A DNA stretch of 64,000 nt from Mesorhizobium japonicum MAFF 303099 (lineage in GTDB: Bacteria; Pseudomonadota; Alphaproteobacteria; Rhizobiales; Rhizobiaceae), in contig NC_002678.2 of assembly GCF_000009625.1 (NCBI RefSeq), positions 2,542,001-2,606,000 on the forward strand. Reading direction: 5' to 3'. Of the stretch, positions 1 to 64,000 are shown one piece after another (position 1 is the first letter of the stretch; each line of letters opens with the position of its first letter). Under the pieces are notes generated by a model that worked only from the letters and a program-made list of their open reading frames with translations, had not been told where the DNA came from and ran no database searches. The position numbers were made by a program, and so were the translations under genes.

Positions 1-2
1 TG

Positions 3-1568
3 GTCGGGCGTCTGCTGGCCGGCGAAGCGCGCCGTTCCAGCGCCCGTCCGCAATTGCTCCAGCGGCCTGACGGCTCCGTTGTTCCAGTCGCGCTGACCGG
101 CGCCCCGCTGCTCGTTTCCGGTGATGTCGTCGGCGCCGTGCTCGCCTTCCACGACATGACGCGCGAAGAGGATTACATCGAGCGGCTTTCGTGGCAGGCT
201 TCGCATGATGCGTTGACCGGGCTCGCCGACCGGCGCGATTTCGAAAGCCGGCTGGAAAGGACCATCGTCGAATTGCGGGGCCAGCCCCGGCAGCACGCCT
301 TGATGTATCTCGATCTCGATCAGTTCAAGCTGGTCAACGATACGTGCGGCCATGCGGCGGGCGACCAGTTGCTGCGCCAGATCTCGGCGCTGCTGACCTG
401 CGAATTGCGGCCGGGCGACGTGCTGGCACGATTGGGCGGCGATGAGTTCGGCGTGCTGCTCGTCGATTGTGAAGCCGACGAAGCATGCGACATCGCCGAA
501 CGGCTGCGCGCGGCGGTGCAGAACCTGCATTTCGTCTGGGATGGTAGGCCGCTCAACACCAGCGTCAGTGTCGGCATGGTGGAGATCGCCAATGCGCAGG
601 TGACGATCGAGGAAACGCTGCGGGCCGCCGACGTCGCCTGCTACATGGCCAAGGAAAAGGGCCGCAACCGCGTCCAGATTCACAGCGACTGCGACGTGGA
701 CTTGCGCGAGCGTTTCGGCGAGATGGCCTGGGTGCAGCGCCTGCACGCCGCGCTGGAGCAAAACCGTTTCCGGCTTCATGCGCAGGAGATCTGGCCGCTC
801 AACGACGACATCGTCGAGGCGGGAGCGCATATAGAGATCCTGTTGCGGCTGACCGACGAAGACGGCAGCTTCGTCACCCCACAGAGTTTCATTCCAGCGG
901 CCGAGCGCTATGGCCTGATGCCATCGATCGACCGCTGGGTGGTGCGTAACACCTTCCGCATCCTGGCCGCCCGGCAGGCCGATCCGCGCACATCGCCGAT
1001 CACAACTTGCGCCATCAATCTTTCGGGCGCGACTTTTGGTGACGAGAGCTTTCTCGGCTTCCTGAGCGAACAGTTCCTCATCCACGGCATTTCGCCTGCC
1101 ATGATCTGCCTGGAGATCACAGAAACCAGCGCTATCGCCAATCTCACCAGTGCCATGCGCTTCATTGCCGATCTGCGCGGGCTGGGCTGCCGCTTCGCGC
1201 TCGACGATTTCGGCTCCGGCATGTCGTCCTTCGGGTATCTGAAGCACCTGCCGGTCGACTACCTCAAGATCGACGGCAGCTTCGTCAAGGACATGCTGGA
1301 CGACCGCATCGACCGCGCCATGGTCGAGATGATCCACCACATCGGCAAGGTCATGGGCAAGCTTACCATCGCCGAGTTCGTCGAGAGCGACGGTATCGCC
1401 GCCGCTCTGAAGACCATCGGCGTCGACTATGCCCAGGGCTATGGGATCGCCAGACCGACGCCGTTCGATGCCTCGACGGTGCTGCTAGGCCGGGGCGTCA
1501 CGCCGGCCGCCGAAAGCGTCGATCCATGGGCCGATCTGGCGCGGAAGCTGCGCCGTAAGGCGGGCTAG
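3..1568 (+). CDS. PAS-GGDEF-EAL cyclic-di-GMP protein, 5' end outside the window
   Basis: Synthesises and/or degrades cyclic di-GMP. The frame is already open at base 3, so the N-terminus lies upstream and the TTG at 54 is not a real start. The first 60 visible residues end like a PAS domain (GAVLAFHDMTREE). A GGDEF domain follows with the intact motif at 435-449, then an EAL domain whose signature reads E-I-L (834-842). The other EAL catalytic positions are present: NLSG, EITET, DDFGSG, LKIDG, AEFVE and YAQGYGIARP. Both activities are therefore possible on motif grounds. The sensory part is off-window, so the input signal is unknown. Confidence 0.93.
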   Translation, partial: VGRLLAGEARRSSARPQLLQRPDGSVVPVALTGAPLLVSGDVVGAVLAFHDMTREEDYIERLSWQASHDALTGLADRRDFESRLERTIVELRGQPRQHALMYLDLDQFKLVNDTCGHAAGDQLLRQISALLTCELRPGDVLARLGGDEFGVLLVDCEADEACDIAERLRAAVQNLHFVWDGRPLNTSVSVGMVEIANAQVTIEETLRAADVACYMAKEKGRNRVQIHSDCDVDLRERFGEMAWVQRLHAALEQNRFRLHAQEIWPLNDDIVEAGAHIEILLRLTDEDGSFVTPQSFIPAAERYGLMPSIDRWVVRNTFRILAARQADPRTSPITTCAINLSGATFGDESFLGFLSEQFLIHGISPAMICLEITETSAIANLTSAMRFIADLRGLGCRFALDDFGSGMSSFGYLKHLPVDYLKIDGSFVKDMLDDRIDRAMVEMIHHIGKVMGKLTIAEFVESDGIAAALKTIGVDYAQGYGIARPTPFDASTVLLGRGVTPAAESVDPWADLARKLRRKAG

Positions 1569-1591
1569 TCTAGGGGAGTTGCAATCCCGGT

Positions 1592-2131
1592 TCAGGACAG
1601 CCGCTCCAGCAGCACGGTCGGGGCGTCGTGATAGGTGGTCCGCAACACCTCGCGATAACCGACCTTGCCAGCGACGTTCAACGAGGCGGTATTCTCGGGA
1701 TCAATGATGCAGACGGTTTTCACCCGTCCGAAGGTTTCTTCGCCCCAGGCCAGCACACGGCCGACGACCTCTGTGGCAAGACCTACCCCATGCACGGCCG
1801 GCGCCAGTGCCCATCCGGCCTCGGGAATGCCTTCGATCGAAGGTTCCATGTCGCGCTTCAGATCGTGAAACCCGGCCTCGCCGACGAAGCGGCCCGTCGC
1901 CTTCTCCTCGATCGCCCAGAAGCCGTAGCCGAGCAGCGACCACAGGCCGGCATGACGCAGGAAGCGCATCCAGCTTTCCTCGCGCGTGCGCGGCTTGCCG
2001 CCGATGAAGCGGGTGACGGCCGGGTCGGCCCACATCGTTGAATAGGCGTCGAAATCCGCCAGCCGGTGTGCCCGCAGAATGGTTCGCTGCGTCTCGATGA
2101 CAGGGGCGACGGTCACTTGGCGGTTGTTCAT
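1592..2131 (-). CDS. GNAT family N-acetyltransferase (RimJ/RimL type)
   Basis: Predicted 179-residue acetyl-CoA-dependent N-acetyltransferase. The N-terminal segment TQRTILRAHRLADFDAY is typical of the RimJ/RimL (Acetyltransf_3) group, as are the central G-F-W-A-I-E strand and the late N-x-A-S-L-N-V-A-G-K-V-G-Y segment that contacts CoA. The ATG at 2131 is preferred over an upstream in-frame ATG at 2185 because GAGG lies about 8 bases before it and the extra 18 residues look non-conserved. The substrate cannot be told from sequence. It faces the GGDEF/EAL gene convergently across 23 bases. Confidence 0.85.
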   Translation of the reverse strand: MNNRQVTVAPVIETQRTILRAHRLADFDAYSTMWADPAVTRFIGGKPRTREESWMRFLRHAGLWSLLGYGFWAIEEKATGRFVGEAGFHDLKRDMEPSIEGIPEAGWALAPAVHGVGLATEVVGRVLAWGEETFGRVKTVCIIDPENTASLNVAGKVGYREVLRTTYHDAPTVLLERLS

Positions 2132-2256
2132 GGGATTTGCCTCGCTGCAGGTGCCCGCGCTTAGCAAATCGGTCCTGCGGTGCAAGGGCCAGTTGAAGAC
2201 GCGCCATCATCCAGAACCGCAGTGTGCAAGGTTCTGCAGCAGCCCGTAGCAGATCT

Positions 2257-2487
2257 TCAGCCGCGCCAAACCATGTTCATGTAGACGCCGCCACGTTGCA
2301 ATTCGTCCAGCATCTGGTCGAGCCGCTTCTGCCTTGTGTCCGGGCGCTTGGCGCGGGCAATCCAGCCGAGATAGTCGTTCTTCTGGTAGTCCGGCCGGGC
2401 CTCATAAGCCGTTGTCAGGCCACGCTCCACCAGGGCGGCGTGGATCAGGTCAGGCATCGGATTAAGGGGGCGTTTCAGTCTGGTCAT
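2257..2487 (-). CDS. YdeI/OmpD-associated family small protein
   Basis: A 76-residue protein that matches the C-terminal part of YdeI-like proteins (basic NDYLGWIARAKRPDTRQKR segment, then LDQMLDELQRGGVYMN). Its function in bacteria is poorly defined. An in-frame ATG at 2550 would add 21 residues read from an extragenic repeat, so the ATG at 2487 is taken. It is short for the family and could be a free-standing C-terminal domain. Confidence 0.65.
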   Translation of the reverse strand: MTRLKRPLNPMPDLIHAALVERGLTTAYEARPDYQKNDYLGWIARAKRPDTRQKRLDQMLDELQRGGVYMNMVWRG

Positions 2488-2498
2488 GCTTGCAAACC

Positions 2499-2602
2499 TA
2501 GAGCAATTCCAGGAAAAGTGTGAGCGGCTTTCCGTCCGGAATTGCGTCAAAACAAAGAGTTAGAGTGGTTCGCCGTTTCCATGAAACGGTGAAACGCTCT
2601 AA
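2499..2602. repeat. RIME-like extragenic palindromic repeat, copy 1
   Basis: About 104 bases that begin TAGAGCAATTCCAGGAAAAG and end in a hairpin built on CCGTTTC-CAT-GAAACGG. The same element recurs almost base for base at 34322-34449, and diverged relatives lie near 16925-16998 and 61000-61064. It lies just upstream of the YdeI-like start codon. Rhizobiales carry many such elements. Transcribed, this copy would fold into a stem-loop. Confidence 0.85.
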
Positions 2603-2758
2603 CGTGCCCGGATCGGGCGTCGACGCAACCTGTGGTTAGGGACCAGCTTTCTATGGGAATTCTGCCCGACGGTGTTATTTTCCCGGCAGGCTGATTCAGC
2701 ACATTTGCGGCGCGACCTTTTCAGACGCGGGGCTGGTGCTCAAACCCAGGGAAAAAGT

Positions 2759-3214
2759 ATGGACACGACCGACCTTGTGCTTGCCATTGTCCATCATCTG
2801 CTGGTGTTTTCCCTGGCAGGAATCATCGGCGCCGAATTCGTGCTGATCCGCGGCGACCTGCCCGCCGTAACCCTCAAGCGGCTCGCCGGCATCGACCGCC
2901 ACTATGGCATCATCGCCTCACTCATCATCATCGTCGGCATCGCCCGTGTCTTCTGGAGCCTCAAGGGATGGGAGTTCTACGTTTACAACTGGATGTTCTG
3001 GGCCAAGATGGCGGCATTCGGCATCGTCGGCCTGCTGTCGATCATCCCGACCGTGCGCTTCATTTCCTGGAACCGGCAGGCCGGCGCCAATCCCTCCTTC
3101 TCCGTGCCGGCGGGCGAACTGGCCTCGGTGAAGACCTATATCCGCGCCGAGGCGCTCGTCTTCCTGCTGATCCCGGTTTTCGCGGCGGCGATGGCGCGCG
3201 GCTACGGTATCTGA
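2759..3214 (+). CDS. DUF2214 family integral membrane protein
   Basis: A 151-residue inner-membrane protein of unknown function. It has about four hydrophobic segments (roughly residues 5-25, 45-65, 75-98 and 130-148) and a conserved-looking ADLVLAIVHHL-type N-terminus followed by RGDLPAVTLKRLAGIDR. The ATG at 2759 is chosen over an upstream TTG at 2672 because the extra 29 residues are not hydrophobic or family-like. The last 13 bases overlap the convergent nth gene. Confidence 0.8.
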   Translation: MDTTDLVLAIVHHLLVFSLAGIIGAEFVLIRGDLPAVTLKRLAGIDRHYGIIASLIIIVGIARVFWSLKGWEFYVYNWMFWAKMAAFGIVGLLSIIPTVRFISWNRQAGANPSFSVPAGELASVKTYIRAEALVFLLIPVFAAAMARGYGI

Positions 3215-4014
3215 TCGCCAACGGCCACGGCTTCAAGCGGAGCGATCGGCACCAGCGGCGCTGGAATGCTGCTCGTCTTCTCCTCAGCCTTACAGATGTC
3301 AGCGATGACGCAGGCCGGGCAATCCGGCTTGCGTGCCTTGCAGACATAACGGCCATGCAGGATCAGCCAGTGATGCGCATGGCGCATATATTCGTCCGGG
3401 ATGATCTTCAGCAGCCCTTGCTCGACCTGTTCGGGCGTCTTGCCGGGCGCCAGGCCGAGCCGGTTGCCGATCCGAAAGATGTGCGTGTCGACTGCCATCG
3501 TATGCTGGCCGAAGGCCATGTTCAGCACGACATTGGCGGTCTTGCGCCCGACGCCAGGCAGCTTGACCAGCTCGTCACGACCGTCAGGCACCACGCCGCC
3601 ATGATCGCGGATCAGCGCTTCCGACAGCGCGATGACGTTCTTGGCTTTGTTGCGCCACAGGCCGATGGTCCTGATATAGTCGCCGACCTTGGCCTCACCC
3701 AGCGCCAGCATCTTCCGCGGCGTATCAGCGACCTTGAATAGCGCGCGCGTCGCCTTGTTGACGCCGGCGTCCGTCGCCTGTGCCGAAAGCACCACCGCCA
3801 CCAGCAGCGTGAAGGCGTTGACGTGTTCGAGCTCGCCCTTCGGCTCCGGCCGCTGGACCGAAAAACGGCGGAAGATCTCGTGCACCTCCGCCGGACTGTA
3901 GCGCGGAGTCCGCCGCACCGGCCGTGGGCGCGGCTTGGCGTTCGAGCCGTCGCGTCGTCCGGCCGGTAGGTCTTTTTCGGGCATGGAAGAATCTTTGGAC
4001 TTGGGGCTCGCCAT
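3202..4014 (-). CDS. nth: Endonuclease III (base-excision repair DNA glycosylase/AP lyase)
   Basis: Removes oxidised pyrimidines and nicks the abasic site. The 270-residue protein contains the helix-hairpin-helix LPGVGRKTANVV with the catalytic Lys, the catalytic Asp in AVDTHIFR, and a C-terminal [4Fe-4S] motif C-x6-C-x2-C-x5-C (CKARKPDCPACVIADIC). A near-ideal TAGGAGGG sits just before the ATG at 4014, so the in-frame ATG at 4047 is rejected. The basic, Pro/Arg-rich first 45 residues are an extension relative to the E. coli enzyme. It diverges from the DUF2244 gene across only 22 bases. Confidence 0.96.
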   Translation of the reverse strand: MASPKSKDSSMPEKDLPAGRRDGSNAKPRPRPVRRTPRYSPAEVHEIFRRFSVQRPEPKGELEHVNAFTLLVAVVLSAQATDAGVNKATRALFKVADTPRKMLALGEAKVGDYIRTIGLWRNKAKNVIALSEALIRDHGGVVPDGRDELVKLPGVGRKTANVVLNMAFGQHTMAVDTHIFRIGNRLGLAPGKTPEQVEQGLLKIIPDEYMRHAHHWLILHGRYVCKARKPDCPACVIADICKAEEKTSSIPAPLVPIAPLEAVAVGDQIP

Positions 4015-4036
4015 TTCCCTCCTATAATATCCCGTC

Positions 4037-4531
4037 ATGAGCGACACAAACGCCTCGTTCCAGGCTGACGAGCCCTTCTTTCACGCATTGCTGACCCCAC
4101 ACCGGTCGCTGGGCAGGAAGGGCTTCCTGGTCCTGATGGGCGCGCTGTCGTTCGGCTGGCTGGGGACCGGCGCGTTCTTCCTGTCGCGCGGCGCCTGGCC
4201 GGTATTCGGCTTCTTCGGCCTTGACGTGGTCGCCGTCTACATCGCCTTCCGCGCCAACTACCGCGCCGCCCGCGCCCGCGAAGAGGTGTCGGTCTCGCGT
4301 ACCACCCTCGACATCCGCAAGACGGCCCCTTCGGGAAAATCGGAGGCCCACCGCTTCAACCCGTTCTGGGCACGGTTTTCGGTCGCTCGTCACGCCGAGA
4401 TCGGCATCACCAGAATGACGGTTGAAGGCCAAGGCCAGAACGTGCCGATCGGCGGTTTTCTCGATCCCGAGTCCCGCGAGAGTTTTGCGACGGCTTTTTC
4501 ACGCGCGCTGGCGACCGCCAAGGCGCGCTGA
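4037..4531 (+). CDS. DUF2244 domain membrane protein
   Basis: A 164-residue protein with two adjacent transmembrane segments (about residues 28-70) followed by a basic soluble domain ending NVPIGGFLDPESRESFATAFSRAL, the characteristic DUF2244 tail. Function unknown; members are widespread in alphaproteobacteria. It is divergent from nth, and its stop lies 2 bases from the end of the convergent methyltransferase gene. Confidence 0.85.
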   Translation: MSDTNASFQADEPFFHALLTPHRSLGRKGFLVLMGALSFGWLGTGAFFLSRGAWPVFGFFGLDVVAVYIAFRANYRAARAREEVSVSRTTLDIRKTAPSGKSEAHRFNPFWARFSVARHAEIGITRMTVEGQGQNVPIGGFLDPESRESFATAFSRALATAKAR

Positions 4532-4533
4532 AT

Positions 4534-5349
4534 CTAGAATCGATAGCGCAGAAGCCTGCCGACCTTGCGCAGCGCCGGAATGTGTTTCCACAGGCGAACG
4601 AAGAGTTTGGCCGACCAGCCCATGCGGGCGGCGTGTTCGGGCATGTAGGCGGAAATATCCTCGACGAACCGCAGTTTCGGAACCGCCAGTTCCAGCTCGT
4701 GCGGATCGTCGATCGCCCAGTGAACCTCGGCGCCCGTCGCCTTGATGGTCGGACTGAGACGAAGCAGCGTCAGGCCGAAACGGCTGTAGGCGTCGAACAT
4801 CAGCTCGCCGCCGGCAAGATGCGAGACAAGCCGCGAAACCAGGCGCAGCCCTTCGTCGGCGGGAAGATAGGGTGTCAACCCTTCCGCCACCACCATGGCC
4901 GGGCGGTTGCGGGGCACTTCGGCCAGCCAGCCGGGCTCGGTCACCGACGAAGCGATGAGATGATAATGGTCGCGGGGCGGGTAAAGCTTTCGCCTGAGTT
5001 CGATGACCTGGGGATAGTCGGCATCGAACCAGTCCACGCCTGGTGGCGGATCGACACGGAAGACGCGCGTGTCGAGCCCGCAGCCCAGATGCAGCACGAT
5101 GGCGCCGGGATTTCTGGCCAGAAAATCCTCGACACGAACGTCCAGTGTCTTGGCCCGGATCGCCAGGCCGATGCCGAGATTCTCGTCGACCTTGAGCCTG
5201 GAGAAGTCATAGTCGATCTTACGCACCGCCTCGTCGGCGAAATGATCCCCAAGCAGCGAATGGGGCAGCCGGCTCTCCAGCGCCTTGCCATAGAGCGTCA
5301 TCAGCAAGGTTTCTTTTGCCCCGGTCAGATGCACTTTCTCGCCAGTCAT
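4534..5349 (-). CDS. Leucine carboxyl methyltransferase-family (LCM/TcmP-like) SAM methyltransferase
   Basis: Predicted 271-residue SAM-dependent O-methyltransferase. It carries the LCM-type SAM motif IVLHLGCGLDTRVFR, then WFDADYPQVIELRR and VVAEGLTPYLP. Bacterial members methylate carboxyl groups of small molecules or polyketides; the substrate here is unknown. Start taken at 5349, where AGGAG precedes the ATG; an in-frame ATG at 5502 would run into the promoter region of the divergent ada-like gene. Confidence 0.87.
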   Translation of the reverse strand: MTGEKVHLTGAKETLLMTLYGKALESRLPHSLLGDHFADEAVRKIDYDFSRLKVDENLGIGLAIRAKTLDVRVEDFLARNPGAIVLHLGCGLDTRVFRVDPPPGVDWFDADYPQVIELRRKLYPPRDHYHLIASSVTEPGWLAEVPRNRPAMVVAEGLTPYLPADEGLRLVSRLVSHLAGGELMFDAYSRFGLTLLRLSPTIKATGAEVHWAIDDPHELELAVPKLRFVEDISAYMPEHAARMGWSAKLFVRLWKHIPALRKVGRLLRYRF

Positions 5350-5464
5350 GAGCGACTCCTGGGCAAGAAGCCCGAGTCTATCTGGGTATGCGCGGCAAGA
5401 AGGCAAGTTTCGGGTGGCGATCGGCGCCCCAAGGGGCGATATTCCTGGCCAAGGAGACAGTTCG

Positions 5465-6343
5465 ATGAGCACACAGACAGCCGTCCTCAAGAAGGACATC
5501 ACGCCGCAAGGCAGCGACTACGAGATCGTGCGCCGCGCCATCGAGAAGATCAGCCTCGACTATCGCGACCAGCCTTCGCTCGAGGAGCTTGCCGAGGAGG
5601 TCGGCGAGACGCCGACCGGCCTGCAGAAACTGTTCACCCGCTGGGCCGGCCTGTCGCCGAAAGCCTTCCTGCAGGCGGTGACGCTCGACCATGCGCGCCG
5701 GCTGCTGGACTCCGGCATGCCGCTGCTCGAAACCTCGTTCGAACTGGGCATGTCCGGTCCCGGTCGGCTGCATGATCTGTTCGTCACCCACGAGGCAATG
5801 TCGCCGGGCGACTACAAGACGCGCGGCGCCGGCCTCACCATCCGCTACGGCTACCATGCCTCGCCTTTCGGCACCGCCCTGATCATGGCCACCGACCGTG
5901 GGCTTGCCGGCCTCGCTTTCAGCGACCCCGGCGAGGAGCGCGCCGCCTTCGCCGACATGTCCAGCCGCTGGCCGAACGCCATCTATGTCGAGGACCTGGC
6001 CGCGACCGGTCCTTACGCCGCGCGCATCTTCGACCCGACGCTGTGGCGCCCCGACCAGCCGCTGCATGTCGTCATGATCGGCACCGACTTCCAGGTTCGC
6101 GTCTGGGAGGCGCTGCTGCAAATCCCGATGGGCAAGGCCCGCACCTATTCCTCGATCGCCGCCAGCATCGGCGCGCCAAGCGCCAGCCGCGCGGTCGGCG
6201 CCGCCAATGGCGCCAACCCGCTTTCCTTCGTGGTGCCTTGCCATCGCGCTATCGGCAAGTCCGGCGACCTCACCGGCTACCACTGGGGCCTGACCCGCAA
6301 GCGCGCCATCCTCGGCTGGGAGGCGGGCCAAGTGTCGTCATAA
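5465..6343 (+). CDS. Ada-like AraC-methylated-DNA-protein cysteine methyltransferase
   Basis: Repairs O6-alkylguanine by suicidal transfer to cysteine and probably regulates transcription. Of its 292 residues, about 15-110 form an AraC-type helix-turn-helix (LEELAEEVGETPTGLQKLFT) and about 125-290 the MGMT fold with the active-site FVVPCHRAIG. The E. coli Ada N-terminal zinc/phosphotriester domain is absent, so the usual methylphosphotriester switch is missing. AAGGAG precedes the ATG at 5465. Confidence 0.93.
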   Translation: MSTQTAVLKKDITPQGSDYEIVRRAIEKISLDYRDQPSLEELAEEVGETPTGLQKLFTRWAGLSPKAFLQAVTLDHARRLLDSGMPLLETSFELGMSGPGRLHDLFVTHEAMSPGDYKTRGAGLTIRYGYHASPFGTALIMATDRGLAGLAFSDPGEERAAFADMSSRWPNAIYVEDLAATGPYAARIFDPTLWRPDQPLHVVMIGTDFQVRVWEALLQIPMGKARTYSSIAASIGAPSASRAVGAANGANPLSFVVPCHRAIGKSGDLTGYHWGLTRKRAILGWEAGQVSS

Positions 6344-6486
6344 ATATCGTTTTTCCAGTTTCCGGCGAAGAAATTTACAGATCTTGATTATCGAAAAGTA
6401 TTACTTGGACTTTATCCGAAATTCAGGGCACAACCGAGGACAACCTTTGGTTTTTTGTAAGGCGTTATTTCTGCGAATTATTTAAG

Positions 6487-6503
6487 TTTACGCTAAATTA
6501 ACC
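6487..6503 (+). promoter_or_regulatory. CtrA-box-like sequence upstream of the secreted-protein operon
   Basis: TTTA-N7-TTAACC lies 60 bases before the first gene of the operon. It differs by one base from the alphaproteobacterial CtrA consensus TTAA-N7-TTAAC. The surrounding 6344-6562 is strikingly AT-rich for this genome and is the only plausible promoter region. A single half-conserved box is weak evidence. Confidence 0.3.
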
Positions 6504-6562
6504 ACGATGAAGCGATCATGACTCCTGTTAATTCGGGCGATCCGACTTAATAGGAGGCCTCT

Positions 6563-7033
6563 ATGAAGTTGTTTCGCACCGCCTTGGGTGCAGCCTTGCT
6601 GGGCGCATGTCTGGGCCAGCCTGCATTGGCTACGACGCAAAATGTCATTTTCAATGGCACGATCTCCCCGACCTGCACGCTTGTCATTGCCACCAATGGC
6701 ACGATGACGGTCAGTCCCGACCTTCAGACCCTCAGCTCCCACAACAGCGGCGGCTCGGCCGGAACCGTCACGCTGACGACGACAGGCGGCGTGTCGCTGA
6801 GCGTCGATCCGGTTACCACCACGACGGTGCCGTCGGCCGACACGACATCGACCACCTGGACGCCAACCTACTCTTCCGCCGGTGCCCATTCCATCGTCGA
6901 GACCGGCTCGGCGACCGCCATCAGCACACCTGGCGCCGACGTTGTCTCGGTCCATCTCGCCGGCACCAAGGGCGGCAGCAACCGCTTCGCCAACGGAAAC
7001 TATCAGGCAACGGTAACGCTGCGCTGCGAGTAG
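6563..7033 (+). CDS. Small secreted beta-rich protein A (coat/fimbrial-subunit-like)
   Basis: A 156-residue exported protein. The signal peptide is MKLFRTALGAALLGACLGQPALA, cleaved at ALA-TT. The mature part is Thr/Ser/Gly-rich with two cysteines, one near its start (SPTCTL) and one at the extreme C-terminus (LRCE). This suggests a disulfide-closed immunoglobulin-like sandwich as in spore-coat-U or pilin-type subunits. The last gene of the operon shares the SPTC/GTC start, the GTMT segment, the NGNYQ/AGNYQ segment and the terminal V-T-x-R-C-E. AGGAGG precedes the ATG. Function is inferred only from architecture. Confidence 0.75.
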   Translation: MKLFRTALGAALLGACLGQPALATTQNVIFNGTISPTCTLVIATNGTMTVSPDLQTLSSHNSGGSAGTVTLTTTGGVSLSVDPVTTTTVPSADTTSTTWTPTYSSAGAHSIVETGSATAISTPGADVVSVHLAGTKGGSNRFANGNYQATVTLRCE

Positions 7034-7053
7034 CGCCCGGGAAGGAGGCATCC

Positions 7054-7446
7054 TTGACACTTTTTCGAACCCTGGCGACGGCGCTGGCTGTCGGCCTGAT
7101 CCCCGTTGCCGCAGCGGCCCAGTCGATGTCGCCGATGCGCGGCGAGATCAACAGCTTCACCGACGTCTTCGCGGTCCGCGTATACCCGGCCAATCCATAC
7201 GACCAGAAGATCAAGGTCGAAATCCACGTCTACGATCAGGATTTCCAGCCGGTGGACGCCAGGATCTCTCCGAGCGTGTTCCAGCTGGGTTCCCAGGCTT
7301 CCCGTCCTGTCCTTGTGGTCGTGCCCTTCGGCGGCGCCGCCGAGCGTAAAGTGCGTATCTGTACCGAAAGCATCCCCTTCCCCAATCAACAGACGCAGAT
7401 AAGGGCACAGATATGCGGAAAGTTCTTTGGACACCGCAAGTCCTGA
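7054..7446 (+). CDS. Short secreted PapD-type chaperone-like protein
   Basis: A 130-residue exported protein starting at TTG 7054, preceded by a strong AAGGAGG. The signal peptide ends AAAAQS. The mature part (FTDVFAVRVYPANPYDQKI, VFQLGSQASRPVLVVVPF, ERKVRICTESIPF) has the strand pattern of the N-terminal domain of periplasmic pilus chaperones. It is only about half the usual chaperone length, and the second Ig-like domain is missing. It starts 20 bases after protein A and overlaps the next gene by 34 bases, so it is translationally coupled. The chaperone role is inference. Confidence 0.62.
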   Translation: MTLFRTLATALAVGLIPVAAAAQSMSPMRGEINSFTDVFAVRVYPANPYDQKIKVEIHVYDQDFQPVDARISPSVFQLGSQASRPVLVVVPFGGAAERKVRICTESIPFPNQQTQIRAQICGKFFGHRKS

Positions 7447-7940
7447 CGCTGGCACTCGCGGCTGCAGTGATAAGCACCGCTCCAACCCAGGCCCAGGACC
7501 AGATCTACAATCTCAACCAGAACGAGAACGGCTTCAATTTGCCCGGTGTCACCTTGCCCCAGGGCCAGGACGAGGTTCATGCCGCGGACGGCACCACTTG
7601 CCGCTCCGCCGTTTCCGGTTCCGGTGCCTATGTCGATCTCGGCGTTATCAGGGGCAACAACCAGACAGATAATGGCGTCGCCACCTACGGCCGGGTGGTG
7701 ATCCCGATCGGGCGTACGCCGAAGCGTCTCGACTGCAGCCGGCTATATGAACTGGAGGTCCAGCGCCTGCAGATGGAGCTGAAACTGCTCAAAATGGGTC
7801 TCGGCGGCGACGGCACGACGGGGAGCGTGGCCGCCAGCGCTGCCGCTCCCGCCGCCGCGACCGCATCACCCGGATGGGCCAATGAAGGCTGGACCATCAG
7901 GACCGGAAACAGCGATGGCAAGAAAAAGAAGAAGAAATAG
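7413..7940 (+). CDS. Secreted protein of unknown family with a poly-lysine C-terminus
   Basis: A 175-residue exported protein not recognised as a named family. A signal peptide (MRKVLWTPQVLTLALAAAV..., cleavage near TQAQ) is followed by an Asn/Gln-rich region, a central domain with two cysteines (TTCRSAV, RLDCSRL), a helix (YELEVQRLQMELKLLKMG), an Ala-rich linker and a hexa-lysine tail. A helix plus cationic tail would suit an outer-membrane or peptidoglycan-associated assembly factor. It overlaps the genes on both sides. Confidence 0.62.
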   Translation: MRKVLWTPQVLTLALAAAVISTAPTQAQDQIYNLNQNENGFNLPGVTLPQGQDEVHAADGTTCRSAVSGSGAYVDLGVIRGNNQTDNGVATYGRVVIPIGRTPKRLDCSRLYELEVQRLQMELKLLKMGLGGDGTTGSVAASAAAPAAATASPGWANEGWTIRTGNSDGKKKKKK

Positions 7941-8397
7941 CCGCGCGCTGCTTACGATGGCAGCCCTTGCCGGCTTCAGCCAGCCCGCGCCGGCGGCAAT
8001 CATCGGCACTTGCACCATCATGGTCGGGGCATCGGGAACGATGACCGCAAATCCCGGCCTCAACGTGTTCGGCTCCAAGCAGGCCGGCGGATCGAGCGCG
8101 GGCGCCACCATCACCGCCAGCTCGCTGCTTTGCACCCTGCTCAACCTGCTCGATTGTTATTCCGTTTCCGCACCGGCGCCCGCATCGTTCTCGTCGGCGC
8201 CAAGCGGCGGCGGCACCAATGTCAACTTCAGCACCGTCTACCGCCTCGACGGCACCGGCGTCGACACCTCCGGAAGCGTGCCGCAGCGCGTCGTCAACGG
8301 CACCCACACTATCCAGGTTGACCTCACCGCCACCAAATCATCTGGCATCTTTCCGGCCGGCAACTACCAGGGCACGGTCACCGTGCGCTGCGAGTGA
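7915..8397 (+). CDS. Small secreted beta-rich protein B (paralogue of protein A)
   Basis: A 160-residue protein with a basic n-region (MARKRRRNSR), a hydrophobic core and a signal cleavage near PAPAA. The mature domain has cysteines at GTCTI, LLCTLLNLLDC and the terminal VRCE. Shared end motifs with protein A (AGNYQGTVTVRCE) suggest both are subunits of one structure. Its first 26 bases overlap the Lys-codon tail of the previous gene in another frame. An in-frame ATG at 7882 would add 11 residues. A terminator follows directly. Confidence 0.7.
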   Translation: MARKRRRNSRALLTMAALAGFSQPAPAAIIGTCTIMVGASGTMTANPGLNVFGSKQAGGSSAGATITASSLLCTLLNLLDCYSVSAPAPASFSSAPSGGGTNVNFSTVYRLDGTGVDTSGSVPQRVVNGTHTIQVDLTATKSSGIFPAGNYQGTVTVRCE

Positions 8398-8415
8398 GGC
8401 GACAAATCGCCTTTT
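8397..8415 (+). terminator. Intrinsic terminator of the secreted-protein operon
   Basis: AGGCGA-CAAA-TCGCCT stem followed by a short T run, starting at the last base of the stop codon of protein B. It supports 6563-8397 as one transcript. Confidence 0.6.
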
Positions 8416-8581
8416 GATAGCCACATGGTCTGGCAACTCATCGCATGACGCGCTAGCTTCCCGCGCAATCGGGGTGACGGCGCATTCATATTGATGCACC
8501 AGCTCCGCCATCTTCGATCCACATCGTGCTTTCCGAAAGTCGATCCTGATTTCCGGCCAGCGCTGGCAGGGAGGTACTTTC

Positions 8582-9502
8582 TTGATAGTCGTCGTCGGCT
8601 CGATCAATCTCGACCTTATCGCCAAAGTCGACCGCTTGCCGAGCCCCGGCGAAACGGTGAGGGGTTCCGGTTTCTCCACGGCGCCCGGCGGCAAGGGCGC
8701 CAACCAGGCGCTGGCCGCCGCGCGCGCCGGTGTCCCGGTGCGCATGGTCGGCGCCGTCGGCAAGGACAGTTTCGCCGGCGAGGCGCTGGCATTGCTGCGC
8801 GAGGCCAAGGTCGACCTGTCGGGCGTGGCGGAAACCTTTGCCTCGACCGGAACGGCACTGATCATGGTCGGTGACGACGGCGAGAACATCATCGCCGTGG
8901 TTTCCGGCGCCAATGCGTCCGTGGTGACCGGCGACCTCTCCAAGGCCTTCCTGAAAAAGGGCGACGTCGTGCTGCTTCAGCACGAGATCCCGCTGGCGAC
9001 CGTCGATGCGGCACTCGACCAGGCACGCGCGGCCGGCGCCATCACCGTGCTCAACACCGCTCCTTTCCAGGGCGACGCGACGGCTTTCCTCGGCAAGGCC
9101 GATTATGTCGTCGCCAACGAGACCGAGTTCGACCTCTATGGCGAGGCGCTGGCGCTGAACGGCCGCGACCGTGCGGCACGCATGCGCGACTTCGCCGCGA
9201 AAACCGGCCGCAGCATCGTCGTCACCCTCGGCGGCGACGGCGTCATGGCGGCGACGCCGAGCGATTTCCTGACCGTTGCGGCCATGAAGATCACGCCTGT
9301 CGACACGGTCGGCGCCGGCGACACCTTCTGCGGCTACTTCGCTGCCGGCCTGTCGTCCGGCCTTGCGCTCGACCAAGCGCTGGCGCGCGCCGGTGCGGCA
9401 GGCTCGCTCGCATGCCTGAAGCCTGGCGCCCAGCCGGCGATCCCGCTGGCCAAGGATGTCGATCAAGCCTTGCAGGAAGTCAGCAGAAATGATGCGCCCT
9501 GA
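8582..9502 (+). CDS. rbsK: Ribokinase (PfkB family sugar kinase)
   Basis: Phosphorylates ribose to ribose-5-phosphate. The 306-residue PfkB protein shows GSINLDL at the N-terminus, the APGGKGANQALAAAR sugar-binding signature, and the C-terminal PVDTVGAGDTFCGYF with the catalytic Asp. It starts at TTG 8582 behind GGGAGG. The coding end overlaps the amidase gene by 14 bases. A nucleoside hydrolase, which releases ribose, is encoded 2.3 kb downstream on the other strand, so nucleoside salvage is a plausible context. Confidence 0.92.
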   Translation: MIVVVGSINLDLIAKVDRLPSPGETVRGSGFSTAPGGKGANQALAAARAGVPVRMVGAVGKDSFAGEALALLREAKVDLSGVAETFASTGTALIMVGDDGENIIAVVSGANASVVTGDLSKAFLKKGDVVLLQHEIPLATVDAALDQARAAGAITVLNTAPFQGDATAFLGKADYVVANETEFDLYGEALALNGRDRAARMRDFAAKTGRSIVVTLGGDGVMAATPSDFLTVAAMKITPVDTVGAGDTFCGYFAAGLSSGLALDQALARAGAAGSLACLKPGAQPAIPLAKDVDQALQEVSRNDAP

Positions 9503-10934
9503 GACCAAGCATGCCGTGCCGCGGGCCGGCGATGTCTGCCGCCTGTCCGCCGTCGAGCTGGCCGGCGCCATTCGCCGCAAGAAACTGTCCGTGCGCGAGG
9601 TGGTGACGGCCTTCCTCGACCGCATCGAAACGGTCAACCCGCTGGTCAACGCCATCGTCTCGTTGCGCGAGCGCGGCGATATCCTGCGCGAGGCCGATGC
9701 AGCCGATGCCAGGCAAGCGAGTGAAACCGGGAAGCTCTTCGGCCTGCCGATCGCCATCAAGGACCTCGCCTCGACGACCGGGCTCAGGACCTCCTTCGGC
9801 TCGCCGATCTTCGCCGATTTCGTGCCGCAGGAAGACGATTTCTTCGTCGAGCGCATCCGCAACGCCGGCGCCATCATCATCGGCAAGACCAATGTCCCCG
9901 AATTCGGGTTGGGATCCAACACCTACAACAATGTCTTCGGGCCGACGCTGAACGCTTTCGATCCGGCGCTCACCGCCGGCGGCTCGAGCGGCGGCGCGGC
10001 GGTGGCGCTGGCGCTCGACATGGTCCCCGTCGCCGATGGCAGCGACTTCGGCGGCTCGCTGCGCAATCCGGCAGGCTGGAACAATGTCTACGGTTTCCGG
10101 CCGTCGCAAGGGCTTGTTCCCGCCGGACCCGATCTTGAGGTCTTCCATGCGCAGATGGGCATCGAGGGTCCGATGGGCCGCAATGTCGCCGACATGGCGC
10201 TGCTGCTCGACGTACAGGCGGGCTACCATCCGCAGGCGCCGCTGTCCTATGAGAAACCGGGCTCGTTCCTCGAAGGGCTTGCACCGCCCTCGACCGGCGG
10301 CCGCGTCGCCTGGCTCGGCGACCTCGGCGGCCATCTGCCGATCGAAGCGGGCATTCTCGATCTGTGCCAGGCGGCACTCGGCCGGTTCTCGGACCAGTCC
10401 TTCGCGGTTGAACCCTTGCTCCCGGATTTCGACTTCGAAGCGCTCTGGCAAGCCTTCGTGACGCTGCGCCAGGCCAGCAGCGGCTGCGCCCTCAAGGTCC
10501 ATTACGACGACCCTTCCAGGCGTGGCATGCTGAAGCCGGAAGCCATATGGGAAATCGAGAACGCCATGCGGCTGACGGCGCCGCAGATCCGCGCGGCGTC
10601 GGTCGTGCGCACCTCCTGGCATCGGATGCTGCTGTCGATCTTCGACCGCTTCGACCTCATAGCCCTGCCCACCGCGCAGGTCTTCCCCTTCGAAGTCGGC
10701 ATGCACTGGCCAAGCGAGGTCGCTGGACGGCCGATGGACAGCTATCACCGCTGGATGCAGGTTTCAGCCTTCGCCACGCTTGGCGGCTGCCCGGCGGTCA
10801 ACGTACCGGTCGGCTTCGACGACAAGGGCCGGCCAATGGGCATGCAGCTGATCGGCCGGCCGCGTGGCGACCTCGCGGTGCTACGGGCGGCGACCGCCTA
10901 TGAGGCGACACTGCCCTGGCAGGCCGGCGCCTGA
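9489..10934 (+). CDS. Amidase signature family hydrolase
   Basis: A 481-residue amide hydrolase with the Ser-cisSer-Lys triad: Lys in PIAIKDLAST, the Gly/Ser-rich AGGSSGGAAVALAL, and ADGSDFGGSLRNPA carrying the nucleophilic serine. The amide it cleaves is not evident. The start at 9489 overlaps the end of rbsK and is preceded by AGGAAG; an ATG at 9456 is also possible. Overlap suggests co-transcription with rbsK and possibly with the exporter downstream. Confidence 0.9.
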   Translation: MMRPETKHAVPRAGDVCRLSAVELAGAIRRKKLSVREVVTAFLDRIETVNPLVNAIVSLRERGDILREADAADARQASETGKLFGLPIAIKDLASTTGLRTSFGSPIFADFVPQEDDFFVERIRNAGAIIIGKTNVPEFGLGSNTYNNVFGPTLNAFDPALTAGGSSGGAAVALALDMVPVADGSDFGGSLRNPAGWNNVYGFRPSQGLVPAGPDLEVFHAQMGIEGPMGRNVADMALLLDVQAGYHPQAPLSYEKPGSFLEGLAPPSTGGRVAWLGDLGGHLPIEAGILDLCQAALGRFSDQSFAVEPLLPDFDFEALWQAFVTLRQASSGCALKVHYDDPSRRGMLKPEAIWEIENAMRLTAPQIRAASVVRTSWHRMLLSIFDRFDLIALPTAQVFPFEVGMHWPSEVAGRPMDSYHRWMQVSAFATLGGCPAVNVPVGFDDKGRPMGMQLIGRPRGDLAVLRAATAYEATLPWQAGA

Positions 10935-11041
10935 CGCGCGCGCAACGGCGCGGTGTTTCGCGTCTGGCTTGCGCAGAGGCTACCACCATGCATTGATTGT
11001 CCCCTGCCACGCCGCATTGGCGGGACTCCAAGGGAAAAACC

Positions 11042-11656
11042 ATGTCGCTGGAACTCTATGCCGCTTATGTTCTCGCCTGCATCGTCATCATCCTGGTGCC
11101 GGGACCGACGGTCACACTGATCATCGCCAACAGCATCCGCCACGGAACCCGCGCCGGCCTCGCCAATGTCGCCGGCACGCAGGCCGGGCTTGCCATCATG
11201 ATCGCCATTGTCGGCATCGGCCTCAACACGCTGATCGCGGGCATGGGCCACTGGTTTGAATGGGTCAGGCTGATCGGCGCCGCCTATCTGATCTGGATGG
11301 GCGTGCAGATGTTCCGCTCCAAGGGCACGCTGAATGCCGACGGAACCGCTAGGAAGCCGCGCGGCGGCTTCTTCCTGCAGGGCCTGCTGGTGGCGCTGAG
11401 CAATCCCAAGACCCTGGTGTTCTTCGGCGCCTTCTTCCCGCAGTTCATCGCGCCGCAAGGCAACTATTCGCTGCAAATCGTCGTCATGGGCCTGACCGCC
11501 ATGATCTTCGCCGCCATGTCGGATTCGACCTACGCGCTCGCCGCCGGCCGCGCCGGACGCCTGCTGTCGGCCAGCCGCATCAAGCTCATGTCCAGGATCA
11601 GCGGCAGCTTCTTGGTCGGTGGCGGCCTGTGGCTGGCGTTTTCGAGGTCGAAGTAA
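11042..11656 (+). CDS. LysE/RhtB family amino-acid exporter
   Basis: A 204-residue inner-membrane exporter with about six hydrophobic segments and the family hallmarks VPGPTVTLIIANSIRHG near the N-terminus and LVALSNPKTLVFFGAFFPQF in the middle. The start ATG at 11042 follows AAGGGA. Such proteins expel amino acids or analogues; the upstream amidase might supply the substrate, but this is conjecture. A long palindromic repeat follows the stop. Confidence 0.9.
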   Translation: MSLELYAAYVLACIVIILVPGPTVTLIIANSIRHGTRAGLANVAGTQAGLAIMIAIVGIGLNTLIAGMGHWFEWVRLIGAAYLIWMGVQMFRSKGTLNADGTARKPRGGFFLQGLLVALSNPKTLVFFGAFFPQFIAPQGNYSLQIVVMGLTAMIFAAMSDSTYALAAGRAGRLLSASRIKLMSRISGSFLVGGGLWLAFSRSK

Positions 11657-11664
11657 CGCCTCTT

Positions 11665-11811
11665 CCTTCTCCCCTTGCGGGAGAAGGAAGATCGGCGCGC
11701 AGCGCCGAGACGGATGAGGGGAGCGTGACGGAGTGAGGCGTTGGCGTTCCCTGGATCACCCCTCATCCGACCTCGCTTCGCGAGGCCACCTTCTCCCGCA
11801 AGGGGAGAAGG
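11665..11811. repeat. Long mosaic inverted repeat between convergent genes
   Basis: The arms CCTTCTCCCCTTGCGGGAGAAGG (start 11665) and CCTTCTCCCGCAAGGGGAGAAG (start 11789) are each self-complementary and also complementary to each other. Inner arms GATGAGGGG (around 11714) and CCCCTCATC (around 11759) nest inside, with a further hairpin CCTCGCTTCGCGAGG. It fills nearly all of the space between the LysE and nucleoside-hydrolase stops, so it could end transcription from both sides. Confidence 0.85.
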
Positions 11812-11823
11812 TAAAAAGACCCC

Positions 11824-12765
11824 CTAAAGCCGCCCCAGCCTCTCCACCAGCAACGCGAAGAAGCCGTCATGGTCGATTTCGCGCATCACCATGGCGTTCT
11901 TTTCCCGCTTGGTGACACCCCACCAGTCGATCACGGTCATGCCCATGGTCAGTTCCGAGGCGGTCTCAACGCTGACATTGCAGTTGCGGCCCTTGAACAG
12001 CTCCGGCTTCAGGAGATAGGCGATGACGCAGGGGTCGTGCAGCGGGCCGCCATCGGTGCCGTATTTGCCCTCGTCGTAGCGCTCGAAGAATTCCAGCATC
12101 TCGGCGGTCGCGATACCGACCTTGGTGCCGAGCGCGCGGAAGGCCTGCGTGCGCTTGGTGGTGGTCAACGCCTTGTGGGTGACGTCGAGTGGCATCATCA
12201 CGATCGGGATGCCGGACTTGAACACCAGATCGGCGGCCTGCGGATCGACATAAATGTTGAATTCGGCCGCGGGCGTGACGTTGCCGCCCTCGAAGAAACC
12301 GCCGCCCATCAGCACGATTTCCTTGATGCGCGGCGCGATCCGTGGTTCGCGGATCAGCGCCAGTGCGATGTTGGTCAGCGGCCCGAGCGGGCAGAGCGTA
12401 ATGGTACCGCTCTCCTCCTTCATCAGCGTCTCGACGATGAAGTCGACGGCATACTGCTCCTGCAGTTTCATCGTCGGTTCGGGCAGCTGTGGGCCGTTGA
12501 GGCCGGTCTTGCCATGCACTTCCTCTGCGGTGACCAGTGTGCGCGCCAGGGGGCGGATGGCACCGGCATAGACTTTCATTTCTGGCCGGCCGGCCAGTTC
12601 GCAAATCTTGCGGGCATTCTTTTCGGTAAGCTTCAGCGGCACGTTGCCGGCAACGGCGGTGATGCCGACGATCTCCAGTTCGCTGCTGCCGAGCGCCAAG
12701 AGAATGGCGACGGCATCATCCTGGCCGGGATCGGTGTCGATGATGATCTTGCGTGGTTGGGGCAT
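11824..12765 (-). CDS. Inosine/uridine-preferring nucleoside hydrolase
   Basis: Hydrolyses the N-glycosidic bond of nucleosides to give base and ribose. The 313-residue protein carries the Ca2+-binding IIIDTDPGQDDAVAI signature near residue 10, the VLMGGGF segment, the EFNIYVDPQAA segment and a C-terminal GGPLHDPCVIAYLL that supplies the active-site His-Asp. AAGGA precedes the ATG. Base preference cannot be read. It faces the LysE gene convergently across a palindromic repeat. Confidence 0.93.
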   Translation of the reverse strand: MPQPRKIIIDTDPGQDDAVAILLALGSSELEIVGITAVAGNVPLKLTEKNARKICELAGRPEMKVYAGAIRPLARTLVTAEEVHGKTGLNGPQLPEPTMKLQEQYAVDFIVETLMKEESGTITLCPLGPLTNIALALIREPRIAPRIKEIVLMGGGFFEGGNVTPAAEFNIYVDPQAADLVFKSGIPIVMMPLDVTHKALTTTKRTQAFRALGTKVGIATAEMLEFFERYDEGKYGTDGGPLHDPCVIAYLLKPELFKGRNCNVSVETASELTMGMTVIDWWGVTKREKNAMVMREIDHDGFFALLVERLGRL

Positions 12766-12922
12766 TTCAATTCCTTGTTTGGGGCCGTGAACTCACCGGA
12801 TCGATCGCACGCCTGAAGGACGACCGCAGCGCTTCTCCTTGCATCCGCGCGTCGTTTCAAGCGCCATGTCGATTATTCCTGTGAGTCCAAGGCCTGGTCT
12901 TTTTGGGCGGGTCTTGTGGTGG

Positions 12923-12951
12923 CTTGAACTTGGTCGCGGGGCGGACCATAT
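12923..12951 (+). promoter_or_regulatory. RpoH (sigma-32)-like promoter of hsp20
   Basis: CTTGAA-N17-CCATAT fits the rhizobial heat-shock sigma pattern and would start transcription near 12958, giving a leader of about 60 bases that holds the thermometer hairpins. The grpE upstream region has a matching CTTGAT-N17-CGATAT. Confidence 0.5.
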
Positions 12952-12956
12952 CAAGA

Positions 12957-13019
12957 CCATCGGGAAAAATGCCATCCGGGTTTTTCCAGTTTATGTCGCT
13001 CTTGAGAGGACAGTGTAAC
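12957..13019 (+). promoter_or_regulatory. ROSE-type RNA thermometer in the hsp20 leader
   Basis: The leader can form two hairpins. The first pairs GGAAAAA (12963-12969) with TTTTTCC (12981-12987). The second (12994-13012) pairs TGTC-CTC with GAG-GACA around a TTGA loop, leaving one G bulged, and buries the AGAGGA ribosome-binding site. The UCGCU just before the loop fits the ROSE core UYGCU, and a bulged G opposite the Shine-Dalgarno is the hallmark of that family. Confidence 0.62.
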
Positions 13020-13445
13020 ATGAGCCGAATGACGCCTTTCTCCAGCCCGCTTCTCCTTGGTTTCGACGCCATGGAAAAGACCTTGGAGCGCCTGGCGAAG
13101 TCCGGTGACAGCTACCCTCCCTATAACATCGAGCGCCTCGGCGGTGCCGACGGCAAGGCCGAAAGGCTGCGCATCACGCTCGCTGTCGCCGGTTTCGCCG
13201 AAAGCGATCTCGATGTGACAACGGAGGAAAACCAGCTGGTCGTGCGCGGCCGTCAGACCGACGACACCGAGCGCGAATTCCTTCATCGCGGCATCGCCGC
13301 GCGCCAGTTCCAGCGCTGTTTCGTGCTGGCCGACGGCATGCGCGTGATCGCGGCGGAGCTGAAGAACGGCCTTTTGTCGATCGACCTCGATCGGCCGGAG
13401 TCCGAGCGGCTGGTACGGAAAATAAATATATCGGTGAAAGACTGA
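13020..13445 (+). CDS. Hsp20/alpha-crystallin family small heat-shock protein
   Basis: ATP-independent holdase that binds unfolding proteins. The 141-residue protein starts FSSPLLLGFDAMEKTLERL, then has an alpha-crystallin domain (about residues 38-130) with YNIERLG, ITLAVAGFAESDLDV, LVVRGRQ, EFLHRGIAARQFQRCF and the A-x-L-x-x-G-L motif ELKNGLLSIDL. The start at 13020 follows GAGAGGA, which is sequestered in the leader hairpin. The IbpA-type rhizobial class is likely. The DUF1150 gene follows after 64 bases. Confidence 0.93.
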   Translation: MSRMTPFSSPLLLGFDAMEKTLERLAKSGDSYPPYNIERLGGADGKAERLRITLAVAGFAESDLDVTTEENQLVVRGRQTDDTEREFLHRGIAARQFQRCFVLADGMRVIAAELKNGLLSIDLDRPESERLVRKINISVKD

Positions 13446-13509
13446 TCTTTACCGATGGCTCTCATGCGGGATGGCCTTGAGCGGCGTCCTCGCGCCAAGG
13501 AGGCTTGAA

Positions 13510-13767
13510 ATGACCAGAACTGACGAGAATATCACCATGACCAGCGGTGAATTCGCCCATCTGGGCGAAGGCTCGGTCGCTTATCTGCGCAAGGTCTCGA
13601 GCGATGAATTGCTCGGCCGCTTCCCCAACATCGGTGAAATTGCGCCCGGCCTGGAATTGTGGGCGCTGTTTGCCGCCAATGGCCAGCCGATCCTGCTTTC
13701 CGACGCGCGTGACCGCGCATTGGCCGGCGCCATGGAAAACGACCTGACCACCGTCGCCATTCACTAA
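13510..13767 (+). CDS. DUF1150 family protein
   Basis: An 85-residue acidic protein with the family segment DELLGRFPNIGEIAPGLELWALFAANG and a C-terminal DARDRALAGAMENDL. Function unknown; in rhizobia it commonly sits directly behind an hsp20 gene, as here. The ATG at 13510 follows AAGGAGG. It is likely co-transcribed with hsp20 and ends at a bidirectional terminator. Confidence 0.85.
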   Translation: MTRTDENITMTSGEFAHLGEGSVAYLRKVSSDELLGRFPNIGEIAPGLELWALFAANGQPILLSDARDRALAGAMENDLTTVAIH

Positions 13768-13791
13768 AGCGACCGGTTGGCTGAAACGAAA

Positions 13792-13812
13792 AGGGCCGCT
13801 TGCGGCGGCCCT
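13792..13812. terminator. Bidirectional intrinsic terminator
   Basis: AGGGCCGC-TTGCG-GCGGCCCT, an 8-bp stem between the convergent DUF1150 and ptsN genes. On the minus strand it is followed by TTTTCGTTTC, so it probably serves the ptsN end best. Confidence 0.75.
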
Positions 13813-13837
13813 TGGCAGTCTTTCTCAAAATCCAACT

Positions 13838-14302
13838 TCAGGCGGCGTGCGAGGCCTGCGTGTCCGACAGCAGCGCGTGGATCGCCGTGGCGTCGCGCGT
13901 CCCCCTGATCTTGGCCACCGTGTCAGCGTCGCGCAGCACGCGTGCGATGCGCGACAAGGCCTTCAGATGATCGGCGCCCGCCCCTTCCGGCGCCAGGAGC
14001 AGAAACACCAGATCGACAGGCTGGTCGTCCAGCGACTCGAAATCGACCGGTGTTTCCAGCCGGGCGAAAACACCGGCGATGCGCTTCACGCCGGCGAGCT
14101 TGCCATGCGGAATGGCGATGCCATTGCCGACGCCCGTCGAGCCCAGCCGCTCACGCTGCAGGATGGTGTCGAACACTTCCCTCTCCGGAATGCCCGAAAT
14201 CGCCGCCGCCCGCTCGGAAAGCAATTGCAGAAGCTGCTTTTTGGAGTTCGCCTTCAACGCCGGCAAAATCGCCGGAACGCTGATAAGATCGCTCAGATCC
14301 AT
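13838..14302 (-). CDS. ptsN: PTS IIA-like nitrogen-regulatory protein PtsN (EIIA-Ntr)
   Basis: Phosphocarrier of the nitrogen PTS that links PEP-dependent phosphorylation to regulation of K+ uptake and carbon/nitrogen balance. The 154-residue protein has the EIIA fold with the phosphorylated His in GNGIAIPHGKL and the downstream VDLVFLLLAPEGAGADHLKAL. Start at 14302 (MDLSDLI); an upstream in-frame ATG at 14404 would add 34 basic residues. It lies last in the rpoN-hpf-ptsN series, the standard proteobacterial order. Confidence 0.94.
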   Translation of the reverse strand: MDLSDLISVPAILPALKANSKKQLLQLLSERAAAISGIPEREVFDTILQRERLGSTGVGNGIAIPHGKLAGVKRIAGVFARLETPVDFESLDDQPVDLVFLLLAPEGAGADHLKALSRIARVLRDADTVAKIRGTRDATAIHALLSDTQASHAA

Positions 14303-14360
14303 GCTTGAAAATCCCTTGTTCGCCTGCCGTCGCCAGTCCCCACCCCTCGTGCGGCTGGCT

Positions 14361-14945
14361 TTATCCCTGTGCGACCTTGGTCGTGGACGGGTCGATCCAG
14401 CCAATGTTTCCGTCGGGCCGGCGATAGACGATATTGAGATGATCGGTTCCGGCGTTGCGGAAAACGAACACCGGACTGTCCTTGGTATCGAGCTCGATGA
14501 CCGCGGAGGCCACCGACATGGTCTTCAGCGTCATGGTCGATTCGGCAACGATGGCCGGCGCGAAATCCTCCGGGATCTCCTCGTCGTCATCGGCGAGCGG
14601 CGCCATCACCGTATAGGCGATGTCGGTCAAATCGCCGTTGCCATTGCCTGAATTGTGCGATTTGAGACGGCGCTTGTAGCGCCGAAGCCGGGTCTCCAGC
14701 CGATCGGCTGCAGCCTCGAAGGCGAGCGTCGGATCCTGGGCATCGCCCGTGGCCTGCAGCGAGGCGCCGGAATCCAGCCGGATCATGCAATCCGCCGAAT
14801 AGCGCGAGCCCGATTTGATGACGGTGACGTGTCCCGCAAAGCCGCGATCGAAATATTTGCCGATCGCCTCGCCGACACGATCGTTGATGCGTGTGCGGAA
14901 CGCATCGCCGATATCCATATGTTTTCCCGATATGCGCAGATTCAT
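14361..14945 (-). CDS. hpf: Ribosome hibernation promoting factor, long form (HPF/RaiA)
   Basis: Binds the 30S subunit and drives 70S dimerisation in stationary phase. The 194-residue size marks the long form: an N-terminal RaiA domain (residues 1-100, LRISGKHMDIGDAFR and ADRLETRLRRYKRRLK) and a C-terminal dimerisation domain (about 130-190, ELDTKDSPVFVFRNAGTDHLNIVYRRPDGNIGWIDP). It lies downstream of rpoN, from which it is separated by 266 bases. Confidence 0.95.
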   Translation of the reverse strand: MNLRISGKHMDIGDAFRTRINDRVGEAIGKYFDRGFAGHVTVIKSGSRYSADCMIRLDSGASLQATGDAQDPTLAFEAAADRLETRLRRYKRRLKSHNSGNGNGDLTDIAYTVMAPLADDDEEIPEDFAPAIVAESTMTLKTMSVASAVIELDTKDSPVFVFRNAGTDHLNIVYRRPDGNIGWIDPSTTKVAQG

Positions 14946-15211
14946 CTGAAAACTGACCTTCCTTGCTCAGGCTTCAAACTGGCCCGAGTTTATACTCGTG
15001 ATCCGTGCGCACAAGCTTTGCGGCGTCACTCGCGCCGATTTAAATCCGAACTTTCCGGTTGATCACAAGCCGCCTTTTGACCGTCCCGAGGCCATTGTCG
15101 TGACGGACCATCCGCTAGCGGGCATCTGGCCCGTCTCATGCGGGCGGGCTTCTAGCCACTTCCCCGCGGCTTGTCAATGAAGCTCGAAAGCTGTGGAAAA
15201 TAGCTGGGGCA

Positions 15212-16738
15212 TTAGCGCCCGGCGCTGGCGAGCGCCCGCTTCTCGCGCCGGCGCTGCACCGACGACGGAATATTCATGCCTTCCCGGTACTTGGCGACCG
15301 TGCGCCGGGCGATATCGACACCGCTTTCCTTGAGCATGTCGACGATCGCGTCATCCGAAAGTACATCGACGGGTTTCTCCTCGTCGATCAGCTGCTTGAT
15401 GCGGTCACGCACCGCTTCCGAGGAATGCGCGTCGCCGCCGCCCGACGCGGCGATCGAGGCGGTGAAGAAATAGCGCAGTTCGAACACGCCGCGCGGGGTC
15501 AGCATGTATTTGTTGGCGGTGACGCGGCTGACGGTCGATTCGTGCATGCCGATGGCGTCGGCCACCGTGCGCAAATTGAGCGGCTTCAGCTGGCGCACAC
15601 CATGGACCAGGAACGCATCCTGCTGGCGCACGATTTCCGAGGCCACTTTGAGGATCGTCTTTGCCCGCTGGTCGAGGCTTCGCGTCAGCCAGTTGGCGTT
15701 CTGCAGGCATTCGGCCAGGAAATCCTTTTCCGCCTGGTTCTTCGCATGCGGCGACACCTGGGCGAAATAGATATGGTCGACCAGCACGCGCGGCAGCGTT
15801 TCGGCATTGAGTTCGACGGTCCAGCTGCCGTCATTGGCCGCGCGCACCTCGACATCGGCGACGATGGCGTCGCTGGCGCCGCCCGAAAACGCCATGCCCG
15901 GGCGCGGATCGAGTGCCCGGATCTCCGCCAGCATGTCGAGTAGATCCTCCTCGTCGACGCCGCAGATCCGCTTCAGCGTCTGGAAATCACGCCGCGCCAA
16001 AAGCTCGAGATTGGCGACCAGGGCTTTCATCGCCGGGTCGAGACGGTCGCGCGCGGCAAGCTGCAGCGAAAGAGATTCTGCAAGGTCGCGGGCGAACAGG
16101 CCGGTCGGTTCAAAAGTCTGGCACACCGCCAGCACCTCGGCCACGCTCGCTGTATCGGTGCCCAGACGCGTGGCGACCTCCTCGAGATCGGCCCTGACAT
16201 AGCCAGTCTCGTCCAAGCCATCGGCGAGTTCGCCTGCGATCAGCCGCGCCGCGGGATCGACGAAGGCGAGCGCGATCTGCTCGCCGACATGGTCGCGCAA
16301 AGTGATGGCGCTCGCCGCCATGTCACCGGCGTCGAGCCCCTCGGACGAGGAGCCGCCGCCATTGCCGGAAGCCGATTTCCATTGCGCAGTCAGGTCGGGT
16401 CCGAGCCGCTCGCTGGTGCCGGGATCGTCGGGAAACAGGTTCTCCAGCGAAGTGTCGAGTTTTTCCGAGATCGCCTCGGCGCTCCACCCCGCCTCGTTCT
16501 CGAACCAGTCGCCCTCGGCGGCGGCTTGCGGCTCGGCATCGATCTTCTGCACCTGGTCGCTCGCGGCGTCGTCCTGCGGCTCGGCGCGCTCCAAAAGCGG
16601 GTTGCGCTCGATCTCCTCGTCGATGAAGTGCTCAAGCTCGACATGGGTGAACTGCAGCAGCCGAATCGACTGCATCAGCTGCGGCGTCATCACCAGCGAC
16701 TGCGACTGTCTGAGCTGTAGTTTCGCCGCCAACGCCAT
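15212..16738 (-). CDS. rpoN: RNA polymerase sigma-54 factor
   Basis: Directs enhancer-dependent transcription, including nitrogen-related genes in rhizobia. The 508-residue protein has the Gln/Leu-rich activator-interacting region I (LQLRQSQSLVMTPQLMQSIRLLQ), an acidic region II, the core-binding domain, and the C-terminal DNA-binding part with an HTH (SDDAIVDMLKESGVDIARRTVAKYREGMNIPSSVQRRR) including the RpoN box ARRTVAKYRE. Its promoter region carries a reverse sigma-54-like site. Confidence 0.98.
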   Translation of the reverse strand: MALAAKLQLRQSQSLVMTPQLMQSIRLLQFTHVELEHFIDEEIERNPLLERAEPQDDAASDQVQKIDAEPQAAAEGDWFENEAGWSAEAISEKLDTSLENLFPDDPGTSERLGPDLTAQWKSASGNGGGSSSEGLDAGDMAASAITLRDHVGEQIALAFVDPAARLIAGELADGLDETGYVRADLEEVATRLGTDTASVAEVLAVCQTFEPTGLFARDLAESLSLQLAARDRLDPAMKALVANLELLARRDFQTLKRICGVDEEDLLDMLAEIRALDPRPGMAFSGGASDAIVADVEVRAANDGSWTVELNAETLPRVLVDHIYFAQVSPHAKNQAEKDFLAECLQNANWLTRSLDQRAKTILKVASEIVRQQDAFLVHGVRQLKPLNLRTVADAIGMHESTVSRVTANKYMLTPRGVFELRYFFTASIAASGGGDAHSSEAVRDRIKQLIDEEKPVDVLSDDAIVDMLKESGVDIARRTVAKYREGMNIPSSVQRRREKRALASAGR

Positions 16739-16801
16739 GGTTCGGTTTCAAACGCCTCCTCTACGCGTCCGCGCTTCCCGAAATGAATTCGGCAGCCGGC
16801 C

Positions 16802-16831
16802 ATAAAAACTGGCCCGGCTTTTGCTTGTCAA
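16802..16831 (-). promoter_or_regulatory. Sigma-70-type promoter of rpoN
   Basis: On the minus strand TTGACA (16826-16831) is followed after 18 bases by TTTTAT (16802-16807), giving a start near 16795, 57 bases before the rpoN ATG. Confidence 0.5.
16810..16825 (+). promoter_or_regulatory. Sigma-54-like -24/-12 element inside the rpoN promoter
   Basis: TGGCCCG-N4-TTGCT keeps the invariant GG and GC with exactly ten bases between them and differs at one position from the TGGCACG-N4-TTGCW consensus. It points away from rpoN and fills the spacer between the -35 and -10 boxes of the opposing rpoN promoter. Confidence 0.5.
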
Positions 16832-16924
16832 GGCAAAGCCTAGCAAAAGCCGCTTACCGGAGCGTTATCCTGGAGCAAAATCGCGGAAAATCAGCCCGCG
16901 ACGCGCAAAAAATCGTGTCAGGAA

Positions 16925-16998
16925 ACAAATTTCACGCCTAAGGCAAATTTCCGGAAACGGTTCCTCCGCCCGGAATTGCATGAGAAAAAAGGTCAGAG
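16925..16998. repeat. Diverged RIME-like repeat, copy 3
   Basis: GCCCGGAATTGCATGAGAAA and the following GGTCAGAGCG match the second half of the repeat seen at 2499 and 34322. The final TCAGAGC contains the stop codon of lptB. Confidence 0.5.
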
Positions 16999-17811
16999 CG
17001 TAAACCCCTCGCCGAGATAAAGCCGCCGCACATCCGGGTTCGCCACCACTTCGTCGGCGCGGCCGTGGGTCAGCACCTGGCCGGCATGGATGATGTAGGC
17101 GCGGTCGATCAGCCCGAGCGTCTCGCGCACATTGTGGTCGGTGATGAGCACACCGATGCCGCGCGCCGTCAAATGCCGCACCAGTTGCTGGATATCGGCG
17201 ACGGCGATCGGATCGATGCCGGCAAAGGGCTCGTCGAGCAGCATGTAGGCCGGGCGCGTGGCCAGCGCGCGTGCGATTTCCAGGCGCCGCCGCTCGCCGC
17301 CGGAGAGCGACATGGATGGCGCCTTGCGCAGATGGCTGATGTGGAATTCCTCGAGCAACTCATCGAGATTGCGCTCGCGCACCTTGCGGTCCTTTTCGAC
17401 CACTTCGAGCACGGCGCGGATATTCTGCTCGACGTTGAGGCCGCGGAAGATCGACGCCTCCTGCGGCAGATAGCCGATGCCGAGGCGGGCGCGACGATAC
17501 ATCGGCATCGAGGTGACGTCGAAACCGTCAATCTCGATCGTGCCTTCATCCACCGGCACCAGGCCGGTGACCATGTAGAAACAGGTCGTCTTGCCGGCGC
17601 CGTTGGGGCCGAGCAGCCCGACGGCCTCGCCGGCACGCACGCCCAGCGTGACGCCGCTGACCACCTTGCGGCCCTTGTAGCTCTTGGTCAGGCCCTTGGC
17701 GATCAAGGTTCCCTTGAACTTCGTCTTGTCGACGGTGATCGTGGCCGGAGCCGAAACCTTGGCTGCGGCGCGCCCCGGAAGACGCGCCGTCAGCGATGAC
17801 AGGCTGGCCAT
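16993..17811 (-). CDS. lptB: LPS export ABC transporter ATP-binding protein LptB
   Basis: ATPase that drives LPS extraction from the inner membrane with LptFG. The 272-residue protein has Walker A ([13 protein letters not shown]), Q-loop ([12 protein letters not shown]), signature ([17 protein letters not shown]), Walker B ([12 protein letters not shown]) and the H-loop (LITDHNV). An N-terminal extension of about 40 residues is typical of rhizobial forms. The start at 17811 overlaps the lptA stop (TGATG), so the genes are coupled; an in-frame start at 17886 would lie inside lptA. It lies directly upstream of rpoN. Confidence 0.96.
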
Positions 17812-18410
17812 CAGGGGTTCGTCGCTCCCGCCTTTGGCGCATCCGATTTCGGCGGAGTCATCGACATGATGACACGACCGCCGCAACCATCGACATTCGC
17901 CAGGCCAGTCTTCATTTGCACGGTCAGCTTGCAGCCCTTGAGCACGTTGGGGCCTTGCGACAGCACCACTTCCTTGCCGGACAGGACCAGCACCTGCGTC
18001 TTCATGTCGAAGGTGCCATTGTCGCCGGTCGCAACCTGGTCATCGGACTTGATGTAGACCTTGCTGCTGACTTCCAGGTGATCGATGTTGGCGGAGCCGG
18101 TCATCGCGGCACCCGCCGCCTCGGTACCCTTGGCGGCCGCGTTGGGATCCTTGACATAATAGACCATCATCTTGCCGGCCTTGAGCAGGGTTGGCCCCTG
18201 GACGACGGTGACGTTGCCGGTGAACACGGCGAGGTTCTCAGCCTGCCGCACCTCCAGCTTGTCGCTTTCGATCTGGATTGGCTTGTCGCCGGACAATTTG
18301 AGCCCGGACACCTGGCTGCTGGCACCCGACTGCGCCAGCGACGGCACAAGGCCCAGCAGGAGCAGCGCCGAAGTTGCGGCCGCAAGCCGTGTCAAACTAT
18401 TGTGCCACAT
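17811..18410 (-). CDS. lptA: LPS transport periplasmic protein LptA
   Basis: Periplasmic bridge protein that carries LPS between LptC and LptD. The 199-residue protein has a signal peptide ([16 protein letters not shown]) and the OstA-type beta-jellyroll with [28 protein letters not shown] and MMVYYV. Two late cysteines (LKGCKL, VDGCGG) are noteworthy. It overlaps lptC by 14 bases and lptB by one, a tight lptC-lptA-lptB operon. Confidence 0.93.
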
Positions 18411-19110
18411 TCGCTTCTTCGCCCTTTGCCTCAGCCGCCTTCACGCTGGCGGGATCGATGTTGACGCGCACCCTCTTCTCGAACACCAGGATCTTGCCAT
18501 TGTCCTGGACCGACAGGGAATCCGCTGTGATCTGCGACCCGCCACTGCTGACGTCGACGGGATCGTCCGTCTTCATAGTGCCTTTGCCCATGTCGAGGAA
18601 GACCGATTTGAACTTGGCTTGCATGCCGTCGGTCGTGGTGATCATGACGTCGCTGGTCATTTTCATCGTGTTGCCGTCGCGATCGTAGATACCGTGCGAG
18701 GCTTTGATCGCGGCGACATTGTCCGGCCCGACCGGCACCTTGGCGTCTATGCCTTCGAGCTCGATAATGCCTTGCGTGTTGACATCCTGTATCGCCCGCA
18801 GGGCCGTCATCGAATAGGGCTGCTTCTGCTTGGTGAACCCGTTGAGCTTGGGATTGGCCATCACCAGCTTGCCGTTGGAAAAGGCCGCGCCTTCCGACTG
18901 CACCGCGACGGAGACGGGTGCGGCCAGATAGGAATAGACCGGGAAGGCGACGGCGATCAGCCCTGCGGCCAGCGGCACGGCGAATTTGAGCACGCGCACG
19001 CGGCGCGAATGACGCTGGGCGCGGTCGAACGCGTCGCCCCGCGTCCAGCCATCCGCCGGGGGAGCCAACTCCGTCTCGGGGCTGGTCGGTTCATTCGATC
19101 GCGCTAACAT
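18397..19110 (-). CDS. lptC: LPS export system protein LptC
   Basis: Membrane-anchored periplasmic protein that receives LPS from LptBFG. The 237-residue protein has a cytoplasmic N-terminus, one transmembrane segment (about residues 42-65, VPLAAGLIAVAFPVYSYLA) and a periplasmic DUF1239/LptC beta-jellyroll with GIYDRDGNTMKMTSDVMITT. It is larger than E. coli LptC, as usual in rhizobia. First gene of the lpt operon. Confidence 0.9.
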   Translation of the reverse strand: MLARSNEPTSPETELAPPADGWTRGDAFDRAQRHSRRVRVLKFAVPLAAGLIAVAFPVYSYLAAPVSVAVQSEGAAFSNGKLVMANPKLNGFTKQKQPYSMTALRAIQDVNTQGIIELEGIDAKVPVGPDNVAAIKASHGIYDRDGNTMKMTSDVMITTTDGMQAKFKSVFLDMGKGTMKTDDPVDVSSGGSQITADSLSVQDNGKILVFEKRVRVNIDPASVKAAEAKGEEANVAQ

Positions 19111-19469
19111 GACTGCTTTCTTCTAGACCCTGCCCGTCAGGGAACACCGCCTATAGGTGGGGGGCCGGCACTCTCAAGCAAGCACAAGCCCACGAAAACC
19201 GCAAAAATGTGACAACTGTGGTTGTGCAAACGCAAACGAGGTGGGCACAACAGCCGGTACTTCATAGCAGAAATGGGCGCGTCTGCGCCTTTTTTTCATC
19301 ACCGCTGTTCCTGCCCTTACCTCGCGTCCCTTGCGCAGGCCAGTCACAAAACTGACAGTGGTCGGGATCGACGCGGGCGGATTGCCGCGCCATAGGCAAG
19401 ACGAACTGCTTCCCGATGAAGACATCATGGTCTAAAAGCGTCTCTTCCCGCCGACTGTGAGGCTGAACC
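19111..19469. other. 359-base intergenic region between lptC and sppA
   Basis: Holds the divergent promoters of lptC and sppA and, in its centre, a structured segment ending in an orphan intrinsic terminator (see the ncRNA entry). Beyond 19300 I see no other clear feature. Confidence 0.6.
19150..19297 (+). ncRNA. Candidate small RNA ending in an orphan intrinsic terminator
   Basis: GGCGC-GTCT-GCGCC (19276-19289) followed by seven T residues is a canonical plus-strand terminator, yet no plus-strand gene precedes it within this gap and lptC runs the other way. Upstream, GTTGTGC (19221-19227) can pair with GCACAAC (19245-19251), or ACAAC-TGTG-GTTGT can form instead, indicating structured RNA. 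The 5' end is a guess. No Rfam family was recognised. Confidence 0.45.
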
Positions 19470-20426
19470 ATGGCATTGAGAGCCGACGACCTGATCGACC
19501 GCCGCCGTTTGCGGCGCAAGCTGACATTCTGGCGTGTTGCGGCCATCGGCATCGTCGCCCTCGGAGTGATCGCGCTGTCGGCCTGGTTCTATCGCGACGA
19601 TCTCGGCGGCTCGACTGTCGACCATATCGCCAAGGTCAGGATCGAAGGTACGATCACCGAGGACGAGGAACTGATCAAGCGTCTGGAAGACATCCGCAAG
19701 TCGTCGAAGGTGAAGGGCGTGATCCTCGCGATCGATTCCCCCGGCGGCACCACCGTCGGCGGTGAATCGATCTATGAGGAAGTGCGCAAGGTGGCTGCCG
19801 ACAAGCCGGTCGTGGCCGAAGTCGGCACGCTCGCCGCATCGGCGGGCTATATGATCGCAAGTGCTGCCGACCACATTGTCGCCCGCAAAACCTCGATCGT
19901 CGGTTCGATCGGCGTGCTGATCCAGTATCCTGACGTCAGCGGCCTGATGGACAAGCTCGGCATCAAGCTGGAGGAGGTGAAATCCTCGCCGCTCAAGGCT
20001 TCACCTTCTCCCTTCAAGCCGACCAATGACGACGAGCGCGCCATGGTCCGCAAGCTCATCCTCGACAGCTACGACTGGTTTGTCGGCATCGTCGCCGAAC
20101 GCCGCAAGATGACCCACGAACAGGCGCTGGCGCTTGCCGACGGATCGATCTTCACCGGCCGCCAGGGTGTCACCAACGGGCTGATCGATGCCGTCGGCGG
20201 CGAAACCGAGGCGATCGACTGGCTGGCGACCAAGGGCGTCGACGCCAAGCTCAAGGTGGTCGAATGGAAGGACACGGAGCGCCGCGGCAGCTTCCTGTGG
20301 TCAAAAGCCATGGTGAAAACGGTCGGCAGCGCGCTCGGCCTGCCGGGCTACAGCAGTGATGTCATCCACGAACTTGGCGCCGACCGCTTGTTTCTTGACG
20401 GCCTCGTTTCTGTCTGGCACCCTTGA
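19470..20426 (+). CDS. sppA: Signal peptide peptidase SppA, 36-kDa type
   Basis: Membrane-bound serine protease that degrades cleaved signal peptides. The 318-residue protein has an N-terminal anchor (about residues 23-43) and one S49 domain: IDSPGGTTVGGESIYEEV, the nucleophile region GTLAASAGYMIASAADHI, and the Lys-bearing segment EEVKSSPLKASPSPFKP. LADGSIFTGRQ and GLIDAVGG close the domain. Upstream lies a divergent gap that may hold a small RNA; ihfB follows after 80 bases. Confidence 0.93.
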   Translation: MALRADDLIDRRRLRRKLTFWRVAAIGIVALGVIALSAWFYRDDLGGSTVDHIAKVRIEGTITEDEELIKRLEDIRKSSKVKGVILAIDSPGGTTVGGESIYEEVRKVAADKPVVAEVGTLAASAGYMIASAADHIVARKTSIVGSIGVLIQYPDVSGLMDKLGIKLEEVKSSPLKASPSPFKPTNDDERAMVRKLILDSYDWFVGIVAERRKMTHEQALALADGSIFTGRQGVTNGLIDAVGGETEAIDWLATKGVDAKLKVVEWKDTERRGSFLWSKAMVKTVGSALGLPGYSSDVIHELGADRLFLDGLVSVWHP

Positions 20427-20506
20427 GCGCCGTTTGGAACAGCTGAAAAAGCCAATAAAATCATCCTCATAATTTCGACCGAACTGCTTTCACGGGGACC
20501 CGTCTG

Positions 20507-20791
20507 ATGATCAAGTCCGAACTTGTGCAGATTATTGCCACGCGCAATCCGCATCTTTTCCTGCGCGACGTCGAAAACATCGTCGGCGCGATCTTCGACG
20601 AGATCACCGATGCTCTTGCCGAAGGCAACCGGGTCGAACTACGCGGTTTCGGCGCTTTTTCGGTGAAAAACCGTCCCGCCCGCACCGGCCGCAACCCGCG
20701 CACCGGTGAATCCGTCGAGGTCGAGGAGAAGTGGGTGCCGTTCTTCAAGACCGGCAAGGAACTGCGCGAAAGGCTGAACGGCGGCAAGTAG
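20507..20791 (+). CDS. ihfB: Integration host factor subunit beta
   Basis: DNA-bending architectural protein that works with IhfA and also supports sigma-54 promoters. The 94-residue HU-family protein starts [11 protein letters not shown], and its arm region reads [23 protein letters not shown] with the intercalating Pro. The IHF-beta class is indicated by the [16 protein letters not shown] helix. It follows sppA and precedes lapA, a usual alphaproteobacterial neighbourhood. Confidence 0.95.
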
Positions 20792-20827
20792 GCGCGGCTT
20801 CAGCGCCAACTTCCGACGGAAAACATA

Positions 20828-21196
20828 ATGCTCAATCGTTTCATGCTCATCGTGGTCTTCGTGCCCCTGGCGATCATCCTGATCGCGCTGGCCGTCGCCA
20901 ACCGCGAACTCGTCGCCTTCACGCTGGACCCGTTCAATCCCGGCAATCCGAAGCTGACGCTCACCTTGCCCTTGTTCATCTTCCTGTTCCTGGCGCTTGC
21001 CATCGGCATGATCGTCGGCAGCCTGGCGACGTGGGTCAAGCAGGGCCGCTACCGCAAACTGGCGCGCCAGCGCGGCGTCGAGGCGGAAAACCTGCGCCAG
21101 GCGGTCAGCCGCGCGCCGTCAGCGCCGCAAGGATCAGTTCAGGGATCGGTCCAAGGGTCGACCCAAGGGTCGGCATTGCCAAAGCCGACCAATTAA
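20828..21196 (+). CDS. LapA-domain (DUF1049) membrane protein
   Basis: A 122-residue inner-membrane protein with two transmembrane helices (about residues 5-25 and 48-70) joined by the family-typical ANRELVAFTLDPFNP loop, followed by a basic helix. In E. coli LapA works with LapB in LPS assembly control; that role is not shown here. The C-terminal tail is a short degenerate repeat (GSVQGSVQGSTQGSA) with a matching DNA repeat around 21131-21175. Confidence 0.85.
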   Translation: MLNRFMLIVVFVPLAIILIALAVANRELVAFTLDPFNPGNPKLTLTLPLFIFLFLALAIGMIVGSLATWVKQGRYRKLARQRGVEAENLRQAVSRAPSAPQGSVQGSVQGSTQGSALPKPTN

Positions 21197-21232
21197 GCCG
21201 ACCCCGGTGCCTTTCGTTCCACGGAGCCTTTC

Positions 21233-22198
21233 ATGCTGACCATTTCGGCCGCCGAGGTCGATCGTGCATTGACCTTTCCCGGACTGGTCGAGACGTTGCG
21301 CACGGCATTCCGTGAGGGCGCAGTGCAGCCGGTCAGGCATCATCACGCTGTCGAACGGCCCGATGGTGCGGCCTCGACCTTGCTGCTGATGCCGGCATGG
21401 ACCGATTTCAACGCCGCCGGCACGTCTTCCGGTGGCCATATCGGCGTCAAGATCGTCACCGTCTCGCCCGACAACAACGCCATCGGCAAGCCCGCCGTGA
21501 TGGGGCTCTATCTCCTGCTCAATGGCGCCACCGGCGAACCGGAAGCCCTGATCGACGGCCAGCGGCTGACGCAGTGGCGCACCGCCTGCGCCTCGGCGCT
21601 GGCGGCATCCTACCTCGCCCGCGACGATGCTTCGCGGCTGCTTGTGGTCGGCGCCGGTGCCCTGTCGCCGTTCCTGGCCAAGGCACATTCGGCCGTACGG
21701 CCGATCAAAACCATCCGCATCTGGAACCGCACCCCGGCAAACGCAGAGAAGGTCGCGGCCGATTTGCGCACCGACGGCTTTGCGGCCAGCGCCGCTTCCG
21801 ATCTGGATGCGGAGCTTGGCGAGGCCGATATCGTCTCCTCGGCGACAATCACCACCACGCCGCTGATCAAGGGCACGCTGTTGCGACCAGGCACCCATAT
21901 CGACCTGGTCGGCGGCTTCACCCCGACGATGCGTGAAAGTGATGACGACGCCATCGTGCGCGCCCGCGTCTATGTCGACACACGCGCCGGCGCTACCAAA
22001 GAAGCCGGCGACATCGTCCAGCCGCTGGCCTCCGGCGTGCTGAAGCCGGACGCCATCGTCGCCGACCTGCACGAACTGGCGCGCGGCCAGGGCGAAGGTC
22101 GCCGAAGCGCTGACGAGATCACGCTGTTCAAGTCGGTTGGCGCGGCACTCGAGGACCTCGCCGCCGGCATTGCCGTCTACAAGGCTCTCAAGCCGTAG
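21233..22198 (+). CDS. Ornithine cyclodeaminase/mu-crystallin family protein
   Basis: A 321-residue NAD(P)-dependent enzyme of the ornithine cyclodeaminase superfamily: GGHIGVKIVTVSPDN, the arginine-bearing LTQWRTACASALAASYLA, the Rossmann motif LLVVGAGALSPFLAKAH and DLVGGFTPTMRESDDD. Family members deaminate ornithine to proline or reduce imino acids such as pyrroline-2-carboxylate; the exact substrate is open. Its end overlaps the convergent EVE gene by 11 bases. Confidence 0.88.
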   Translation: MLTISAAEVDRALTFPGLVETLRTAFREGAVQPVRHHHAVERPDGAASTLLLMPAWTDFNAAGTSSGGHIGVKIVTVSPDNNAIGKPAVMGLYLLLNGATGEPEALIDGQRLTQWRTACASALAASYLARDDASRLLVVGAGALSPFLAKAHSAVRPIKTIRIWNRTPANAEKVAADLRTDGFAASAASDLDAELGEADIVSSATITTTPLIKGTLLRPGTHIDLVGGFTPTMRESDDDAIVRARVYVDTRAGATKEAGDIVQPLASGVLKPDAIVADLHELARGQGEGRRSADEITLFKSVGAALEDLAAGIAVYKALKP

Positions 22199-22636
22199 CC
22201 TCGGCAAGCGTCTTCGGGGCACCCATCGCCTCTGCGATCAGACGAAAATCGTGATCGGTGATTTCGAACAGGCCGAAGCGCAGGTGATACCCCCAGTTCG
22301 ACTTGCCAGCGGTGAAGTCCAGCCGGTCGAGCAGTGGCTTGATCGGCGCTTCTTCAGCCACCGCCCATTCGACATCGCGCCGGAACGGCGTGAAGCCGCC
22401 GCCCATTTCGCCTTGATAGGGCTCTCCTTCCCGTACCGTACCGTACCGATTGCCGTGAAAGCCTGCAGGCCATCTTTTTCGCCCAAAATTGTGGTCGGCG
22501 AATAGTAAACGATGCCGTCGCCGGGCTTGACGCGGCGCAGCGGCGCCGCCTTGCCGTGATTGACCTGCATGAAGCCGTCATTCCGGCCGCGCCGCACATG
22601 CTGCGCCGACGCCACCGCGATCCAATACGCGCTCAT
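22188..22636 (-). pseudogene. EVE-domain gene disrupted by a 5-base duplication
   Basis: EVE domains are PUA-like modules that bind modified bases. The start (ATG at 22636, overlapping the upstream stop as ATGA) reads [45 protein letters not shown], split here as [12 protein letters not shown] and [11 protein letters not shown], as far as AIGTVR. The frame is then lost. The rest of the domain ([15 protein letters not shown] ... [13 protein letters not shown]) continues in another frame to 22188. At 22431-22445 CCGTA is present three times; removing one unit restores an unbroken EVE protein of about 147 residues. It could be a true pseudogene, a slippage-prone switch or a sequencing error. Confidence 0.82.
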
Positions 22637-23028
22637 TTCTGTTCCCCATCGGCCTGTTGCCCGTCGGACAGCCAGTAGACGCGCAGGCGGTGATTGTCGG
22701 GATCGAGCGCAACGAAAGTGCGGCCGAAATCCAAGTCGGTCGGCGTCTGCAGTATCCTCAAGCCGCGCCCCGACCAGTCGGCATGGGTAGCGTCGACCGC
22801 GTCCGGCGTCTCCAGCGCAAACACGATCTCGCCGCCGCCACCGGCCGCTTCCGCCGCCGGCTCCACCGTATGGCGCGACCAAAGGCCGAGCTTGAAGCCG
22901 TTGTCGAGCACGAACAGCACGAAGGTCGGCGCGCTCTCGACCGGCTCGCGACCCAGCAGGGCGCTGTAGAAGGCGCCGCTCTTGAGTGGCTGATCGACAT
23001 AGAGGATGACGAAATTCGGGGTGGCCAT
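22633..23028 (-). CDS. Glyoxalase/VOC-family protein
   Basis: A 131-residue single-domain vicinal-oxygen-chelate protein with paired beta-alpha-beta-beta-beta units: [36 protein letters not shown], and [18 protein letters not shown]. Such small members may be metal-dependent dioxygenase/lyase-like or antibiotic-binding proteins; no function can be assigned. It overlaps the EVE reading frame by four bases, and a 21-bp palindrome lies in its promoter region behind the WYL regulator gene. Confidence 0.87.
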
Positions 23029-23080
23029 ATCTGCTCTCCAAGCTGTTTCAACGTTTCGACTTGGCGAACCTAGGATACCA

Positions 23081-23101
23081 TACTGTCAGATTCTGGCAGT
23101 A
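23081..23101. promoter_or_regulatory. Palindromic operator upstream of the VOC gene
   Basis: TACTGTCAGA-TTCTGGCAGTA is an imperfect 21-bp inverted repeat (TACTG-x-CAGA against TTCTG-x-CAGTA) in the 77-base gap between the WYL regulator stop and the VOC start. It is a likely binding site of the adjacent regulator. Confidence 0.5.
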
Positions 23102-23105
23102 GCCT

Positions 23106-23795
23106 TCATGAGTCACGCTGCTTGTCGAGCGTCGCGCGCCACTCCTTGAGCAGCGCCTGGCGGCGACGCGGATAGCGCGCATCGATGGCGTTGAGGGCGG
23201 ATATGCGATCGGCGCGAAAATGCCGGAAATCCTGCCGCATCTCGCACCACGCCACCACCACCCGCACCTTGTCGAAGAAGCCGAGCGCGAATGGCCAGAC
23301 GACACGTTGCGAAGCAGCACCCCCGGCATCGCGGTAGAGAAAGCCGAGTTTTCGTTCGTTGCGGATGGCCTGCCGCACGACGCCAAGATCTATGCCCTCT
23401 ATGGCGTGCGCCGGCGGCCCGACCAGCAGGGTCGAGGCATCGAGATCCTCACGCAGATCATCCGGCAGTACGGCCGCGATCTTGGCCAACGCATTGGCGG
23501 CAGCGGCCGACAGGCGCTGGTCCGGCTGCTTGGCGACCCAACGCGATCCGAGCACGATGGCCTCGATCTCCTCGTCGGTGAACATCAGCGGCGGCAGGAT
23601 GAAACCGGGTTTCAGCACATAGCCCAGCCCCGCCTCACCTTCGATCGGCGCGCCTTGCCCCTGCAGCGTGGCGATGTCGCGATAGAGCGTGCGGATCGAA
23701 ATTCCGAGTTCATCGGCCAACGCTTGTCCGCTCACCGGCCGGCGATGCCGGCGCAGGCACTGGATGAGGTCGAGCAGACGTTCGGAGCGGGACAT
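23106..23795 (-). CDS. YafY-type HTH-WYL transcriptional regulator
   Basis: A 229-residue regulator: N-terminal winged HTH of the DeoR-like HTH_11 type (RSERLLDLIQCLRRHRRPVSGQALADELGISIRTLYRDIATL) visible as RSERLLDLIQ and ISIRTLYRDIATLQ, then a WYL domain from about residue 130 (RNERKLGFLYRDAGG, VVWPFALGFFDKVRVVVAWC, RADRISALNAID). The start at 23795 fits homologues; an ATG at 23831 is also in frame. It lies directly upstream of a VOC gene in the same orientation, the common pairing for this regulator type. Confidence 0.9.
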   Translation of the reverse strand: MSRSERLLDLIQCLRRHRRPVSGQALADELGISIRTLYRDIATLQGQGAPIEGEAGLGYVLKPGFILPPLMFTDEEIEAIVLGSRWVAKQPDQRLSAAAANALAKIAAVLPDDLREDLDASTLLVGPPAHAIEGIDLGVVRQAIRNERKLGFLYRDAGGAASQRVVWPFALGFFDKVRVVVAWCEMRQDFRHFRADRISALNAIDARYPRRRQALLKEWRATLDKQRDS

Positions 23796-23855
23796 GGGGC
23801 AGATTTGCCTGTTTCTTTGACATTGGTCCATCGCTGGCCGACATGAACAGCAGCG

Positions 23856-25010
23856 TTGGCTGTCGCAGACTTGGTTGCACCGCCGCTGTCCTCATGCCAA
23901 AAGCGGCACGCCGCTCGGAGATGCTCCCGCTTGAAGTCTTTTCGCGACAAACGCCGCGACAACCGCCCCACCGCGAAAAGCGGAACCGGAGAGGTGCGTC
24001 CGCACGAGACGCGTGGGCGGCCGGACGCCAGGCCGCGCGAGGCGCGTGACGCGAAACCGGACAGCCAGCCCGCACCGAATTCAGCCCCGCGCATCCTTGC
24101 CCGCCGTGACGGCGCCCTGCCCGCCGAGCAGCTTCCGCTGATCCTCGAAGTCGCGCCCAACGCCGACTATGCGCTGCTGGACAGCGGCGCCGGCCAGAAG
24201 CTCGAACAATACGGCCCCTACCGCATCGTGCGGCCCGAGGGCCAGGCGATCTGGCAGAAAGCCTTGCCGGCGAAGGACTGGGAGCGTGCCGATGCCATCT
24301 TCACCGGCGACACCGACGAGGAAGGCATCGGCCGCTGGCGGTTCCCGAAGATGCCGCTCGGCGAGACCTGGCCGATGAAGCATGACGGCATCGATTATCT
24401 CGGCCGTTTCACCTCGTTTCGCCATGTCGGCGTCTTCCCCGAACAGGCCTCGCACTGGGACCACATGGCCGGGCTGATCGCGGCCGCCAAACGGCCGGTC
24501 AAAGTATTGAATCTGTTCGGCTATACCGGGCTCGCCTCGCTGGTGGCGGCCCGCGCAGGCGCAGAGGTCACCCATGTCGATGCCTCGAAGAAGGCGATCG
24601 GCTGGGCCCGCGAGAACCAGGAAATGGCCGGGCTCGGCGGCAAGCCGATCCGCTGGATCGTCGACGATGCGGTGAAATTCGCCGAGCGCGAGGAGCGCCG
24701 CGGCAGCCGCTACGACATCATCCTGTTCGACCCGCCGGCCTATGGCCGCGGCCCCAAGGGCGAGGTCTGGCAATTGTTCGAGGATTTGCCTGCCCTGACC
24801 GATCTATGCCGGACGATCCTGACGCCGAAACCGCTTGCCGTGGTGTTGACCGCATATTCGATCCGCGCCTCCTTCTTCGCTATCCACGCTTTGATGCGCG
24901 ACACCTTCGCCGGCATGGGCGGCAGGGTTGAATCGGGCGAGCTGATCATCCGCGAAAAGTCCGCCGGCAGGGCGCTTTCGACCTCATTGTTTTCGCGTTG
25001 GGTGGCCTGA
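23856..25010 (+). CDS. Class I SAM-dependent RNA methyltransferase (RlmI/RlmK-like)
   Basis: Up to 384 residues. The catalytic half shows VLNLFGYTGLASLVAARAGAEVTHVDASKKAIGWA (SAM-binding, here as VLNLFGYTGLASL and THVDASKKAIG), then IRWIVDDAVKF and the DPPAYGRGPKG catalytic loop of 23S rRNA cytosine methyltransferases. The N-terminal 75 residues are Arg/Lys/Pro-rich. The start is uncertain: no ATG occurs before the conserved domain. TTG 23856 gives the longest frame and GTG 23994 is an alternative. The stop overlaps nothing; the next gene starts on the following base. Confidence 0.85.
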   Translation: MAVADLVAPPLSSCQKRHAARRCSRLKSFRDKRRDNRPTAKSGTGEVRPHETRGRPDARPREARDAKPDSQPAPNSAPRILARRDGALPAEQLPLILEVAPNADYALLDSGAGQKLEQYGPYRIVRPEGQAIWQKALPAKDWERADAIFTGDTDEEGIGRWRFPKMPLGETWPMKHDGIDYLGRFTSFRHVGVFPEQASHWDHMAGLIAAAKRPVKVLNLFGYTGLASLVAARAGAEVTHVDASKKAIGWARENQEMAGLGGKPIRWIVDDAVKFAEREERRGSRYDIILFDPPAYGRGPKGEVWQLFEDLPALTDLCRTILTPKPLAVVLTAYSIRASFFAIHALMRDTFAGMGGRVESGELIIREKSAGRALSTSLFSRWVA

Positions 25011-25868
25011 ATGAACGAACGGCATGTCGGCGCACCCGGCCAGGTGAAGGAAGTCACCAGCCTCGCCAATCCACTGATCAAGGACATCAAGGCGCTTGCC
25101 CTGAAGAAATTCCGCGACCAGCAGAACGCCTTCATGGCCGAGGGGCTGAAACTCGTCATTGATGCGCTCGACCTGGGCTGGCAGATCAGGACGCTAGTGT
25201 TCGCCAAGGCCGGACGCGGCAACCCAGCGGTGGAAAAGGTCGCGGCGCGCACGGTTGCCGCCGGCGGCACGGTGCTCGAAGTCTCGGAAAAAGTGCTTGT
25301 CGCCATCACCCGCCGCGACAATCCGCAAATGGTGGTCGGCGTCTTCTCGCAGAAATTCCTGGCCCTGAAGGACATCCGCGCCGACAATGGCGATGTCTGG
25401 GTGGCGCTCGACCGGGTGCGCGATCCCGGCAATCTCGGCACCGTCATCCGCACCGTCGATGCCGTCGGCGCCAAGGGTGTCATCCTGGTCGGCGACACCA
25501 CCGATCCATTCTCCGTGGAGACGGTGCGCGCCACCATGGGTTCGATCTTCGCCGTGCCGGTGGCCAAGGCAACGACCGAGGCCTTCCTTGCCTGGCGCGG
25601 CGGCTTTTCGGGCCTTGTCGCCGGCACGCATCTGAAGGGTGCGGTCGACTACCGCTCGGTCGATTTTTCCCGTGGGCCGGTGCTGCTGATGATGGGCAAT
25701 GAGCAACAGGGCCTGCCTGAAAGCCTGGCGGCGAGTTGCGACCGGCTGCTCAGGATCCCGCAAGCGGGCCGCGCCGATTCGCTCAATCTCGCCGTCGCCA
25801 CCGGCATCATGCTGTTCGAGATCCGGCGGGGCGCGCTGAAGCTCGAACCAATCGCCGACCAGCAATGA
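25011..25868 (+). CDS. TrmH/SpoU-family RNA 2'-O-methyltransferase
   Basis: A 285-residue SPOUT methyltransferase: N-terminal substrate-binding domain (KDIKALALKKFRDQQNAFMAEGLKLVIDAL), then DVWVALDRVRDPGNLGTVIRTVDAVG (motif 1), VLLMMGNEQQGLPESLAASC (motif 2) and RADSLNLAVATGIMLFEI (motif 3), which form the trefoil knot. The target is probably a ribose in rRNA or tRNA. It begins immediately after the upstream RNA methyltransferase stop, so the two are likely co-transcribed with lspA. Confidence 0.94.
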   Translation: MNERHVGAPGQVKEVTSLANPLIKDIKALALKKFRDQQNAFMAEGLKLVIDALDLGWQIRTLVFAKAGRGNPAVEKVAARTVAAGGTVLEVSEKVLVAITRRDNPQMVVGVFSQKFLALKDIRADNGDVWVALDRVRDPGNLGTVIRTVDAVGAKGVILVGDTTDPFSVETVRATMGSIFAVPVAKATTEAFLAWRGGFSGLVAGTHLKGAVDYRSVDFSRGPVLLMMGNEQQGLPESLAASCDRLLRIPQAGRADSLNLAVATGIMLFEIRRGALKLEPIADQQ

Positions 25869-25881
25869 AGGTTGCCCGCCC

Positions 25882-26388
25882 GTGAGATCATGGTCCCCCT
25901 ACGCGCTGCTCGTCGTCGCGGCCATCGCGCTCGATCAGTGGATCAAACATCTGGTCGAGACCGGCCTGCCCTTCCAGGAAAAGCTCGATCTGGTGCCGTT
26001 CCTGGCGCTGTTTCGCACCTACAACACCGGCATCGCCTTCTCGATGTTCTCCTCCTTCGGCGACACGGGCCTGGTGGTGATCGCCGTTCTGGTCGTGGCT
26101 TTCGTGCTCTACCTCGCCACGCGAACGCCATCGGGCCATGTCATCGCCCGCACCGGCTTTGCCCTGATCATCGGCGGCGCGCTGGGCAATCTGATCGACC
26201 GCGCCGTCTACGGCCACGTCATCGACTACATCCTGTTCCACACGCCGGTCTGGTCCTTTGCCATCTTCAACCTCGCCGACGCCTTCATTTCCGTAGGTGC
26301 GGCACTGGTCGTCTTCGACGAACTCATCGGCTGGCGCCGCGAGCCTTCGAACGCCAAGCCTTCCAAAGCCAAGCCTTCCAAAGATTGA
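25882..26388 (+). CDS. lspA: Lipoprotein signal peptidase (signal peptidase II)
   Basis: Inner-membrane aspartyl protease that cleaves the signal peptide of diacylated prolipoproteins. The 168-residue protein has four transmembrane helices and the two catalytic Asp motifs GGALGNLIDRAVYGHVIDYI and FNLADAFISVGAAL. It starts at GTG 25882. The C-terminus carries a degenerate KPSKAKPSKD-type tail not needed for catalysis. Confidence 0.96.
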   Translation: MRSWSPYALLVVAAIALDQWIKHLVETGLPFQEKLDLVPFLALFRTYNTGIAFSMFSSFGDTGLVVIAVLVVAFVLYLATRTPSGHVIARTGFALIIGGALGNLIDRAVYGHVIDYILFHTPVWSFAIFNLADAFISVGAALVVFDELIGWRREPSNAKPSKAKPSKD

Positions 26389-26445
26389 CCCCACGCGGCC
26401 GCCGCCGCACAGTCCAGGACGCCAAGCAAGCGCGCGGAGAAAAAG

Positions 26446-27435
26446 ATGTCCGAAACCTTCAAAGCCATCCTCGTCTCGCGCGACGCCGACAAGAAACAGT
26501 CGGTCGCCGTGACCGACCTCACCGAAGCCGACCTGATGGAGGGTGAAGTCACCGTCGCGGTCGAGGCAACGACGGTGAACTACAAGGATGGACTGGCGAT
26601 TACCGGCAAGGCGCCGGTGGTCCGCCGCTGGCCGCTGGTGCCGGGCATCGACTTCGCCGGCACGGTCATCTCGTCCTCGAATCCCGACTGGCGCAAGGGA
26701 GACAAGGTCATCCTGAATGGCTGGGGCGTCGGCGAGACGCATTTCGGCGCCTATGCGGGGCGCGCCCGTGTCAAGGGCGATTGGCTGGTGCCGCTGCCGG
26801 AAGGCATCAGCGCCCATGACGCGATGGCGGTCGGCACCGCCGGCTATACCGCCATGCTCTGCGTCATGGCGCTGGAGCGGCACGGCATCCTGCCCGATCG
26901 CGGCCCGGTGGTGGTGACAGGTGCTGCCGGCGGCGTCGGTTCGGTCGCGGTCTCCATCCTGTCCAGCCTCGGGTACCACGTCATTGCGTCGACCGGACGC
27001 AATGCCGAAAGCCCCTATCTGATCAATCTCGGCGCCGCCGAGGTGATCTCGCGGGACGAGCTCAGCCAGCCCGCCAAGCCCCTGGCCAAGGAACGCTGGG
27101 CCGGCGGCATCGATTCGGTCGGCAGCCACACGCTGGCCAATGTGCTGTCGATGACCTCCTATGGCGGCGCGGTCGCGGCCTGCGGCCTGGCCGGCGGCAT
27201 GGACCTGCCAGCGAGCGTGGCCCCCTTCATTCTGCGCGGCGTCTCGCTGCTCGGTATCGATTCGGTGATGGCGCCGAAGGCCGTGCGCCTCGAGGCCTGG
27301 CGGCGCATCGGCGCCGATCTCGACCTGCAGAAGCTCGCCAGCCTGTCCACGACCATCGGCTTCGACGGCATCATCGATGCCGCGCACGACATCGTCGACG
27401 GCAAGATCCGCGGTCGCGTCGTCGTCGACATGTGA
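26446..27435 (+). CDS. acuI: Acryloyl-CoA reductase-type zinc-free MDR oxidoreductase (AcuI/YhdH)
   Basis: NADPH-dependent reduction of acryloyl-CoA to propionyl-CoA, a detoxification step. The 329-residue medium-chain dehydrogenase has [54 protein letters not shown] and the nucleotide site [17 protein letters not shown]. No zinc ligands are apparent, and the YhdH-specific segments are all present. It lies between lspA and a hybrid kinase without obvious pathway partners. Confidence 0.9.
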
Positions 27436-27580
27436 CCGCATCGCGGGTCGCAGGCAAGGAGCGGACGGATCGCCTAATCCCGGTGGCGAATCCGCTGCTG
27501 TCGGGACAAAAACGCCTATCCGCTAAAATTCGAACGATCCGCCGCAATTTTCCATAATCTTCCTCTGGCAAGGGTTTCGC

Positions 27581-29863
27581 ATGATCGCGGAATCCGACAG
27601 CCAACAGGCAAACAAGGGCGACGATGCGGTTGCCGCGCCGGCGGCGGCGCGGCGGTTCATCGCTGCGCCGCCGCTGGTGCCCGAGCAGCAATTGGCCAGG
27701 CGGGAAGGCCTGCCGCTGCTCACCTTCGTTGCCATCATGGTCCTGGCGGGCCTCGCGCATCTGACCGGGGCGCCGATCTTCATCAGCCTCGCCTTGCTGG
27801 CAACCGGCCTCGCCGGCCTTGCCTTGCATCTCCATGCCAGACGCAGCGTCCACCGTACCGTGGTGCTGCTGGACGAGACCACCGCCCGAAGCCGCGCCGA
27901 GATCGAGACGCTGGCCGACCGCATGTGGGAAATGCAGGAAAGCGAGGAGCGCTTTCGCGGTCTCATCGATGCGCTGGGCGATCTCGTCATCCATCGCGAT
28001 CGCGACGGCTACATCGTCTATGCCAACAAGGTGTTCGCCGATCTCGTCGAAACCGATCAGCGCGATCTTGCCGGCAAGACCTTGGCCGAACTCGGCATCG
28101 AGGTCGGCATCGTCCCGGACGCCGCCTTTTCCGACCATGAGTGCCTGAGTTCCACCGATGTCGCCATCCGCACGCCGGGCGGCCCGCGCTGGTTCTCCTG
28201 GATCGAACTGTCGGTGCGCGACAAGGACAGCGGCGCGGCATCGCATCGCGCCATCGCCCGCGACATCACCGCCCGCAAGCGCGCGGAATCCTCGCTGATC
28301 ACCGCGCGCGAGCGCGCCGAATACGCAAGCCAGGCCAAATCGCGCTTCCTCGCCACGGTCAGCCATGAAATTCGCACGCCGATGAACGGCATCATGGGCA
28401 TGGCCAGGCTGCTCGCCGATACCAGCCTGTCGCCGGAACAGCAGACCTATGTCGGCGCCATATCGACCTCGGCCAGCGCCCTGCTCGCCCTGATCGAGGA
28501 CCTGCTCGACTATTCCAAGATCGAGGCGGGTCGCTTCGATCCGGAACCGCAGCCCATGTCGGTTCGCGAGATCGCCGACAACATCATCGAATTGCTCGCC
28601 GCGCGCGCCTTCGCCAAGGATATCGGTCTCGGCTGCCACGTCGAACCGGATGTACCGCAATTGATCACGGCCGACCCTGGCCGGGTCAGGCAGGTGCTGC
28701 TCAATCTCATCGGCAACGCCATCAAGTTCACCGACGGCGGCGGCGTGCTGGTCAGCATCGCGCGCGCCCGGAGCGAGACCAGCGACCGCATCTGCTTCAC
28801 CATCACCGACACCGGTCCCGGCCTGCGCGAAGAGGACATGGAGCGCATCTTCGAGGAGTTCGAACAGGCCGACGGCACCTCGACGCGCGCACATGGCGGG
28901 GCGGGGCTCGGACTTGCCATCTCCAAGCGCCTGGTGGCTGCCATGGGCGGCACGATTTCGGTCTCCAGCCGGCTTGGCCAAGGGTCGGAATTCGTCTTCG
29001 AAATCCCGGCCACGGAGGCCACCGAGGCGCCCCAGGGCCGGCAGAACGTGCTTGCCGGCAGGCGCGCGGTGATCCTGTCCAGGAACGCCGTCGAGGCCGA
29101 CGCCATCGCCCGCACCATCCGCGCCAATGGCGGCACGGCCGGCATAGCCACCACCGTGGCGCAGGCCGCGCCGCTGGCCGAGGGCTGCGACGTGCTGCTG
29201 GTCGACGCGGCCATGGAGGAGAGTGACGGGAGAGTGCTCAAGCGATTGCGCCAGAGTGGTTTCACCGATTGCGAAGCCATCACCCTGATCGCACCGACCG
29301 ACCGAGGCATGCTTGGTGAGTTCCGCGCCAGCGGCTACGCGACCTTCCTGGCCCGGCCGGTGCGCGGTGGAACACTTTTGCGTGTTCTTTTGACCAGCCA
29401 CGCGCCGGCCCTTGCCCAGCCGCAGCCGGAAAAGCGCCGCACCCCGGCACTTCGCGCCTCAAGCGACCGCCAGCAGGGCCTGTCCGTGCTGATCGCCGAA
29501 GACAACGACATCAATGCCATGCTGGCCCGCGCCACGCTGTTGAAGGCGGGGCACCGCGTTAAGGTCGTCGGCAACGGCAAAGCCGCCGTCGAGGCCGTCA
29601 CCGGCGCCGGGCACAAGCACCGCTTCGACGTGGTGCTGATGGACCTGCATATGCCTGTTATGGACGGGCTGGACGCCATTGCCGCGATCCGCCGCCATGA
29701 GGAGGAGACATCGGCGCCGCCCGTGCCGATCATGGTGCTGTCGGCCGATAGCCAGGAAAAGACGCGCCATGCGGTGCTTGCCCACGGCGCCAGCGGCTTC
29801 GTCACCAAGCCACTCGACCCGGATGCGCTTGTCAACGCCGTCGAGGGCCAGGTTGCAGCTTGA
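27581..29863 (+). CDS. Membrane-bound PAS hybrid histidine kinase with two receiver domains
   Basis: A 760-residue sensor kinase: two transmembrane helices (about residues 45-85), PAS domain (about 120-235), HisKA with H-box [20 protein letters not shown], HATPase with [23 protein letters not shown] and [14 protein letters not shown] first receiver-like domain (about 490-600) is degenerate, keeping LLVDAAM but not the usual acidic triad. A second, complete receiver follows ([33 protein letters not shown]). No response regulator gene adjoins. The signal is unknown. Confidence 0.93.
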
Positions 29864-30069
29864 TCTGCTTTTTTCCAGCCGCGCCTCTGACGCATGCCGG
29901 CTCAAAGCCGCCCCGATTCGCCGAGGGCGACATCCATGAAAACAAGGGTTTGGGGCGCAGTGACTTGATCCGTGAAGACCAGGCGCGCCTCGCCCCTCCT
30001 CACCTAAGGTAGCCGGTTGACCGTTTTCGCCAGCCGACGAAGTATTGCCCGCGACGCCTTATCACGGTA

Positions 30070-30087
30070 CTGTCACAATCCTGTTGC
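30070..30087 (+). promoter_or_regulatory. Pho box upstream of olsB
   Basis: CTGTCAC-AATC-CTGTTGC: two 7-base direct repeats close to the PhoB consensus CTGTCAT spaced by four bases, 51 bases before the olsB GTG. Ornithine-lipid formation is known to be induced by phosphate starvation through PhoB in rhizobia. Confidence 0.6.
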
Positions 30088-30138
30088 ACCTACACCGTAT
30101 CCCCGTGCCAAGAGGGATGGCTCGAAGGAGAATCACTC

Positions 30139-31026
30139 GTGCATACAGTTATGCCGGAATGTGACACTCGGCCGAACGCCAGCAGCGCCTTGCTCGCCGG
30201 ACGTAATGTCGATTCCGTCATAAAAGGCGCAGCGCTCGGCCGTATCGGCAATCTCGAAGTGCGGCTCGCCCGCAACGAGGCCGAGATCGCGGCCGCGCAG
30301 GAAGTGCGCTACCGCGTATTCTACGACGAGCTTGGCGCCCGCAAGGACCTGTTCCAGGTGCAGGACCGCCGCGACGCCGACCGGTTCGATCCGCTCTGCG
30401 ATCATCTGCTGGTCTTCGACAATTCGATTTCCGGCCCCGAACACCGCCGCATCGTCGGCACTTACCGGCTGCTGCGGCAAGAAATCGCGGCCGCCGCCGG
30501 CGGCTTCTATTCCGAAGGCGAATTCGAGCTGACCAAGCTCATCGCCCGCCATCCCGGCCAGCGTTTCCTCGAACTCGGCCGTTCCTGCGTTTTGCCGGAA
30601 TACCGCTCGAAGCGCACCATCGAGGCGCTGTGGCAAGGCATCTGGGCCTACATCAATCACTACGAAATCGGCGTGATGACCGGCTGCGCTTCCTTCCACG
30701 GCACCGTGCCGGCGGCGCATGCCGAGGCGCTCACCTATCTCGCCCATCACTGCCGCACGAATTCGGCCTGGGATGTGCGCGCCGTGTCCGGGCGCTATTG
30801 CTCCATGGACTTGATGCCGATCGAGGCGGTCAACACCAAGGCGGCGATCGCGGCGATGCCGCCTCTGGTCAAGGGCTATCTGAGGGTTGGCGCCCGCATC
30901 GGCGATGGCTGCGTCATCGACCGCGAATTCTCGACGGTCGATGTGTTCGTCGTCATGCCGGTCAAGGAAATCGGCGCCCGCTACGTCAATTATTACGGCG
31001 GGGAAGCCCAGCGCTTCGCAGCGTGA
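30139..31026 (+). CDS. olsB: L-ornithine N-alpha-acyltransferase (ornithine lipid synthesis)
   Basis: Transfers a 3-hydroxyacyl chain from ACP to ornithine, giving lyso-ornithine lipid, a phosphorus-free membrane lipid precursor. The 295-residue protein has the OlsB/hemolysin-like GNAT fold with EVRYRVFYDELGA, the RIVGTYRLLRQ strand, FLELGRSCVLPEYRSKRTIEALW split as LELGRSCVLPEYR, and the GCASFHGT segment. It starts at GTG 30139 behind GAAGGAG. A Pho box lies upstream. The acyltransferase gene olsA is not in this window. Confidence 0.92.
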   Translation: MHTVMPECDTRPNASSALLAGRNVDSVIKGAALGRIGNLEVRLARNEAEIAAAQEVRYRVFYDELGARKDLFQVQDRRDADRFDPLCDHLLVFDNSISGPEHRRIVGTYRLLRQEIAAAAGGFYSEGEFELTKLIARHPGQRFLELGRSCVLPEYRSKRTIEALWQGIWAYINHYEIGVMTGCASFHGTVPAAHAEALTYLAHHCRTNSAWDVRAVSGRYCSMDLMPIEAVNTKAAIAAMPPLVKGYLRVGARIGDGCVIDREFSTVDVFVVMPVKEIGARYVNYYGGEAQRFAA

Positions 31027-31030
31027 AACG

Positions 31031-31432
31031 GTGAGCGACGAGCTTTCCACCGTTTTCGAAGCATTGCGACGTGCTGCGAGCGGCTTGCCGGACATCATCG
31101 AAACGACATCTTATGGCACGCCGGCGCTGAAGGTTGGCAAGAAATTGCTCGCCCGCGTCAAGGACGCCGACACGGTCGTCCTGATGTGCCCGCTCGACGA
31201 GAAAGAGATGCTGCTGGAAGCGGCGCCCGCAATCTATTTCGAGACGGATCACTACAAGGGCTGGCCGGCGATCCTTGTCAGGTTGAGCCAAATTCCGCCC
31301 GAAGAATTGCGCCATCGGCTCGAACGGACATGGATCCGACAAGCGCCCAAAAAGCTGATGGACGCTTTGGCAGGCAGCGAAGGCCTGATTCACGGAATAT
31401 CTTCCGGCCGTCGGCCGGGCCGGCTCTTGTAG
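31031..31432 (+). CDS. MmcQ/YjbR-family protein
   Basis: A 133-residue protein of the YjbR double-wing fold: LPDIIETTSYGTPALKVGKKLLARV, VVLMCPLDEKEMLLEAAPAIYFETDHYKGWPAILVRL (as KEMLLEAAPAIYFETDHYKG) and a C-terminal APKKLMDAL. Function unknown. GTG 31031 lies 4 bases after the olsB stop and is the first start compatible with the family, so co-transcription with olsB is likely. The 3' end overlaps the convergent TRIC gene by 43 bases. Confidence 0.8.
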   Translation: MSDELSTVFEALRRAASGLPDIIETTSYGTPALKVGKKLLARVKDADTVVLMCPLDEKEMLLEAAPAIYFETDHYKGWPAILVRLSQIPPEELRHRLERTWIRQAPKKLMDALAGSEGLIHGISSGRRPGRLL

Positions 31433-32028
31433 GACGGAAACGCCCAGCCGAAACGCAGCGCGCCGCCGCGCACGGCGAGCGCCACGACGAAGCCGGCCAA
31501 CCCCGAGACAAACTGCGGCAATCCGGCGACGTCACCTAATGTGAAGATGGCCGCGCCCGCCAGGGCGGCCGTGACGTAGATCTCCGGCCTCAGCAGCACC
31601 GACGGCTCGCCGGCCAGCAGATCGCGCAATATGCCGCCAAAGGTCGCGGTCAGCATGCCGGTGATGATCGAAACCACCGGCGAGCCGGTGATGCCAAGAC
31701 CCTTGGCCGCGCCCATCACCGAAAAGGCGGCGAGCCCGATGGCGTCGAGCCACAGCAGCAGCTTGTATCGGGATTCGACGCGATGCGCGGTGAAGAAGAC
31801 CAGGACCGCCACCACGGCGCAGATCAGCACATAGTCGCGGTTTCCCACCCAGAAGACCGGCACGTTGAGGATGAGGTCGCGAAACGTGCCACCGCCAATG
31901 CCAGTGACGCTGGCCAAGAACAGGAAACCGATAATGTCGAGTTGCTTGCGCGAGGCAGCCAACGCCCCGGTCGCCGCAAAAACGGCGACGCCGGCATAGT
32001 CGAGAAGGGCGATGGGGTTCAAGGGCAT
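31390..32028 (-). CDS. TRIC (UPF0126) family trimeric K+/cation channel
   Basis: A 212-residue membrane protein with seven hydrophobic segments in two related halves, each with a Gly-rich kink: ASVTGIGGGTFRDLIL and GMLTATFGGILRDLLAGEPSVLL. This is the signature of prokaryotic TRIC channels. The start at 32028 (MPLNPIALLDYAG) is preferred; the longer frame from 32085 would translate an extragenic repeat. Unusually, the 3' end overlaps the YjbR gene. Confidence 0.9.
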   Translation of the reverse strand: MPLNPIALLDYAGVAVFAATGALAASRKQLDIIGFLFLASVTGIGGGTFRDLILNVPVFWVGNRDYVLICAVVAVLVFFTAHRVESRYKLLLWLDAIGLAAFSVMGAAKGLGITGSPVVSIITGMLTATFGGILRDLLAGEPSVLLRPEIYVTAALAGAAIFTLGDVAGLPQFVSGLAGFVVALAVRGGALRFGWAFPSYKSRPGRRPEDIP

Positions 32029-32054
32029 GAGGCAGTAGGGATTGGGAATTGGGG

Positions 32055-32088
32055 CGTATGAATAGCACGAAGCCGCGCGATTCATACG
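32055..32088. repeat. Inverted repeat beside the heptamer array
   Basis: CGTATGAAT (32055-32063) pairs with ATTCATACG (32080-32088) across 16 bases, upstream of the TRIC start and downstream of grpE. It may act as a terminator-like stem or mark a small mobile repeat together with the adjoining heptamers. Confidence 0.55.
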
Positions 32089-32100
32089 ACTGCCTTATTC

Positions 32101-32140
<40 letters not shown>

Positions 32141-32142
<2 letters not shown>

Positions 32143-32773
32143 ACGCATCCTTCTCCGCCTGCTCATTCACCGGCCCCGGCTCGACCGGCGCCTCGGCGGC
32201 AATCTTCGGGCCGCCCTTGGCGACGCCGACCATGGCCGGACGCAGCACGCGCTCGCCGATCGAATAGCCCGGCTGCACGACCTGGACCACGGTGTTGGCC
32301 GGGACATCGGGATTGGGCACTTCGAACATGGCCTGGTGGAAATTGGGATCGAACTTCTCGCCTTCCGGCGCGAGCTTCTTGACCCCATGCCGTTCCAGCG
32401 CCGACAGCATGGCGCGCTCGGTCAGATCGACGCCTTCGATCAGCGCCTTGAAGCCGGCGTCGCCCGAGGCCTTGGCCTCCGCCGGAATGGCGTCCAGCGC
32501 GCGGCGCAGATTGTCCGACACCGACAGCATGTCGCGGGCGAAATTCGCAACCGCATAGGTGCGCGCGTCGTGCACGTCGCGCGCGGTGCGGCGGCGCAGG
32601 TTCTCCATCTCGGCCGCAACGCGCAGCGCGCGGTCCTTCAGCTCTTCATTTTCCTTCAGCAGTCGCACAAGCGCTTCATAGTCGCCGTCGATGCTGCCTT
32701 CCGTGCGCTCGGCATTGGCCTCGGCCGCCTCGGCTTCACTGGGCGCGCGTTCGTCTTTTGCCTGGTCGCTCAT
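32141..32773 (-). CDS. grpE: Nucleotide exchange factor GrpE
   Basis: Co-chaperone that releases ADP from DnaK. The 210-residue protein has a disordered acidic N-terminus, a long coiled coil (about residues 35-95, [27 protein letters not shown] as [19 protein letters not shown]) and the C-terminal beta domain with [22 protein letters not shown] and [24 protein letters not shown] heat-shock-type promoter lies upstream. Confidence 0.96.
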
Positions 32774-32815
32774 CGCCGTTTCCCGTCATCTCGAATGGTA
32801 TGGATTTTGTGCCCG

Positions 32816-32844
32816 ATATCGAGGTTTGGCAGCCAAAAATCAAG
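32816..32844 (-). promoter_or_regulatory. RpoH-like promoter of grpE
   Basis: On the minus strand CTTGAT-N17-CGATAT, 43 bases before the grpE ATG. It shares the -35 form and the exact 17-base spacing of the hsp20 promoter at 12923. Confidence 0.4.
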
Positions 32845-32961
32845 GGGCAAGCGACCATTGAGCCTTTGGCCGGACCTGGGTCATGATCAATGGCGATGCT
32901 TAGATTTTAATTCAAAGTTTACTGTACTTGCCGGCTTGGCTTGCCACGGAAGCGTGATGCG

Positions 32962-32987
32962 GGAACCATTCCCCTACTGGAGGAGTT
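32962..32987 (+). promoter_or_regulatory. Possible EcfG promoter of the 66-residue ORF
   Basis: GGAAC followed after 18 bases by GTT fits the loose rhizobial general-stress (EcfG/RpoE2) pattern, 25 bases before the ATG at 33012. The -10 lacks the leading C at the best spacing. Confidence 0.3.
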
Positions 32988-33011
32988 TCGGAGCCAACAC
33001 AGGATTTTGAA

Positions 33012-33212
33012 ATGATGACCCGCAACAAGGCTGAAAAGGGAGAAAGGCTCGCCGCCGAAGTCAGGCGCCAGTTTGGTGCCGAGGCGATGACGCGTTTTCT
33101 GCGTACCTTGCCGGCTTTCCACATCGAAGCCGATACTCACGACCGTTTCAGGCAATTGCTCGATCGCCTCGATCGGGCCGAGGCTGGCGATAACAGATTA
33201 CGGCGGCAGTAG
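33012..33212 (+). CDS. Small conserved-looking hypothetical protein
   Basis: A 66-residue, highly charged, mostly helical protein (RNKAEKGERLAAEVRRQFG, FLRTLPAFHIEADTHDRFRQLLDRLDRAE as THDRFRQLLDRLDRAE). No family recognised. AGGA precedes the ATG, codon use matches the neighbours, and a possible general-stress promoter sits just upstream. No other gene occupies this stretch. Confidence 0.6.
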   Translation: MMTRNKAEKGERLAAEVRRQFGAEAMTRFLRTLPAFHIEADTHDRFRQLLDRLDRAEAGDNRLRRQ

Positions 33213-33301
33213 CTCTCGGCACTCTTTACGCGACAATTACGCACAGTAATTTTGCGTGATGGCTGCCTTGCGGTAGCCACACGCCGCGCCTATGCTTCCT
33301 G

Positions 33302-34324
33302 ATGAACATGATTTCCCCCGATGCGGCCGCCAACAGCAAGCGTGCCTGGCTGAAGATCCTCGCGCGCTACAAGAAGCCGGACCGGCGACGCAGCGCCGTC
33401 GAACTTGCCATCACCCTCATCCCGTTCGCCACGCTCTGGGCGCTGTCCTCGGCCGCCTATGCCTATGGCCATTGGTGGGGGCTGATCCTGATCCTTCCGG
33501 CGGCCGGGTTCTTGGTGCGCATCTTCATGATCCAGCACGATTGCGGCCATGGCTCCTTCTTCGCCAACCGCTATGCCGACGACTGGATCGGCCGCGCGCT
33601 CGGCGTCCTGACTTTGACGCCCTACGATTGCTGGCGGCGCGCCCACGCGACGCATCATGCCAGCGCCGGCAATCTTGACGAGCGCGGCATGGGCGATATC
33701 AGGACGCTGACCGTTGCCGAATACCGGCAATTGTCCTGGCGCGGGCGCCTCGCCTACCGCCTCTATCGCCATCCGCTGGTGATGTTCGGGCTTGGACCGA
33801 TCTGGCTGTTCATCTTCTCGCAAAGGCTGCCCATCGGCATGATGCGCGGCGGCCTGACGCCCTGGGTGTCGTCCATGACCACCAATCTCGCCATCGCGCT
33901 GGCTGCGGCCCTGCTTATCTGGGCCGTCGGCCCCGGTGCTTTCCTGGTCGTCCATCTGCCGATCGTCATCCTTGCCGGCTCGGCCGGAATCTGGCTGTTC
34001 TATGTCCAGCACCAGTTCGAGGAGACGGAATGGGCTAAGGATGACGACTGGGAGTTTCAGCATGCCGCCTTGCACGGCTCGTCCTATTACGACCTGCCGC
34101 CGGTGCTGAACTGGTTCACCGGCAATATCGGCGTCCATCACGTCCACCATCTCTCCGCCAAGGTGCCGGGCTACCGGCTGCAGGAAGTGCTGCGCGATTA
34201 TCCGGAACTGCGCGGCATCGGTCGCGTCACGCTGCTCGACAGCCTGCGCTGCGTCAAACTGGCACTATGGGACGAGAACCGCCGCAAGCTGGTGTCGTTC
34301 CGCGAGGCACGGGCGACGATGTAG
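33302..34324 (+). CDS. Membrane fatty-acid desaturase
   Basis: A 340-residue diiron desaturase of the DesA type, predicted to introduce a cis double bond into acyl lipids. Three histidine boxes are clear: HDCGHGSFF (H-x3-H), HATHHASAGNLD (H-x2-HH) and HHVHHLSAKVPGYRL (H-x2-HH). Four to six hydrophobic segments surround them. Acyl-chain position cannot be told. The TAG stop is also the first three bases of a RIME-like repeat. Confidence 0.92.
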   Translation: MNMISPDAAANSKRAWLKILARYKKPDRRRSAVELAITLIPFATLWALSSAAYAYGHWWGLILILPAAGFLVRIFMIQHDCGHGSFFANRYADDWIGRALGVLTLTPYDCWRRAHATHHASAGNLDERGMGDIRTLTVAEYRQLSWRGRLAYRLYRHPLVMFGLGPIWLFIFSQRLPIGMMRGGLTPWVSSMTTNLAIALAAALLIWAVGPGAFLVVHLPIVILAGSAGIWLFYVQHQFEETEWAKDDDWEFQHAALHGSSYYDLPPVLNWFTGNIGVHHVHHLSAKVPGYRLQEVLRDYPELRGIGRVTLLDSLRCVKLALWDENRRKLVSFREARATM

Positions 34325-34449
34325 AGCAATTCCAGGAAAAGTGTGAGCGGTTTTCCCGGGAAAAGCGCGTAGCGCTTTCCCTTGGGAATTGCGTCAAAAC
34401 ATAGAGTTGGAGCGGTTCGCCGTTTCCGTGAAACGGGGAACCGCTCTAG
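34322..34449. repeat. RIME-like extragenic palindromic repeat, copy 2
   Basis: About 128 bases, nearly the same as the element at 2499-2602 but with an extra inner hairpin GGGAAAAGCGC-GTA-GCGCTTTCCC. The 3' hairpin is strong: GAGCGGTTC and CCGTTTC arms facing GAAACGG and GAACCGCTC. The element starts exactly with the TAG stop of the desaturase gene and probably acts as its mRNA 3' end. Confidence 0.9.
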
Positions 34450-34495
34450 AACGACCACCGCCGCGCCGTAGCGCGGCGGCGGAAGCAACCCCCTG

Positions 34496-35116
34496 TCAGG
34501 CGGCCTGGCGCTCTTCGCGCATCAGGATCTCGCCATGGCGGATCTCGGTGCCGAGCACCTTCAAGCACTCACGGATGAAGTTGGACAGGCCTGGCCAACC
34601 CTTGGCTGACACCAGATTGCCGTCGACATGGGCACCGGTCGGCGCGACGTCGATGTAGATGCCGCCGGCCAGCGTCACTTCGGGCTCGCAATAGTGGAGA
34701 GCAGCCACTTCCCTGCCCCGCACCACGCCGTCGACCGCGATCAGGATCTGCACGCCATGGCAGATGGTGAAGATCGGCTTGCCTGCCTCATGGAAATGCC
34801 GCACCAGCGCCTGCACACGCTTGTCGATGCGGATGTATTCGGGACCGCGCCCGCCCGCCGCATAGACAGCGTCATACTTGGCTGGGTCCACCTCGGAAAA
34901 CGTCTTGTTGAGGATGTAGTCGTGGCCGAGCTTTTCCGTATAGGTCTGGTGGCCTTCGAAGTCGTGCAGCGAGGTCTTGAGGACATCGCCGGCCTTCTTG
35001 TCCGGGCAGACGACATGCACGGTGTGGCCGACGGCATGCATGGCCTGTTCGAAGACGAAAATCTCATACTCCTCGCTGAACTCGCCAACGAGCATCAATA
35101 TTTTCTTGCCAGCCAT
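34496..35116 (-). CDS. DJ-1/PfpI family protein
   Basis: A 206-residue glutamine-amidotransferase-like protein. The nucleophile elbow is FTICHGVQILI (Cys-His), with the upstream EFSEEYEIFVFEQAM glutamate and the DAVYAAGGRGPEYIR segment. Members act as proteases, glyoxalase III/deglycases or chaperones; which one applies is open. GGGAGG precedes the ATG at 35116; the longer frame to 35236 has no such site. A palindromic operator-like site lies in its promoter. Confidence 0.87.
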   Translation of the reverse strand: MAGKKILMLVGEFSEEYEIFVFEQAMHAVGHTVHVVCPDKKAGDVLKTSLHDFEGHQTYTEKLGHDYILNKTFSEVDPAKYDAVYAAGGRGPEYIRIDKRVQALVRHFHEAGKPIFTICHGVQILIAVDGVVRGREVAALHYCEPEVTLAGGIYIDVAPTGAHVDGNLVSAKGWPGLSNFIRECLKVLGTEIRHGEILMREERQAA

Positions 35117-35143
35117 TCCCGGTTCCTCCCTTGTGGCTATATT

Positions 35144-35162
35144 TATTTCGGGTGACGAAATA
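35144..35162. promoter_or_regulatory. Perfect inverted repeat in the pfpI-like promoter
   Basis: TATTTCG-GGTGA-CGAAATA, a perfect 7-bp dyad starting 28 bases upstream of the ATG at 35116, in an AT-rich patch. It looks like a repressor operator; the regulator is unknown. Confidence 0.45.
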
Positions 35163-35300
35163 ATGTTCCCTATCCTAAAGGCAGGAGGGTCAAAGGGAAA
35201 GCGCAAATCGCCAAATTGGTATGACCAGATTTGCACCTTCTCGACCGAGAGCGCTTCCCGGCAGACGAAAATAGCTTCGCTGGTTCGACCAGAGCGGCAG

Positions 35301-36908
35301 TCAGGCGGCTGCCTTGATCATATCCGCCGCCTTCTCGGCAATCATGATGGTCGGAGCGTTGGTGTTGCCGCCGATCAGGGTCGGCATCACAGAGGCGTCA
35401 ACAACCCGCAAGGCTTCAAGCCCGTGCACCCGCAATTGCGGATCGACCACCGCCAGCTCGTCGACGCCCATCTTGCAGGTGCCGGCCGGGTGATAGATCG
35501 TGTCGGCGCGGGCACGGATGTGGGACATCAAATCCGCGTCGCTCGAAACACCGGCGGTGTAGATTTCCTTGTGGCGATACCTGGCCAGCGCCGGCGCCTC
35601 CAGGATGCCGCGCATCATCCTGACCCCCTTGAGCAAAAGCTCGGCGTCGCGTTCGTCCGAAAGAAAGCGAGGATCGATGCGCGGCGGTGCCATGGGATCA
35701 TGAGTCGACAGCCCGACCTCGCCGCGCGAATGCGGCCGCAGCACGCAGACATGGCAGGAAAAGCCATATCCCATATGCAGCTTGCGGCCATGATCATCCA
35801 CGATCGCGATGCAGAAATGCAGTTGCAGGTCGGGCCGTTCTATCGCCGGATCGGATTTGAGGAAGGCACCACCTTCGGCATAGGGCGTGGCGATCATGCC
35901 GCCGCCATCTTTGCGCCAGCGCAGCATGTGCCGCAGCAGGCCAGGCAGGCCGCGCAGGCCGATGCCCATCATGTCGGCATCCTTGGACGTCCAGCCCATG
36001 ATGAAATCGAGATGGTCTTGCAGGTTCTTGCCAACACCGGGCAATTCATGAATGACCGGAATGCCATGCATGGCAAGCTCGGCAGCCGGGCCAATGCCCG
36101 ACAGCAACAGGAGTTGAGGCGAACCGAAGGCGCCACCACAGACGATCACCTCACGCCTGGCTTTCGCGACGGCTTCGTCCTTCCCCGCGCGATACCGCAC
36201 GCCGGTGGCGCGCTTGCCATCGAGGATGACCGCCGTGGCGTGCGCTCCGGTGATGACGGTAAGGTTCGACCTGTTCATGGCCGGTTGCAGATAGGCGGCG
36301 GCCACCGAGCAGCGCTCGCCATTGCGGCGTTCGCCCCAGAATTGCGTCACCTGATAAAGGCCGGCACCTTCCTGTTCGACGCCGTTGAAATCATCGTTGC
36401 GGCGGATCTGGTTTTCGCCGCAGGCCTCGACAAAGGCCCGGGAGAGCGGGCGTGGCTCTTGCTGCTCGGCAACCCGCAGCGGCCCGTCACCGCCATGCAG
36501 GGCATCAGCGCCGCGTTGATTGCCTTCCGCCCGCCGGAAATAGGGCAGCACCTCGTCCCATGACCAGCCGTCGCAGCCGAGGTCGGCCCATTCGTCATAG
36601 TCGCCGCGGTGCCCGCGCGTATAGAGCATGGCATTGATGGCGCTGGATCCGCCCAGCGCCTTGCCGCGCGGCTGGTAGCCCTTGCGGCCGCCAAGACCTT
36701 GCTGCGGCACCGTCTCGAACGCCCAGTTGTTGATTTTCGGCCGGCCCGGCAACAGTGCGATGATGCCTGCCGGCGCGCGGATAAGCAGGTTGCTGCCCGC
36801 GCCGCCGGCTTCGATCAGGCAGACCGTTTTCGACGGATCTTCGGACAGACGCGCGGCAAGCGTGCAGCCGGCGGACCCGCCGCCGGCGATGACATAGTCG
36901 AAATCCAT
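35301..36908 (-). CDS. GMC-family FAD oxidoreductase (choline dehydrogenase-like)
   Basis: A 535-residue flavoprotein oxidising an alcohol: N-terminal ADP-binding DYVIAGGGSAGCTLAARLSED, the GMC signature 1 GKALGGSSAINAMLYTRGH, signature 2 GGAFGSPQLLLLSGIGP, and the C-terminal YHPAGTCKMG with the catalytic His plus VVDASVMPTLIGGNTNAP. It resembles BetA and alkan-1-ol dehydrogenases, but no betaine genes adjoin, so the substrate is undetermined. A strong GGAGGAAG precedes the ATG. Confidence 0.93.
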   Translation of the reverse strand: MDFDYVIAGGGSAGCTLAARLSEDPSKTVCLIEAGGAGSNLLIRAPAGIIALLPGRPKINNWAFETVPQQGLGGRKGYQPRGKALGGSSAINAMLYTRGHRGDYDEWADLGCDGWSWDEVLPYFRRAEGNQRGADALHGGDGPLRVAEQQEPRPLSRAFVEACGENQIRRNDDFNGVEQEGAGLYQVTQFWGERRNGERCSVAAAYLQPAMNRSNLTVITGAHATAVILDGKRATGVRYRAGKDEAVAKARREVIVCGGAFGSPQLLLLSGIGPAAELAMHGIPVIHELPGVGKNLQDHLDFIMGWTSKDADMMGIGLRGLPGLLRHMLRWRKDGGGMIATPYAEGGAFLKSDPAIERPDLQLHFCIAIVDDHGRKLHMGYGFSCHVCVLRPHSRGEVGLSTHDPMAPPRIDPRFLSDERDAELLLKGVRMMRGILEAPALARYRHKEIYTAGVSSDADLMSHIRARADTIYHPAGTCKMGVDELAVVDPQLRVHGLEALRVVDASVMPTLIGGNTNAPTIMIAEKAADMIKAAA

Positions 36909-37003
36909 GACTTCCTCCCTCGCACCCGGCGGATGTTTCCGTCCGGATGACCAAGAGAAGGCTCGATTACGGCCTATGTAAAGATGGTAGAATTACCGCA
37001 GCG

Positions 37004-37534
37004 TCAGCTGCGAACGCGCCGCCAGGAATATTTCGGGCCCTTGGGCTCCGGCACGGCGGCTGGCTGGTAGTAAAGCCCCAAGCCGCCGGTGCGGTCCTCT
37101 TCCAGGCGCTTCAGCAGCACCGGGTTGGAGATCTCGAACTCGTCGAAGCCGAGACGCAGCATGTGCGGCAACGGGTCGACCAGCACCTGGCCGGTGGCCC
37201 GAACGGCACCCTCGAAGTGGTAGCGGCTGCGCAGCAGTTCGGCCTTGGAGAAGGAGCGCCCATCGCTGAAGGCCGGGAAGACCAGCGCCACCAGCGACAG
37301 CTGGTCAAGCAGGTCGGCTATCTTCTCGAGCTGATCGCCAGGCTGCAGCTCCACGCCAAGCCGCTCCTTGGCGGACAGGCGCACCTCCGGATCAAGGTCG
37401 AGGAACGCCTGCAGCGGCAGGATGAAGCGGCCATTGCCGCACAGCTCGTCCGCATTCTCGGCATGAGCCCACTCGTCCTCGCGAAAACCCTGCGGGGTCC
37501 AGAGCCGGGTCTCCGGTGTCGTCGTTTCGGTCAT
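37004..37534 (-). CDS. DUF934 protein of the sulfite-reduction operon
   Basis: A 176-residue protein ending with FPAFSDGRSFSKAELLRSRY and the RLGFDEFEI segment typical of DUF934. Its biochemical role is unknown, but it is linked to assimilatory sulfate reduction in proteobacteria. Start at 37534, behind TAGGAA; the ORF open to 37642 would overlap the gap after cysH. Last gene of the cysG-DUF2849-cysI-cysH-DUF934 series. Confidence 0.85.
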   Translation of the reverse strand: MTETTTPETRLWTPQGFREDEWAHAENADELCGNGRFILPLQAFLDLDPEVRLSAKERLGVELQPGDQLEKIADLLDQLSLVALVFPAFSDGRSFSKAELLRSRYHFEGAVRATGQVLVDPLPHMLRLGFDEFEISNPVLLKRLEEDRTGGLGLYYQPAAVPEPKGPKYSWRRVRS

Positions 37535-37645
37535 CAAAATTCCTAAAGCCCCAAGATCCAAGTCCGCTGAAAGCCCCTCCCGCACAAAACCGGCGGCCTC
37601 CGGGTGGAGGTCGCCGTTCGCAGGCCGGCTGGATATCAGCATACC

Positions 37646-38410
37646 CTATAGTGATGCGTCGGTCAGCGACACTTCCAGCCCCGACAGGTGAATGCCGCAT
37701 TCGGTCTTGGCATGACCGGCCCAGCGTCCGCTGCGCGCATCCTCGCCCGGCTGCACCGGTTGCGTGCACGGGAAACAGCCGATCGACAGATAGCCATAGG
37801 CGACCAGCGGATTCTCGCGCAGCGCATGCGCCCGCATGTAGTCGGCCTGGTCCGATGTCGTCCAGTGCGCCAGCGGATTGATGCGGATGCGCGCGCCGAC
37901 CGCCTCGAACACCGGCAGCGCTGCCCGCGTCGAGGCCTGAAAACGCTTGCGGCCGGTGAACCAGGCACGGAACGGCGCCACGCCCCGTGCCAGCGGCTCG
38001 ACCTTGCGCACGTCGCAGCAGGCATCGGTGTTGCTCTGGTGCAGATTGCCCGTCGGGTCGATCCGCGCGAGCGCGGCTTCCTCGGGCTTGATGACCTGGA
38101 TGTTGGTCAGCCCGAAATCAGCGACAAGCGCGTCGCGATAGCCGAGCGTCTCCTCGAAATGCTTGCCGGTGTCGAGGAAGATGACCGGCAGCGTGCGGTC
38201 GATCTCGGCAATCATGTGCAGCAGCACCGCCGAATCCGCCCCGAAGGACGACACGGCAGCGATCTCGTCGTGAAACAGTTCGCGGGCCGAGCGTTCGATG
38301 ATCTCGAGCGGCTTCAGATGGCCGTACAGCGCATCGAGCCCCGCCGCCTTGGCGGCGACGCCGTCATCTGCATCGCCGATATGGTCAAGCGGCCTTGGTT
38401 TCGCCAGCAT
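37646..38410 (-). CDS. cysH: Assimilatory adenylyl-sulfate (APS) reductase
   Basis: Thioredoxin-dependent reduction of activated sulfate to sulfite. The 254-residue protein has the PP-loop-like SSFGADSAVLLHM, the catalytic KTECGIHLSG, and the two cysteine pairs DACCDVRKVEPL and SIGCFPCTQPV that bind [4Fe-4S]. These pairs mark the APS-reducing type rather than the PAPS type of E. coli. AAGGAGG precedes the ATG at 38410, which lies within the end of cysI (26-base overlap). Confidence 0.94.
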   Translation of the reverse strand: MLAKPRPLDHIGDADDGVAAKAAGLDALYGHLKPLEIIERSARELFHDEIAAVSSFGADSAVLLHMIAEIDRTLPVIFLDTGKHFEETLGYRDALVADFGLTNIQVIKPEEAALARIDPTGNLHQSNTDACCDVRKVEPLARGVAPFRAWFTGRKRFQASTRAALPVFEAVGARIRINPLAHWTTSDQADYMRAHALRENPLVAYGYLSIGCFPCTQPVQPGEDARSGRWAGHAKTECGIHLSGLEVSLTDASL

Positions 38411-40055
38411 AGAGCGCCTCCTTGAACGGCGCGGGACCGACACGGCGGTATGCGTCGATGAATTTTTCCTGTGGGTTGAGCCGGAGGCCGAGATAGGTTT
38501 CGACGATCTGCTCGATGGCGTCGGTGATCTCTTCCGACGAGAAGCCGCGGCCGATGATCTCGCCGACCGACGTGTTCTCATCGGCCGAACCGCCCAGCGT
38601 CACTTGATAGAGCTCGGAGCCCTTCTTCTCGACGCCGAGGATGCCGATATGGCCGACATGGTGATGGCCGCAGGCATTGATGCAGCCGGAGATCTTCAGC
38701 TTCAGTTCGCCGATCTCACGCTGCCGCTCCAGCGAGGCGAAGCGTTGCGAGATTTCCTGCGCGATCGGGATCGAGCGTGCGGTGGCCAGCGCGCAATAGT
38801 CGAGGCCGGGGCACGAGATGATGTCCGATATCAAATTGGAGTTGGCCGTCGCCAGCCCGATATCGACCAGCGCGTCGTAGACCGCCTTGAGGTCGGCGCG
38901 CGCCACATGCGGCAGGATCAGGTTCTGCTCATGGCTGACGCGCAGCTCGTCGAAGGCGTATTTCTCGGCGATGTCGGCAATCGCTTCCATCTGGCTGTCG
39001 GAAGCATCGCCCGGCACCTCGCCGATGCCCTTGAGCGAAATCGTCACCGCCGCATAATCGGGATGGCGGTGCGTCACCACATTCTGGTCGAGCCACTCCG
39101 AGAAGCCTTTGGAATCAAGACGCGCCAGCTTGACCGCCTGGTCGCCTTCCGGCCGATCAGCCAGTTCCGGCGGCGCGAAATAGGCTTGGATGGCGCGGAT
39201 ATCGGCATCCGGCAGCTTCAGCTCGGCGTCCTTCAAGTCCTGCCATTCGGCCTCGACCTGGCGGGTGATCTCCTCGACGCCGGTCTCGTGCACCAGGATC
39301 TTGATGCGTGCCTTGTACTTGTTGTCGCGGCGGCCATAGAGGTTGTAAACGCGCAGGATCGCCGTGCAGTAGGACAGAAGGTCGGCTTCCGGCAGGAAGT
39401 CGCGGATCTTCCTTGCCACCATCGGCGTGCGGCCCTGGCCGCCACCGACATAGACAGCGAAACCGAGCTCGCCGGCGGCGTTCTTCTTCAGGTGCAGGCC
39501 GATATCGTGCGTCTGGATGGCAGCGCGGTCGCGCTCTGCCCCGGTCACCGCGATCTTGAATTTCCTGGGCAGGAACGAGAATTCCGGATGCACCGAGGAC
39601 CATTGCCGCAGGATTTCCGCATAGGGACGCGGATCGGCGACCTCGTCGGCGGCGGCACCGGCAAAGTGGTCGGCGGTGACGTTGCGGATGCAGTTGCCGC
39701 TGGTCTGGATGGCGTGCATCTCCACACTTGCCAGATCGGCGAGGATCGCCGGAATGTCCGACAGCGCCGGCCAGTTGAACTGGATGTTCTGGCGCGTGGT
39801 GAAATGGCCGTAGCCCTTGTCGTATTTGCGGGCGATGTGGCCGAGCATGCGCAGCTGCTTGCCGTTCAGCGTGCCGTAAGGCACCGCGATACGCAGCATA
39901 TAAGCGTGAAGCTGCAGATAGACGCCGTTCATCAGCCGCAGCGGCCGGAACTGGTCCTCTGATATCTCGCCGGACAGCCGGCGCTGGACCTGGTCGCTGA
40001 ACTCGGCGACGCGGGCCTGAACAAAATCGTGGTCGAACTCATCGTAACGGTACAT
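38385..40055 (-). CDS. cysI: Ferredoxin/NADPH-type sulfite (nitrite/sulfite) reductase hemoprotein
   Basis: Six-electron reduction of sulfite to sulfide on a siroheme-[4Fe-4S] centre. The 556-residue protein shows two half-domains: NIQFNWPALSDIPAIL and TSGNCIRNVT in the first, and the cluster ligands in CPGLDYCALA and SGCINACGHHHVGHIG in the second. It belongs to the NirA/CysI group. Together with siroheme synthase (CysG), DUF2849 and CysH it forms one sulfur-assimilation operon. Confidence 0.95.
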   Translation of the reverse strand: MYRYDEFDHDFVQARVAEFSDQVQRRLSGEISEDQFRPLRLMNGVYLQLHAYMLRIAVPYGTLNGKQLRMLGHIARKYDKGYGHFTTRQNIQFNWPALSDIPAILADLASVEMHAIQTSGNCIRNVTADHFAGAAADEVADPRPYAEILRQWSSVHPEFSFLPRKFKIAVTGAERDRAAIQTHDIGLHLKKNAAGELGFAVYVGGGQGRTPMVARKIRDFLPEADLLSYCTAILRVYNLYGRRDNKYKARIKILVHETGVEEITRQVEAEWQDLKDAELKLPDADIRAIQAYFAPPELADRPEGDQAVKLARLDSKGFSEWLDQNVVTHRHPDYAAVTISLKGIGEVPGDASDSQMEAIADIAEKYAFDELRVSHEQNLILPHVARADLKAVYDALVDIGLATANSNLISDIISCPGLDYCALATARSIPIAQEISQRFASLERQREIGELKLKISGCINACGHHHVGHIGILGVEKKGSELYQVTLGGSADENTSVGEIIGRGFSSEEITDAIEQIVETYLGLRLNPQEKFIDAYRRVGPAPFKEALYAGETKAA

Positions 40056-40100
40056 GCTTCGTCTTTCAGGGCGCGTCCGCCCGTTTCACTCAAATCCTGA

Positions 40101-40394
40101 CTATGCCGCCCGCTCGGCCTGCTTGCCGAGATCGCCGCGGATGGTCGGGCCGGCGGCGCGGATCTTTTCACGCAACCGCACCGGCTCGACGACACCGTCG
40201 ACGACATCCGCGTCGATCAGATTGACGTCGACCACTTCATTGTCGGCATAGGCCTTGGCGCCGATCGCCTCCAGGCGATCCTCGGCTGCCTTGTCATGGG
40301 CAAGGTCGGCCCGGCCCACCGTCTCGGCCCAGCCGCCATCGGCGTACCAGACGGCGATGCCGTCGGTCAGGCGGTTGGCGGTCAGTATCTTCAT
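40101..40394 (-). CDS. DUF2849 protein of the sulfite-reduction operon
   Basis: A 97-residue protein with the DUF2849 pattern KILTANRLTDGIAVWYADGGWAE and acidic VVDVNLIDADV. Its function is unknown, but it lies between cysG and cysI in many alphaproteobacteria and may assist sulfite reductase. Its start overlaps the cysG stop as ATGA. Confidence 0.88.
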   Translation of the reverse strand: MKILTANRLTDGIAVWYADGGWAETVGRADLAHDKAAEDRLEAIGAKAYADNEVVDVNLIDADVVDGVVEPVRLREKIRAAGPTIRGDLGKQAERAA

Positions 40395-41842
40395 GGCTGA
40401 ACTCTCTCTGCGGCAACTTTGGCCGCGCCTTCATTCCTATGTGCGGCGAGCGGCTCGGACCGTTCAAAATTGGCGCCGGCAACAGCATCGCCGATGATCG
40501 TCATGACCGGCCCGGAAAGATCGCCACGCGCTTCCAGCGACGGCAGGTCGGCCAACGTTCCGTGAAAGCGGCGACGGTTGGCCAGGCTGGCATTCTCGAC
40601 CACGGCCACCGCCGTGTCCGGCGACAGGCCGGCCTCGATCAGCCGGCCGGCGACTTCGGCCGCCACCGAGCGGCCCATATAGACGGCGACCGTGGCGCCA
40701 GAAATCGCAAGCTTGGCCCAGTCGGGCAATGAATTGCCCTTGAGGTCATGGCCGGTGGTGAACACCATCGACGAGGAGACGCCACGCAAGGTCAGCGGCA
40801 ATTCGAAATCGGCGGCGGCGGCAAAGGCCGCGGTGACGCCCGGAACCACCTCATAGGCGATGCCGGCATCGCGCAGTGCCGCCATCTCCTCGCCGGCGCG
40901 ACCGAACACCAGCGGATCGCCCGACTTCAGCCGCACCACGCGCTTGCCCTGGCGGCCGAGCTCGACCAGCAGCGCGTTGATCTCGGCCTGGCTCTTGGTG
41001 TGGCAGCCCTTGCGTTTGCCGACCGGAAGGCGCTCGGCATCGCGGCGGCCCATGGCGACGACCGCCTCCGGCACCAGCGCATCATGGACGATGACATCGG
41101 CCTCCATCAGCAGGCGATGCGCCCGCAACGTCAGCAGATCCTCGGCGCCCGGACCGGCACCGACCAGGGCGATGTGACCCGAAGCCGGCGCGTTCGACAG
41201 CAGCAGATCGACGGCGGCGTCATGCGCCTGCGACAGCTGGCCGGCTTCCACGGCATGGGCAGGTGCACCTTCGAAAAAACTGTTCCAGAAGCGGCGGCGG
41301 GCATTGCCTTTCGGCAGCAATTTCTCGGCTGCCCCACGCAGCGTGGCGGCGAGCGTCGCCAGCGAACCGAGCGATGGCGACAGCATCTGATCGATGCGGC
41401 CCCGCAACATCTGGGCCAGCACCGGACCGGCGCCTTCGGTTCCGATGGCGATGGCGACCGGCGCGCGGTTGACCAGCGCCGGGGTAAAGAAGTCGCAGAG
41501 CTCCGGCCGGTCAACGGCATTGACCGGAATGCCCAGTTCGCGCGCGTCGGCCGCGACACGGCGGTCGAGCGCCTCATCGCCGCTGGCGGCAAACACCATG
41601 ACCGCGCCCTCGAGCTGCGAGGCGTCGTAGGCCGCCGCGACATGGCTGGCGCCGGACTGACCAATAAAGGCAAGCAGCTCCGGCTCGGCATTTTCGGCGA
41701 TGATGCGCAGCACCGCGCTCGACTGTCCAATCAACCGCGCTTTGGCCAGGGCTTCGTCGCCACCGCCGACAATGGCCACGGCTTCGCCCTCGACCCGCAC
41801 GAAGACGGGGAAGGCATTGAGCTTGGCATTGGCCTGCGGCAT
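40391..41842 (-). CDS. cysG: Siroheme synthase (fused methyltransferase/dehydrogenase/ferrochelatase)
   Basis: Makes siroheme from uroporphyrinogen III for sulfite reductase. Of 483 residues, the N-terminal 200 form the precorrin-2 dehydrogenase/ferrochelatase part (AIVGGGDEALAKARL, then VNAVDRPELCDFFTPALVNR). About 225-465 form the SAM-dependent uroporphyrinogen methyltransferase part (LVGAGPGAEDLLTLRAHRLL, RLKSGDPLVFGRAGEE, YEVVPGVTAAFAAAA, FTTGHD). First gene of the cys operon. Confidence 0.95.
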   Translation of the reverse strand: MPQANAKLNAFPVFVRVEGEAVAIVGGGDEALAKARLIGQSSAVLRIIAENAEPELLAFIGQSGASHVAAAYDASQLEGAVMVFAASGDEALDRRVAADARELGIPVNAVDRPELCDFFTPALVNRAPVAIAIGTEGAGPVLAQMLRGRIDQMLSPSLGSLATLAATLRGAAEKLLPKGNARRRFWNSFFEGAPAHAVEAGQLSQAHDAAVDLLLSNAPASGHIALVGAGPGAEDLLTLRAHRLLMEADVIVHDALVPEAVVAMGRRDAERLPVGKRKGCHTKSQAEINALLVELGRQGKRVVRLKSGDPLVFGRAGEEMAALRDAGIAYEVVPGVTAAFAAAADFELPLTLRGVSSSMVFTTGHDLKGNSLPDWAKLAISGATVAVYMGRSVAAEVAGRLIEAGLSPDTAVAVVENASLANRRRFHGTLADLPSLEARGDLSGPVMTIIGDAVAGANFERSEPLAAHRNEGAAKVAAERVQP

Positions 41843-42076
41843 AGGAAAAGCAATCCGGGGAACAGTGTCGCAGTTTTACGCTCGGGCGCGAAAAACCAGA
41901 AGCAAAGCACTCGCGCATCCTGTGGTGGCAGGCAATCGCTTTTTCGCAACTGCGAAAGGCAGGAGAAAAATATTCCACATCCAAGGTGCGGACGGATTCA
42001 AGCTGCTGAAGCGGGCCTTGATTTCAGGTCTTTTTAGCCACCTGCCCTTTATCTAGCAAAACAGTTTTTTCTAATT

Positions 42077-42093
42077 TCTACCAATTCAGTAGA
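42077..42093. promoter_or_regulatory. TCTAC-N7-GTAGA dyad
   Basis: A 17-bp palindrome in AT-rich DNA 235 bases upstream of cysG and 135 bases upstream of the attachment gene. An Rrf2-type sulfur or iron-sulfur regulator site is one possible reading; the regulator is not in this window. Confidence 0.35.
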
Positions 42094-42165
42094 TTAATGT
42101 CGCCCACTTACCGATCGCCTGTTCAACCGCCGGCGGCACCCCCGTCGCTTCGCAGTAGGGAGGTG

Positions 42166-42191
42166 GGAACGTTGCCGGGTTGAAACGCGTT
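42166..42191 (+). promoter_or_regulatory. EcfG (general stress sigma factor) promoter
   Basis: GGAAC-N17-CGTT matches the alphaproteobacterial EcfG consensus fully, 36 bases before the ATG at 42228. Confidence 0.65.
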
Positions 42192-42227
42192 CCGAAGCGT
42201 AGCCATTCATCAAAAAGGAGCGCTTTC

Positions 42228-42677
42228 ATGGAAACGATCAAACTGAGGCACGGCATCTGGGTCCTGGTGGCCGACGGTGAAAAAGCGCTCTTGCTCAAGA
42301 ATGCCGGCGACAACAAGTTTCCAAATCTCGAAGTCGTGCAGGTGATGGAACAGGACAACCCGCCCACCCGCGAACAGGGAAGCGACAGCCCCGGCCGGTA
42401 CAATGACGGCCCATCCGTGCACCGCAGCGCCGTCGAGGATACCGACTGGCACCGTATCGGCAAGGAACGCTTCGCGGAAGAGATCGCGGCCCGCCTCTAC
42501 AAGCTCGCCCATGGTGGTGAGTTCGACAGCATAGTGCTTGTCGCCCCGCCGGTGATGCTCGGCGCCATGCGCAAGAAGCTGCACAAGGCGGTCGGTGACA
42601 AGGTGACGGCTGAAATTCCAAAAACCATGACCAACCACGCCATCTCCGAGATCGAGGCCATGCTGCAAGCAGCCTGA
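42228..42677 (+). CDS. Host-attachment (baeRF12-like) family protein
   Basis: A 149-residue protein annotated in rhizobia and agrobacteria as an attachment protein and related to the archaeo-eukaryotic release-factor (baeRF) fold: HGIWVLVADGEKALLLKN, KERFAEEIAARLYKLAHGGEFDSIVLVAPPVMLGAMRKKL (as FAEEIAARLYKLAHGGEFD) and IPKTMTNHAISEIEAML. A role in ribosome rescue or stress has been suggested for the fold. AAGGAG precedes the ATG, and a perfect EcfG promoter indicates general-stress control. Confidence 0.82.
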   Translation: METIKLRHGIWVLVADGEKALLLKNAGDNKFPNLEVVQVMEQDNPPTREQGSDSPGRYNDGPSVHRSAVEDTDWHRIGKERFAEEIAARLYKLAHGGEFDSIVLVAPPVMLGAMRKKLHKAVGDKVTAEIPKTMTNHAISEIEAMLQAA

Positions 42678-42723
42678 CTACTGGCTATGGATCCCAAGGC
42701 CAATGCCAGTGAGCGCAAACCGG

Positions 42724-42747
42724 ACCGGCGGCCTCTCGGCCGCCGGT
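42724..42747. terminator. GC-rich 10-bp stem-loop
   Basis: ACCGGCGGCC-TCTC-GGCCGCCGGT, a perfect hairpin 47 bases after the attachment-gene stop. No T tract follows, so it may stabilise the mRNA end or act with Rho rather than as a simple terminator. Confidence 0.5.
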
Positions 42748-42887
42748 CGAGCATTTGCCGCCGAACCGTCGATTTTCGCACCCTGCGGGTTGCATCACCG
42801 TCACCACTTCCACCATATTGCAAAACAGGCGGCGGCCTCGGGCGGCGCACATCCGACATCCCCAGCTTGAAAGGCGCTCCATAGACA

Positions 42888-44672
42888 ATGCCGCATGACA
42901 CGCCCCTTATCGCCACCATCGTCGCCGGTCTGGGGCTGGCTTTCGTCTTCGGGGCTCTCGCCAACCGTTTCCGCATTCCGCCGCTGGTCGGCTATCTCGT
43001 AGCCGGTGTGCTGGTCGGGCCGAATACGCCCGGTTTCGTCGCCGATGCCGGCCTTGCCAATGAACTGGCCGAGATCGGCGTCATCCTCTTGATGTTCGGC
43101 GTCGGCCTGCATTTCTCGCTGAAGGACCTGCTGTCGGTTCGCGCCATCGCCGTGCCCGGCGCCATCGTCCAGATCGGCTTTGCCACGGCACTCGGCGCCG
43201 GACTGTCCTGGATGCTCGGCTGGTCGATGGGCGCCGGGCTGGTGTTCGGCCTGGCACTGTCGGTCGCCTCGACCGTGGTGTTGCTGCGCGCGCTTCAGGA
43301 ACGCCGGCTGATCGAGACCGAACGCGGCCGCATCGCCGTCGGCTGGCTGATCGTCGAGGATCTGGCCATGGTGCTGGCGCTGGTGCTGCTGCCGGCCCTT
43401 GCCGGCGTGCTCGGTGGCCAGGAACAGGCGGATGTGCAGTTGAGCGGCCTGCTGTCGCTGCCCGCCAGCTACGGCATCTGGGGCGTCGTCGGCATCACGC
43501 TCGCCAAGGTCGCGGCCTTCGTCGTCGTCATGCTGGTGGTCGGCCGCCGGGTTATTCCGTGGATCCTGCACTACGTCGCCCATACCGGGTCACGCGAACT
43601 GTTTCGTCTCTCGGTGCTGGCCATTGCGCTCGGCGTCGCTTTCGGCGCGGCGAAACTATTCGGCGTCTCGCTGGCGCTCGGCGCCTTCTTCGCCGGCATG
43701 ATCATGAGCGAATCCGAGCTCAGCCACCGCGCGGCCGAAGAATCGCTGCCGCTGCGCGACGCCTTTTCGGTGCTGTTCTTCGTCTCCGTCGGCATGCTGT
43801 TCGATCCGTTCAGCCTGCTCAGCAACGGCCTGCCGATCCTGGCGACACTGGCCATCATCGTCATCGGCAAGTCGTTGGCGGCGTTCGTCATCGTCGTCGC
43901 CTTCGGCTATCCCCTGGCGACCGCCTTGATGATTTCGGCCAGCCTTGCCCAGATCGGCGAATTCTCCTTCATCCTGGCCGAACTCGGCGTCGGGCTGAAA
44001 CTCTTGCCCGAACAGGGCCGCGACCTGATCCTGGCCGGCGCCATCCTGTCGATCGTGCTCAACCCGCTGATGTTCCTGGTCGTCGACTGGATGAAGCCGT
44101 GGCTGGAGGCCCGCGCCGCAAGGAGCGCACCGCCGGCGGACGCCAAGCCGGTCGGTCCGGCGACCGAGCCGGGCCAGGTGGCCTCGGTCGCCGCGGCAGC
44201 CAAAAAGGAAGACGGCCCGCCGCCGAAGACGGCGCTTACCGGCCATGCCATCCTGATCGGCTATGGCCGTGTCGGCGGCCTTGTCGGTGCGGCGCTGAAA
44301 GAAGCAGCCCTGCCCTTCCTCGTCATCGAGGACGCCGACAAGACGCTGGCCAAGCTGAAGGCCGACGGTGTCGAAACCGTCGCTGGCAATGCCGCCAACG
44401 CCGAAGTGTTCGCTGCCGCCAATCCCGAAGACGCCAGCCGGCTGATCCTCGCCATCCCCAATGCCTTCGAGGCCGGCCAGATCGTGCTCAGGGCGCGCGC
44501 CGCCAATCCCGGCATCAACGTCGTCGCCCGCGCTCATTCCGACGCCGAGGTCGAGCATCTCAAGGGACTCGGCGCCGACACGGTGATCATGGGCGAACGC
44601 GAAATCGCGCGCGGCATCGTCGAAGAGGTGCTCGGTCGCAAGCCATCCGCGACTGAACCGTCCGCCGCCTGA
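42888..44672 (+). CDS. ybaL: CPA2-family K+/H+ antiporter of the YbaL/KefB type
   Basis: A 594-residue monovalent cation/proton antiporter. The first 405 residues hold about 12 transmembrane helices with NRFRIPPLVGYLVAGVLVGPNTPGF as RIPPLVGYLVAGVLVGP and ASVLVLLRAL-type segments. The C-terminal TrkA-N domain has the nucleotide site AILIGYGRVGGLVGAAL, VIEDADKTLAKL and GNAANAEVF. An Ala/Lys/Pro linker separates the two. YbaL is the closest E. coli type, inferred from the TrkA-N domain and lack of KefF-binding features. Confidence 0.9.
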   Translation: MPHDTPLIATIVAGLGLAFVFGALANRFRIPPLVGYLVAGVLVGPNTPGFVADAGLANELAEIGVILLMFGVGLHFSLKDLLSVRAIAVPGAIVQIGFATALGAGLSWMLGWSMGAGLVFGLALSVASTVVLLRALQERRLIETERGRIAVGWLIVEDLAMVLALVLLPALAGVLGGQEQADVQLSGLLSLPASYGIWGVVGITLAKVAAFVVVMLVVGRRVIPWILHYVAHTGSRELFRLSVLAIALGVAFGAAKLFGVSLALGAFFAGMIMSESELSHRAAEESLPLRDAFSVLFFVSVGMLFDPFSLLSNGLPILATLAIIVIGKSLAAFVIVVAFGYPLATALMISASLAQIGEFSFILAELGVGLKLLPEQGRDLILAGAILSIVLNPLMFLVVDWMKPWLEARAARSAPPADAKPVGPATEPGQVASVAAAAKKEDGPPPKTALTGHAILIGYGRVGGLVGAALKEAALPFLVIEDADKTLAKLKADGVETVAGNAANAEVFAAANPEDASRLILAIPNAFEAGQIVLRARAANPGINVVARAHSDAEVEHLKGLGADTVIMGEREIARGIVEEVLGRKPSATEPSAA

Positions 44673-45479
44673 TCACGCCACGAAGGCGGAGCCGCCATTC
44701 CGTGCGATGCTGCTGAGATACTGTGCGGGAGGCTTGCCGAGCGCCTTCTTAAACATGGTGATGAAGGCTGTCACCGACTCGTAGCCGAGATCGCCCGAAA
44801 CGCGCTGAACACTTGCGCCCGAAGCCAGTTCCCTTATCGCAACGATCAAGTGCAATTGCTGGCGCCAGCGGCCGAAGCTCAAGCCGGTCTCCTTGACGAC
44901 GAGACGAGCAAGGCTGCTCTCGCTGAGCGCGACGCGTTTTCCCCATTCGGCCAGCGTGCTGCGATCGGCAGGATCGTTCGCCAGTGCTTCCGCGATCCGC
45001 TTGAGGCGCGGCTCGGAAGAGATCGGCAGATGCAATTGCTGGACAGGCATATCAGGCAGTTCGGCAAGCAGGACGCTTCCCAGGAAAGCGCATCGCGCGT
45101 CATCAGGCGCGCAGTCCGACAATTCGATGATCAGCTCGCGCAGCAGCGGCGAGATCGAAAGCGTACAGCACCGGTCCGGCAGCTCAGCCGCGCCCGGCTC
45201 GATATAGACGAAGAAAATCCGCGCGTTGGCCGTCGCGATGTTGCTGTGCTGCATGCGGCTTGGCACCCACACGCCGCAATGCGGCGGCACCATCCAGAGG
45301 CCGCTGGGAACACGGCAGGTGACGCTGCCGCTGAGCGCGAAGACGAGTTGCCCTTTGCGGTGCCAATGCTGCGACACCTCGGCCTTGGTCTCGGTGACGT
45401 CGACGCGAATGGCAATCGCCGGAGCAAGGACGTCATCGACGTCGAAATCGAGCCATGGGTAGCGGAGCGGCTGTCTCAT
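44673..45479 (-). CDS. AraC-family transcriptional regulator
   Basis: A 268-residue regulator with an N-terminal cupin-like sensor (HWHRKGQLVFALSGSVTCR, VPPHCGVWVPSRMQHSN) and two C-terminal HTHs (WGKRVALSESSLARLVVKETGLSFGRWRQQ as LSESSLARLVVKETG, then SVQRVSGDLGYESVTAFITMFKK). It is divergent from the zinc-binding dehydrogenase gene across 101 bases and probably regulates it. Confidence 0.92.
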   Translation of the reverse strand: MRQPLRYPWLDFDVDDVLAPAIAIRVDVTETKAEVSQHWHRKGQLVFALSGSVTCRVPSGLWMVPPHCGVWVPSRMQHSNIATANARIFFVYIEPGAAELPDRCCTLSISPLLRELIIELSDCAPDDARCAFLGSVLLAELPDMPVQQLHLPISSEPRLKRIAEALANDPADRSTLAEWGKRVALSESSLARLVVKETGLSFGRWRQQLHLIVAIRELASGASVQRVSGDLGYESVTAFITMFKKALGKPPAQYLSSIARNGGSAFVA

Positions 45480-45580
45480 GATTGACCGCTTTTAGCGATC
45501 AATTGCCTTTACATCTAGATTATTCGTCAACGTAGATCGGTAGGCTCGGGTCGTTCTCGCCAATTGGCCAAGGTGTACCC

Positions 45581-46501
45581 ATGCTCGCCCTCACCATCTC
45601 TTCCGACAGCGCTGCCAGATTGAAACTCGCCGAAGTGGACGAGCCACAGCCTTGCGCGAACGAGGCTCTGGTCGCCGTCCACGCAACGTCGCTGAACCGC
45701 GGCGAACTGCGCCTGCTCACCATACGCCCGGACGGCTGGATACCCGGCCAGGACATCGTCGGGATCGTCGAACAGGCGGCAGCCGATGGCTCCGGGCCAG
45801 CCAAGGGCGCCCGCGTCGTGGCTTTGGTCGACGAGGCCGGCTGGGCCGAACGTGTTGCCGTTCCGACCGACCGTCTCGCCGTCCTGCCGGATGAGGTCAG
45901 CTTCGTTTCCGCCGCCACGCTCCCGGTGGCGGGCACGACGGCGCTGAGGACGTTGCGCCAAGGCGGTGACCTCGCCGGTCAACGGGTACTGATCACCGGC
46001 GCAAGCGGCGCGGTCGGCCGTTTCCAGATCCAGATCGCCCGCGAACAAGGTGCCTCGGTGACCGCGGTCGCCGCCGCCCGGCATGCCGGGGATCTGCGCG
46101 ATCTCGGAGCCGAGCAGGTCGTCGAGGCGATCGAGCTGGCCGAGGGACCATTTTCGCTGATCACCGAGTCGGTCGGCGGCGAAAGCCTCGCCCGCGCGAT
46201 CGAACGTGTCGCGCCCGGCGGGACGATCGCCATGTTCGGTTCAAGCAGTGGCCAGCTCACGCCCATTGGCTTCCGCCAGTTCGTTCCGGGCCATGAGGGG
46301 GCGAGGCTTCAGACCTTCGCCTACTACACCTCGGGCTTTGGCATTGGCGCCGATATTGCCGCGCTGCTCGCCCTGGTCGCAGCCGGCCGGCTGGAAACCC
46401 GCGTCGCCTTGACCGTGCCGTGGACGGATATCGCCCAGGCTCTGGACGCACTGCGGCAGCGCAGCTTCAGCGGCAAGGCTGTTCTCACCATGGCCGGATG
46501 A
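45581..46501 (+). CDS. Quinone-oxidoreductase-type MDR dehydrogenase
   Basis: A 306-residue medium-chain dehydrogenase/reductase: TSLNRGELRLL, GWIPGQDIVGIVE, the nucleotide motif RVLITGASGAVGRFQIQIA and a C-terminal SGKAVLTMAG. Zinc-binding cysteines are absent, as in quinone oxidoreductases. Substrate unknown. The divergent AraC gene is its likely regulator. Confidence 0.88.
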   Translation: MLALTISSDSAARLKLAEVDEPQPCANEALVAVHATSLNRGELRLLTIRPDGWIPGQDIVGIVEQAAADGSGPAKGARVVALVDEAGWAERVAVPTDRLAVLPDEVSFVSAATLPVAGTTALRTLRQGGDLAGQRVLITGASGAVGRFQIQIAREQGASVTAVAAARHAGDLRDLGAEQVVEAIELAEGPFSLITESVGGESLARAIERVAPGGTIAMFGSSSGQLTPIGFRQFVPGHEGARLQTFAYYTSGFGIGADIAALLALVAAGRLETRVALTVPWTDIAQALDALRQRSFSGKAVLTMAG

Positions 46502-46526
46502 GCAATCCCGGCCGAAGTCGGCTTGC

Positions 46527-47279
46527 TCACACGTGCTGGCCGCCATTGATATGGATTTCCGAGCCGGTCACATAGGAGGCCTGCTGCGAGCACAGGAAGA
46601 AGATGATGTCGGCGACCTCCGCCGTGGTGCCGAGGCGCCTGAGCGGGATCGTCTCGACGATCTTTTCCGTGCCCGGCGACAGGATCGCCGTGTCGATCTC
46701 GCCAGGCGCGATGGCGTTCACACGAATGCCGTGCGGGCCGAAATCATGCGCCATCTCGCGCGTCAGCGAGCCGAGAGCCGCTTTCGATGTCGCATAGGCG
46801 GTGCCGGCGAAGGGATGCACGCGGGTGCCGGCGATCGAGGTGACGTTGACGATCGAGCCCTTGGCCGTCGCCAGTTCCTTGAACAGGCCGCGCGCCAGCA
46901 TGATCGGCGCGAAGAAATTGACCTGGAACACGTCGCGCCAGACATGCATCGGCGTGTCGATCGAGTTCATGCGGCTGTTGCCGTCCTTGAGCTTGGGCGA
47001 AATGCCGGCATTGTTGACCAGTGCATTGAGCTGGCCGCCATGCGCTTCCAGCCGATGGCGGATTTCCGAGACGGCGATGCCGACATCTTCCTGATCGGCA
47101 AGATCGACCTTGATGTGGTCTTCCGGCCCGGCCGGCCACGGGCAATCCTCGGCAAAGGCCTGGCGCGAACAGGTGATGACGCGCCAGCCCTCGCGCGAAA
47201 AGCGTTTGACCGTGGCATGGCCGATGCCGCGGCTGGCGCCGGTCAGCACGATGGTTTTTCTGGTGTCGAATTCAGCCAT
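46527..47279 (-). CDS. Short-chain dehydrogenase/reductase (SDR)
   Basis: A 250-residue classical SDR: TGASRGIGHATVKRF cofactor loop, ALVNNAGISPKL, the Ser...YATSKAALG catalytic Tyr-Lys, and the PGEIDTAIL region. Close in pattern to FabG-like and 3-oxoacyl-ACP reductases, but the substrate is not identifiable. GGAG precedes the ATG; it converges with the upstream dehydrogenase. Confidence 0.9.
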   Translation of the reverse strand: MAEFDTRKTIVLTGASRGIGHATVKRFSREGWRVITCSRQAFAEDCPWPAGPEDHIKVDLADQEDVGIAVSEIRHRLEAHGGQLNALVNNAGISPKLKDGNSRMNSIDTPMHVWRDVFQVNFFAPIMLARGLFKELATAKGSIVNVTSIAGTRVHPFAGTAYATSKAALGSLTREMAHDFGPHGIRVNAIAPGEIDTAILSPGTEKIVETIPLRRLGTTAEVADIIFFLCSQQASYVTGSEIHINGGQHV

Positions 47280-47369
47280 GTCGCGGTCTCCGGCCGGAGG
47301 TGTAGCCGAACAGCGTGGCGCTGGCGAGAGGCGGATTGACGCCGCTGCGAACCGCCGGGGCGACAGCCT

Positions 47370-49637
47370 TCAGCCGCCGCCCAGAATATCCAGGATCGAG
47401 GTCTGTTTCTTCTTCAGCGGACCGCCAACATTGCCCGGCGGCACCGGATGGCCGACCGAAGCAGTGGTGCCGTCATCCGCTGGCATGTTGAAGCCATCGG
47501 CATCGACGGTCTGGGCAGGCCGCGCCACACGGGCCGGCGCTGCCGCCTGGGTCGGCTGTGTTGACGGCGCCTTCTGGCCAACCGACGCGGACGGGACCGG
47601 CGCTGGCTGGTTGTTGTCGGCCGAAGGTATGTCGTCGGGCACGATCGTGTCGGCCGGCGTCGATTTCCAGGTGCCGGGCAGCGGCCGCACCGGCACGCCC
47701 TCGTGTGCGGCGACCATGAATTCGTGCCAGGCCTGCGCCGGCAGCGCGCCACCGGTGACCTTCTTCATCCCCGTGCCGTCATCATTGCCGAACCACACAC
47801 CGGTGGTGAGATTGGCGGTGTAGCCGACGAACCAGGCATCGCGCGAATTCTGGCTGGTGCCGGTCTTGCCGGCCGACGGCCAGGCGAAGGCCGCCTTCTT
47901 GGCCGTGCCGACCTCGACGGTGCCGGTCATCATCGAGTTCATCATGCCGACGATCTCGGGTTTCACGACACGCGGCGCGCTGCCACCACCGCTGTCGTAG
48001 AGCACCTTGCCCTCGGCGGTCGTGATGCGGCGGATGAAGTGGATGTCGGGCTTGTAGCCGCCATTGGCGAACGGCACATAGGCCGACGTCAGCTCCAGCG
48101 GCGTCACTTCCGAGGTGCCGAGCGCGATCGAGGTGTTGGCCTGCAGTTCGGACTGGATGCCCATGCGGTGCGCCGCTTCCACCACCGCGTTCGGCCCGAC
48201 CTCCATCGTCAGCTGCGCGGCGACCGAGTTCAGCGACTTGGCCAGCGCCGTCGCCAGCGTGACCTTGCCAAAATATTTGCCGCCGTAATTGTCGGGCGTC
48301 CAGTTGCCGATCTTGATCGGCGCGTCGTTGCGGATGCTGTCGGGCGTGCGGCCGGCTTCCAGTGCCGCCATATAGACGAACGGCTTGAACGCCGAGCCCG
48401 GCTGGCGGCGCGCTTCCGAGGCGCGGTCGAACTGGCTGGTCGAATAGTCGTAGCCGCCGACCATAGCGCGCACCGCGCCGGAATCGTCGATCGACACCAG
48501 CGCGCCCTGGGTGACGTTGAGCTTCTTGCCGCTTTCGTCGATCAGCCGGCGGATCGACTGCTCGGCGAGCTTCTGCAGGTTCAGGTCGACGGTGGAATCG
48601 ATGACGATGTCGCCGCGCACGTCGCCGATCAGGTCTGGCAGTTCTTCCATGATGGTGTCGGCGACATAGTTCTCCGAACCGGTCCAGTAGGACGGCGCGC
48701 GCGTCGCCGGCGCGCTGAGCGCCGTCTTCAACTCCTTGTCACTGATCTTGCCCTCTTCACGCATAGCCGCGAGCACAAGCTGCGAACGCTCCTCCGCGGC
48801 CTTGGGATCGCGCGCCGGCGACAGCCGCGACGGCGCCTTCAGCAAGCCCGCAAGCAGCGCTGCTTCCGAGAGCGTGACATCGCGCGCGCTCTTGCCGAAA
48901 TAACGCCGCGAAGCCGCCTCGACACCAAAGGCGCCGGAGCCGAAATAGACCCGGTTGAGGTACATTTCGAGGATCTGGTCCTTGGTGTGCTTGTGCTCCA
49001 GCCACAGCGCCAGCAACACCTCCTGTACCTTGCGCTCCAGCGTGCGGTCAGGCTTCAGGAACAGATTCTTGGCCAATTGCTGCGTCAGCGTCGAACCGCC
49101 TTGCGAGAAATGCCCGCCGAGCAGGTTGGTCACCATGGCGCGCGACAGACCGATCGGGTCGACGCCGAAATGCGAATAGAACCGGCGGTCCTCGATGGCG
49201 ATGACGGCTTCGGGAATGTAAGGCGACATTTCGTGCAGGCCGACGGCTTCGCCGCCGCTCATGCCCCTGTTTGCCAGCAACTGGTCATCGGCCGAGACGA
49301 TCTTGATGTTGGGGGCGCGGTCGGGGATCGACCAGGTGGTGGCCGCAGGCATCTTGGCGCCGTAGTAGATAACGACGCCGGCCACCGCGATGCCACCCCA
49401 GATGGCGAGCACGAAGCACCAGTAGAAAAGCCGGCCAAGCACGCCGAACAGGCCGCGCCGGCTCCTGCCGCGCCCGCCGCGCGACGATTTCGCCTTCGAT
49501 GATTTGCGTTTTGCGGAGGCTTTGCGGTTGCTTGGCACGACGCGGTCCTCTTCGCTCACCGAAAGACCCGGCTGGGATCGCGCCTGTGGCGGTCCCTCGA
49601 AACTGGGCTCGATGCGGCTGTCTCTGCGGTTCGCCAT
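47370..49637 (-). CDS. Penicillin-binding protein 1A (bifunctional peptidoglycan synthase)
   Basis: A 755-residue class A PBP: basic Ser/Lys/Arg-rich cytoplasmic tail, one transmembrane helix (about residues 68-92), the GT51 transglycosylase domain with the catalytic Glu in AIEDRRFYSHFGVDP and GGSTLTQQLAKNLFL, and the transpeptidase domain with the S-x-x-K motif PGSAFKPFVYM, S-x-N in KSLNSVAAQ and KTGTSQNSRD. A Pro/Ala/Gln-rich C-terminal tail follows. Acts in cell-wall synthesis at the inner membrane. Confidence 0.95.
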   Translation of the reverse strand: MANRRDSRIEPSFEGPPQARSQPGLSVSEEDRVVPSNRKASAKRKSSKAKSSRGGRGRSRRGLFGVLGRLFYWCFVLAIWGGIAVAGVVIYYGAKMPAATTWSIPDRAPNIKIVSADDQLLANRGMSGGEAVGLHEMSPYIPEAVIAIEDRRFYSHFGVDPIGLSRAMVTNLLGGHFSQGGSTLTQQLAKNLFLKPDRTLERKVQEVLLALWLEHKHTKDQILEMYLNRVYFGSGAFGVEAASRRYFGKSARDVTLSEAALLAGLLKAPSRLSPARDPKAAEERSQLVLAAMREEGKISDKELKTALSAPATRAPSYWTGSENYVADTIMEELPDLIGDVRGDIVIDSTVDLNLQKLAEQSIRRLIDESGKKLNVTQGALVSIDDSGAVRAMVGGYDYSTSQFDRASEARRQPGSAFKPFVYMAALEAGRTPDSIRNDAPIKIGNWTPDNYGGKYFGKVTLATALAKSLNSVAAQLTMEVGPNAVVEAAHRMGIQSELQANTSIALGTSEVTPLELTSAYVPFANGGYKPDIHFIRRITTAEGKVLYDSGGGSAPRVVKPEIVGMMNSMMTGTVEVGTAKKAAFAWPSAGKTGTSQNSRDAWFVGYTANLTTGVWFGNDDGTGMKKVTGGALPAQAWHEFMVAAHEGVPVRPLPGTWKSTPADTIVPDDIPSADNNQPAPVPSASVGQKAPSTQPTQAAAPARVARPAQTVDADGFNMPADDGTTASVGHPVPPGNVGGPLKKKQTSILDILGGG

Positions 49638-49945
49638 GCCTGCGCTTGCTGTCCCCGGTGCCTATGGCGCTCCGGTTGCAGAGTAGATGCGGCGATTTAA
49701 GGGCGGGTTAAATCGGAAAAATTCGAGGCGATTAGTAATCAATTGCTTGGTAGGGCCGGAGCGACCCAGGTCGCAGCTTCCGATAGGTGCTGCGCGAATG
49801 CGTCTCATAGATCGTGAGAAGCGACTTGATCGAGCCATCGAACTTCAGCGGATCGGCACGGTAGCCGGTGCGCCAGAGAAGCATTTCCGCCTGCAGGGAA
49901 TAACATTTCGCCTTCAGCATTTCGGGCTGATCGCCGAGGAAACGG
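49638..49945. other. 308-base region between PBP1A and the channel gene
   Basis: Holds the PBP1A promoter (near 49680-49740, AT-rich) and the apparent integrase fragment at 49732-49920. Nothing else is evident. Confidence 0.6.
49732..49920 (-). pseudogene. Probable phage-integrase N-terminal fragment
   Basis: Sixty-two codons, 25 bases behind the channel gene. FDGSIKSLLTIYETHSRSTYRKLRPGSLRPYQ, read as FDGSIKSLLTIYETH and YRKLRPGSLRPY, resembles the start of the core-binding (SAM-like) domain of tyrosine recombinases of the form F-D-G-x-L-x-x-L-I-x-x-Y-Q-x-x-x-x-S-P-Y-x-x-L. The protein stops before any catalytic residue, so it cannot be active. The call rests on pattern memory. Confidence 0.45.
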
Positions 49946-51013
49946 TCAAGCGCTCGCCGCAGCGCCGCGACGCTCGAGCGCGGTCTTGCGGAAGATTTCC
50001 GCGATCTCCGGGCTGCTGCTGCACAACATCTGGAAATCCGCCGAATGCAGCGACAGGAGTGAGACCGTCGTTGCGGCGCTGACGGTCGCCGAACGCGGTT
50101 CGCCGCTGATCAGCGCCATCTCGCCGAAGAAGGCGCCAGGGCCAAGCTCCACCGGATTCGGCGTCGCGACGCTGACGCTCCCCTCCACGACGAAGAACAT
50201 CCGATCGCCGGGCTCGCCAATGCGGCAGATCACGGCGCCCGCCGGCACCGTGCGGGCTCTTAAGGCGCGCACGATCTCGACCAGCACGGCCGGGCCGAGC
50301 TTCTGAAACAACGGCACGGCGGCGACCAATTGCCAATTGCGGACGAAATCCCCGCGACGGACTTCTTGATAGAAGCCTGTGGCAAGAATGCCGGCCCAGA
50401 GTCCGAAGATGCCGATGCCACTCATCATGACCGCCCCGGCAAGGACGCGGCCGGCGAAGCTTTGCGGGATAGTGTCCCCATAGCCGGTGGTGGACAGCGT
50501 GACCACCGCCCACCACATTGCCTGGGGAATGCTGCCGAACTTTTCCGGTTGGATATCGCGCTCGATGACATAGGCTGCGAGCGCCACTGCGAACAGAACG
50601 ACGCCGAAGAGCGTGGTGACGCCGATCAGATTGCGTGCTTCGTTGGCCAGGACCCTGCCCAGGACCGGGAAGAAAGTCGAGTCGCGCAGCGGTTTCAGCA
50701 GCCAGACAGCACAGTAGAGGCTCCAGTCAGGCGAGCCGTCGAGCAGAAATGCGGCGAGTGGAACCAAGACTGCGAGCACATCGATGGCGATTTTGGGCGT
50801 CCTGTCCCGTACGACTCCCGCCCGGCGCTTGAGCAGCGTCGCGGCCAGTTGCAGGAGATAGGCGCCCCAGATGACAGCGAGCAGGGCAGCCAGAGCCAGT
50901 CTGCTTCGTCCGGACATGTCCGGTATCGTGAGCGCAGCCACCGCCAGCAACCCAGGCGCAGCCAGCACCGCGTTGAGCGGCGCGTAAATTCTTAAGAAAG
51001 GCAGTACCGACAT
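49946..51013 (-). CDS. mloK1: Cyclic-nucleotide-gated K+ channel MloK1
   Basis: A tetrameric inner-membrane K+ channel opened by cAMP. The 355-residue protein has six transmembrane segments (S1-S6, about residues 10-215), the selectivity filter TLSTTGYGDTIPQ, and a C-terminal cyclic-nucleotide-binding domain (about 225-350). The phosphate-binding cassette FGEMALISGEPRSATV holds Arg307, and Arg348 in ALERRG contacts the base. Length and residues agree with MloK1 of Mesorhizobium loti, known from crystal structures. Its start lies 182 bases behind the adenylate cyclase stop, so it is likely in the same functional unit. Confidence 0.97.
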   Translation of the reverse strand: MSVLPFLRIYAPLNAVLAAPGLLAVAALTIPDMSGRSRLALAALLAVIWGAYLLQLAATLLKRRAGVVRDRTPKIAIDVLAVLVPLAAFLLDGSPDWSLYCAVWLLKPLRDSTFFPVLGRVLANEARNLIGVTTLFGVVLFAVALAAYVIERDIQPEKFGSIPQAMWWAVVTLSTTGYGDTIPQSFAGRVLAGAVMMSGIGIFGLWAGILATGFYQEVRRGDFVRNWQLVAAVPLFQKLGPAVLVEIVRALRARTVPAGAVICRIGEPGDRMFFVVEGSVSVATPNPVELGPGAFFGEMALISGEPRSATVSAATTVSLLSLHSADFQMLCSSSPEIAEIFRKTALERRGAAASA

Positions 51014-51195
51014 TGTATGCCCACGAGCGGCTACTATCCTCCAGAATAGGATGCCTTCAAGGCAAGCGCAAAGGGCTTGCTGTCGCTGCGATCTGCTTCA
51101 CCCAGGGTTAACTCAGATCTCCGGGATCGCTTTGTGACCGGACGTCAACGGACAGACCACAAGATGCTAGCGGGTCGGCACTGCCAAGCGGCAAA

Positions 51196-52266
51196 TCAAG
51201 CCGGAAGGCGCCACATTCGCACTCTTCCTGTACCACGCAGTTCCGTTTCCGCGAGTGGGTCACAAGCAAAATCTGGCCCAAGCAGTCTGCGTGTTGCATC
51301 CGAAATACGGATTTCATCGGGCTCCGCGGACGTTTGAATACGTGCGGCGAGATTAACGGTCTCGCCCCACAGGTCGTAAGCAAACCGCCTTTTGCCTATG
51401 ACGCCCGCGACGATTGGTCCTGAGTGAATTCCAATTCTGAGCCTTAGCCGTTCTCCTGCGAAGCGTTCGTGCTGAACCGCCTCCCGCAGTTCAAGTGCAT
51501 AGCGCGCGAGGGCTTCTGCATGATCGGGTCGCGCAGCAGGCAGGCCGGCGACCACCATCACACAGTCGCCGATTGTCTTGATCTTTTCGCAGCCGTATTG
51601 TTCCGACAGCCGATCCGCCGCTTTGAAGAAGTAATTTAAAATAGCGAGCGTCGTCACGGCTCCGACGCTCCGCGCTCTTTCCGTAAAACCGACGATGTCG
51701 GCAAAAAGCACACTTACCTCTGCGTGGTTGTCTGCAATTTGTTCGTCCGCTTTTAACCGCTCCGCGATCGACGCCGGAAGAATGTTGAGGAGCAGGGTTT
51801 CGGCGCGCTGGTATTCACGCTGCAATCCCTCTTGGCTCTCCCTCAACGCCTCGTTCATCGATTGTAATTTCTCGTTGAGTTGACGCTCCCTCTCTTGCAG
51901 GAGCGTCATTTCATAAGCCTTCTGTTGAAGCCGCTGCTTATTGTCGCGTTCGGCGGTGGCGTCGAGAAAGAGCAGCCACACGTAGGCATTGTCAGCAAAA
52001 AGATGAAGGTCCGCGACACGCCCGCTGGGCAGTTCGACCATGGCCATATGATATGGGAGCTCCGGGGAAGGCAGCAAACCTTCCATGAATTCAAGCTGAT
52101 CGGCAACCGGCTGACCAATGCGAAGCGATGAGAGCCCGTAATGTTTAACGTTACCGCCCTTCGCAGCTACGCAAAGCTGGGCGTCAATTTTCAGATAAGC
52201 GATAGAGTGCTCGTTATAAAAAAAATTATAAATCCAGCTTCCGACTTCTTTTGGCAATCTATGCAT
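51196..52266 (-). CDS. Class III adenylate cyclase with N-terminal PAS-like and coiled-coil parts
   Basis: Makes cAMP from ATP. Of 356 residues, about 1-112 form a PAS-like sensor (ending VWLLFLDATAERDN), about 113-165 a coiled coil (LQERERQLNEKLQSMNEAL), and about 180-330 the catalytic domain. Metal-binding Asp residues sit in LFADIVGFTERA and IGDCVMVV. The adenine-selecting Lys (EKIKTIGD) and Asp (FAYDLWGETVN) and the transition-state Asn-Arg (VNLAARI) are all present, so it should be active and ATP-specific. It starts 3 bases after the GTPase stop and lies upstream of the cAMP-gated channel. Confidence 0.93.
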   Translation of the reverse strand: MHRLPKEVGSWIYNFFYNEHSIAYLKIDAQLCVAAKGGNVKHYGLSSLRIGQPVADQLEFMEGLLPSPELPYHMAMVELPSGRVADLHLFADNAYVWLLFLDATAERDNKQRLQQKAYEMTLLQERERQLNEKLQSMNEALRESQEGLQREYQRAETLLLNILPASIAERLKADEQIADNHAEVSVLFADIVGFTERARSVGAVTTLAILNYFFKAADRLSEQYGCEKIKTIGDCVMVVAGLPAARPDHAEALARYALELREAVQHERFAGERLRLRIGIHSGPIVAGVIGKRRFAYDLWGETVNLAARIQTSAEPDEIRISDATRRLLGPDFACDPLAETELRGTGRVRMWRLPA

Positions 52267-52269
52267 GGT

Positions 52270-52764
52270 CTATTTGGCAACCATCGAAGCAAGTTGATGA
52301 AACGCATCATCAACATACTCACCAGAAAGCGCACTTGTTAAATAGATTTGCCATCCAAGCTGCCTCAGATTGTCAATGTCACCATCCGATATTTCCCACC
52401 GATCAGCAAGATCGGATTTGTTGAACAGCAATACAAACGGCATAGTGCCGAATTCAGCCTCGACTCGCTCACGCAGCGTGAGCGCCGCGGCAAGAGTAGC
52501 GGCACGGGTTCCATCAACGACAAGCACGAGCCCAGTCGCACCTCGCACATGGCTGACGCGGAATGAGCCGATATCGTCTTCGCCGGCCAAATCCCACAAA
52601 ATCAGATCCACGGTTTTGTCCGGGAGTGCGACGCTCTTCTTGTCGATTTTCACTCCCACCGTGGTCAAGTAGGTTTCTGAAAAGATGCTTTGTACAAACC
52701 TGCGAACCAGACTCGTCTTTCCGACACCGAACCCGCCCAACATGCAGATCTTTTTTTGCAACAT
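52270..52764 (-). CDS. Ras/Rab-like small GTPase
   Basis: A 164-residue GTPase with all G motifs: G1 GGFGVGKTSLVRRF, a Thr-containing switch I (TTVGVKIDKK), G3 DLAGEDDIG, G4 NKSD and G5 TSALSG. In place of the usual D-T-A-G-Q-E it reads D-L-A-G-E-D, so the catalytic Gln is Glu and intrinsic hydrolysis may be slow. ATG 52764 has GGAG nearby; GTG 52776, which overlaps the upstream stop, would add four residues. No lipidation motif is seen. It lies between the OmpA-domain gene and the cyclase. Confidence 0.92.
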   Translation of the reverse strand: MLQKKICMLGGFGVGKTSLVRRFVQSIFSETYLTTVGVKIDKKSVALPDKTVDLILWDLAGEDDIGSFRVSHVRGATGLVLVVDGTRAATLAAALTLRERVEAEFGTMPFVLLFNKSDLADRWEISDGDIDNLRQLGWQIYLTSALSGEYVDDAFHQLASMVAK

Positions 52765-52775
52765 CTTGAGCTCCA

Positions 52776-55700
52776 CTAGTCCAGGTTTACCGTAATCGAA
52801 ACCCGGCGATTGGTGGAGCTCCCAGTTTGACTATTTTCAGGCACCAGCGGCTCAAAGGTGCCCGCGCCCCGAACCAGCAGCAGTTCCGGAGCGACGCCGC
52901 GCTTGTTGAGAAGCGCACGAACTGTCTCGGCGCGGGCTGCGCTGATCGACGCGTTGGCCGTCTCACGCCCCGTGGCGTCCGAATGGCCGGTTAACATGAA
53001 CCGCGCTGTTACGCCTGACTTGCGGGCATTTTCGGCGAATTCCTTTATTTGATCCGCCAATCTGTCGAGAACCGGCGTCTGCTCTGGTCCCGGCACAACT
53101 TTGCCGGAATAGAAGAAAATATCGGTCGCCTGGATGGCCTCTCGCAAATCATTAAGTTCTGCAAGGTTCAGCTCCTGCAGCTGCGAGACATCCAGAACCA
53201 CTCCGTCCGCCGAAAGTTGTTCGGCGGCGGCCCGCGCCCGGTTGATCCAGTTGGCAGGAGCCTCACCCACGACAACGATGCGACCCTGGATGATCGAAAG
53301 CAGAACCGATTTCGGCGGGGTCAGCGAAGCCTGCAACCGCTTCACCACGAACTTCGGATCAAGGCTCTGATAGAATTGCCACTGTGAATGAACGCGGGCG
53401 GGATCAACCTCCGTTCCGTGCAGCAGAGCTTGCGGGTCGGCGGCAAGCGGGTCTCTCAGGCCGGAAATGTAGAAATCTCCGCCCCTTTCCGTTTGCTGGG
53501 CGACGATGATTCCCGGTTGGGCCTCAAGTCGCGACACATAATACTGCCAATGCTCCGCCGCGCGCGCTTCGGGGCTTACATCACGAACCTTGGAGATGTC
53601 GAATTCCGGTCCGCCTGCCGAAAGCTGTCGGGCCGCCGCGCGCGCCTTATCTATCCAGGTGTCGGGAGCCTCACCCTCGGCAATGATGCGATCATTGACG
53701 ATCGAAAATCGCACTGTATCCGGCGGATACAGCGACGCCGTCAGCCGCTTCAACACGAACTCCGGCTCAAGGCTCTGATAGAATTTCCACTGCGAATGAA
53801 CGCGGGCGGGATCGACCTGCGTTCCCGACAACAGCGACTGCGGGTCGGCGCCAAGCGGGTCTCTCAGGCCGGCAACATAGAATTGGCCGTCGCGTATCTT
53901 TTGCTCTGCAACGATGATGCCCGGCTGGGTCTCCAGTCGCGACACATAGGCCTGCCAGCGCTCCGCCTCGCGTTCTTCGAGGCTTACATCACGGACCCCG
54001 GAGATATCGAACACCGGCCCGCCTGCCGACAGCTGCTGGGCGGCGGCCTGCGCCCGGCCGATCCAGGTGGCAGGAGCCTCGCCCTCGGCAACGATGCGAT
54101 CCTTGATGATCGAAAGTCGTACTGTATCCGGCGGAGCCAGCGACGCCGTCAGCCGCTTCAACACGAACTCCGGCTCAAGGCTCTGATAGAATTTCCACTG
54201 CGAATGAACGCCGGCGGGATCGACCTGCGTTCCCGACAACAGCGACTGCGGGTCGGCGCCAAGCGGGTCTCTCAGGCCGGCAACATAGAATTGGCCGTCG
54301 CGTATCTTTTGCTCTGCAACGATGATGCCCGGCTGGGTCTCCAGTCGCGACACATAGGCCTGCCAGCGCTCCGCCTCGCGTTCTTCGAGGCTTACATCAC
54401 GGACCCCGGAGATATCGAACACCGGCCCGCCTGCCGAAAGCTGCTGGGCGGCGGCCTGCGCCCGGCCGATCCAGGTGGCAGGAGCCTCGCCCTCGGCAAC
54501 GATGCGATCCTTGATGATCGAAAGTAGTACTGTATCCGGCGGAGCCAGCGACGCCGTCAGCCGCTTCAACACGAACTCCGGCTCAAGGCTCTGATAGAAT
54601 TTCCACTGCGAATGAACGCGGGCGGGATCGACCTGCGTTCCCGACAACAGCGACTGCGGGTCGGCGCTTAGCGGGTCTCTCAGGCCGGCAACATAGAATT
54701 GGCCAAAGCGTACCTTTTGTTCGGCAACGATGATGCCCGGCTGGGTCTCCAGTCGCGACACATAGGCCTGCCAGCGCTGCCCGGATTGCCAGGAAAGAAG
54801 GACCCAACCGCCTGCCGGAACTAAAAGCAGCAGGACTGCAACCACCACCAGCCACGGAAATCCCTGGTTTGCTTCCTCCTGCTTCAGCTCAACGCACGTC
54901 TGCAATTGCGCCTCTACGCCGGCCAACTGCGAACTGTCGCCGTCAAACTCCCCTAAAGCCTGTGAGCATTCCTCATGGATGCGAAGCAATACATCGCGAA
55001 CTATTTCATGTAATTCCTCTGGCGGATTTCCTCGGATCACCGAAACCAAGGTCGCAAATTGTCCAACTTCTGACCAGAGACGAAGGTCGCCAAAACGAAT
55101 AGTGTCCAGACTGCTCTGTTCTTTCTCGTTAAATGAGTCCTTCACAAAATCTTGAATTGCACTAAGCATCGAAGAAATGAGTTGAGGATCCTCGCTCGTC
55201 GCGTTGTCGGCAGCTACATGCGCTATCAAAAGTCCGGAATTTCGGCTAATAAGGAAGACATGCTCTACACGATAGACAAGAGAATGTTTAAGAACAACTT
55301 CCGAGAAGCTAGCACCGGTTCTCCAAGATTCAAATCTCCACTTGAGCCCATGCCAAGTAAATATATGCCTTAAAGTTTCATTCAGCGATTGAAAGGTCTG
55401 GTCGATCTTTTCCCCGATCGACTTGCGAATTGCCGGCAGAAACACCGGGTATAATATATCCGTCAGCGTGCGCGGGCTCTTCTGGATCGACCGTTGCACA
55501 GCCCTTTCGACAGCTGGCGCAAGGGCCTCGCCGAGTTGCGCATGAGGCGCTCGTGCGGCCGCACTGGGAAGAACGTCGCCCACGGCTGCCGCGAGCTGCT
55601 CCGGTTCGTCCAGCAGATGCGTAACTCGTGAAAGCTCTGAAATTTCGCGGCTGACCAGCAACTGGCGCAGCGTTTCCATACGAGGATCGGCGCTTGGAAC

Positions 55701-55841
55701 TCCGTCGAAACGCGCACGGTAGTCCGGATCAACGTTCCGGGCAATTTCGATCAAAAGACGAGCCAGAGCCTCGCGATCAATCTCTGTATCGTTCGAGGCT
55801 GTTCTTTTCGGAAGGCTGATTGGGTCGACGGTCGACGTCAA
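52776..55841 (-). CDS. Large membrane protein with four tandem repeats and a C-terminal OmpA domain
   Basis: A 1021-residue protein. Residues 1-325 are predicted cytoplasmic. One transmembrane helix (about 329-352, FPWLVVVAVLLLLVPAGGWV) leads to four tandem 136-residue repeats (356-491, 492-627, 628-763, 764-899), each ending in a BON-like beta-alpha unit (DRIVAEGEAPATWIGRA). A C-terminal OmpA/MotB-type peptidoglycan-binding domain follows (LTGHSDATG, TNRRVSITV). It could join the cytoplasmic GTPase to the cell wall. It starts 7 bases after the coiled-coil gene stop. No catalytic motif is visible. Confidence 0.9.
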   Translation of the reverse strand: MTSTVDPISLPKRTASNDTEIDREALARLLIEIARNVDPDYRARFDGVPSADPRMETLRQLLVSREISELSRVTHLLDEPEQLAAAVGDVLPSAAARAPHAQLGEALAPAVERAVQRSIQKSPRTLTDILYPVFLPAIRKSIGEKIDQTFQSLNETLRHIFTWHGLKWRFESWRTGASFSEVVLKHSLVYRVEHVFLISRNSGLLIAHVAADNATSEDPQLISSMLSAIQDFVKDSFNEKEQSSLDTIRFGDLRLWSEVGQFATLVSVIRGNPPEELHEIVRDVLLRIHEECSQALGEFDGDSSQLAGVEAQLQTCVELKQEEANQGFPWLVVVAVLLLLVPAGGWVLLSWQSGQRWQAYVSRLETQPGIIVAEQKVRFGQFYVAGLRDPLSADPQSLLSGTQVDPARVHSQWKFYQSLEPEFVLKRLTASLAPPDTVLLSIIKDRIVAEGEAPATWIGRAQAAAQQLSAGGPVFDISGVRDVSLEEREAERWQAYVSRLETQPGIIVAEQKIRDGQFYVAGLRDPLGADPQSLLSGTQVDPAGVHSQWKFYQSLEPEFVLKRLTASLAPPDTVRLSIIKDRIVAEGEAPATWIGRAQAAAQQLSAGGPVFDISGVRDVSLEEREAERWQAYVSRLETQPGIIVAEQKIRDGQFYVAGLRDPLGADPQSLLSGTQVDPARVHSQWKFYQSLEPEFVLKRLTASLYPPDTVRFSIVNDRIIAEGEAPDTWIDKARAAARQLSAGGPEFDISKVRDVSPEARAAEHWQYYVSRLEAQPGIIVAQQTERGGDFYISGLRDPLAADPQALLHGTEVDPARVHSQWQFYQSLDPKFVVKRLQASLTPPKSVLLSIIQGRIVVVGEAPANWINRARAAAEQLSADGVVLDVSQLQELNLAELNDLREAIQATDIFFYSGKVVPGPEQTPVLDRLADQIKEFAENARKSGVTARFMLTGHSDATGRETANASISAARAETVRALLNKRGVAPELLLVRGAGTFEPLVPENSQTGSSTNRRVSITVNLD
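53145..54776 (-). repeat. Four 408-bp in-frame tandem repeats
   Basis: Units run 54776-54369, 54368-53961, 53960-53553 and 53552-53145 (minus strand). The second and third are almost identical in DNA (for example the GTTCCCGACAACAGCGACTG segments at 53821, 54229 and 54637 are exactly 408 bases apart), while the fourth is diverged. This indicates recent duplication by unequal recombination. No non-coding spacer exists between units. Confidence 0.97.
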
Positions 55842-55848
55842 GGTCCCA

Positions 55849-56514
55849 TCAACTCGCTTTCCAACTACGGTCCGAGTTGCTCTTGCTGCCGACGGGATCC
55901 TGATTCAGACATTTTGCAACCTCGACAAACAGGCCAGCCAAAAGATTTCGGTCGGTCTTGACGTTGCTGAGATCGGCAAACATTTTCTCTATCAGCATCT
56001 GAACGCCTTCATTCTTCTGCTTGATTTCCTCACGCAGTGAATGATCGTTCCGATTTATCCGGTCCGCGACGTCGCGCTCAAGCGCGCTCAATTGATCCGA
56101 CAACGCGCGCACCTGCTTTTCAAGTGCCTGGTTTTGCTCGCGAAGATTCCGATCAATCTCCTTGTCGGCATCGGCTCGTGAATCTTTTTCGTTCCGCAAT
56201 TGCCCCGCAAGCGAATCGACCTGCTTCTTTGCATTTGTCTCGTACATGTCGAGATTGCGCTTGGCCTCGGATTCGACATCCTTGAAGCGTTGCAAGACCC
56301 GTTCTTCAAGCTTGGAGAAGCGGCGGTCATAGTCCTGCATCTGGTTGCCGAACAGCAGATCACGTATCTTGTCGACACCTACAGCGTCGCCGGAGCCCCC
56401 GCTTTCGCGAGCCTGGACCCCCATGAAGTTCAGCCCGTTTCCTTCTGCGTTACCTATCAGATTTCCGTCCGCCTTCTTTTCTGAAGAAGCGGAATTCGAA
56501 GATTCCTTTGCCAT
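55849..56514 (-). CDS. Coiled-coil protein, first gene of the GTPase/cyclase operon
   Basis: A 221-residue soluble protein, not recognised as a named family. Residues 1-45 are Ser/Gly/Asn-rich and disordered. About residues 45-185 form an extended coiled coil (RFSKLEERVLQRFKDVESEAKRNLD as LEERVLQRFKDVESEAKRNL, REQNQALEKQVRALSDQLSAL). The C-terminus is short (LLAGLFVEVAKCLNQ). GGAAGGG precedes the ATG at 56514; a longer frame to 56706 would run through the permease remnant. It could be a GTPase effector or scaffold. Confidence 0.8.
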   Translation of the reverse strand: MAKESSNSASSEKKADGNLIGNAEGNGLNFMGVQARESGGSGDAVGVDKIRDLLFGNQMQDYDRRFSKLEERVLQRFKDVESEAKRNLDMYETNAKKQVDSLAGQLRNEKDSRADADKEIDRNLREQNQALEKQVRALSDQLSALERDVADRINRNDHSLREEIKQKNEGVQMLIEKMFADLSNVKTDRNLLAGLFVEVAKCLNQDPVGSKSNSDRSWKAS

Positions 56515-56668
56515 GTTTTTGCCCTTCCATTTGAACACCTGCCACAGTGCGAAACCCCAAATATTAGAAAGTAAGCATGTCAGCAAAATACCCGACCCGC
56601 AAGCCGGTATCGTCTTGACTTGAGCCGATTTGTGGGGCAGCCGAACGCTGCGTCGCCGAGGCAACAAT

Positions 56669-56815
56669 GGTGATACGCCAGAAAATCCGGCCTTCGCCGG
56701 CGCCATCGATCGTCGCCGCCTGATCCAGATCTCCAGGCAGATCGAGCATGTAGGCGCGGATAAGGAACGTGGTCAGCGGCACCCGGCATCCGCTTTGTCC
56801 GAACAGATACGAATT
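56669..56815 (-). pseudogene. Remnant of a sugar ABC-transporter permease (MalG type)
   Basis: About 49 codons without a usable start or a rest of the gene. FGQSGCRVPLTTFLIRAYML and DLPGDLDQAATIDGAGEGRI match the EAA loop region of carbohydrate permeases, ending WRIT. It shows that a larger gene once lay here and was cut away, at the edge of the channel/cyclase module. Confidence 0.75.
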
Positions 56816-57159
56816 TCGTAATTAATACAGTAGCATCCTCATCAACCCTGCCGAGAATTCACACCTGCCGTTGCGAAAGCGGAAGCGAACGATGCCGGGG
56901 GGCGATCAGCGGGGTCGCTGCAACGTTTCGTCTGGACTTTCTCAGTCCTCGGAAATCTCTTCGTTCGACCCCGTTCACAACGCTCCGCATTCCAAATTCA
57001 TCTGCACCGCCTTCGAGCCGTTCCGGAGTGGAACGCTGCGGGGGGGGAACCGCGGCTTGAAACAATCCGCGCAGCCAGCGCCGCCGGCGCGCCCGGAACG
57101 TACGTCAAGTTGACATCGCCTGTAGCAAGCGGGCAACTGAGCAGACGCAGCTTCCTGGC

Positions 57160-57188
57160 TTGAGCATATGGACCCTCTTGGGTAATAC
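57160..57188 (+). promoter_or_regulatory. Promoter-like site of the glycosyltransferase cluster
   Basis: TTGAGC-N17-TAATAC, about 117 bases before the ATG at 57306. Confidence 0.4.
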
Positions 57189-57305
57189 AGATTGAAAATT
57201 GCGCCTCAATATTTCAAAACAGGTCGGGAGCGCTGCGGGGATGGTTTCGAAGCCTGAGGGGTCGCCGACGGTCCTCAAAACGAGAATTCTAAAAGACGTT
57301 CAACA

Positions 57306-58520
57306 ATGACCCAGCACGTACAAAACGCTCGAATTCTCATGTACAGCCACGATACGTTCGGGCTCGGCCACTTGCAGCGCTGCCGGACGATCGCGCATTC
57401 GCTGGTCGAGGATTTCCGCGGACTTCAGGTGCTTATCATTTCGGGTGCGACTATCGCTGGCGCCTTCGACTACCGCGCCCGTGTCGACTTCGTGAAGATC
57501 CCCAGCGTCATCAAGTTGCGCAACGGTGAGTACACCTCGCTGGAAAAGGATATCGATCTGCATGAGACGCTAAGGATGCGCCAGTCGATCATCCGCCACA
57601 CAGCCGAGACCTTCCGGCCGGATATCTTCATCGTCGACAAAGAACCGCTCGGTCTGCGCGGTGAGATTGAGGACACGCTGTCGTACCTCAAGACGCGGGG
57701 TACCACGCTCGTGCTTGGCCTGCGCGAGGTGATGGATGCGCCACATCTGCTCGAAGCAGAGTGGGCACGCAGGGATGTGATGCGCAAGATAGGCCTGTTC
57801 TACGACAGGGTCTGGGCCTATGGTCCGCCGGATTTCTACGATCCGTTGACCGGCTTGGATGTGCCTCCGGCTGTCAGGGCAAAGATGACCTTCGTCGGTT
57901 TCCTGCAACGGAGCCTGCCGCGGAACGAGTTGCCCGGCCACCGGCCCGAGGGCGACTATATCCTCGTTACCACCGGTGGCGGGGGTGACGGCGCCGAACT
58001 GATCCACGACGTCATAGATGCCTATCAACAGGATCCGCAATTGCAGCATAGGGCGCTGATCGTGCTTGGGCCTTACATGCCGGCGCGCAAGCGCAACAAG
58101 CTGCTCAAGAAGGGGTCCAAGATCCCCTACATCAAGATCATCGAGTTCGACAACCGCATGGAAGATCTGATTGCCGGTGCCAAGGCGGTGGTGGCGATGG
58201 GCGGCTACAACACCTATTGCGAGATACTGTCTTTCGACAAACCGGCGCTGATCGTGCCGCGCGTAGAGCCCCGAGAGGAACAACTGATCCGCGCAAAGCG
58301 CGCAGCCGAACTCGGCCTCATCGAGATGCTTTTGCCGGAAGAAGCCAAGGATTCTCAGCGGTTTGCCGATGCACTGGTGGTGCTGCCGGACCGGCCCCGC
58401 CCATCACAGAGCAATCCGCATCTGACGCTGGAAGGGCTGCCTCATATATCCGAGATCGTCGCGGAACTGCTCGACCGGCGGGCCGGCCATCACCTTTCGG
58501 TCATCGAAGGCATGAACTGA
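57306..58520 (+). CDS. MurG-like glycosyltransferase (first of three)
   Basis: A 404-residue GT-B fold protein. The N-terminal half begins ARILMYSHDTFGLGHLQRCRT, with the Gly-rich acceptor loop. The C-terminal half has the UDP-sugar-binding pattern ILVTTGGGGDGAELI, VVAMGGYNTYCEILSF and ALIVPRVEPREEQLIRA. It resembles UDP-GlcNAc-type transferases (Glyco_tran_28_C). The acceptor is probably a lipid or polysaccharide intermediate. The next gene begins one base after its stop. Confidence 0.85.
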   Translation: MTQHVQNARILMYSHDTFGLGHLQRCRTIAHSLVEDFRGLQVLIISGATIAGAFDYRARVDFVKIPSVIKLRNGEYTSLEKDIDLHETLRMRQSIIRHTAETFRPDIFIVDKEPLGLRGEIEDTLSYLKTRGTTLVLGLREVMDAPHLLEAEWARRDVMRKIGLFYDRVWAYGPPDFYDPLTGLDVPPAVRAKMTFVGFLQRSLPRNELPGHRPEGDYILVTTGGGGDGAELIHDVIDAYQQDPQLQHRALIVLGPYMPARKRNKLLKKGSKIPYIKIIEFDNRMEDLIAGAKAVVAMGGYNTYCEILSFDKPALIVPRVEPREEQLIRAKRAAELGLIEMLLPEEAKDSQRFADALVVLPDRPRPSQSNPHLTLEGLPHISEIVAELLDRRAGHHLSVIEGMN

Positions 58521-58521
58521 G

Positions 58522-59766
58522 TTGCAACATCGCAAGATCGTCGTGGTTCTGAAGGGCTATCCGCGGCTGTCGGAAACCTTCATCGCGCAGGAACTGCTCG
58601 GTCTGGAGCGTGCGGGGTTCGACCTGATACTCGTCGCGCTCAGGCGGCCGACCGACGCAAAACGCCACCCCGTGCATGACGAGATCAAGGCGCCCGTCCA
58701 TTATCTGCCCGAATATCTGCATGAAGAGCCGCTGCGCGTGGTTCGCTCGCTGTTCGCTTGTCTGATGCGGCCAGGCTTCTGGCGCGCGCTCGGATCGCTT
58801 GCTACCGATATCCCCCGCGACTTTACGCGCAATCGCGTGCGCCGCTTCGGGCAAGCGCTCGTGCTGGCGGCCGAATGGCCGGAAGACGCGGGCTGGCTGC
58901 ACGCACATTTCGCGCACACACCGGCATCGGTGACGCGCTATGCCAGCCAGCTTCGTGGCCTGCCCTGGAGCTGCTCGGCTCATGCCAAGGACATCTGGAC
59001 TTCGGCGAACTGGGATCTGGCTGGCAAGCTCTCCTCGGCACGTTGGACGGTCACTTGCACGAAAACCGGCTTCGACCGTCTGAAGAAACTCGCTAACGGC
59101 AACTCGTCTGTGCATCTGAGTTATCATGGGCTCGACCTTGATCGCTTCGGCAGTTTCGGCGAGGCTCGGAACCAACATGACGGCTCGACGCCGGACGAAC
59201 CGGTTATCGTTCTGAGTGTCGGGCGCGCCGTTGAAAAGAAAGGTTACGATACCTTGCTGGAGGCCCTTGCCCTCTTGCCTGGTGATTTGGCGTGGCGTTT
59301 CGAGCATATCGGCGGCGGCGAGGAACTGGAACGGCTCAAGGCGCTGGCGCAAAAACTCGGACTGGATGGTCGCGTCTCTTGGAAGGGCGCGCTTGCGCAG
59401 GAGGAGGTGCTTGAGCACTACCGCTGCGCCGACCTCTTCGCCCTGGCCTGCAGAATCACCGCAAATGGTGACCGGGACGGTCTGCCGAATGTTCTGGTGG
59501 AGGCGGCTAGCCAGCGGCTTGCCTGCGTGTCGACCGATATTTCTGGTGTGCCGGAGCTTTTGTCGCCGGACGAAACCGGGCTGCTGGTTCCGACGGAAAA
59601 TCCAGTTGCCCTGGCACAGGCGCTGGAGCGCCTGATCCGTGATCCCGCGCTGCGCGCCCGTCTCGGTGACGCCGCAGAGCGGCGCGTGCGCGACAATTTC
59701 AATCATATGGCAAGCATTGGACAGCTCAAGGAACTGTTCGAGCGGGAGTGGCGGGTCGCCGAATGA
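58522..59766 (+). CDS. GT4-family glycosyltransferase
   Basis: A 414-residue GT-B transferase starting at TTG 58522: YPRLSETFIAQELLGLERAG, HAHFAHTPASVTRYAS, then the GT1 C-terminal domain with VLSVGRAVEKKGYDTLLEAL, RVSWKGAL and the E-x7-E motif DGLPNVLVEAASQRLACVST (as GLPNVLVEAASQ). Similar to exopolysaccharide/LPS sugar transferases. Its stop overlaps the next start (ATGA). Confidence 0.9.
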   Translation: MQHRKIVVVLKGYPRLSETFIAQELLGLERAGFDLILVALRRPTDAKRHPVHDEIKAPVHYLPEYLHEEPLRVVRSLFACLMRPGFWRALGSLATDIPRDFTRNRVRRFGQALVLAAEWPEDAGWLHAHFAHTPASVTRYASQLRGLPWSCSAHAKDIWTSANWDLAGKLSSARWTVTCTKTGFDRLKKLANGNSSVHLSYHGLDLDRFGSFGEARNQHDGSTPDEPVIVLSVGRAVEKKGYDTLLEALALLPGDLAWRFEHIGGGEELERLKALAQKLGLDGRVSWKGALAQEEVLEHYRCADLFALACRITANGDRDGLPNVLVEAASQRLACVSTDISGVPELLSPDETGLLVPTENPVALAQALERLIRDPALRARLGDAAERRVRDNFNHMASIGQLKELFEREWRVAE

Positions 59767-60956
59767 AGCGGCTGCGCGCTTTCTTCTATGTCCAGCACCT
59801 GCTCGGCATCGGCCATCTCGCACGCGCCAGCCGCATTGCGGCCGCTCTGGCCGATGACGGGTTTGACATAACCGTCGTGACCGGCGGGCCGCCGATCGCG
59901 GGGTTTCCGGGACAGGGGGTAAAATCTGTAACCCTGCCACCTGTCACTTCCGGCGATAATGGATTTTCCGGACTTGTCGACCTGCAAGGCAAACCCATCG
60001 ACGATGATTTCAAGAAACGGCGTTCAGAGATGCTGCTGCAGGCATTCCGGGATTGCAGGCCTGATATCGTCATTGTCGAGGCGTTTCCGTTTGGACGCCG
60101 GCAGATGCGTTTCGAACTCTTGCCGCTGCTCGAGACCATCGAAGCGACGTCGCCCAGACCGCTGCTGGCGACGTCCGTCCGGGATATTCTTCAGGAGCGC
60201 GTCAAGCCGGGCCGAAACGAGGAAACGGTCGATCTCATCAACAGGCATTTCGACCTTGTAATGGTCCACGGTGATCCGGCTTTCACAACCATCGACAAGA
60301 CATTTCCACTGGCTGGGGCGATCACGGCCGAGGTCACCTACACAGGGCTCGTCGGCGCGCCGCCATCGCCTGCGGCCGCCGAGCGTTTCGACATTCTGGT
60401 GTCGGTTGGCGGCGGGGCGGCCGGAAGGAGGCTTGTCAGTTCCACCCTCGCAGCGGCGCGGATTGCCAACGGTTGGAAATGGTGTTTGATCACCGGCCCA
60501 AACCTGCCGAAAGACGAGTTTGATGTGATCGCATGCGATGCCACGCCGGGCCTGTCCATCTTCCGTTTCCGCGAGGATTTTGCCAGCCTGTTGACCGGCG
60601 CCCGCCTGTCAGTCTCGCAGGCGGGTTACAACACGGTCTGCGATGTACTGCGCGCGGGTTGTCGCTCCCTGCTGGTTCCATTTGCGGCCGGCGGAGAAAC
60701 CGAACAGACGGTTCGCGCCCTGATGCTGGAAGAGCTCGGTCTTGCAACGGTGCTGACAGAAAATGACCTGACGCCTGACGGCTTGGCGCAAGCGATCGAG
60801 CAGGCGCTTGCGGGACCGACGCCATCCGCGCATCGGCTCGACCTGGAAGGTGCGCGTCACTCCGCGCAAATCCTGCGCGAACGGTATCGAACATGGTCCC
60901 TAAAAATGGGGTCCGGTTTCGGAAAGGAACATGATCAAACAGACGATGGGTCCTAG
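59763..60956 (+). CDS. MurG-like glycosyltransferase (third)
   Basis: A 397-residue GT-B protein related in layout to the first glycosyltransferase: FFYVQHLLGIGHLARASRIA at the N-terminus, ILVSVGGGAAGRRLV in the middle and SVSQAGYNTVCDVLRAGCRSLLVPFAAGGETEQTVRA (as SQAGYNTVCDVLRAG) near the end. The final 18 residues appear to be read from repeat-like DNA rather than from the ancestral gene. Translationally coupled to the GT4 gene. Confidence 0.85.
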   Translation: MKRLRAFFYVQHLLGIGHLARASRIAAALADDGFDITVVTGGPPIAGFPGQGVKSVTLPPVTSGDNGFSGLVDLQGKPIDDDFKKRRSEMLLQAFRDCRPDIVIVEAFPFGRRQMRFELLPLLETIEATSPRPLLATSVRDILQERVKPGRNEETVDLINRHFDLVMVHGDPAFTTIDKTFPLAGAITAEVTYTGLVGAPPSPAAAERFDILVSVGGGAAGRRLVSSTLAAARIANGWKWCLITGPNLPKDEFDVIACDATPGLSIFRFREDFASLLTGARLSVSQAGYNTVCDVLRAGCRSLLVPFAAGGETEQTVRALMLEELGLATVLTENDLTPDGLAQAIEQALAGPTPSAHRLDLEGARHSAQILRERYRTWSLKMGSGFGKEHDQTDDGS

Positions 60957-60999
60957 ACTGTTCATCGGCTTTAACGCGCATCGTGTCTGGCGAGTACGA

Positions 61000-61064
61000 C
61001 GCACTTCAAGTCCTTGTTTTATGTCGTTGTCCCAAAATCGCTGCGCACTTTTGGGCGAAATGCA
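61000..61064. repeat. Diverged RIME-like repeat, copy 4 (reverse orientation)
   Basis: CTTGTTTTATGTCGTTGTCC followed by CGCTGCGCACTTTTGGGCG and AAATGC is the reverse-complement form of the repeat at 34322. It fills the gap between the third glycosyltransferase and the convergent methyltransferase-like gene. Confidence 0.5.
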
Positions 61065-61739
61065 TCAAACAGTCCCGATCAGCATGAAGCGCGTATAGTT
61101 TCTTGTCGGCAGTTCGCCGGAGAACCGCACCTCGCTTAGCGCCGCCATCGCTTCGAATGCTGCAAGTGAAGCCACGCAGTTGATGTGCGTTGGCTCGCTG
61201 AAATAATCGTTCGATTGCAGCAGTACTTTCGTGCCCCGCGGAAGCAGGGCAAGCCAGGCGCGCAGATCGGCTATGTGTTCGCAGCTCGTATTGACCGTCA
61301 AGTCTGGCCGCCCGGCCGCATAGTCGAGCGCGTACATATCTGCCGTCAGCGCCCGGAACCGGTCGCCTGCTTCCCGGTTGAGGGTCCGGGCGACCGCCGC
61401 GACTTCGGGATCGATGTCGATGCTATCGACCGCCGCGACGTCGAAGCGGGCGTCGTTGAAGAGCATTGCCGGCAATACGCCGTACCATCCACCCAGAACC
61501 CATATGCGCCCGAACCGGCCGCCGCTGCTCTCGAACAGCCTGTCGAGCGCCCACATCTTGCACGCAACCTGCTTGTGGTTGAAGGCGTTGGCGACATCGG
61601 CCGTCGGATGCTTGGCGATGACGCGTGCAAGCCCTGCCACGAGAGGGTTGTTGACATAAGCAGCAATTCCCCGCGTGAGGTCCAGGGTTTGCTCGTGCCC
61701 GTCCGTGCCGACATTGCGTGGTTGCGTGACATCCATCAT
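61065..61739 (-). CDS. SAM-methyltransferase-like protein in the polysaccharide cluster
   Basis: A 224-residue protein with a Rossmann-type segment IWVLGGWYGVLPAMLF, an acidic AAVDSIDIDPEVAAVAR and DLTVNTSCEHIADLRAWL. These fit a class I methyltransferase fold in which the usual G-x-G-x-G is partly changed. Two adjacent ATGs (61739, 61736) follow AAGG; a GTG at 61772 lacks a ribosome-binding site. It is oriented against the glycosyltransferases and diverges from the ABC gene. Catalysis is not certain. Confidence 0.7.
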   Translation of the reverse strand: MMDVTQPRNVGTDGHEQTLDLTRGIAAYVNNPLVAGLARVIAKHPTADVANAFNHKQVACKMWALDRLFESSGGRFGRIWVLGGWYGVLPAMLFNDARFDVAAVDSIDIDPEVAAVARTLNREAGDRFRALTADMYALDYAAGRPDLTVNTSCEHIADLRAWLALLPRGTKVLLQSNDYFSEPTHINCVASLAAFEAMAALSEVRFSGELPTRNYTRFMLIGTV

Positions 61740-61895
61740 ATTCGCCTTGTATGTTGGGATTTCGGGCGACACAACGCAATCTTGCCAGCAAAGCCGCCTC
61801 GCAGGCTTCGAACGTGTCGCCGGCGATGATTGCCGATGCGCCGTTCACCAGCCGCTTCTACTTTTGTTCCTTAAACTGAAGGTCCACAGTCGCAT

Positions 61896-64000
61896 ATGGA
61901 ACCCAGCCTAGCCCGCTATATCTGGACGCACACCAAGAAGCAGCAGCTCTGGATATTGATGATCGTCCTGCTTTCGATGATCCCGTATTTCATGTCCTTC
62001 GACCTGCCGAAGCTGATCGTCAACGGCCCGATCCAAGGCAGGGGCTTCGAGCAACCGGGCGCGACCCAGGCATTCATGCGGCTGCACTATAACCTGCCGT
62101 TCATTGGCGATGTCCTGTTCTTCTCCGGTTTTCAGCTCGACCGCACGGCGACGCTGTTTGCCCTGAGCGTTGTGTTCCTCTTGCTGGTCGTCATCAACGG
62201 CCTGTTCAAACTCTACATCAACACCTACAAGGGCCGCCTCGGCGAACGCATGCTGCGGCGTATCCGCTTCGATCTGGTCGATCGTGTGCTACGGTTTCCG
62301 CCGGTTTACTTCAAGCGGGTGAAATCCGCCGAAGTGGCGACCATGGTGAAGGACGAGGTGGAGCCGCTGGGCGGCTTCATCGGCGATGCCTTCCTGCAGC
62401 CGGTACTGCTCGGCGGCCAGGCGCTGACGGCCATGCTGTTCATCTTGGTCCAGAACGTCTGGCTCGGAATGGTAGCGGCCGTGATCGTGGCGATCCAGAT
62501 CGTGCTCATCCCGCGAATGCGCCGGCGGCTGATCGTGCTCGGGCGCCAACGGCAGTTGACGGCGCGCGCGCTTTCGGGCCGGGTTGGCGAAATCGTCGAC
62601 GGCATCGGCGCGGTCCACGTCCACGATACATCAAACTACGAGCGCGCCGACATAGCTGCCCGGCTCGGGCTCATCTTTAAGATCCGCTTCGATCTTTACC
62701 AATGGAAATTCATGGTGAAGTTCCTCAACAATTTTCTCGCGCAGATCACGCCCTTTCTGTTCTACATGATCGGCGGGTACCTGGTCATCCAAGGACGGCT
62801 GGACGTCGGCCAGCTCGTGGCCGTGATCGGCGCCTATAAGGACCTGCCCGGACCGATGAAGGAACTGATCGACTGGGATCAGGATCGGCAGGATGTCCAG
62901 GTCAAATATCAGCAGGTCGTTGAACAGTTCACCGTCGAGGGTCTCATCGCGCCGAGAATCGGGGCGTTGACGATTGACGATCCCGATCCGATGACCAGCC
63001 CCCTTTCGGCGATCAGTCTGTCCATGGCAGACGATGGCGGCGCAATGCTCCTCAACCGTATCTCCCTCCAGGTCAAGCCGGGTGAGACGGTGGCGCTGGT
63101 CAGCACCGCAACAGGTGGAGCGGAGGCGCTTGCAGAAGCCTTCGCGCGGCTGAACTGGCCGGACAGCGGAAGGGTCACTTCGGGCGCCGACGACCTGCTT
63201 GAACTCCCCGAAGCAGTGACCGGCCGGCGCATGTCCTATGCCTCGTCGGATGTTTTCCTGTTCCAGGCAAGCCTCCGCGATAACCTGCTCTACGGGTTGA
63301 AGCATGCGCCGCTGACATCGGTGCCTTATGACGGTGCTGCGGCAGACCAGCGCCGCTGGAACGTCGACGAGGCGCGCCGGTCGGGCAATCCGGATCTTGA
63401 TATCCACAGCGACTGGATCGACTACGCTTCCGCCGGCGCTACCGGCCCGCACGACCTCTTTGAACCCGTGCGCCGGGTGCTCGACGCGGTTGTTCTGTCG
63501 CGCGATATTCTGGATCTTGGCTTGCGCTCCTCGGCCGACCTCACGCGTCACACGGAGCTCGCCAGGCGGATCGTCGAACTGCGTGCGGCGCTGCGAACCC
63601 GGCTGGAACACGAAGGGCTGAGCGGACTGGTCGTTCCTTTCGAACCGGGCGCCTACAACAAGGAAGCAACGATCGGCCAAAACCTCCTCTTCGGCGCAGC
63701 CGCCGGCTCCGAGCTGGCCGATAGGGCTCTGGCGGCCAATCCCTATTTTGCTTCTGTGCTGAGGCAGGCCGGACTCGACCGCACGCTCTACGAAATGGGC
63801 ATGGAGATCGCCGAACAGGCGATCGAGCTGTTTGCCGACCTGCCGCCCGATCACCAGTTCTTCCAGCAGCTCGCCTTCATGAGCGCCGAGGAGATACCCG
63901 CCTACGAAACCTTGCTGCAACGGCTCAAGAACCGTCCCTACGAGGCAGTTTCGGAGAACGACCGCGCCATGATCGTCACCTTGAGCTTTGCCTATATCGA
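61896..64000 (+). CDS. ABC exporter (fused membrane/ATPase), 3' end outside the window, Walker A degenerate
   Basis: At least 701 residues and still open at the window end. A transmembrane domain of about six helices (residues 20-330) shows the ABC-exporter layout (FDLVDRVLRFPPVYFKRVKSAEVATMVKDEVE as RFDLVDRVLRFPP). The first nucleotide domain (about 365-) lacks a proper Walker A: V-A-L-V is followed by STATGGAEA where GxxGxGKST is expected. A Q-loop-like VFLFQASLRDNLLYGL is present, then about 130 residues of insertion, then a second TIGQNLLFGAA. The signature and Walker B lie beyond the window or are absent. Likely exports the cluster's polysaccharide or lipid. Confidence 0.85.
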   Translation, partial: MEPSLARYIWTHTKKQQLWILMIVLLSMIPYFMSFDLPKLIVNGPIQGRGFEQPGATQAFMRLHYNLPFIGDVLFFSGFQLDRTATLFALSVVFLLLVVINGLFKLYINTYKGRLGERMLRRIRFDLVDRVLRFPPVYFKRVKSAEVATMVKDEVEPLGGFIGDAFLQPVLLGGQALTAMLFILVQNVWLGMVAAVIVAIQIVLIPRMRRRLIVLGRQRQLTARALSGRVGEIVDGIGAVHVHDTSNYERADIAARLGLIFKIRFDLYQWKFMVKFLNNFLAQITPFLFYMIGGYLVIQGRLDVGQLVAVIGAYKDLPGPMKELIDWDQDRQDVQVKYQQVVEQFTVEGLIAPRIGALTIDDPDPMTSPLSAISLSMADDGGAMLLNRISLQVKPGETVALVSTATGGAEALAEAFARLNWPDSGRVTSGADDLLELPEAVTGRRMSYASSDVFLFQASLRDNLLYGLKHAPLTSVPYDGAAADQRRWNVDEARRSGNPDLDIHSDWIDYASAGATGPHDLFEPVRRVLDAVVLSRDILDLGLRSSADLTRHTELARRIVELRAALRTRLEHEGLSGLVVPFEPGAYNKEATIGQNLLFGAAAGSELADRALAANPYFASVLRQAGLDRTLYEMGMEIAEQAIELFADLPPDHQFFQQLAFMSAEEIPAYETLLQRLKNRPYEAVSENDRAMIVTLSFAYI

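Follow-up and report, generated by a model that had tools for sequence, protein, structure and literature searches.

Group 1 Rup systems, built around a small Ras-like GTPase, were described in 2014 by Wuichet and Sogaard-Andersen (PMC4316618), who name mll3243 as the Group 1 Rup of M. loti. According to that paper, their typical but not defining outputs are a c-di-GMP enzyme or a histidine kinase, and an invariant Gln of the output proteins was proposed to supply the catalytic Gln in trans. MloK1, the channel encoded close to mll3243, has served widely as a structural model for channels modulated by cyclic nucleotides (PMC5034309); neither a cyclase nor an operon is mentioned in the covered part of that paper. 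Literature searches for a link between MloK1, a cyclase and an operon, between a GTPase, an OmpA protein and a cyclase, or between longin/roadblock domains and an OmpA protein, retrieved no description among the papers covered.

We confirmed five minus-strand genes, in the order coiled-coil protein, OmpA/repeat protein, GTPase, cyclase and channel, in the window (the whole 64,000-nucleotide stretch of DNA analysed, from a genome of 7,596,297 bases in 3 contigs). An earlier sequence-only reading had proposed this layout with the first four genes tightly packed, and the spacing bears it out: 7 bp separate the coiled-coil and OmpA genes, the OmpA and GTPase genes overlap by 1 base (or are 11 bp apart if the GTPase starts at ATG 52764), and 3 bp separate the GTPase and cyclase genes. 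The features are as follows.

49946-51013, minus strand: MloK1 (mll3241), cAMP-gated K+ channel, recognised by its PDB 2zd9 match; neighbour of the module and probably a separate unit
51014-51195, minus strand: 182-bp gap between cyclase and channel genes, with the conserved upstream block of MloK1 as its 3' part
51196-52266, minus strand: class III adenylate cyclase, with a predicted PAS-like N-terminal part, Gln115, a coiled coil and the catalytic domain
52270-52776, minus strand: Group 1 Rup Ras-like GTPase mll3243, with a Pfam Ras match and the G3 motif DLAGED
52776-55841, minus strand: OmpA/repeat membrane protein, TTG start, with a cytosolic domain, TM helix, repeats and OmpA domain
55849-56514, minus strand: coiled-coil protein of 221 aa, first gene of the Rup module, ATG at 56514; relatives lie upstream of the OmpA gene
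57306..64000, plus strand: start of a polysaccharide/export cluster of about 36 kb, which extends past the window
57306, plus strand: GT1, first gene of the polysaccharide cluster
58522, plus strand: GT2, polysaccharide cluster
59748, plus strand: GT3, polysaccharide cluster
61065-61772, minus strand: methyltransferase-like gene, polysaccharide cluster
from 61896, plus strand: ABC transporter, polysaccharide cluster

The coiled-coil protein, the OmpA/repeat protein, the Ras-like GTPase and the class III adenylate cyclase constitute a Group 1 Rup system. mll3243 is a single-domain Ras-like GTPase (Pfam Ras, 3.3e-27) whose 168 (164) aa fall within the 150-240 aa that define Group 1 Rup proteins, and homologues of 164 aa suggest that translation starts at ATG 52764. 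Its G3 motif, DLAGED, is devoid of Gln and the E is invariant in 20/20 aligned relatives; its best PDB sequence match is Rab23. The module kept its gene order across 68 loci of GTDB genomes: the GTPase gene was directly preceded by the OmpA gene in all 68, and the OmpA gene in turn by a coiled-coil gene in 56; in 8 of the other 12 loci the contig ends before this position. This conserved order supports the proposal that the envelope protein, GTPase and cyclase form one signalling unit. The ATG at 56514 of the coiled-coil gene is common to the homologue in locus L403, and no output gene was recognised when one was looked for at loci L206 and L209.

The output of this system is a class III adenylate cyclase and not, as is usual in Rup systems, a c-di-GMP enzyme or histidine kinase. 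It scores 168 bits against Guanylate_cyc, and the genome holds nine other PF00211 matches. Alignment to adenylate cyclase 9 revealed the metal Asp pair, the adenine-type Lys and Asp, and the Asn and Arg of class III cyclases, which we take to be the catalytic residues and which agree with the earlier description of an intact active site. The N-terminal part is predicted to be PAS-like from the order of secondary structure elements in its model. It retains the N-terminal invariant Gln of Rup outputs, as Gln115 was found in 9/9 aligned sequences; in another alignment, this residue was missing from two sequences, the truncated L149 and P0077, a receiver-cyclase that lacks the N-terminal part in question.

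The membrane protein consists of a cytosolic domain (~190-322), a TM helix (~330-354), a repeat region (408 bp x 3.8 copies, i.e. 136-aa units) and a C-terminal OmpA domain. The cytosolic domain is predicted to adopt a longin/roadblock fold, the one typically seen in MglB and other GTPase regulators: its model (mean pLDDT 56, rising to about 71 for residues 191-320) gave structure matches that include chains of Fuzzy, Mon1-Ccz1 and TRAPP. Profile comparison with 23 roadblock sequences was not significant (21 aligned columns), the roadblock profile did not retrieve the domain at 1e-5, a Pfam scan assigned it no family at the cut-off, and the three matches of a PDB profile search (E 0.37 or worse) were all irrelevant. 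With such a fold, the conserved membrane partner would provide a concrete candidate regulator and a testable link from the wall to the GTPase.

The channel scored 753 bits over 354 residues against PDB 2zd9 ('Mll3241 protein'), equal to its self-score, and is therefore MloK1. Base composition is non-uniform along the locus: GC3 is 0.57-0.64 across the four module genes, rises to 0.78 in MloK1 and reaches 0.85 in the PBP gene that follows. Furthermore, MloK1 has its own upstream block, which was kept in 42/42 loci examined out of the 59 MloK1 loci. We noted by eye a promoter-like TTTGCG-18-TATTCT in this block, which a promoter scan did not flag. The GC3 difference, the upstream block and the rare adjacency to the cyclase gene (see below) indicate that MloK1 is probably a separate unit, presumably with a transcript of its own.

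We observed that MloK1 and the cyclase co-occur strongly (LR 95.5, with 0/120 simulations as high). The rpoB tree excluded 7 of 146 genomes (4 with no rpoB match and 3 fragments); nodC, used as a lifestyle control, showed a weaker association (LR 14.7 with MloK1 and 21.5 with the cyclase). Taken alone, co-occurrence at first made the channel-cyclase link appear decisive, but the neighbouring glycosyltransferase gene then explained most of it. This first gene of the polysaccharide cluster is found in all 59 MloK1 genomes and all 80 module genomes, so that the association is real yet mostly accounted for by a cluster that accompanies both. In the 89 genomes that carry the cluster, the MloK1-module association was weak (Fisher p 0.48), with 5 genomes carrying MloK1 only and 26 the module only. 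Past the window, the cluster encodes a stand-alone cNMP-binding (CNBD) protein of 157 aa, a protein of the MBL fold and a further four class III cyclases. Within the genus, MloK1 was found only in genomes with a cAMP-rich polysaccharide cluster (59/59 with the first gene), which hints at the role it may have.

Adjacency of MloK1 to the cyclase gene (<=1 kb) was found in 7 of the 54 Mesorhizobium genomes that carry both, including MAFF303099. MloK1 and the module lie within 20 kb of each other in 12 of the 54; of the remaining 42 genomes, 29 have the two on different contigs, which gives no distance, and the rest have them at a greater distance. The junctions differ among G000/G118, G101 and G108/G115/G121, and the adjacency therefore probably arose more than once. 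The placement of MloK1 varies: in G160 and G090 it sits upstream of the coiled-coil gene, in other genomes downstream of the cyclase gene or far away, and in G082, a genome with no module, it adjoins a module remnant of 53 residues that is 79% identical to the OmpA protein. Rearrangement probably brought MloK1 next to the module. AC5- and AhpC-like pieces beside MloK1 in G098 and G011, considered as cluster remnants, were dropped as they are only 45-66% identical. The variable position, the G082 remnant and the share of co-occurrence that the cluster explains would all fit a purely incidental adjacency, in which the module and MloK1 sit at the edges of a polysaccharide cluster that is often rearranged, without being functionally linked. 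Such an absence of any link seems rather doubtful to us, because 15/59 genomes have a class III cyclase of some type no more than 1 kb from MloK1, where a rough density estimate, uncorrected for relatedness, predicts fewer than one. At least three cyclase types are involved, and 11 of the 15 lie upstream of MloK1 on the same strand (at least two types); the count used all 59 genomes, some with short flanks (273 bp on one side in G151). Coupling of cAMP to MloK1 by a cyclase of some kind thus stays plausible. A cyclase-channel fusion suggested by 737-codon open frames in G400 and G342 was rejected, since in G400, the one genome inspected (L134), the extra codons run antisense to an ABC transporter gene.

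The same adjacency of several cyclase types, together with the same-strand arrangement here and in six more genomes and the strong co-occurrence, could be read in favour of a dedicated pathway of all five genes, expressed as one unit in MAFF303099 and leading from envelope state through GTPase and cAMP to MloK1 and K+ flux. A tree test among cluster carriers also left a residual association (LR 11.0, asymptotic p 0.026), but this value falls within the range of whole-tree simulations (95% point 9.3, maximum 16.3). We consider this pathway unlikely given the genomes with one partner only, the Fisher test, and the distinct GC3 and conserved upstream block of MloK1. Across 247 genomes sampled from the family, 8 outside Mesorhizobium carry a MloK1 at least 59% identical and 2 carry the module, with no overlap; the 19 genomes with a channel match comprise 3 Mesorhizobium, these 8, and 8 with weaker matches (37-45%), 6 of which are also in the GT1 list, where G222 and G410 are absent. 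The sequence-only reading had staked its single pathway ending in MloK1 on linkage of the five families in other genomes, and this linkage proved largely absent.

The abortive-infection role also raised for the locus, a Pycsar-like phage defence through cAMP and K+ loss, is highly improbable: the cNMP-binding, cyclase and MotB/MotA-like defence models that PADLOC reports have low scores and cover shared domains (53.6 bits to PycC vs the 168 bits to Guanylate_cyc), in a neighbourhood that looks like polysaccharide biosynthesis.

On balance, we lean towards a Group 1 Rup system with an adenylate cyclase output at 51196-56514, whose signal would flow to the cNMP-binding proteins of the cluster. 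The peptidoglycan-bound repeat protein would span the envelope, and its longin/roadblock-like cytosolic domain would hold the Rup GTPase and adjust its nucleotide state to the condition of the wall. Once bound to GTP, Rup may dock on the PAS-like N-terminus of the cyclase and switch cAMP synthesis, with Gln115 possibly supplying the catalytic Gln that Rup does not have. The cAMP produced would act on the stand-alone CNBD protein, and on MloK1 in those genomes that have it. The four-gene switch thus appears to link the cell wall, via a Ras-like protein, to cAMP production.

A broader reading is more tentative, and we regard it as possible at best. It holds that a wall-sensing bacterial equivalent of the eukaryotic Rab/longin pair drives interchangeable signalling enzymes, and that in Mesorhizobium it controls the polysaccharide cluster and MloK1 via cAMP. 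The OmpA end would clamp peptidoglycan while the cytosolic longin/roadblock domain would load or unload the Rab-like GTPase; the outputs (adenylate cyclase, SpoIIE phosphatase, sigma-54 regulator, GGDEF-EAL) would have in common an N-terminal receiver and a trans-acting Gln.

Compared with solved MloK1, the channel is the same protein by score, and its genomic setting is the aspect examined here. With MglA/MglB and the actinobacterial conservons, the Rup module has in common a Ras-like GTPase, a signalling output and, by prediction, a roadblock-fold partner (PMC4316618); here, however, the GTPase belongs to the Rup branch rather than to MglA, and the roadblock/longin-like domain is a predicted one, located inside an OmpA-type membrane protein. 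Eukaryotic Rab proteins and their longin regulators (Rab23 with Fuzzy-Inturned, Mon1-Ccz1, TRAPP) resemble the module through the top PDB match to Rab23 and similar fold matches, a likeness for which sequence does not establish homology; the module differs in being bacterial and in having an OmpA end and a nucleotide-cyclase output. The closest relatives are the Group 1 Rup systems of PMC4316618, with the same four-gene set, a GTPase devoid of the G3 Gln and an output carrying the N-terminal invariant Gln. No word beginning with 'adenyl' was found in the main text of that paper. Compared with the typical Group 1 Rup, the system described here has an adenylate cyclase as output and a tie to a polysaccharide cluster, and its membrane protein is predicted to carry a longin/roadblock-like cytosolic domain; the cyclase output and this domain prediction are what the present analysis adds.

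All five genes that the sequence-only reading had joined in one signalling chain are present and in the order it gave, on contig 1 (2,542,001-2,606,000) of a genome of 7,596,297 bases in three contigs. The channel is MloK1, with a self-level score against PDB 2zd9 'Mll3241 protein'. The features concerned, in window coordinates unless indicated, are as follows.

49946-51013, minus strand: MloK1 (mll3241), cAMP-gated K+ channel
51196-56514, minus strand: module of four genes, for a coiled-coil protein, an OmpA/repeat protein, the Rup GTPase mll3243 and a class III adenylate cyclase
57306 to about chromosome position 2,634,700: polysaccharide cluster, ~36 kb

MloK1 probably does not belong to this module as a fifth gene. 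With a GC3 of 0.78 it is close to the genes on its left; the module genes have 0.57-0.64. MloK1 was found in 59 of 146 Mesorhizobium genomes and a cyclase orthologue in 80; the two lie within 1 kb of each other in only 7 of the 54 genomes having both and within 20 kb in 12, a distance measurable only where both were on one contig (25/54). A dedicated five-gene unit ending in MloK1 is poorly supported. MloK1 is located downstream of the cyclase in the present genome (G000), G118, G071, G101, G108, G115 and G121, and upstream of the coiled-coil gene in G160 and G090. Since the junctions of G000/G118, G101 and G108/G115/G121 differ, this adjacency probably arose on more than one occasion. Furthermore, the ~55-150 bp directly 5' of MloK1 matched G000 at 78-90% identity in all 42 genomes examined, whatever lies further upstream, and MloK1 is probably transcribed separately. 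Outside Mesorhizobium, a 247-genome sample of the family contained MloK1 at 59% identity or more in 8 genomes, the module in 2 and both in none.

G098 (locus L394, 4939-5229) and G011 (L395, 4659-4949) repeat the C-terminal part of MloK1 (63-66 residues, 85-92% identical) ~3 kb downstream of MloK1 itself. The stretch in between holds AhpC-like and AC5-like pieces, which share 45-66% identity with those of the cluster, and the arrangement resembles a duplication at an insertion. In G082, which carries MloK1 without the module, a remnant of the OmpA-protein transmembrane region (L400, 5154-5312; 79% identical over 53 residues) adjoins MloK1. Within the window, one frame at 56640-56830, 5' of the coiled-coil gene, looks by eye like part of an ABC transporter permease, which hints at a rearrangement boundary there.

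MloK1 and the module co-occur strongly. Both were present in 54 of the 146 genomes, MloK1 alone in 5, the module alone in 26 and neither in 61 (Fisher p 2.9e-14). In a test on an rpoB tree with 139 genomes, the dependent model was favored over the independent one with an LR of 95.5; the maximum among 120 data sets simulated on the whole tree was 16.3, and nodC as a control gave 14.7 with MloK1 and 21.5 with the cyclase. Independent pairs were concordant in 26 cases and discordant in 1. We used the neighbouring glycosyltransferase at 57306 (GT1) as control gene. It occurs in 89 genomes, including 59/59 with MloK1 and 80/80 with the module. Among these carriers the table became 54, 5, 26 and 4 (Fisher p 0.48), and the LR on the tree pruned to them fell to 11.0 (asymptotic p 0.026), above the simulated 95% point of 9.3 yet inside the simulated range, the simulations being those of the whole tree. 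Therefore, little association remains once the cluster is taken into account.

The cluster comprises the following genes and domains.

Glycosyltransferases GT1, GT2, GT3 and GT5 (Pfam)
ABC transporter (Pfam)
Stand-alone cNMP-binding protein of 157 aa (Pfam)
MBL-fold protein (Pfam)
DUF3095 (Pfam)
Cyclase domains AC2, AC3 and AC4 (Pfam)
Cyclase AC5 (a PF00211 hit of the genome)
GT4, UDP-sugar dehydrogenase, peptide-type ABC transporter and AhpC-like gene (by eye)

Five of the ten PF00211 hits of the genome fall within 36 kb (contig 1, 2,593,205-2,628,558, from window position 51196 to past its end), accompanied by the stand-alone cNMP-binding and MBL-fold proteins. Of the two ends of the cluster, the module occupies the GT1 end in G000, G160 and G121, but the GT5 end in G091 and in G029. 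Its distance from GT1 is at most 60 kb in 50 of 80 genomes, and that of MloK1 in 17 of 59. In the family sample, a GT1 relative was found in 8/8 genomes with MloK1 (59% or more) and 2/2 with the module versus 123/247 overall, at 45% identity in G299 and 70-81% in the other nine. The most economical reading would be that cAMP regulates the polysaccharide cluster.

Fifteen of the 59 genomes with MloK1 have a class III cyclase domain no more than 1 kb from it. The number expected by chance is below 1 if a genome of ~7 Mb holds 10 to 30 cyclases (a rough estimate that ignores relatedness). Seven are the module's own and four another kind (one, scanned with Pfam, is Fer2-cyclase-Rieske), all upstream on the same strand; three are on the opposite strand (one, scanned likewise, of the TPR type) and one is downstream. 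These neighbours favour a link between cAMP and MloK1. MloK1 is a plausible candidate target for cAMP. We infer every step of the signal flow.

The first four genes are an already known kind of system. PMC4316618 (2014) describes Group 1 Rup GTPases, a Ras-like class, as neighboured by a coiled-coil gene, a conserved-domain gene (the domain often followed by a transmembrane helix and OmpA) and an output gene whose product has an invariant Gln in its N-terminus; mll3243 and a Group 1 Rup of M. loti are both named there. Scanning GTDB genomes with a Rup alignment yielded 68 loci, with an OmpA gene upstream of Rup in all 68, a coiled-coil match ahead of it in 56 (of the other 12, 8 run off the contig and 4 are distant loci) and, following Rup, a hit for the cyclase query in 62. 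Gene order was constant throughout, which supports the proposed joining of envelope protein, GTPase and cyclase in one unit. When nine proteins were aligned, seven of them from Rup loci, five columns were invariant, and Gln115 of the cyclase stands in one of these. A longin-like regulator in the module is a fair prediction. In the OmpA protein a repeat of 408 bp (136 aa) occurs 3.8 times (window 53209-54778), and the homologues of this protein have open frames of ~750 to 1027 codons, so its spacer length looks variable.

Loci L145 and L146 and 14 Mesorhizobium genomes carry another type of Rup GTPase (35-37% identical in Mesorhizobium), encoded after a different OmpA protein; L145 and L146 had no adjoining output gene within 1.5 kb. 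G027 (contig 1, 1,364,098-1,367,255) bears a diverged second Rup module with a shorter output frame (OmpA 49-53%, Rup 63%, N-terminal part of the cyclase 47% identical).

Outputs differ among Rup loci, as surveyed leaving out L206 and L209 (no type assigned) and L208 (ends too soon). No cyclase, phosphatase or sigma-54 outputs were noted in the PMC4316618 text consulted. By Pfam, L211 (Rhodopila) encodes a SpoIIE phosphatase and L205 (Nitrospirales) a sigma-54 regulator; by similarity, L150 and L151 (both Rhodopila) share the first type and L207 (also Nitrospirales) the second. The Oleiphilaceae locus L210 has GGDEF-EAL, and a class III cyclase was seen in Mesorhizobium, Rhizobium and five further proteobacterial loci (L147, L148, L152, L213 and L214). 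For the module studied here, assignment as a Group 1 Rup system with a cyclase output is well supported.
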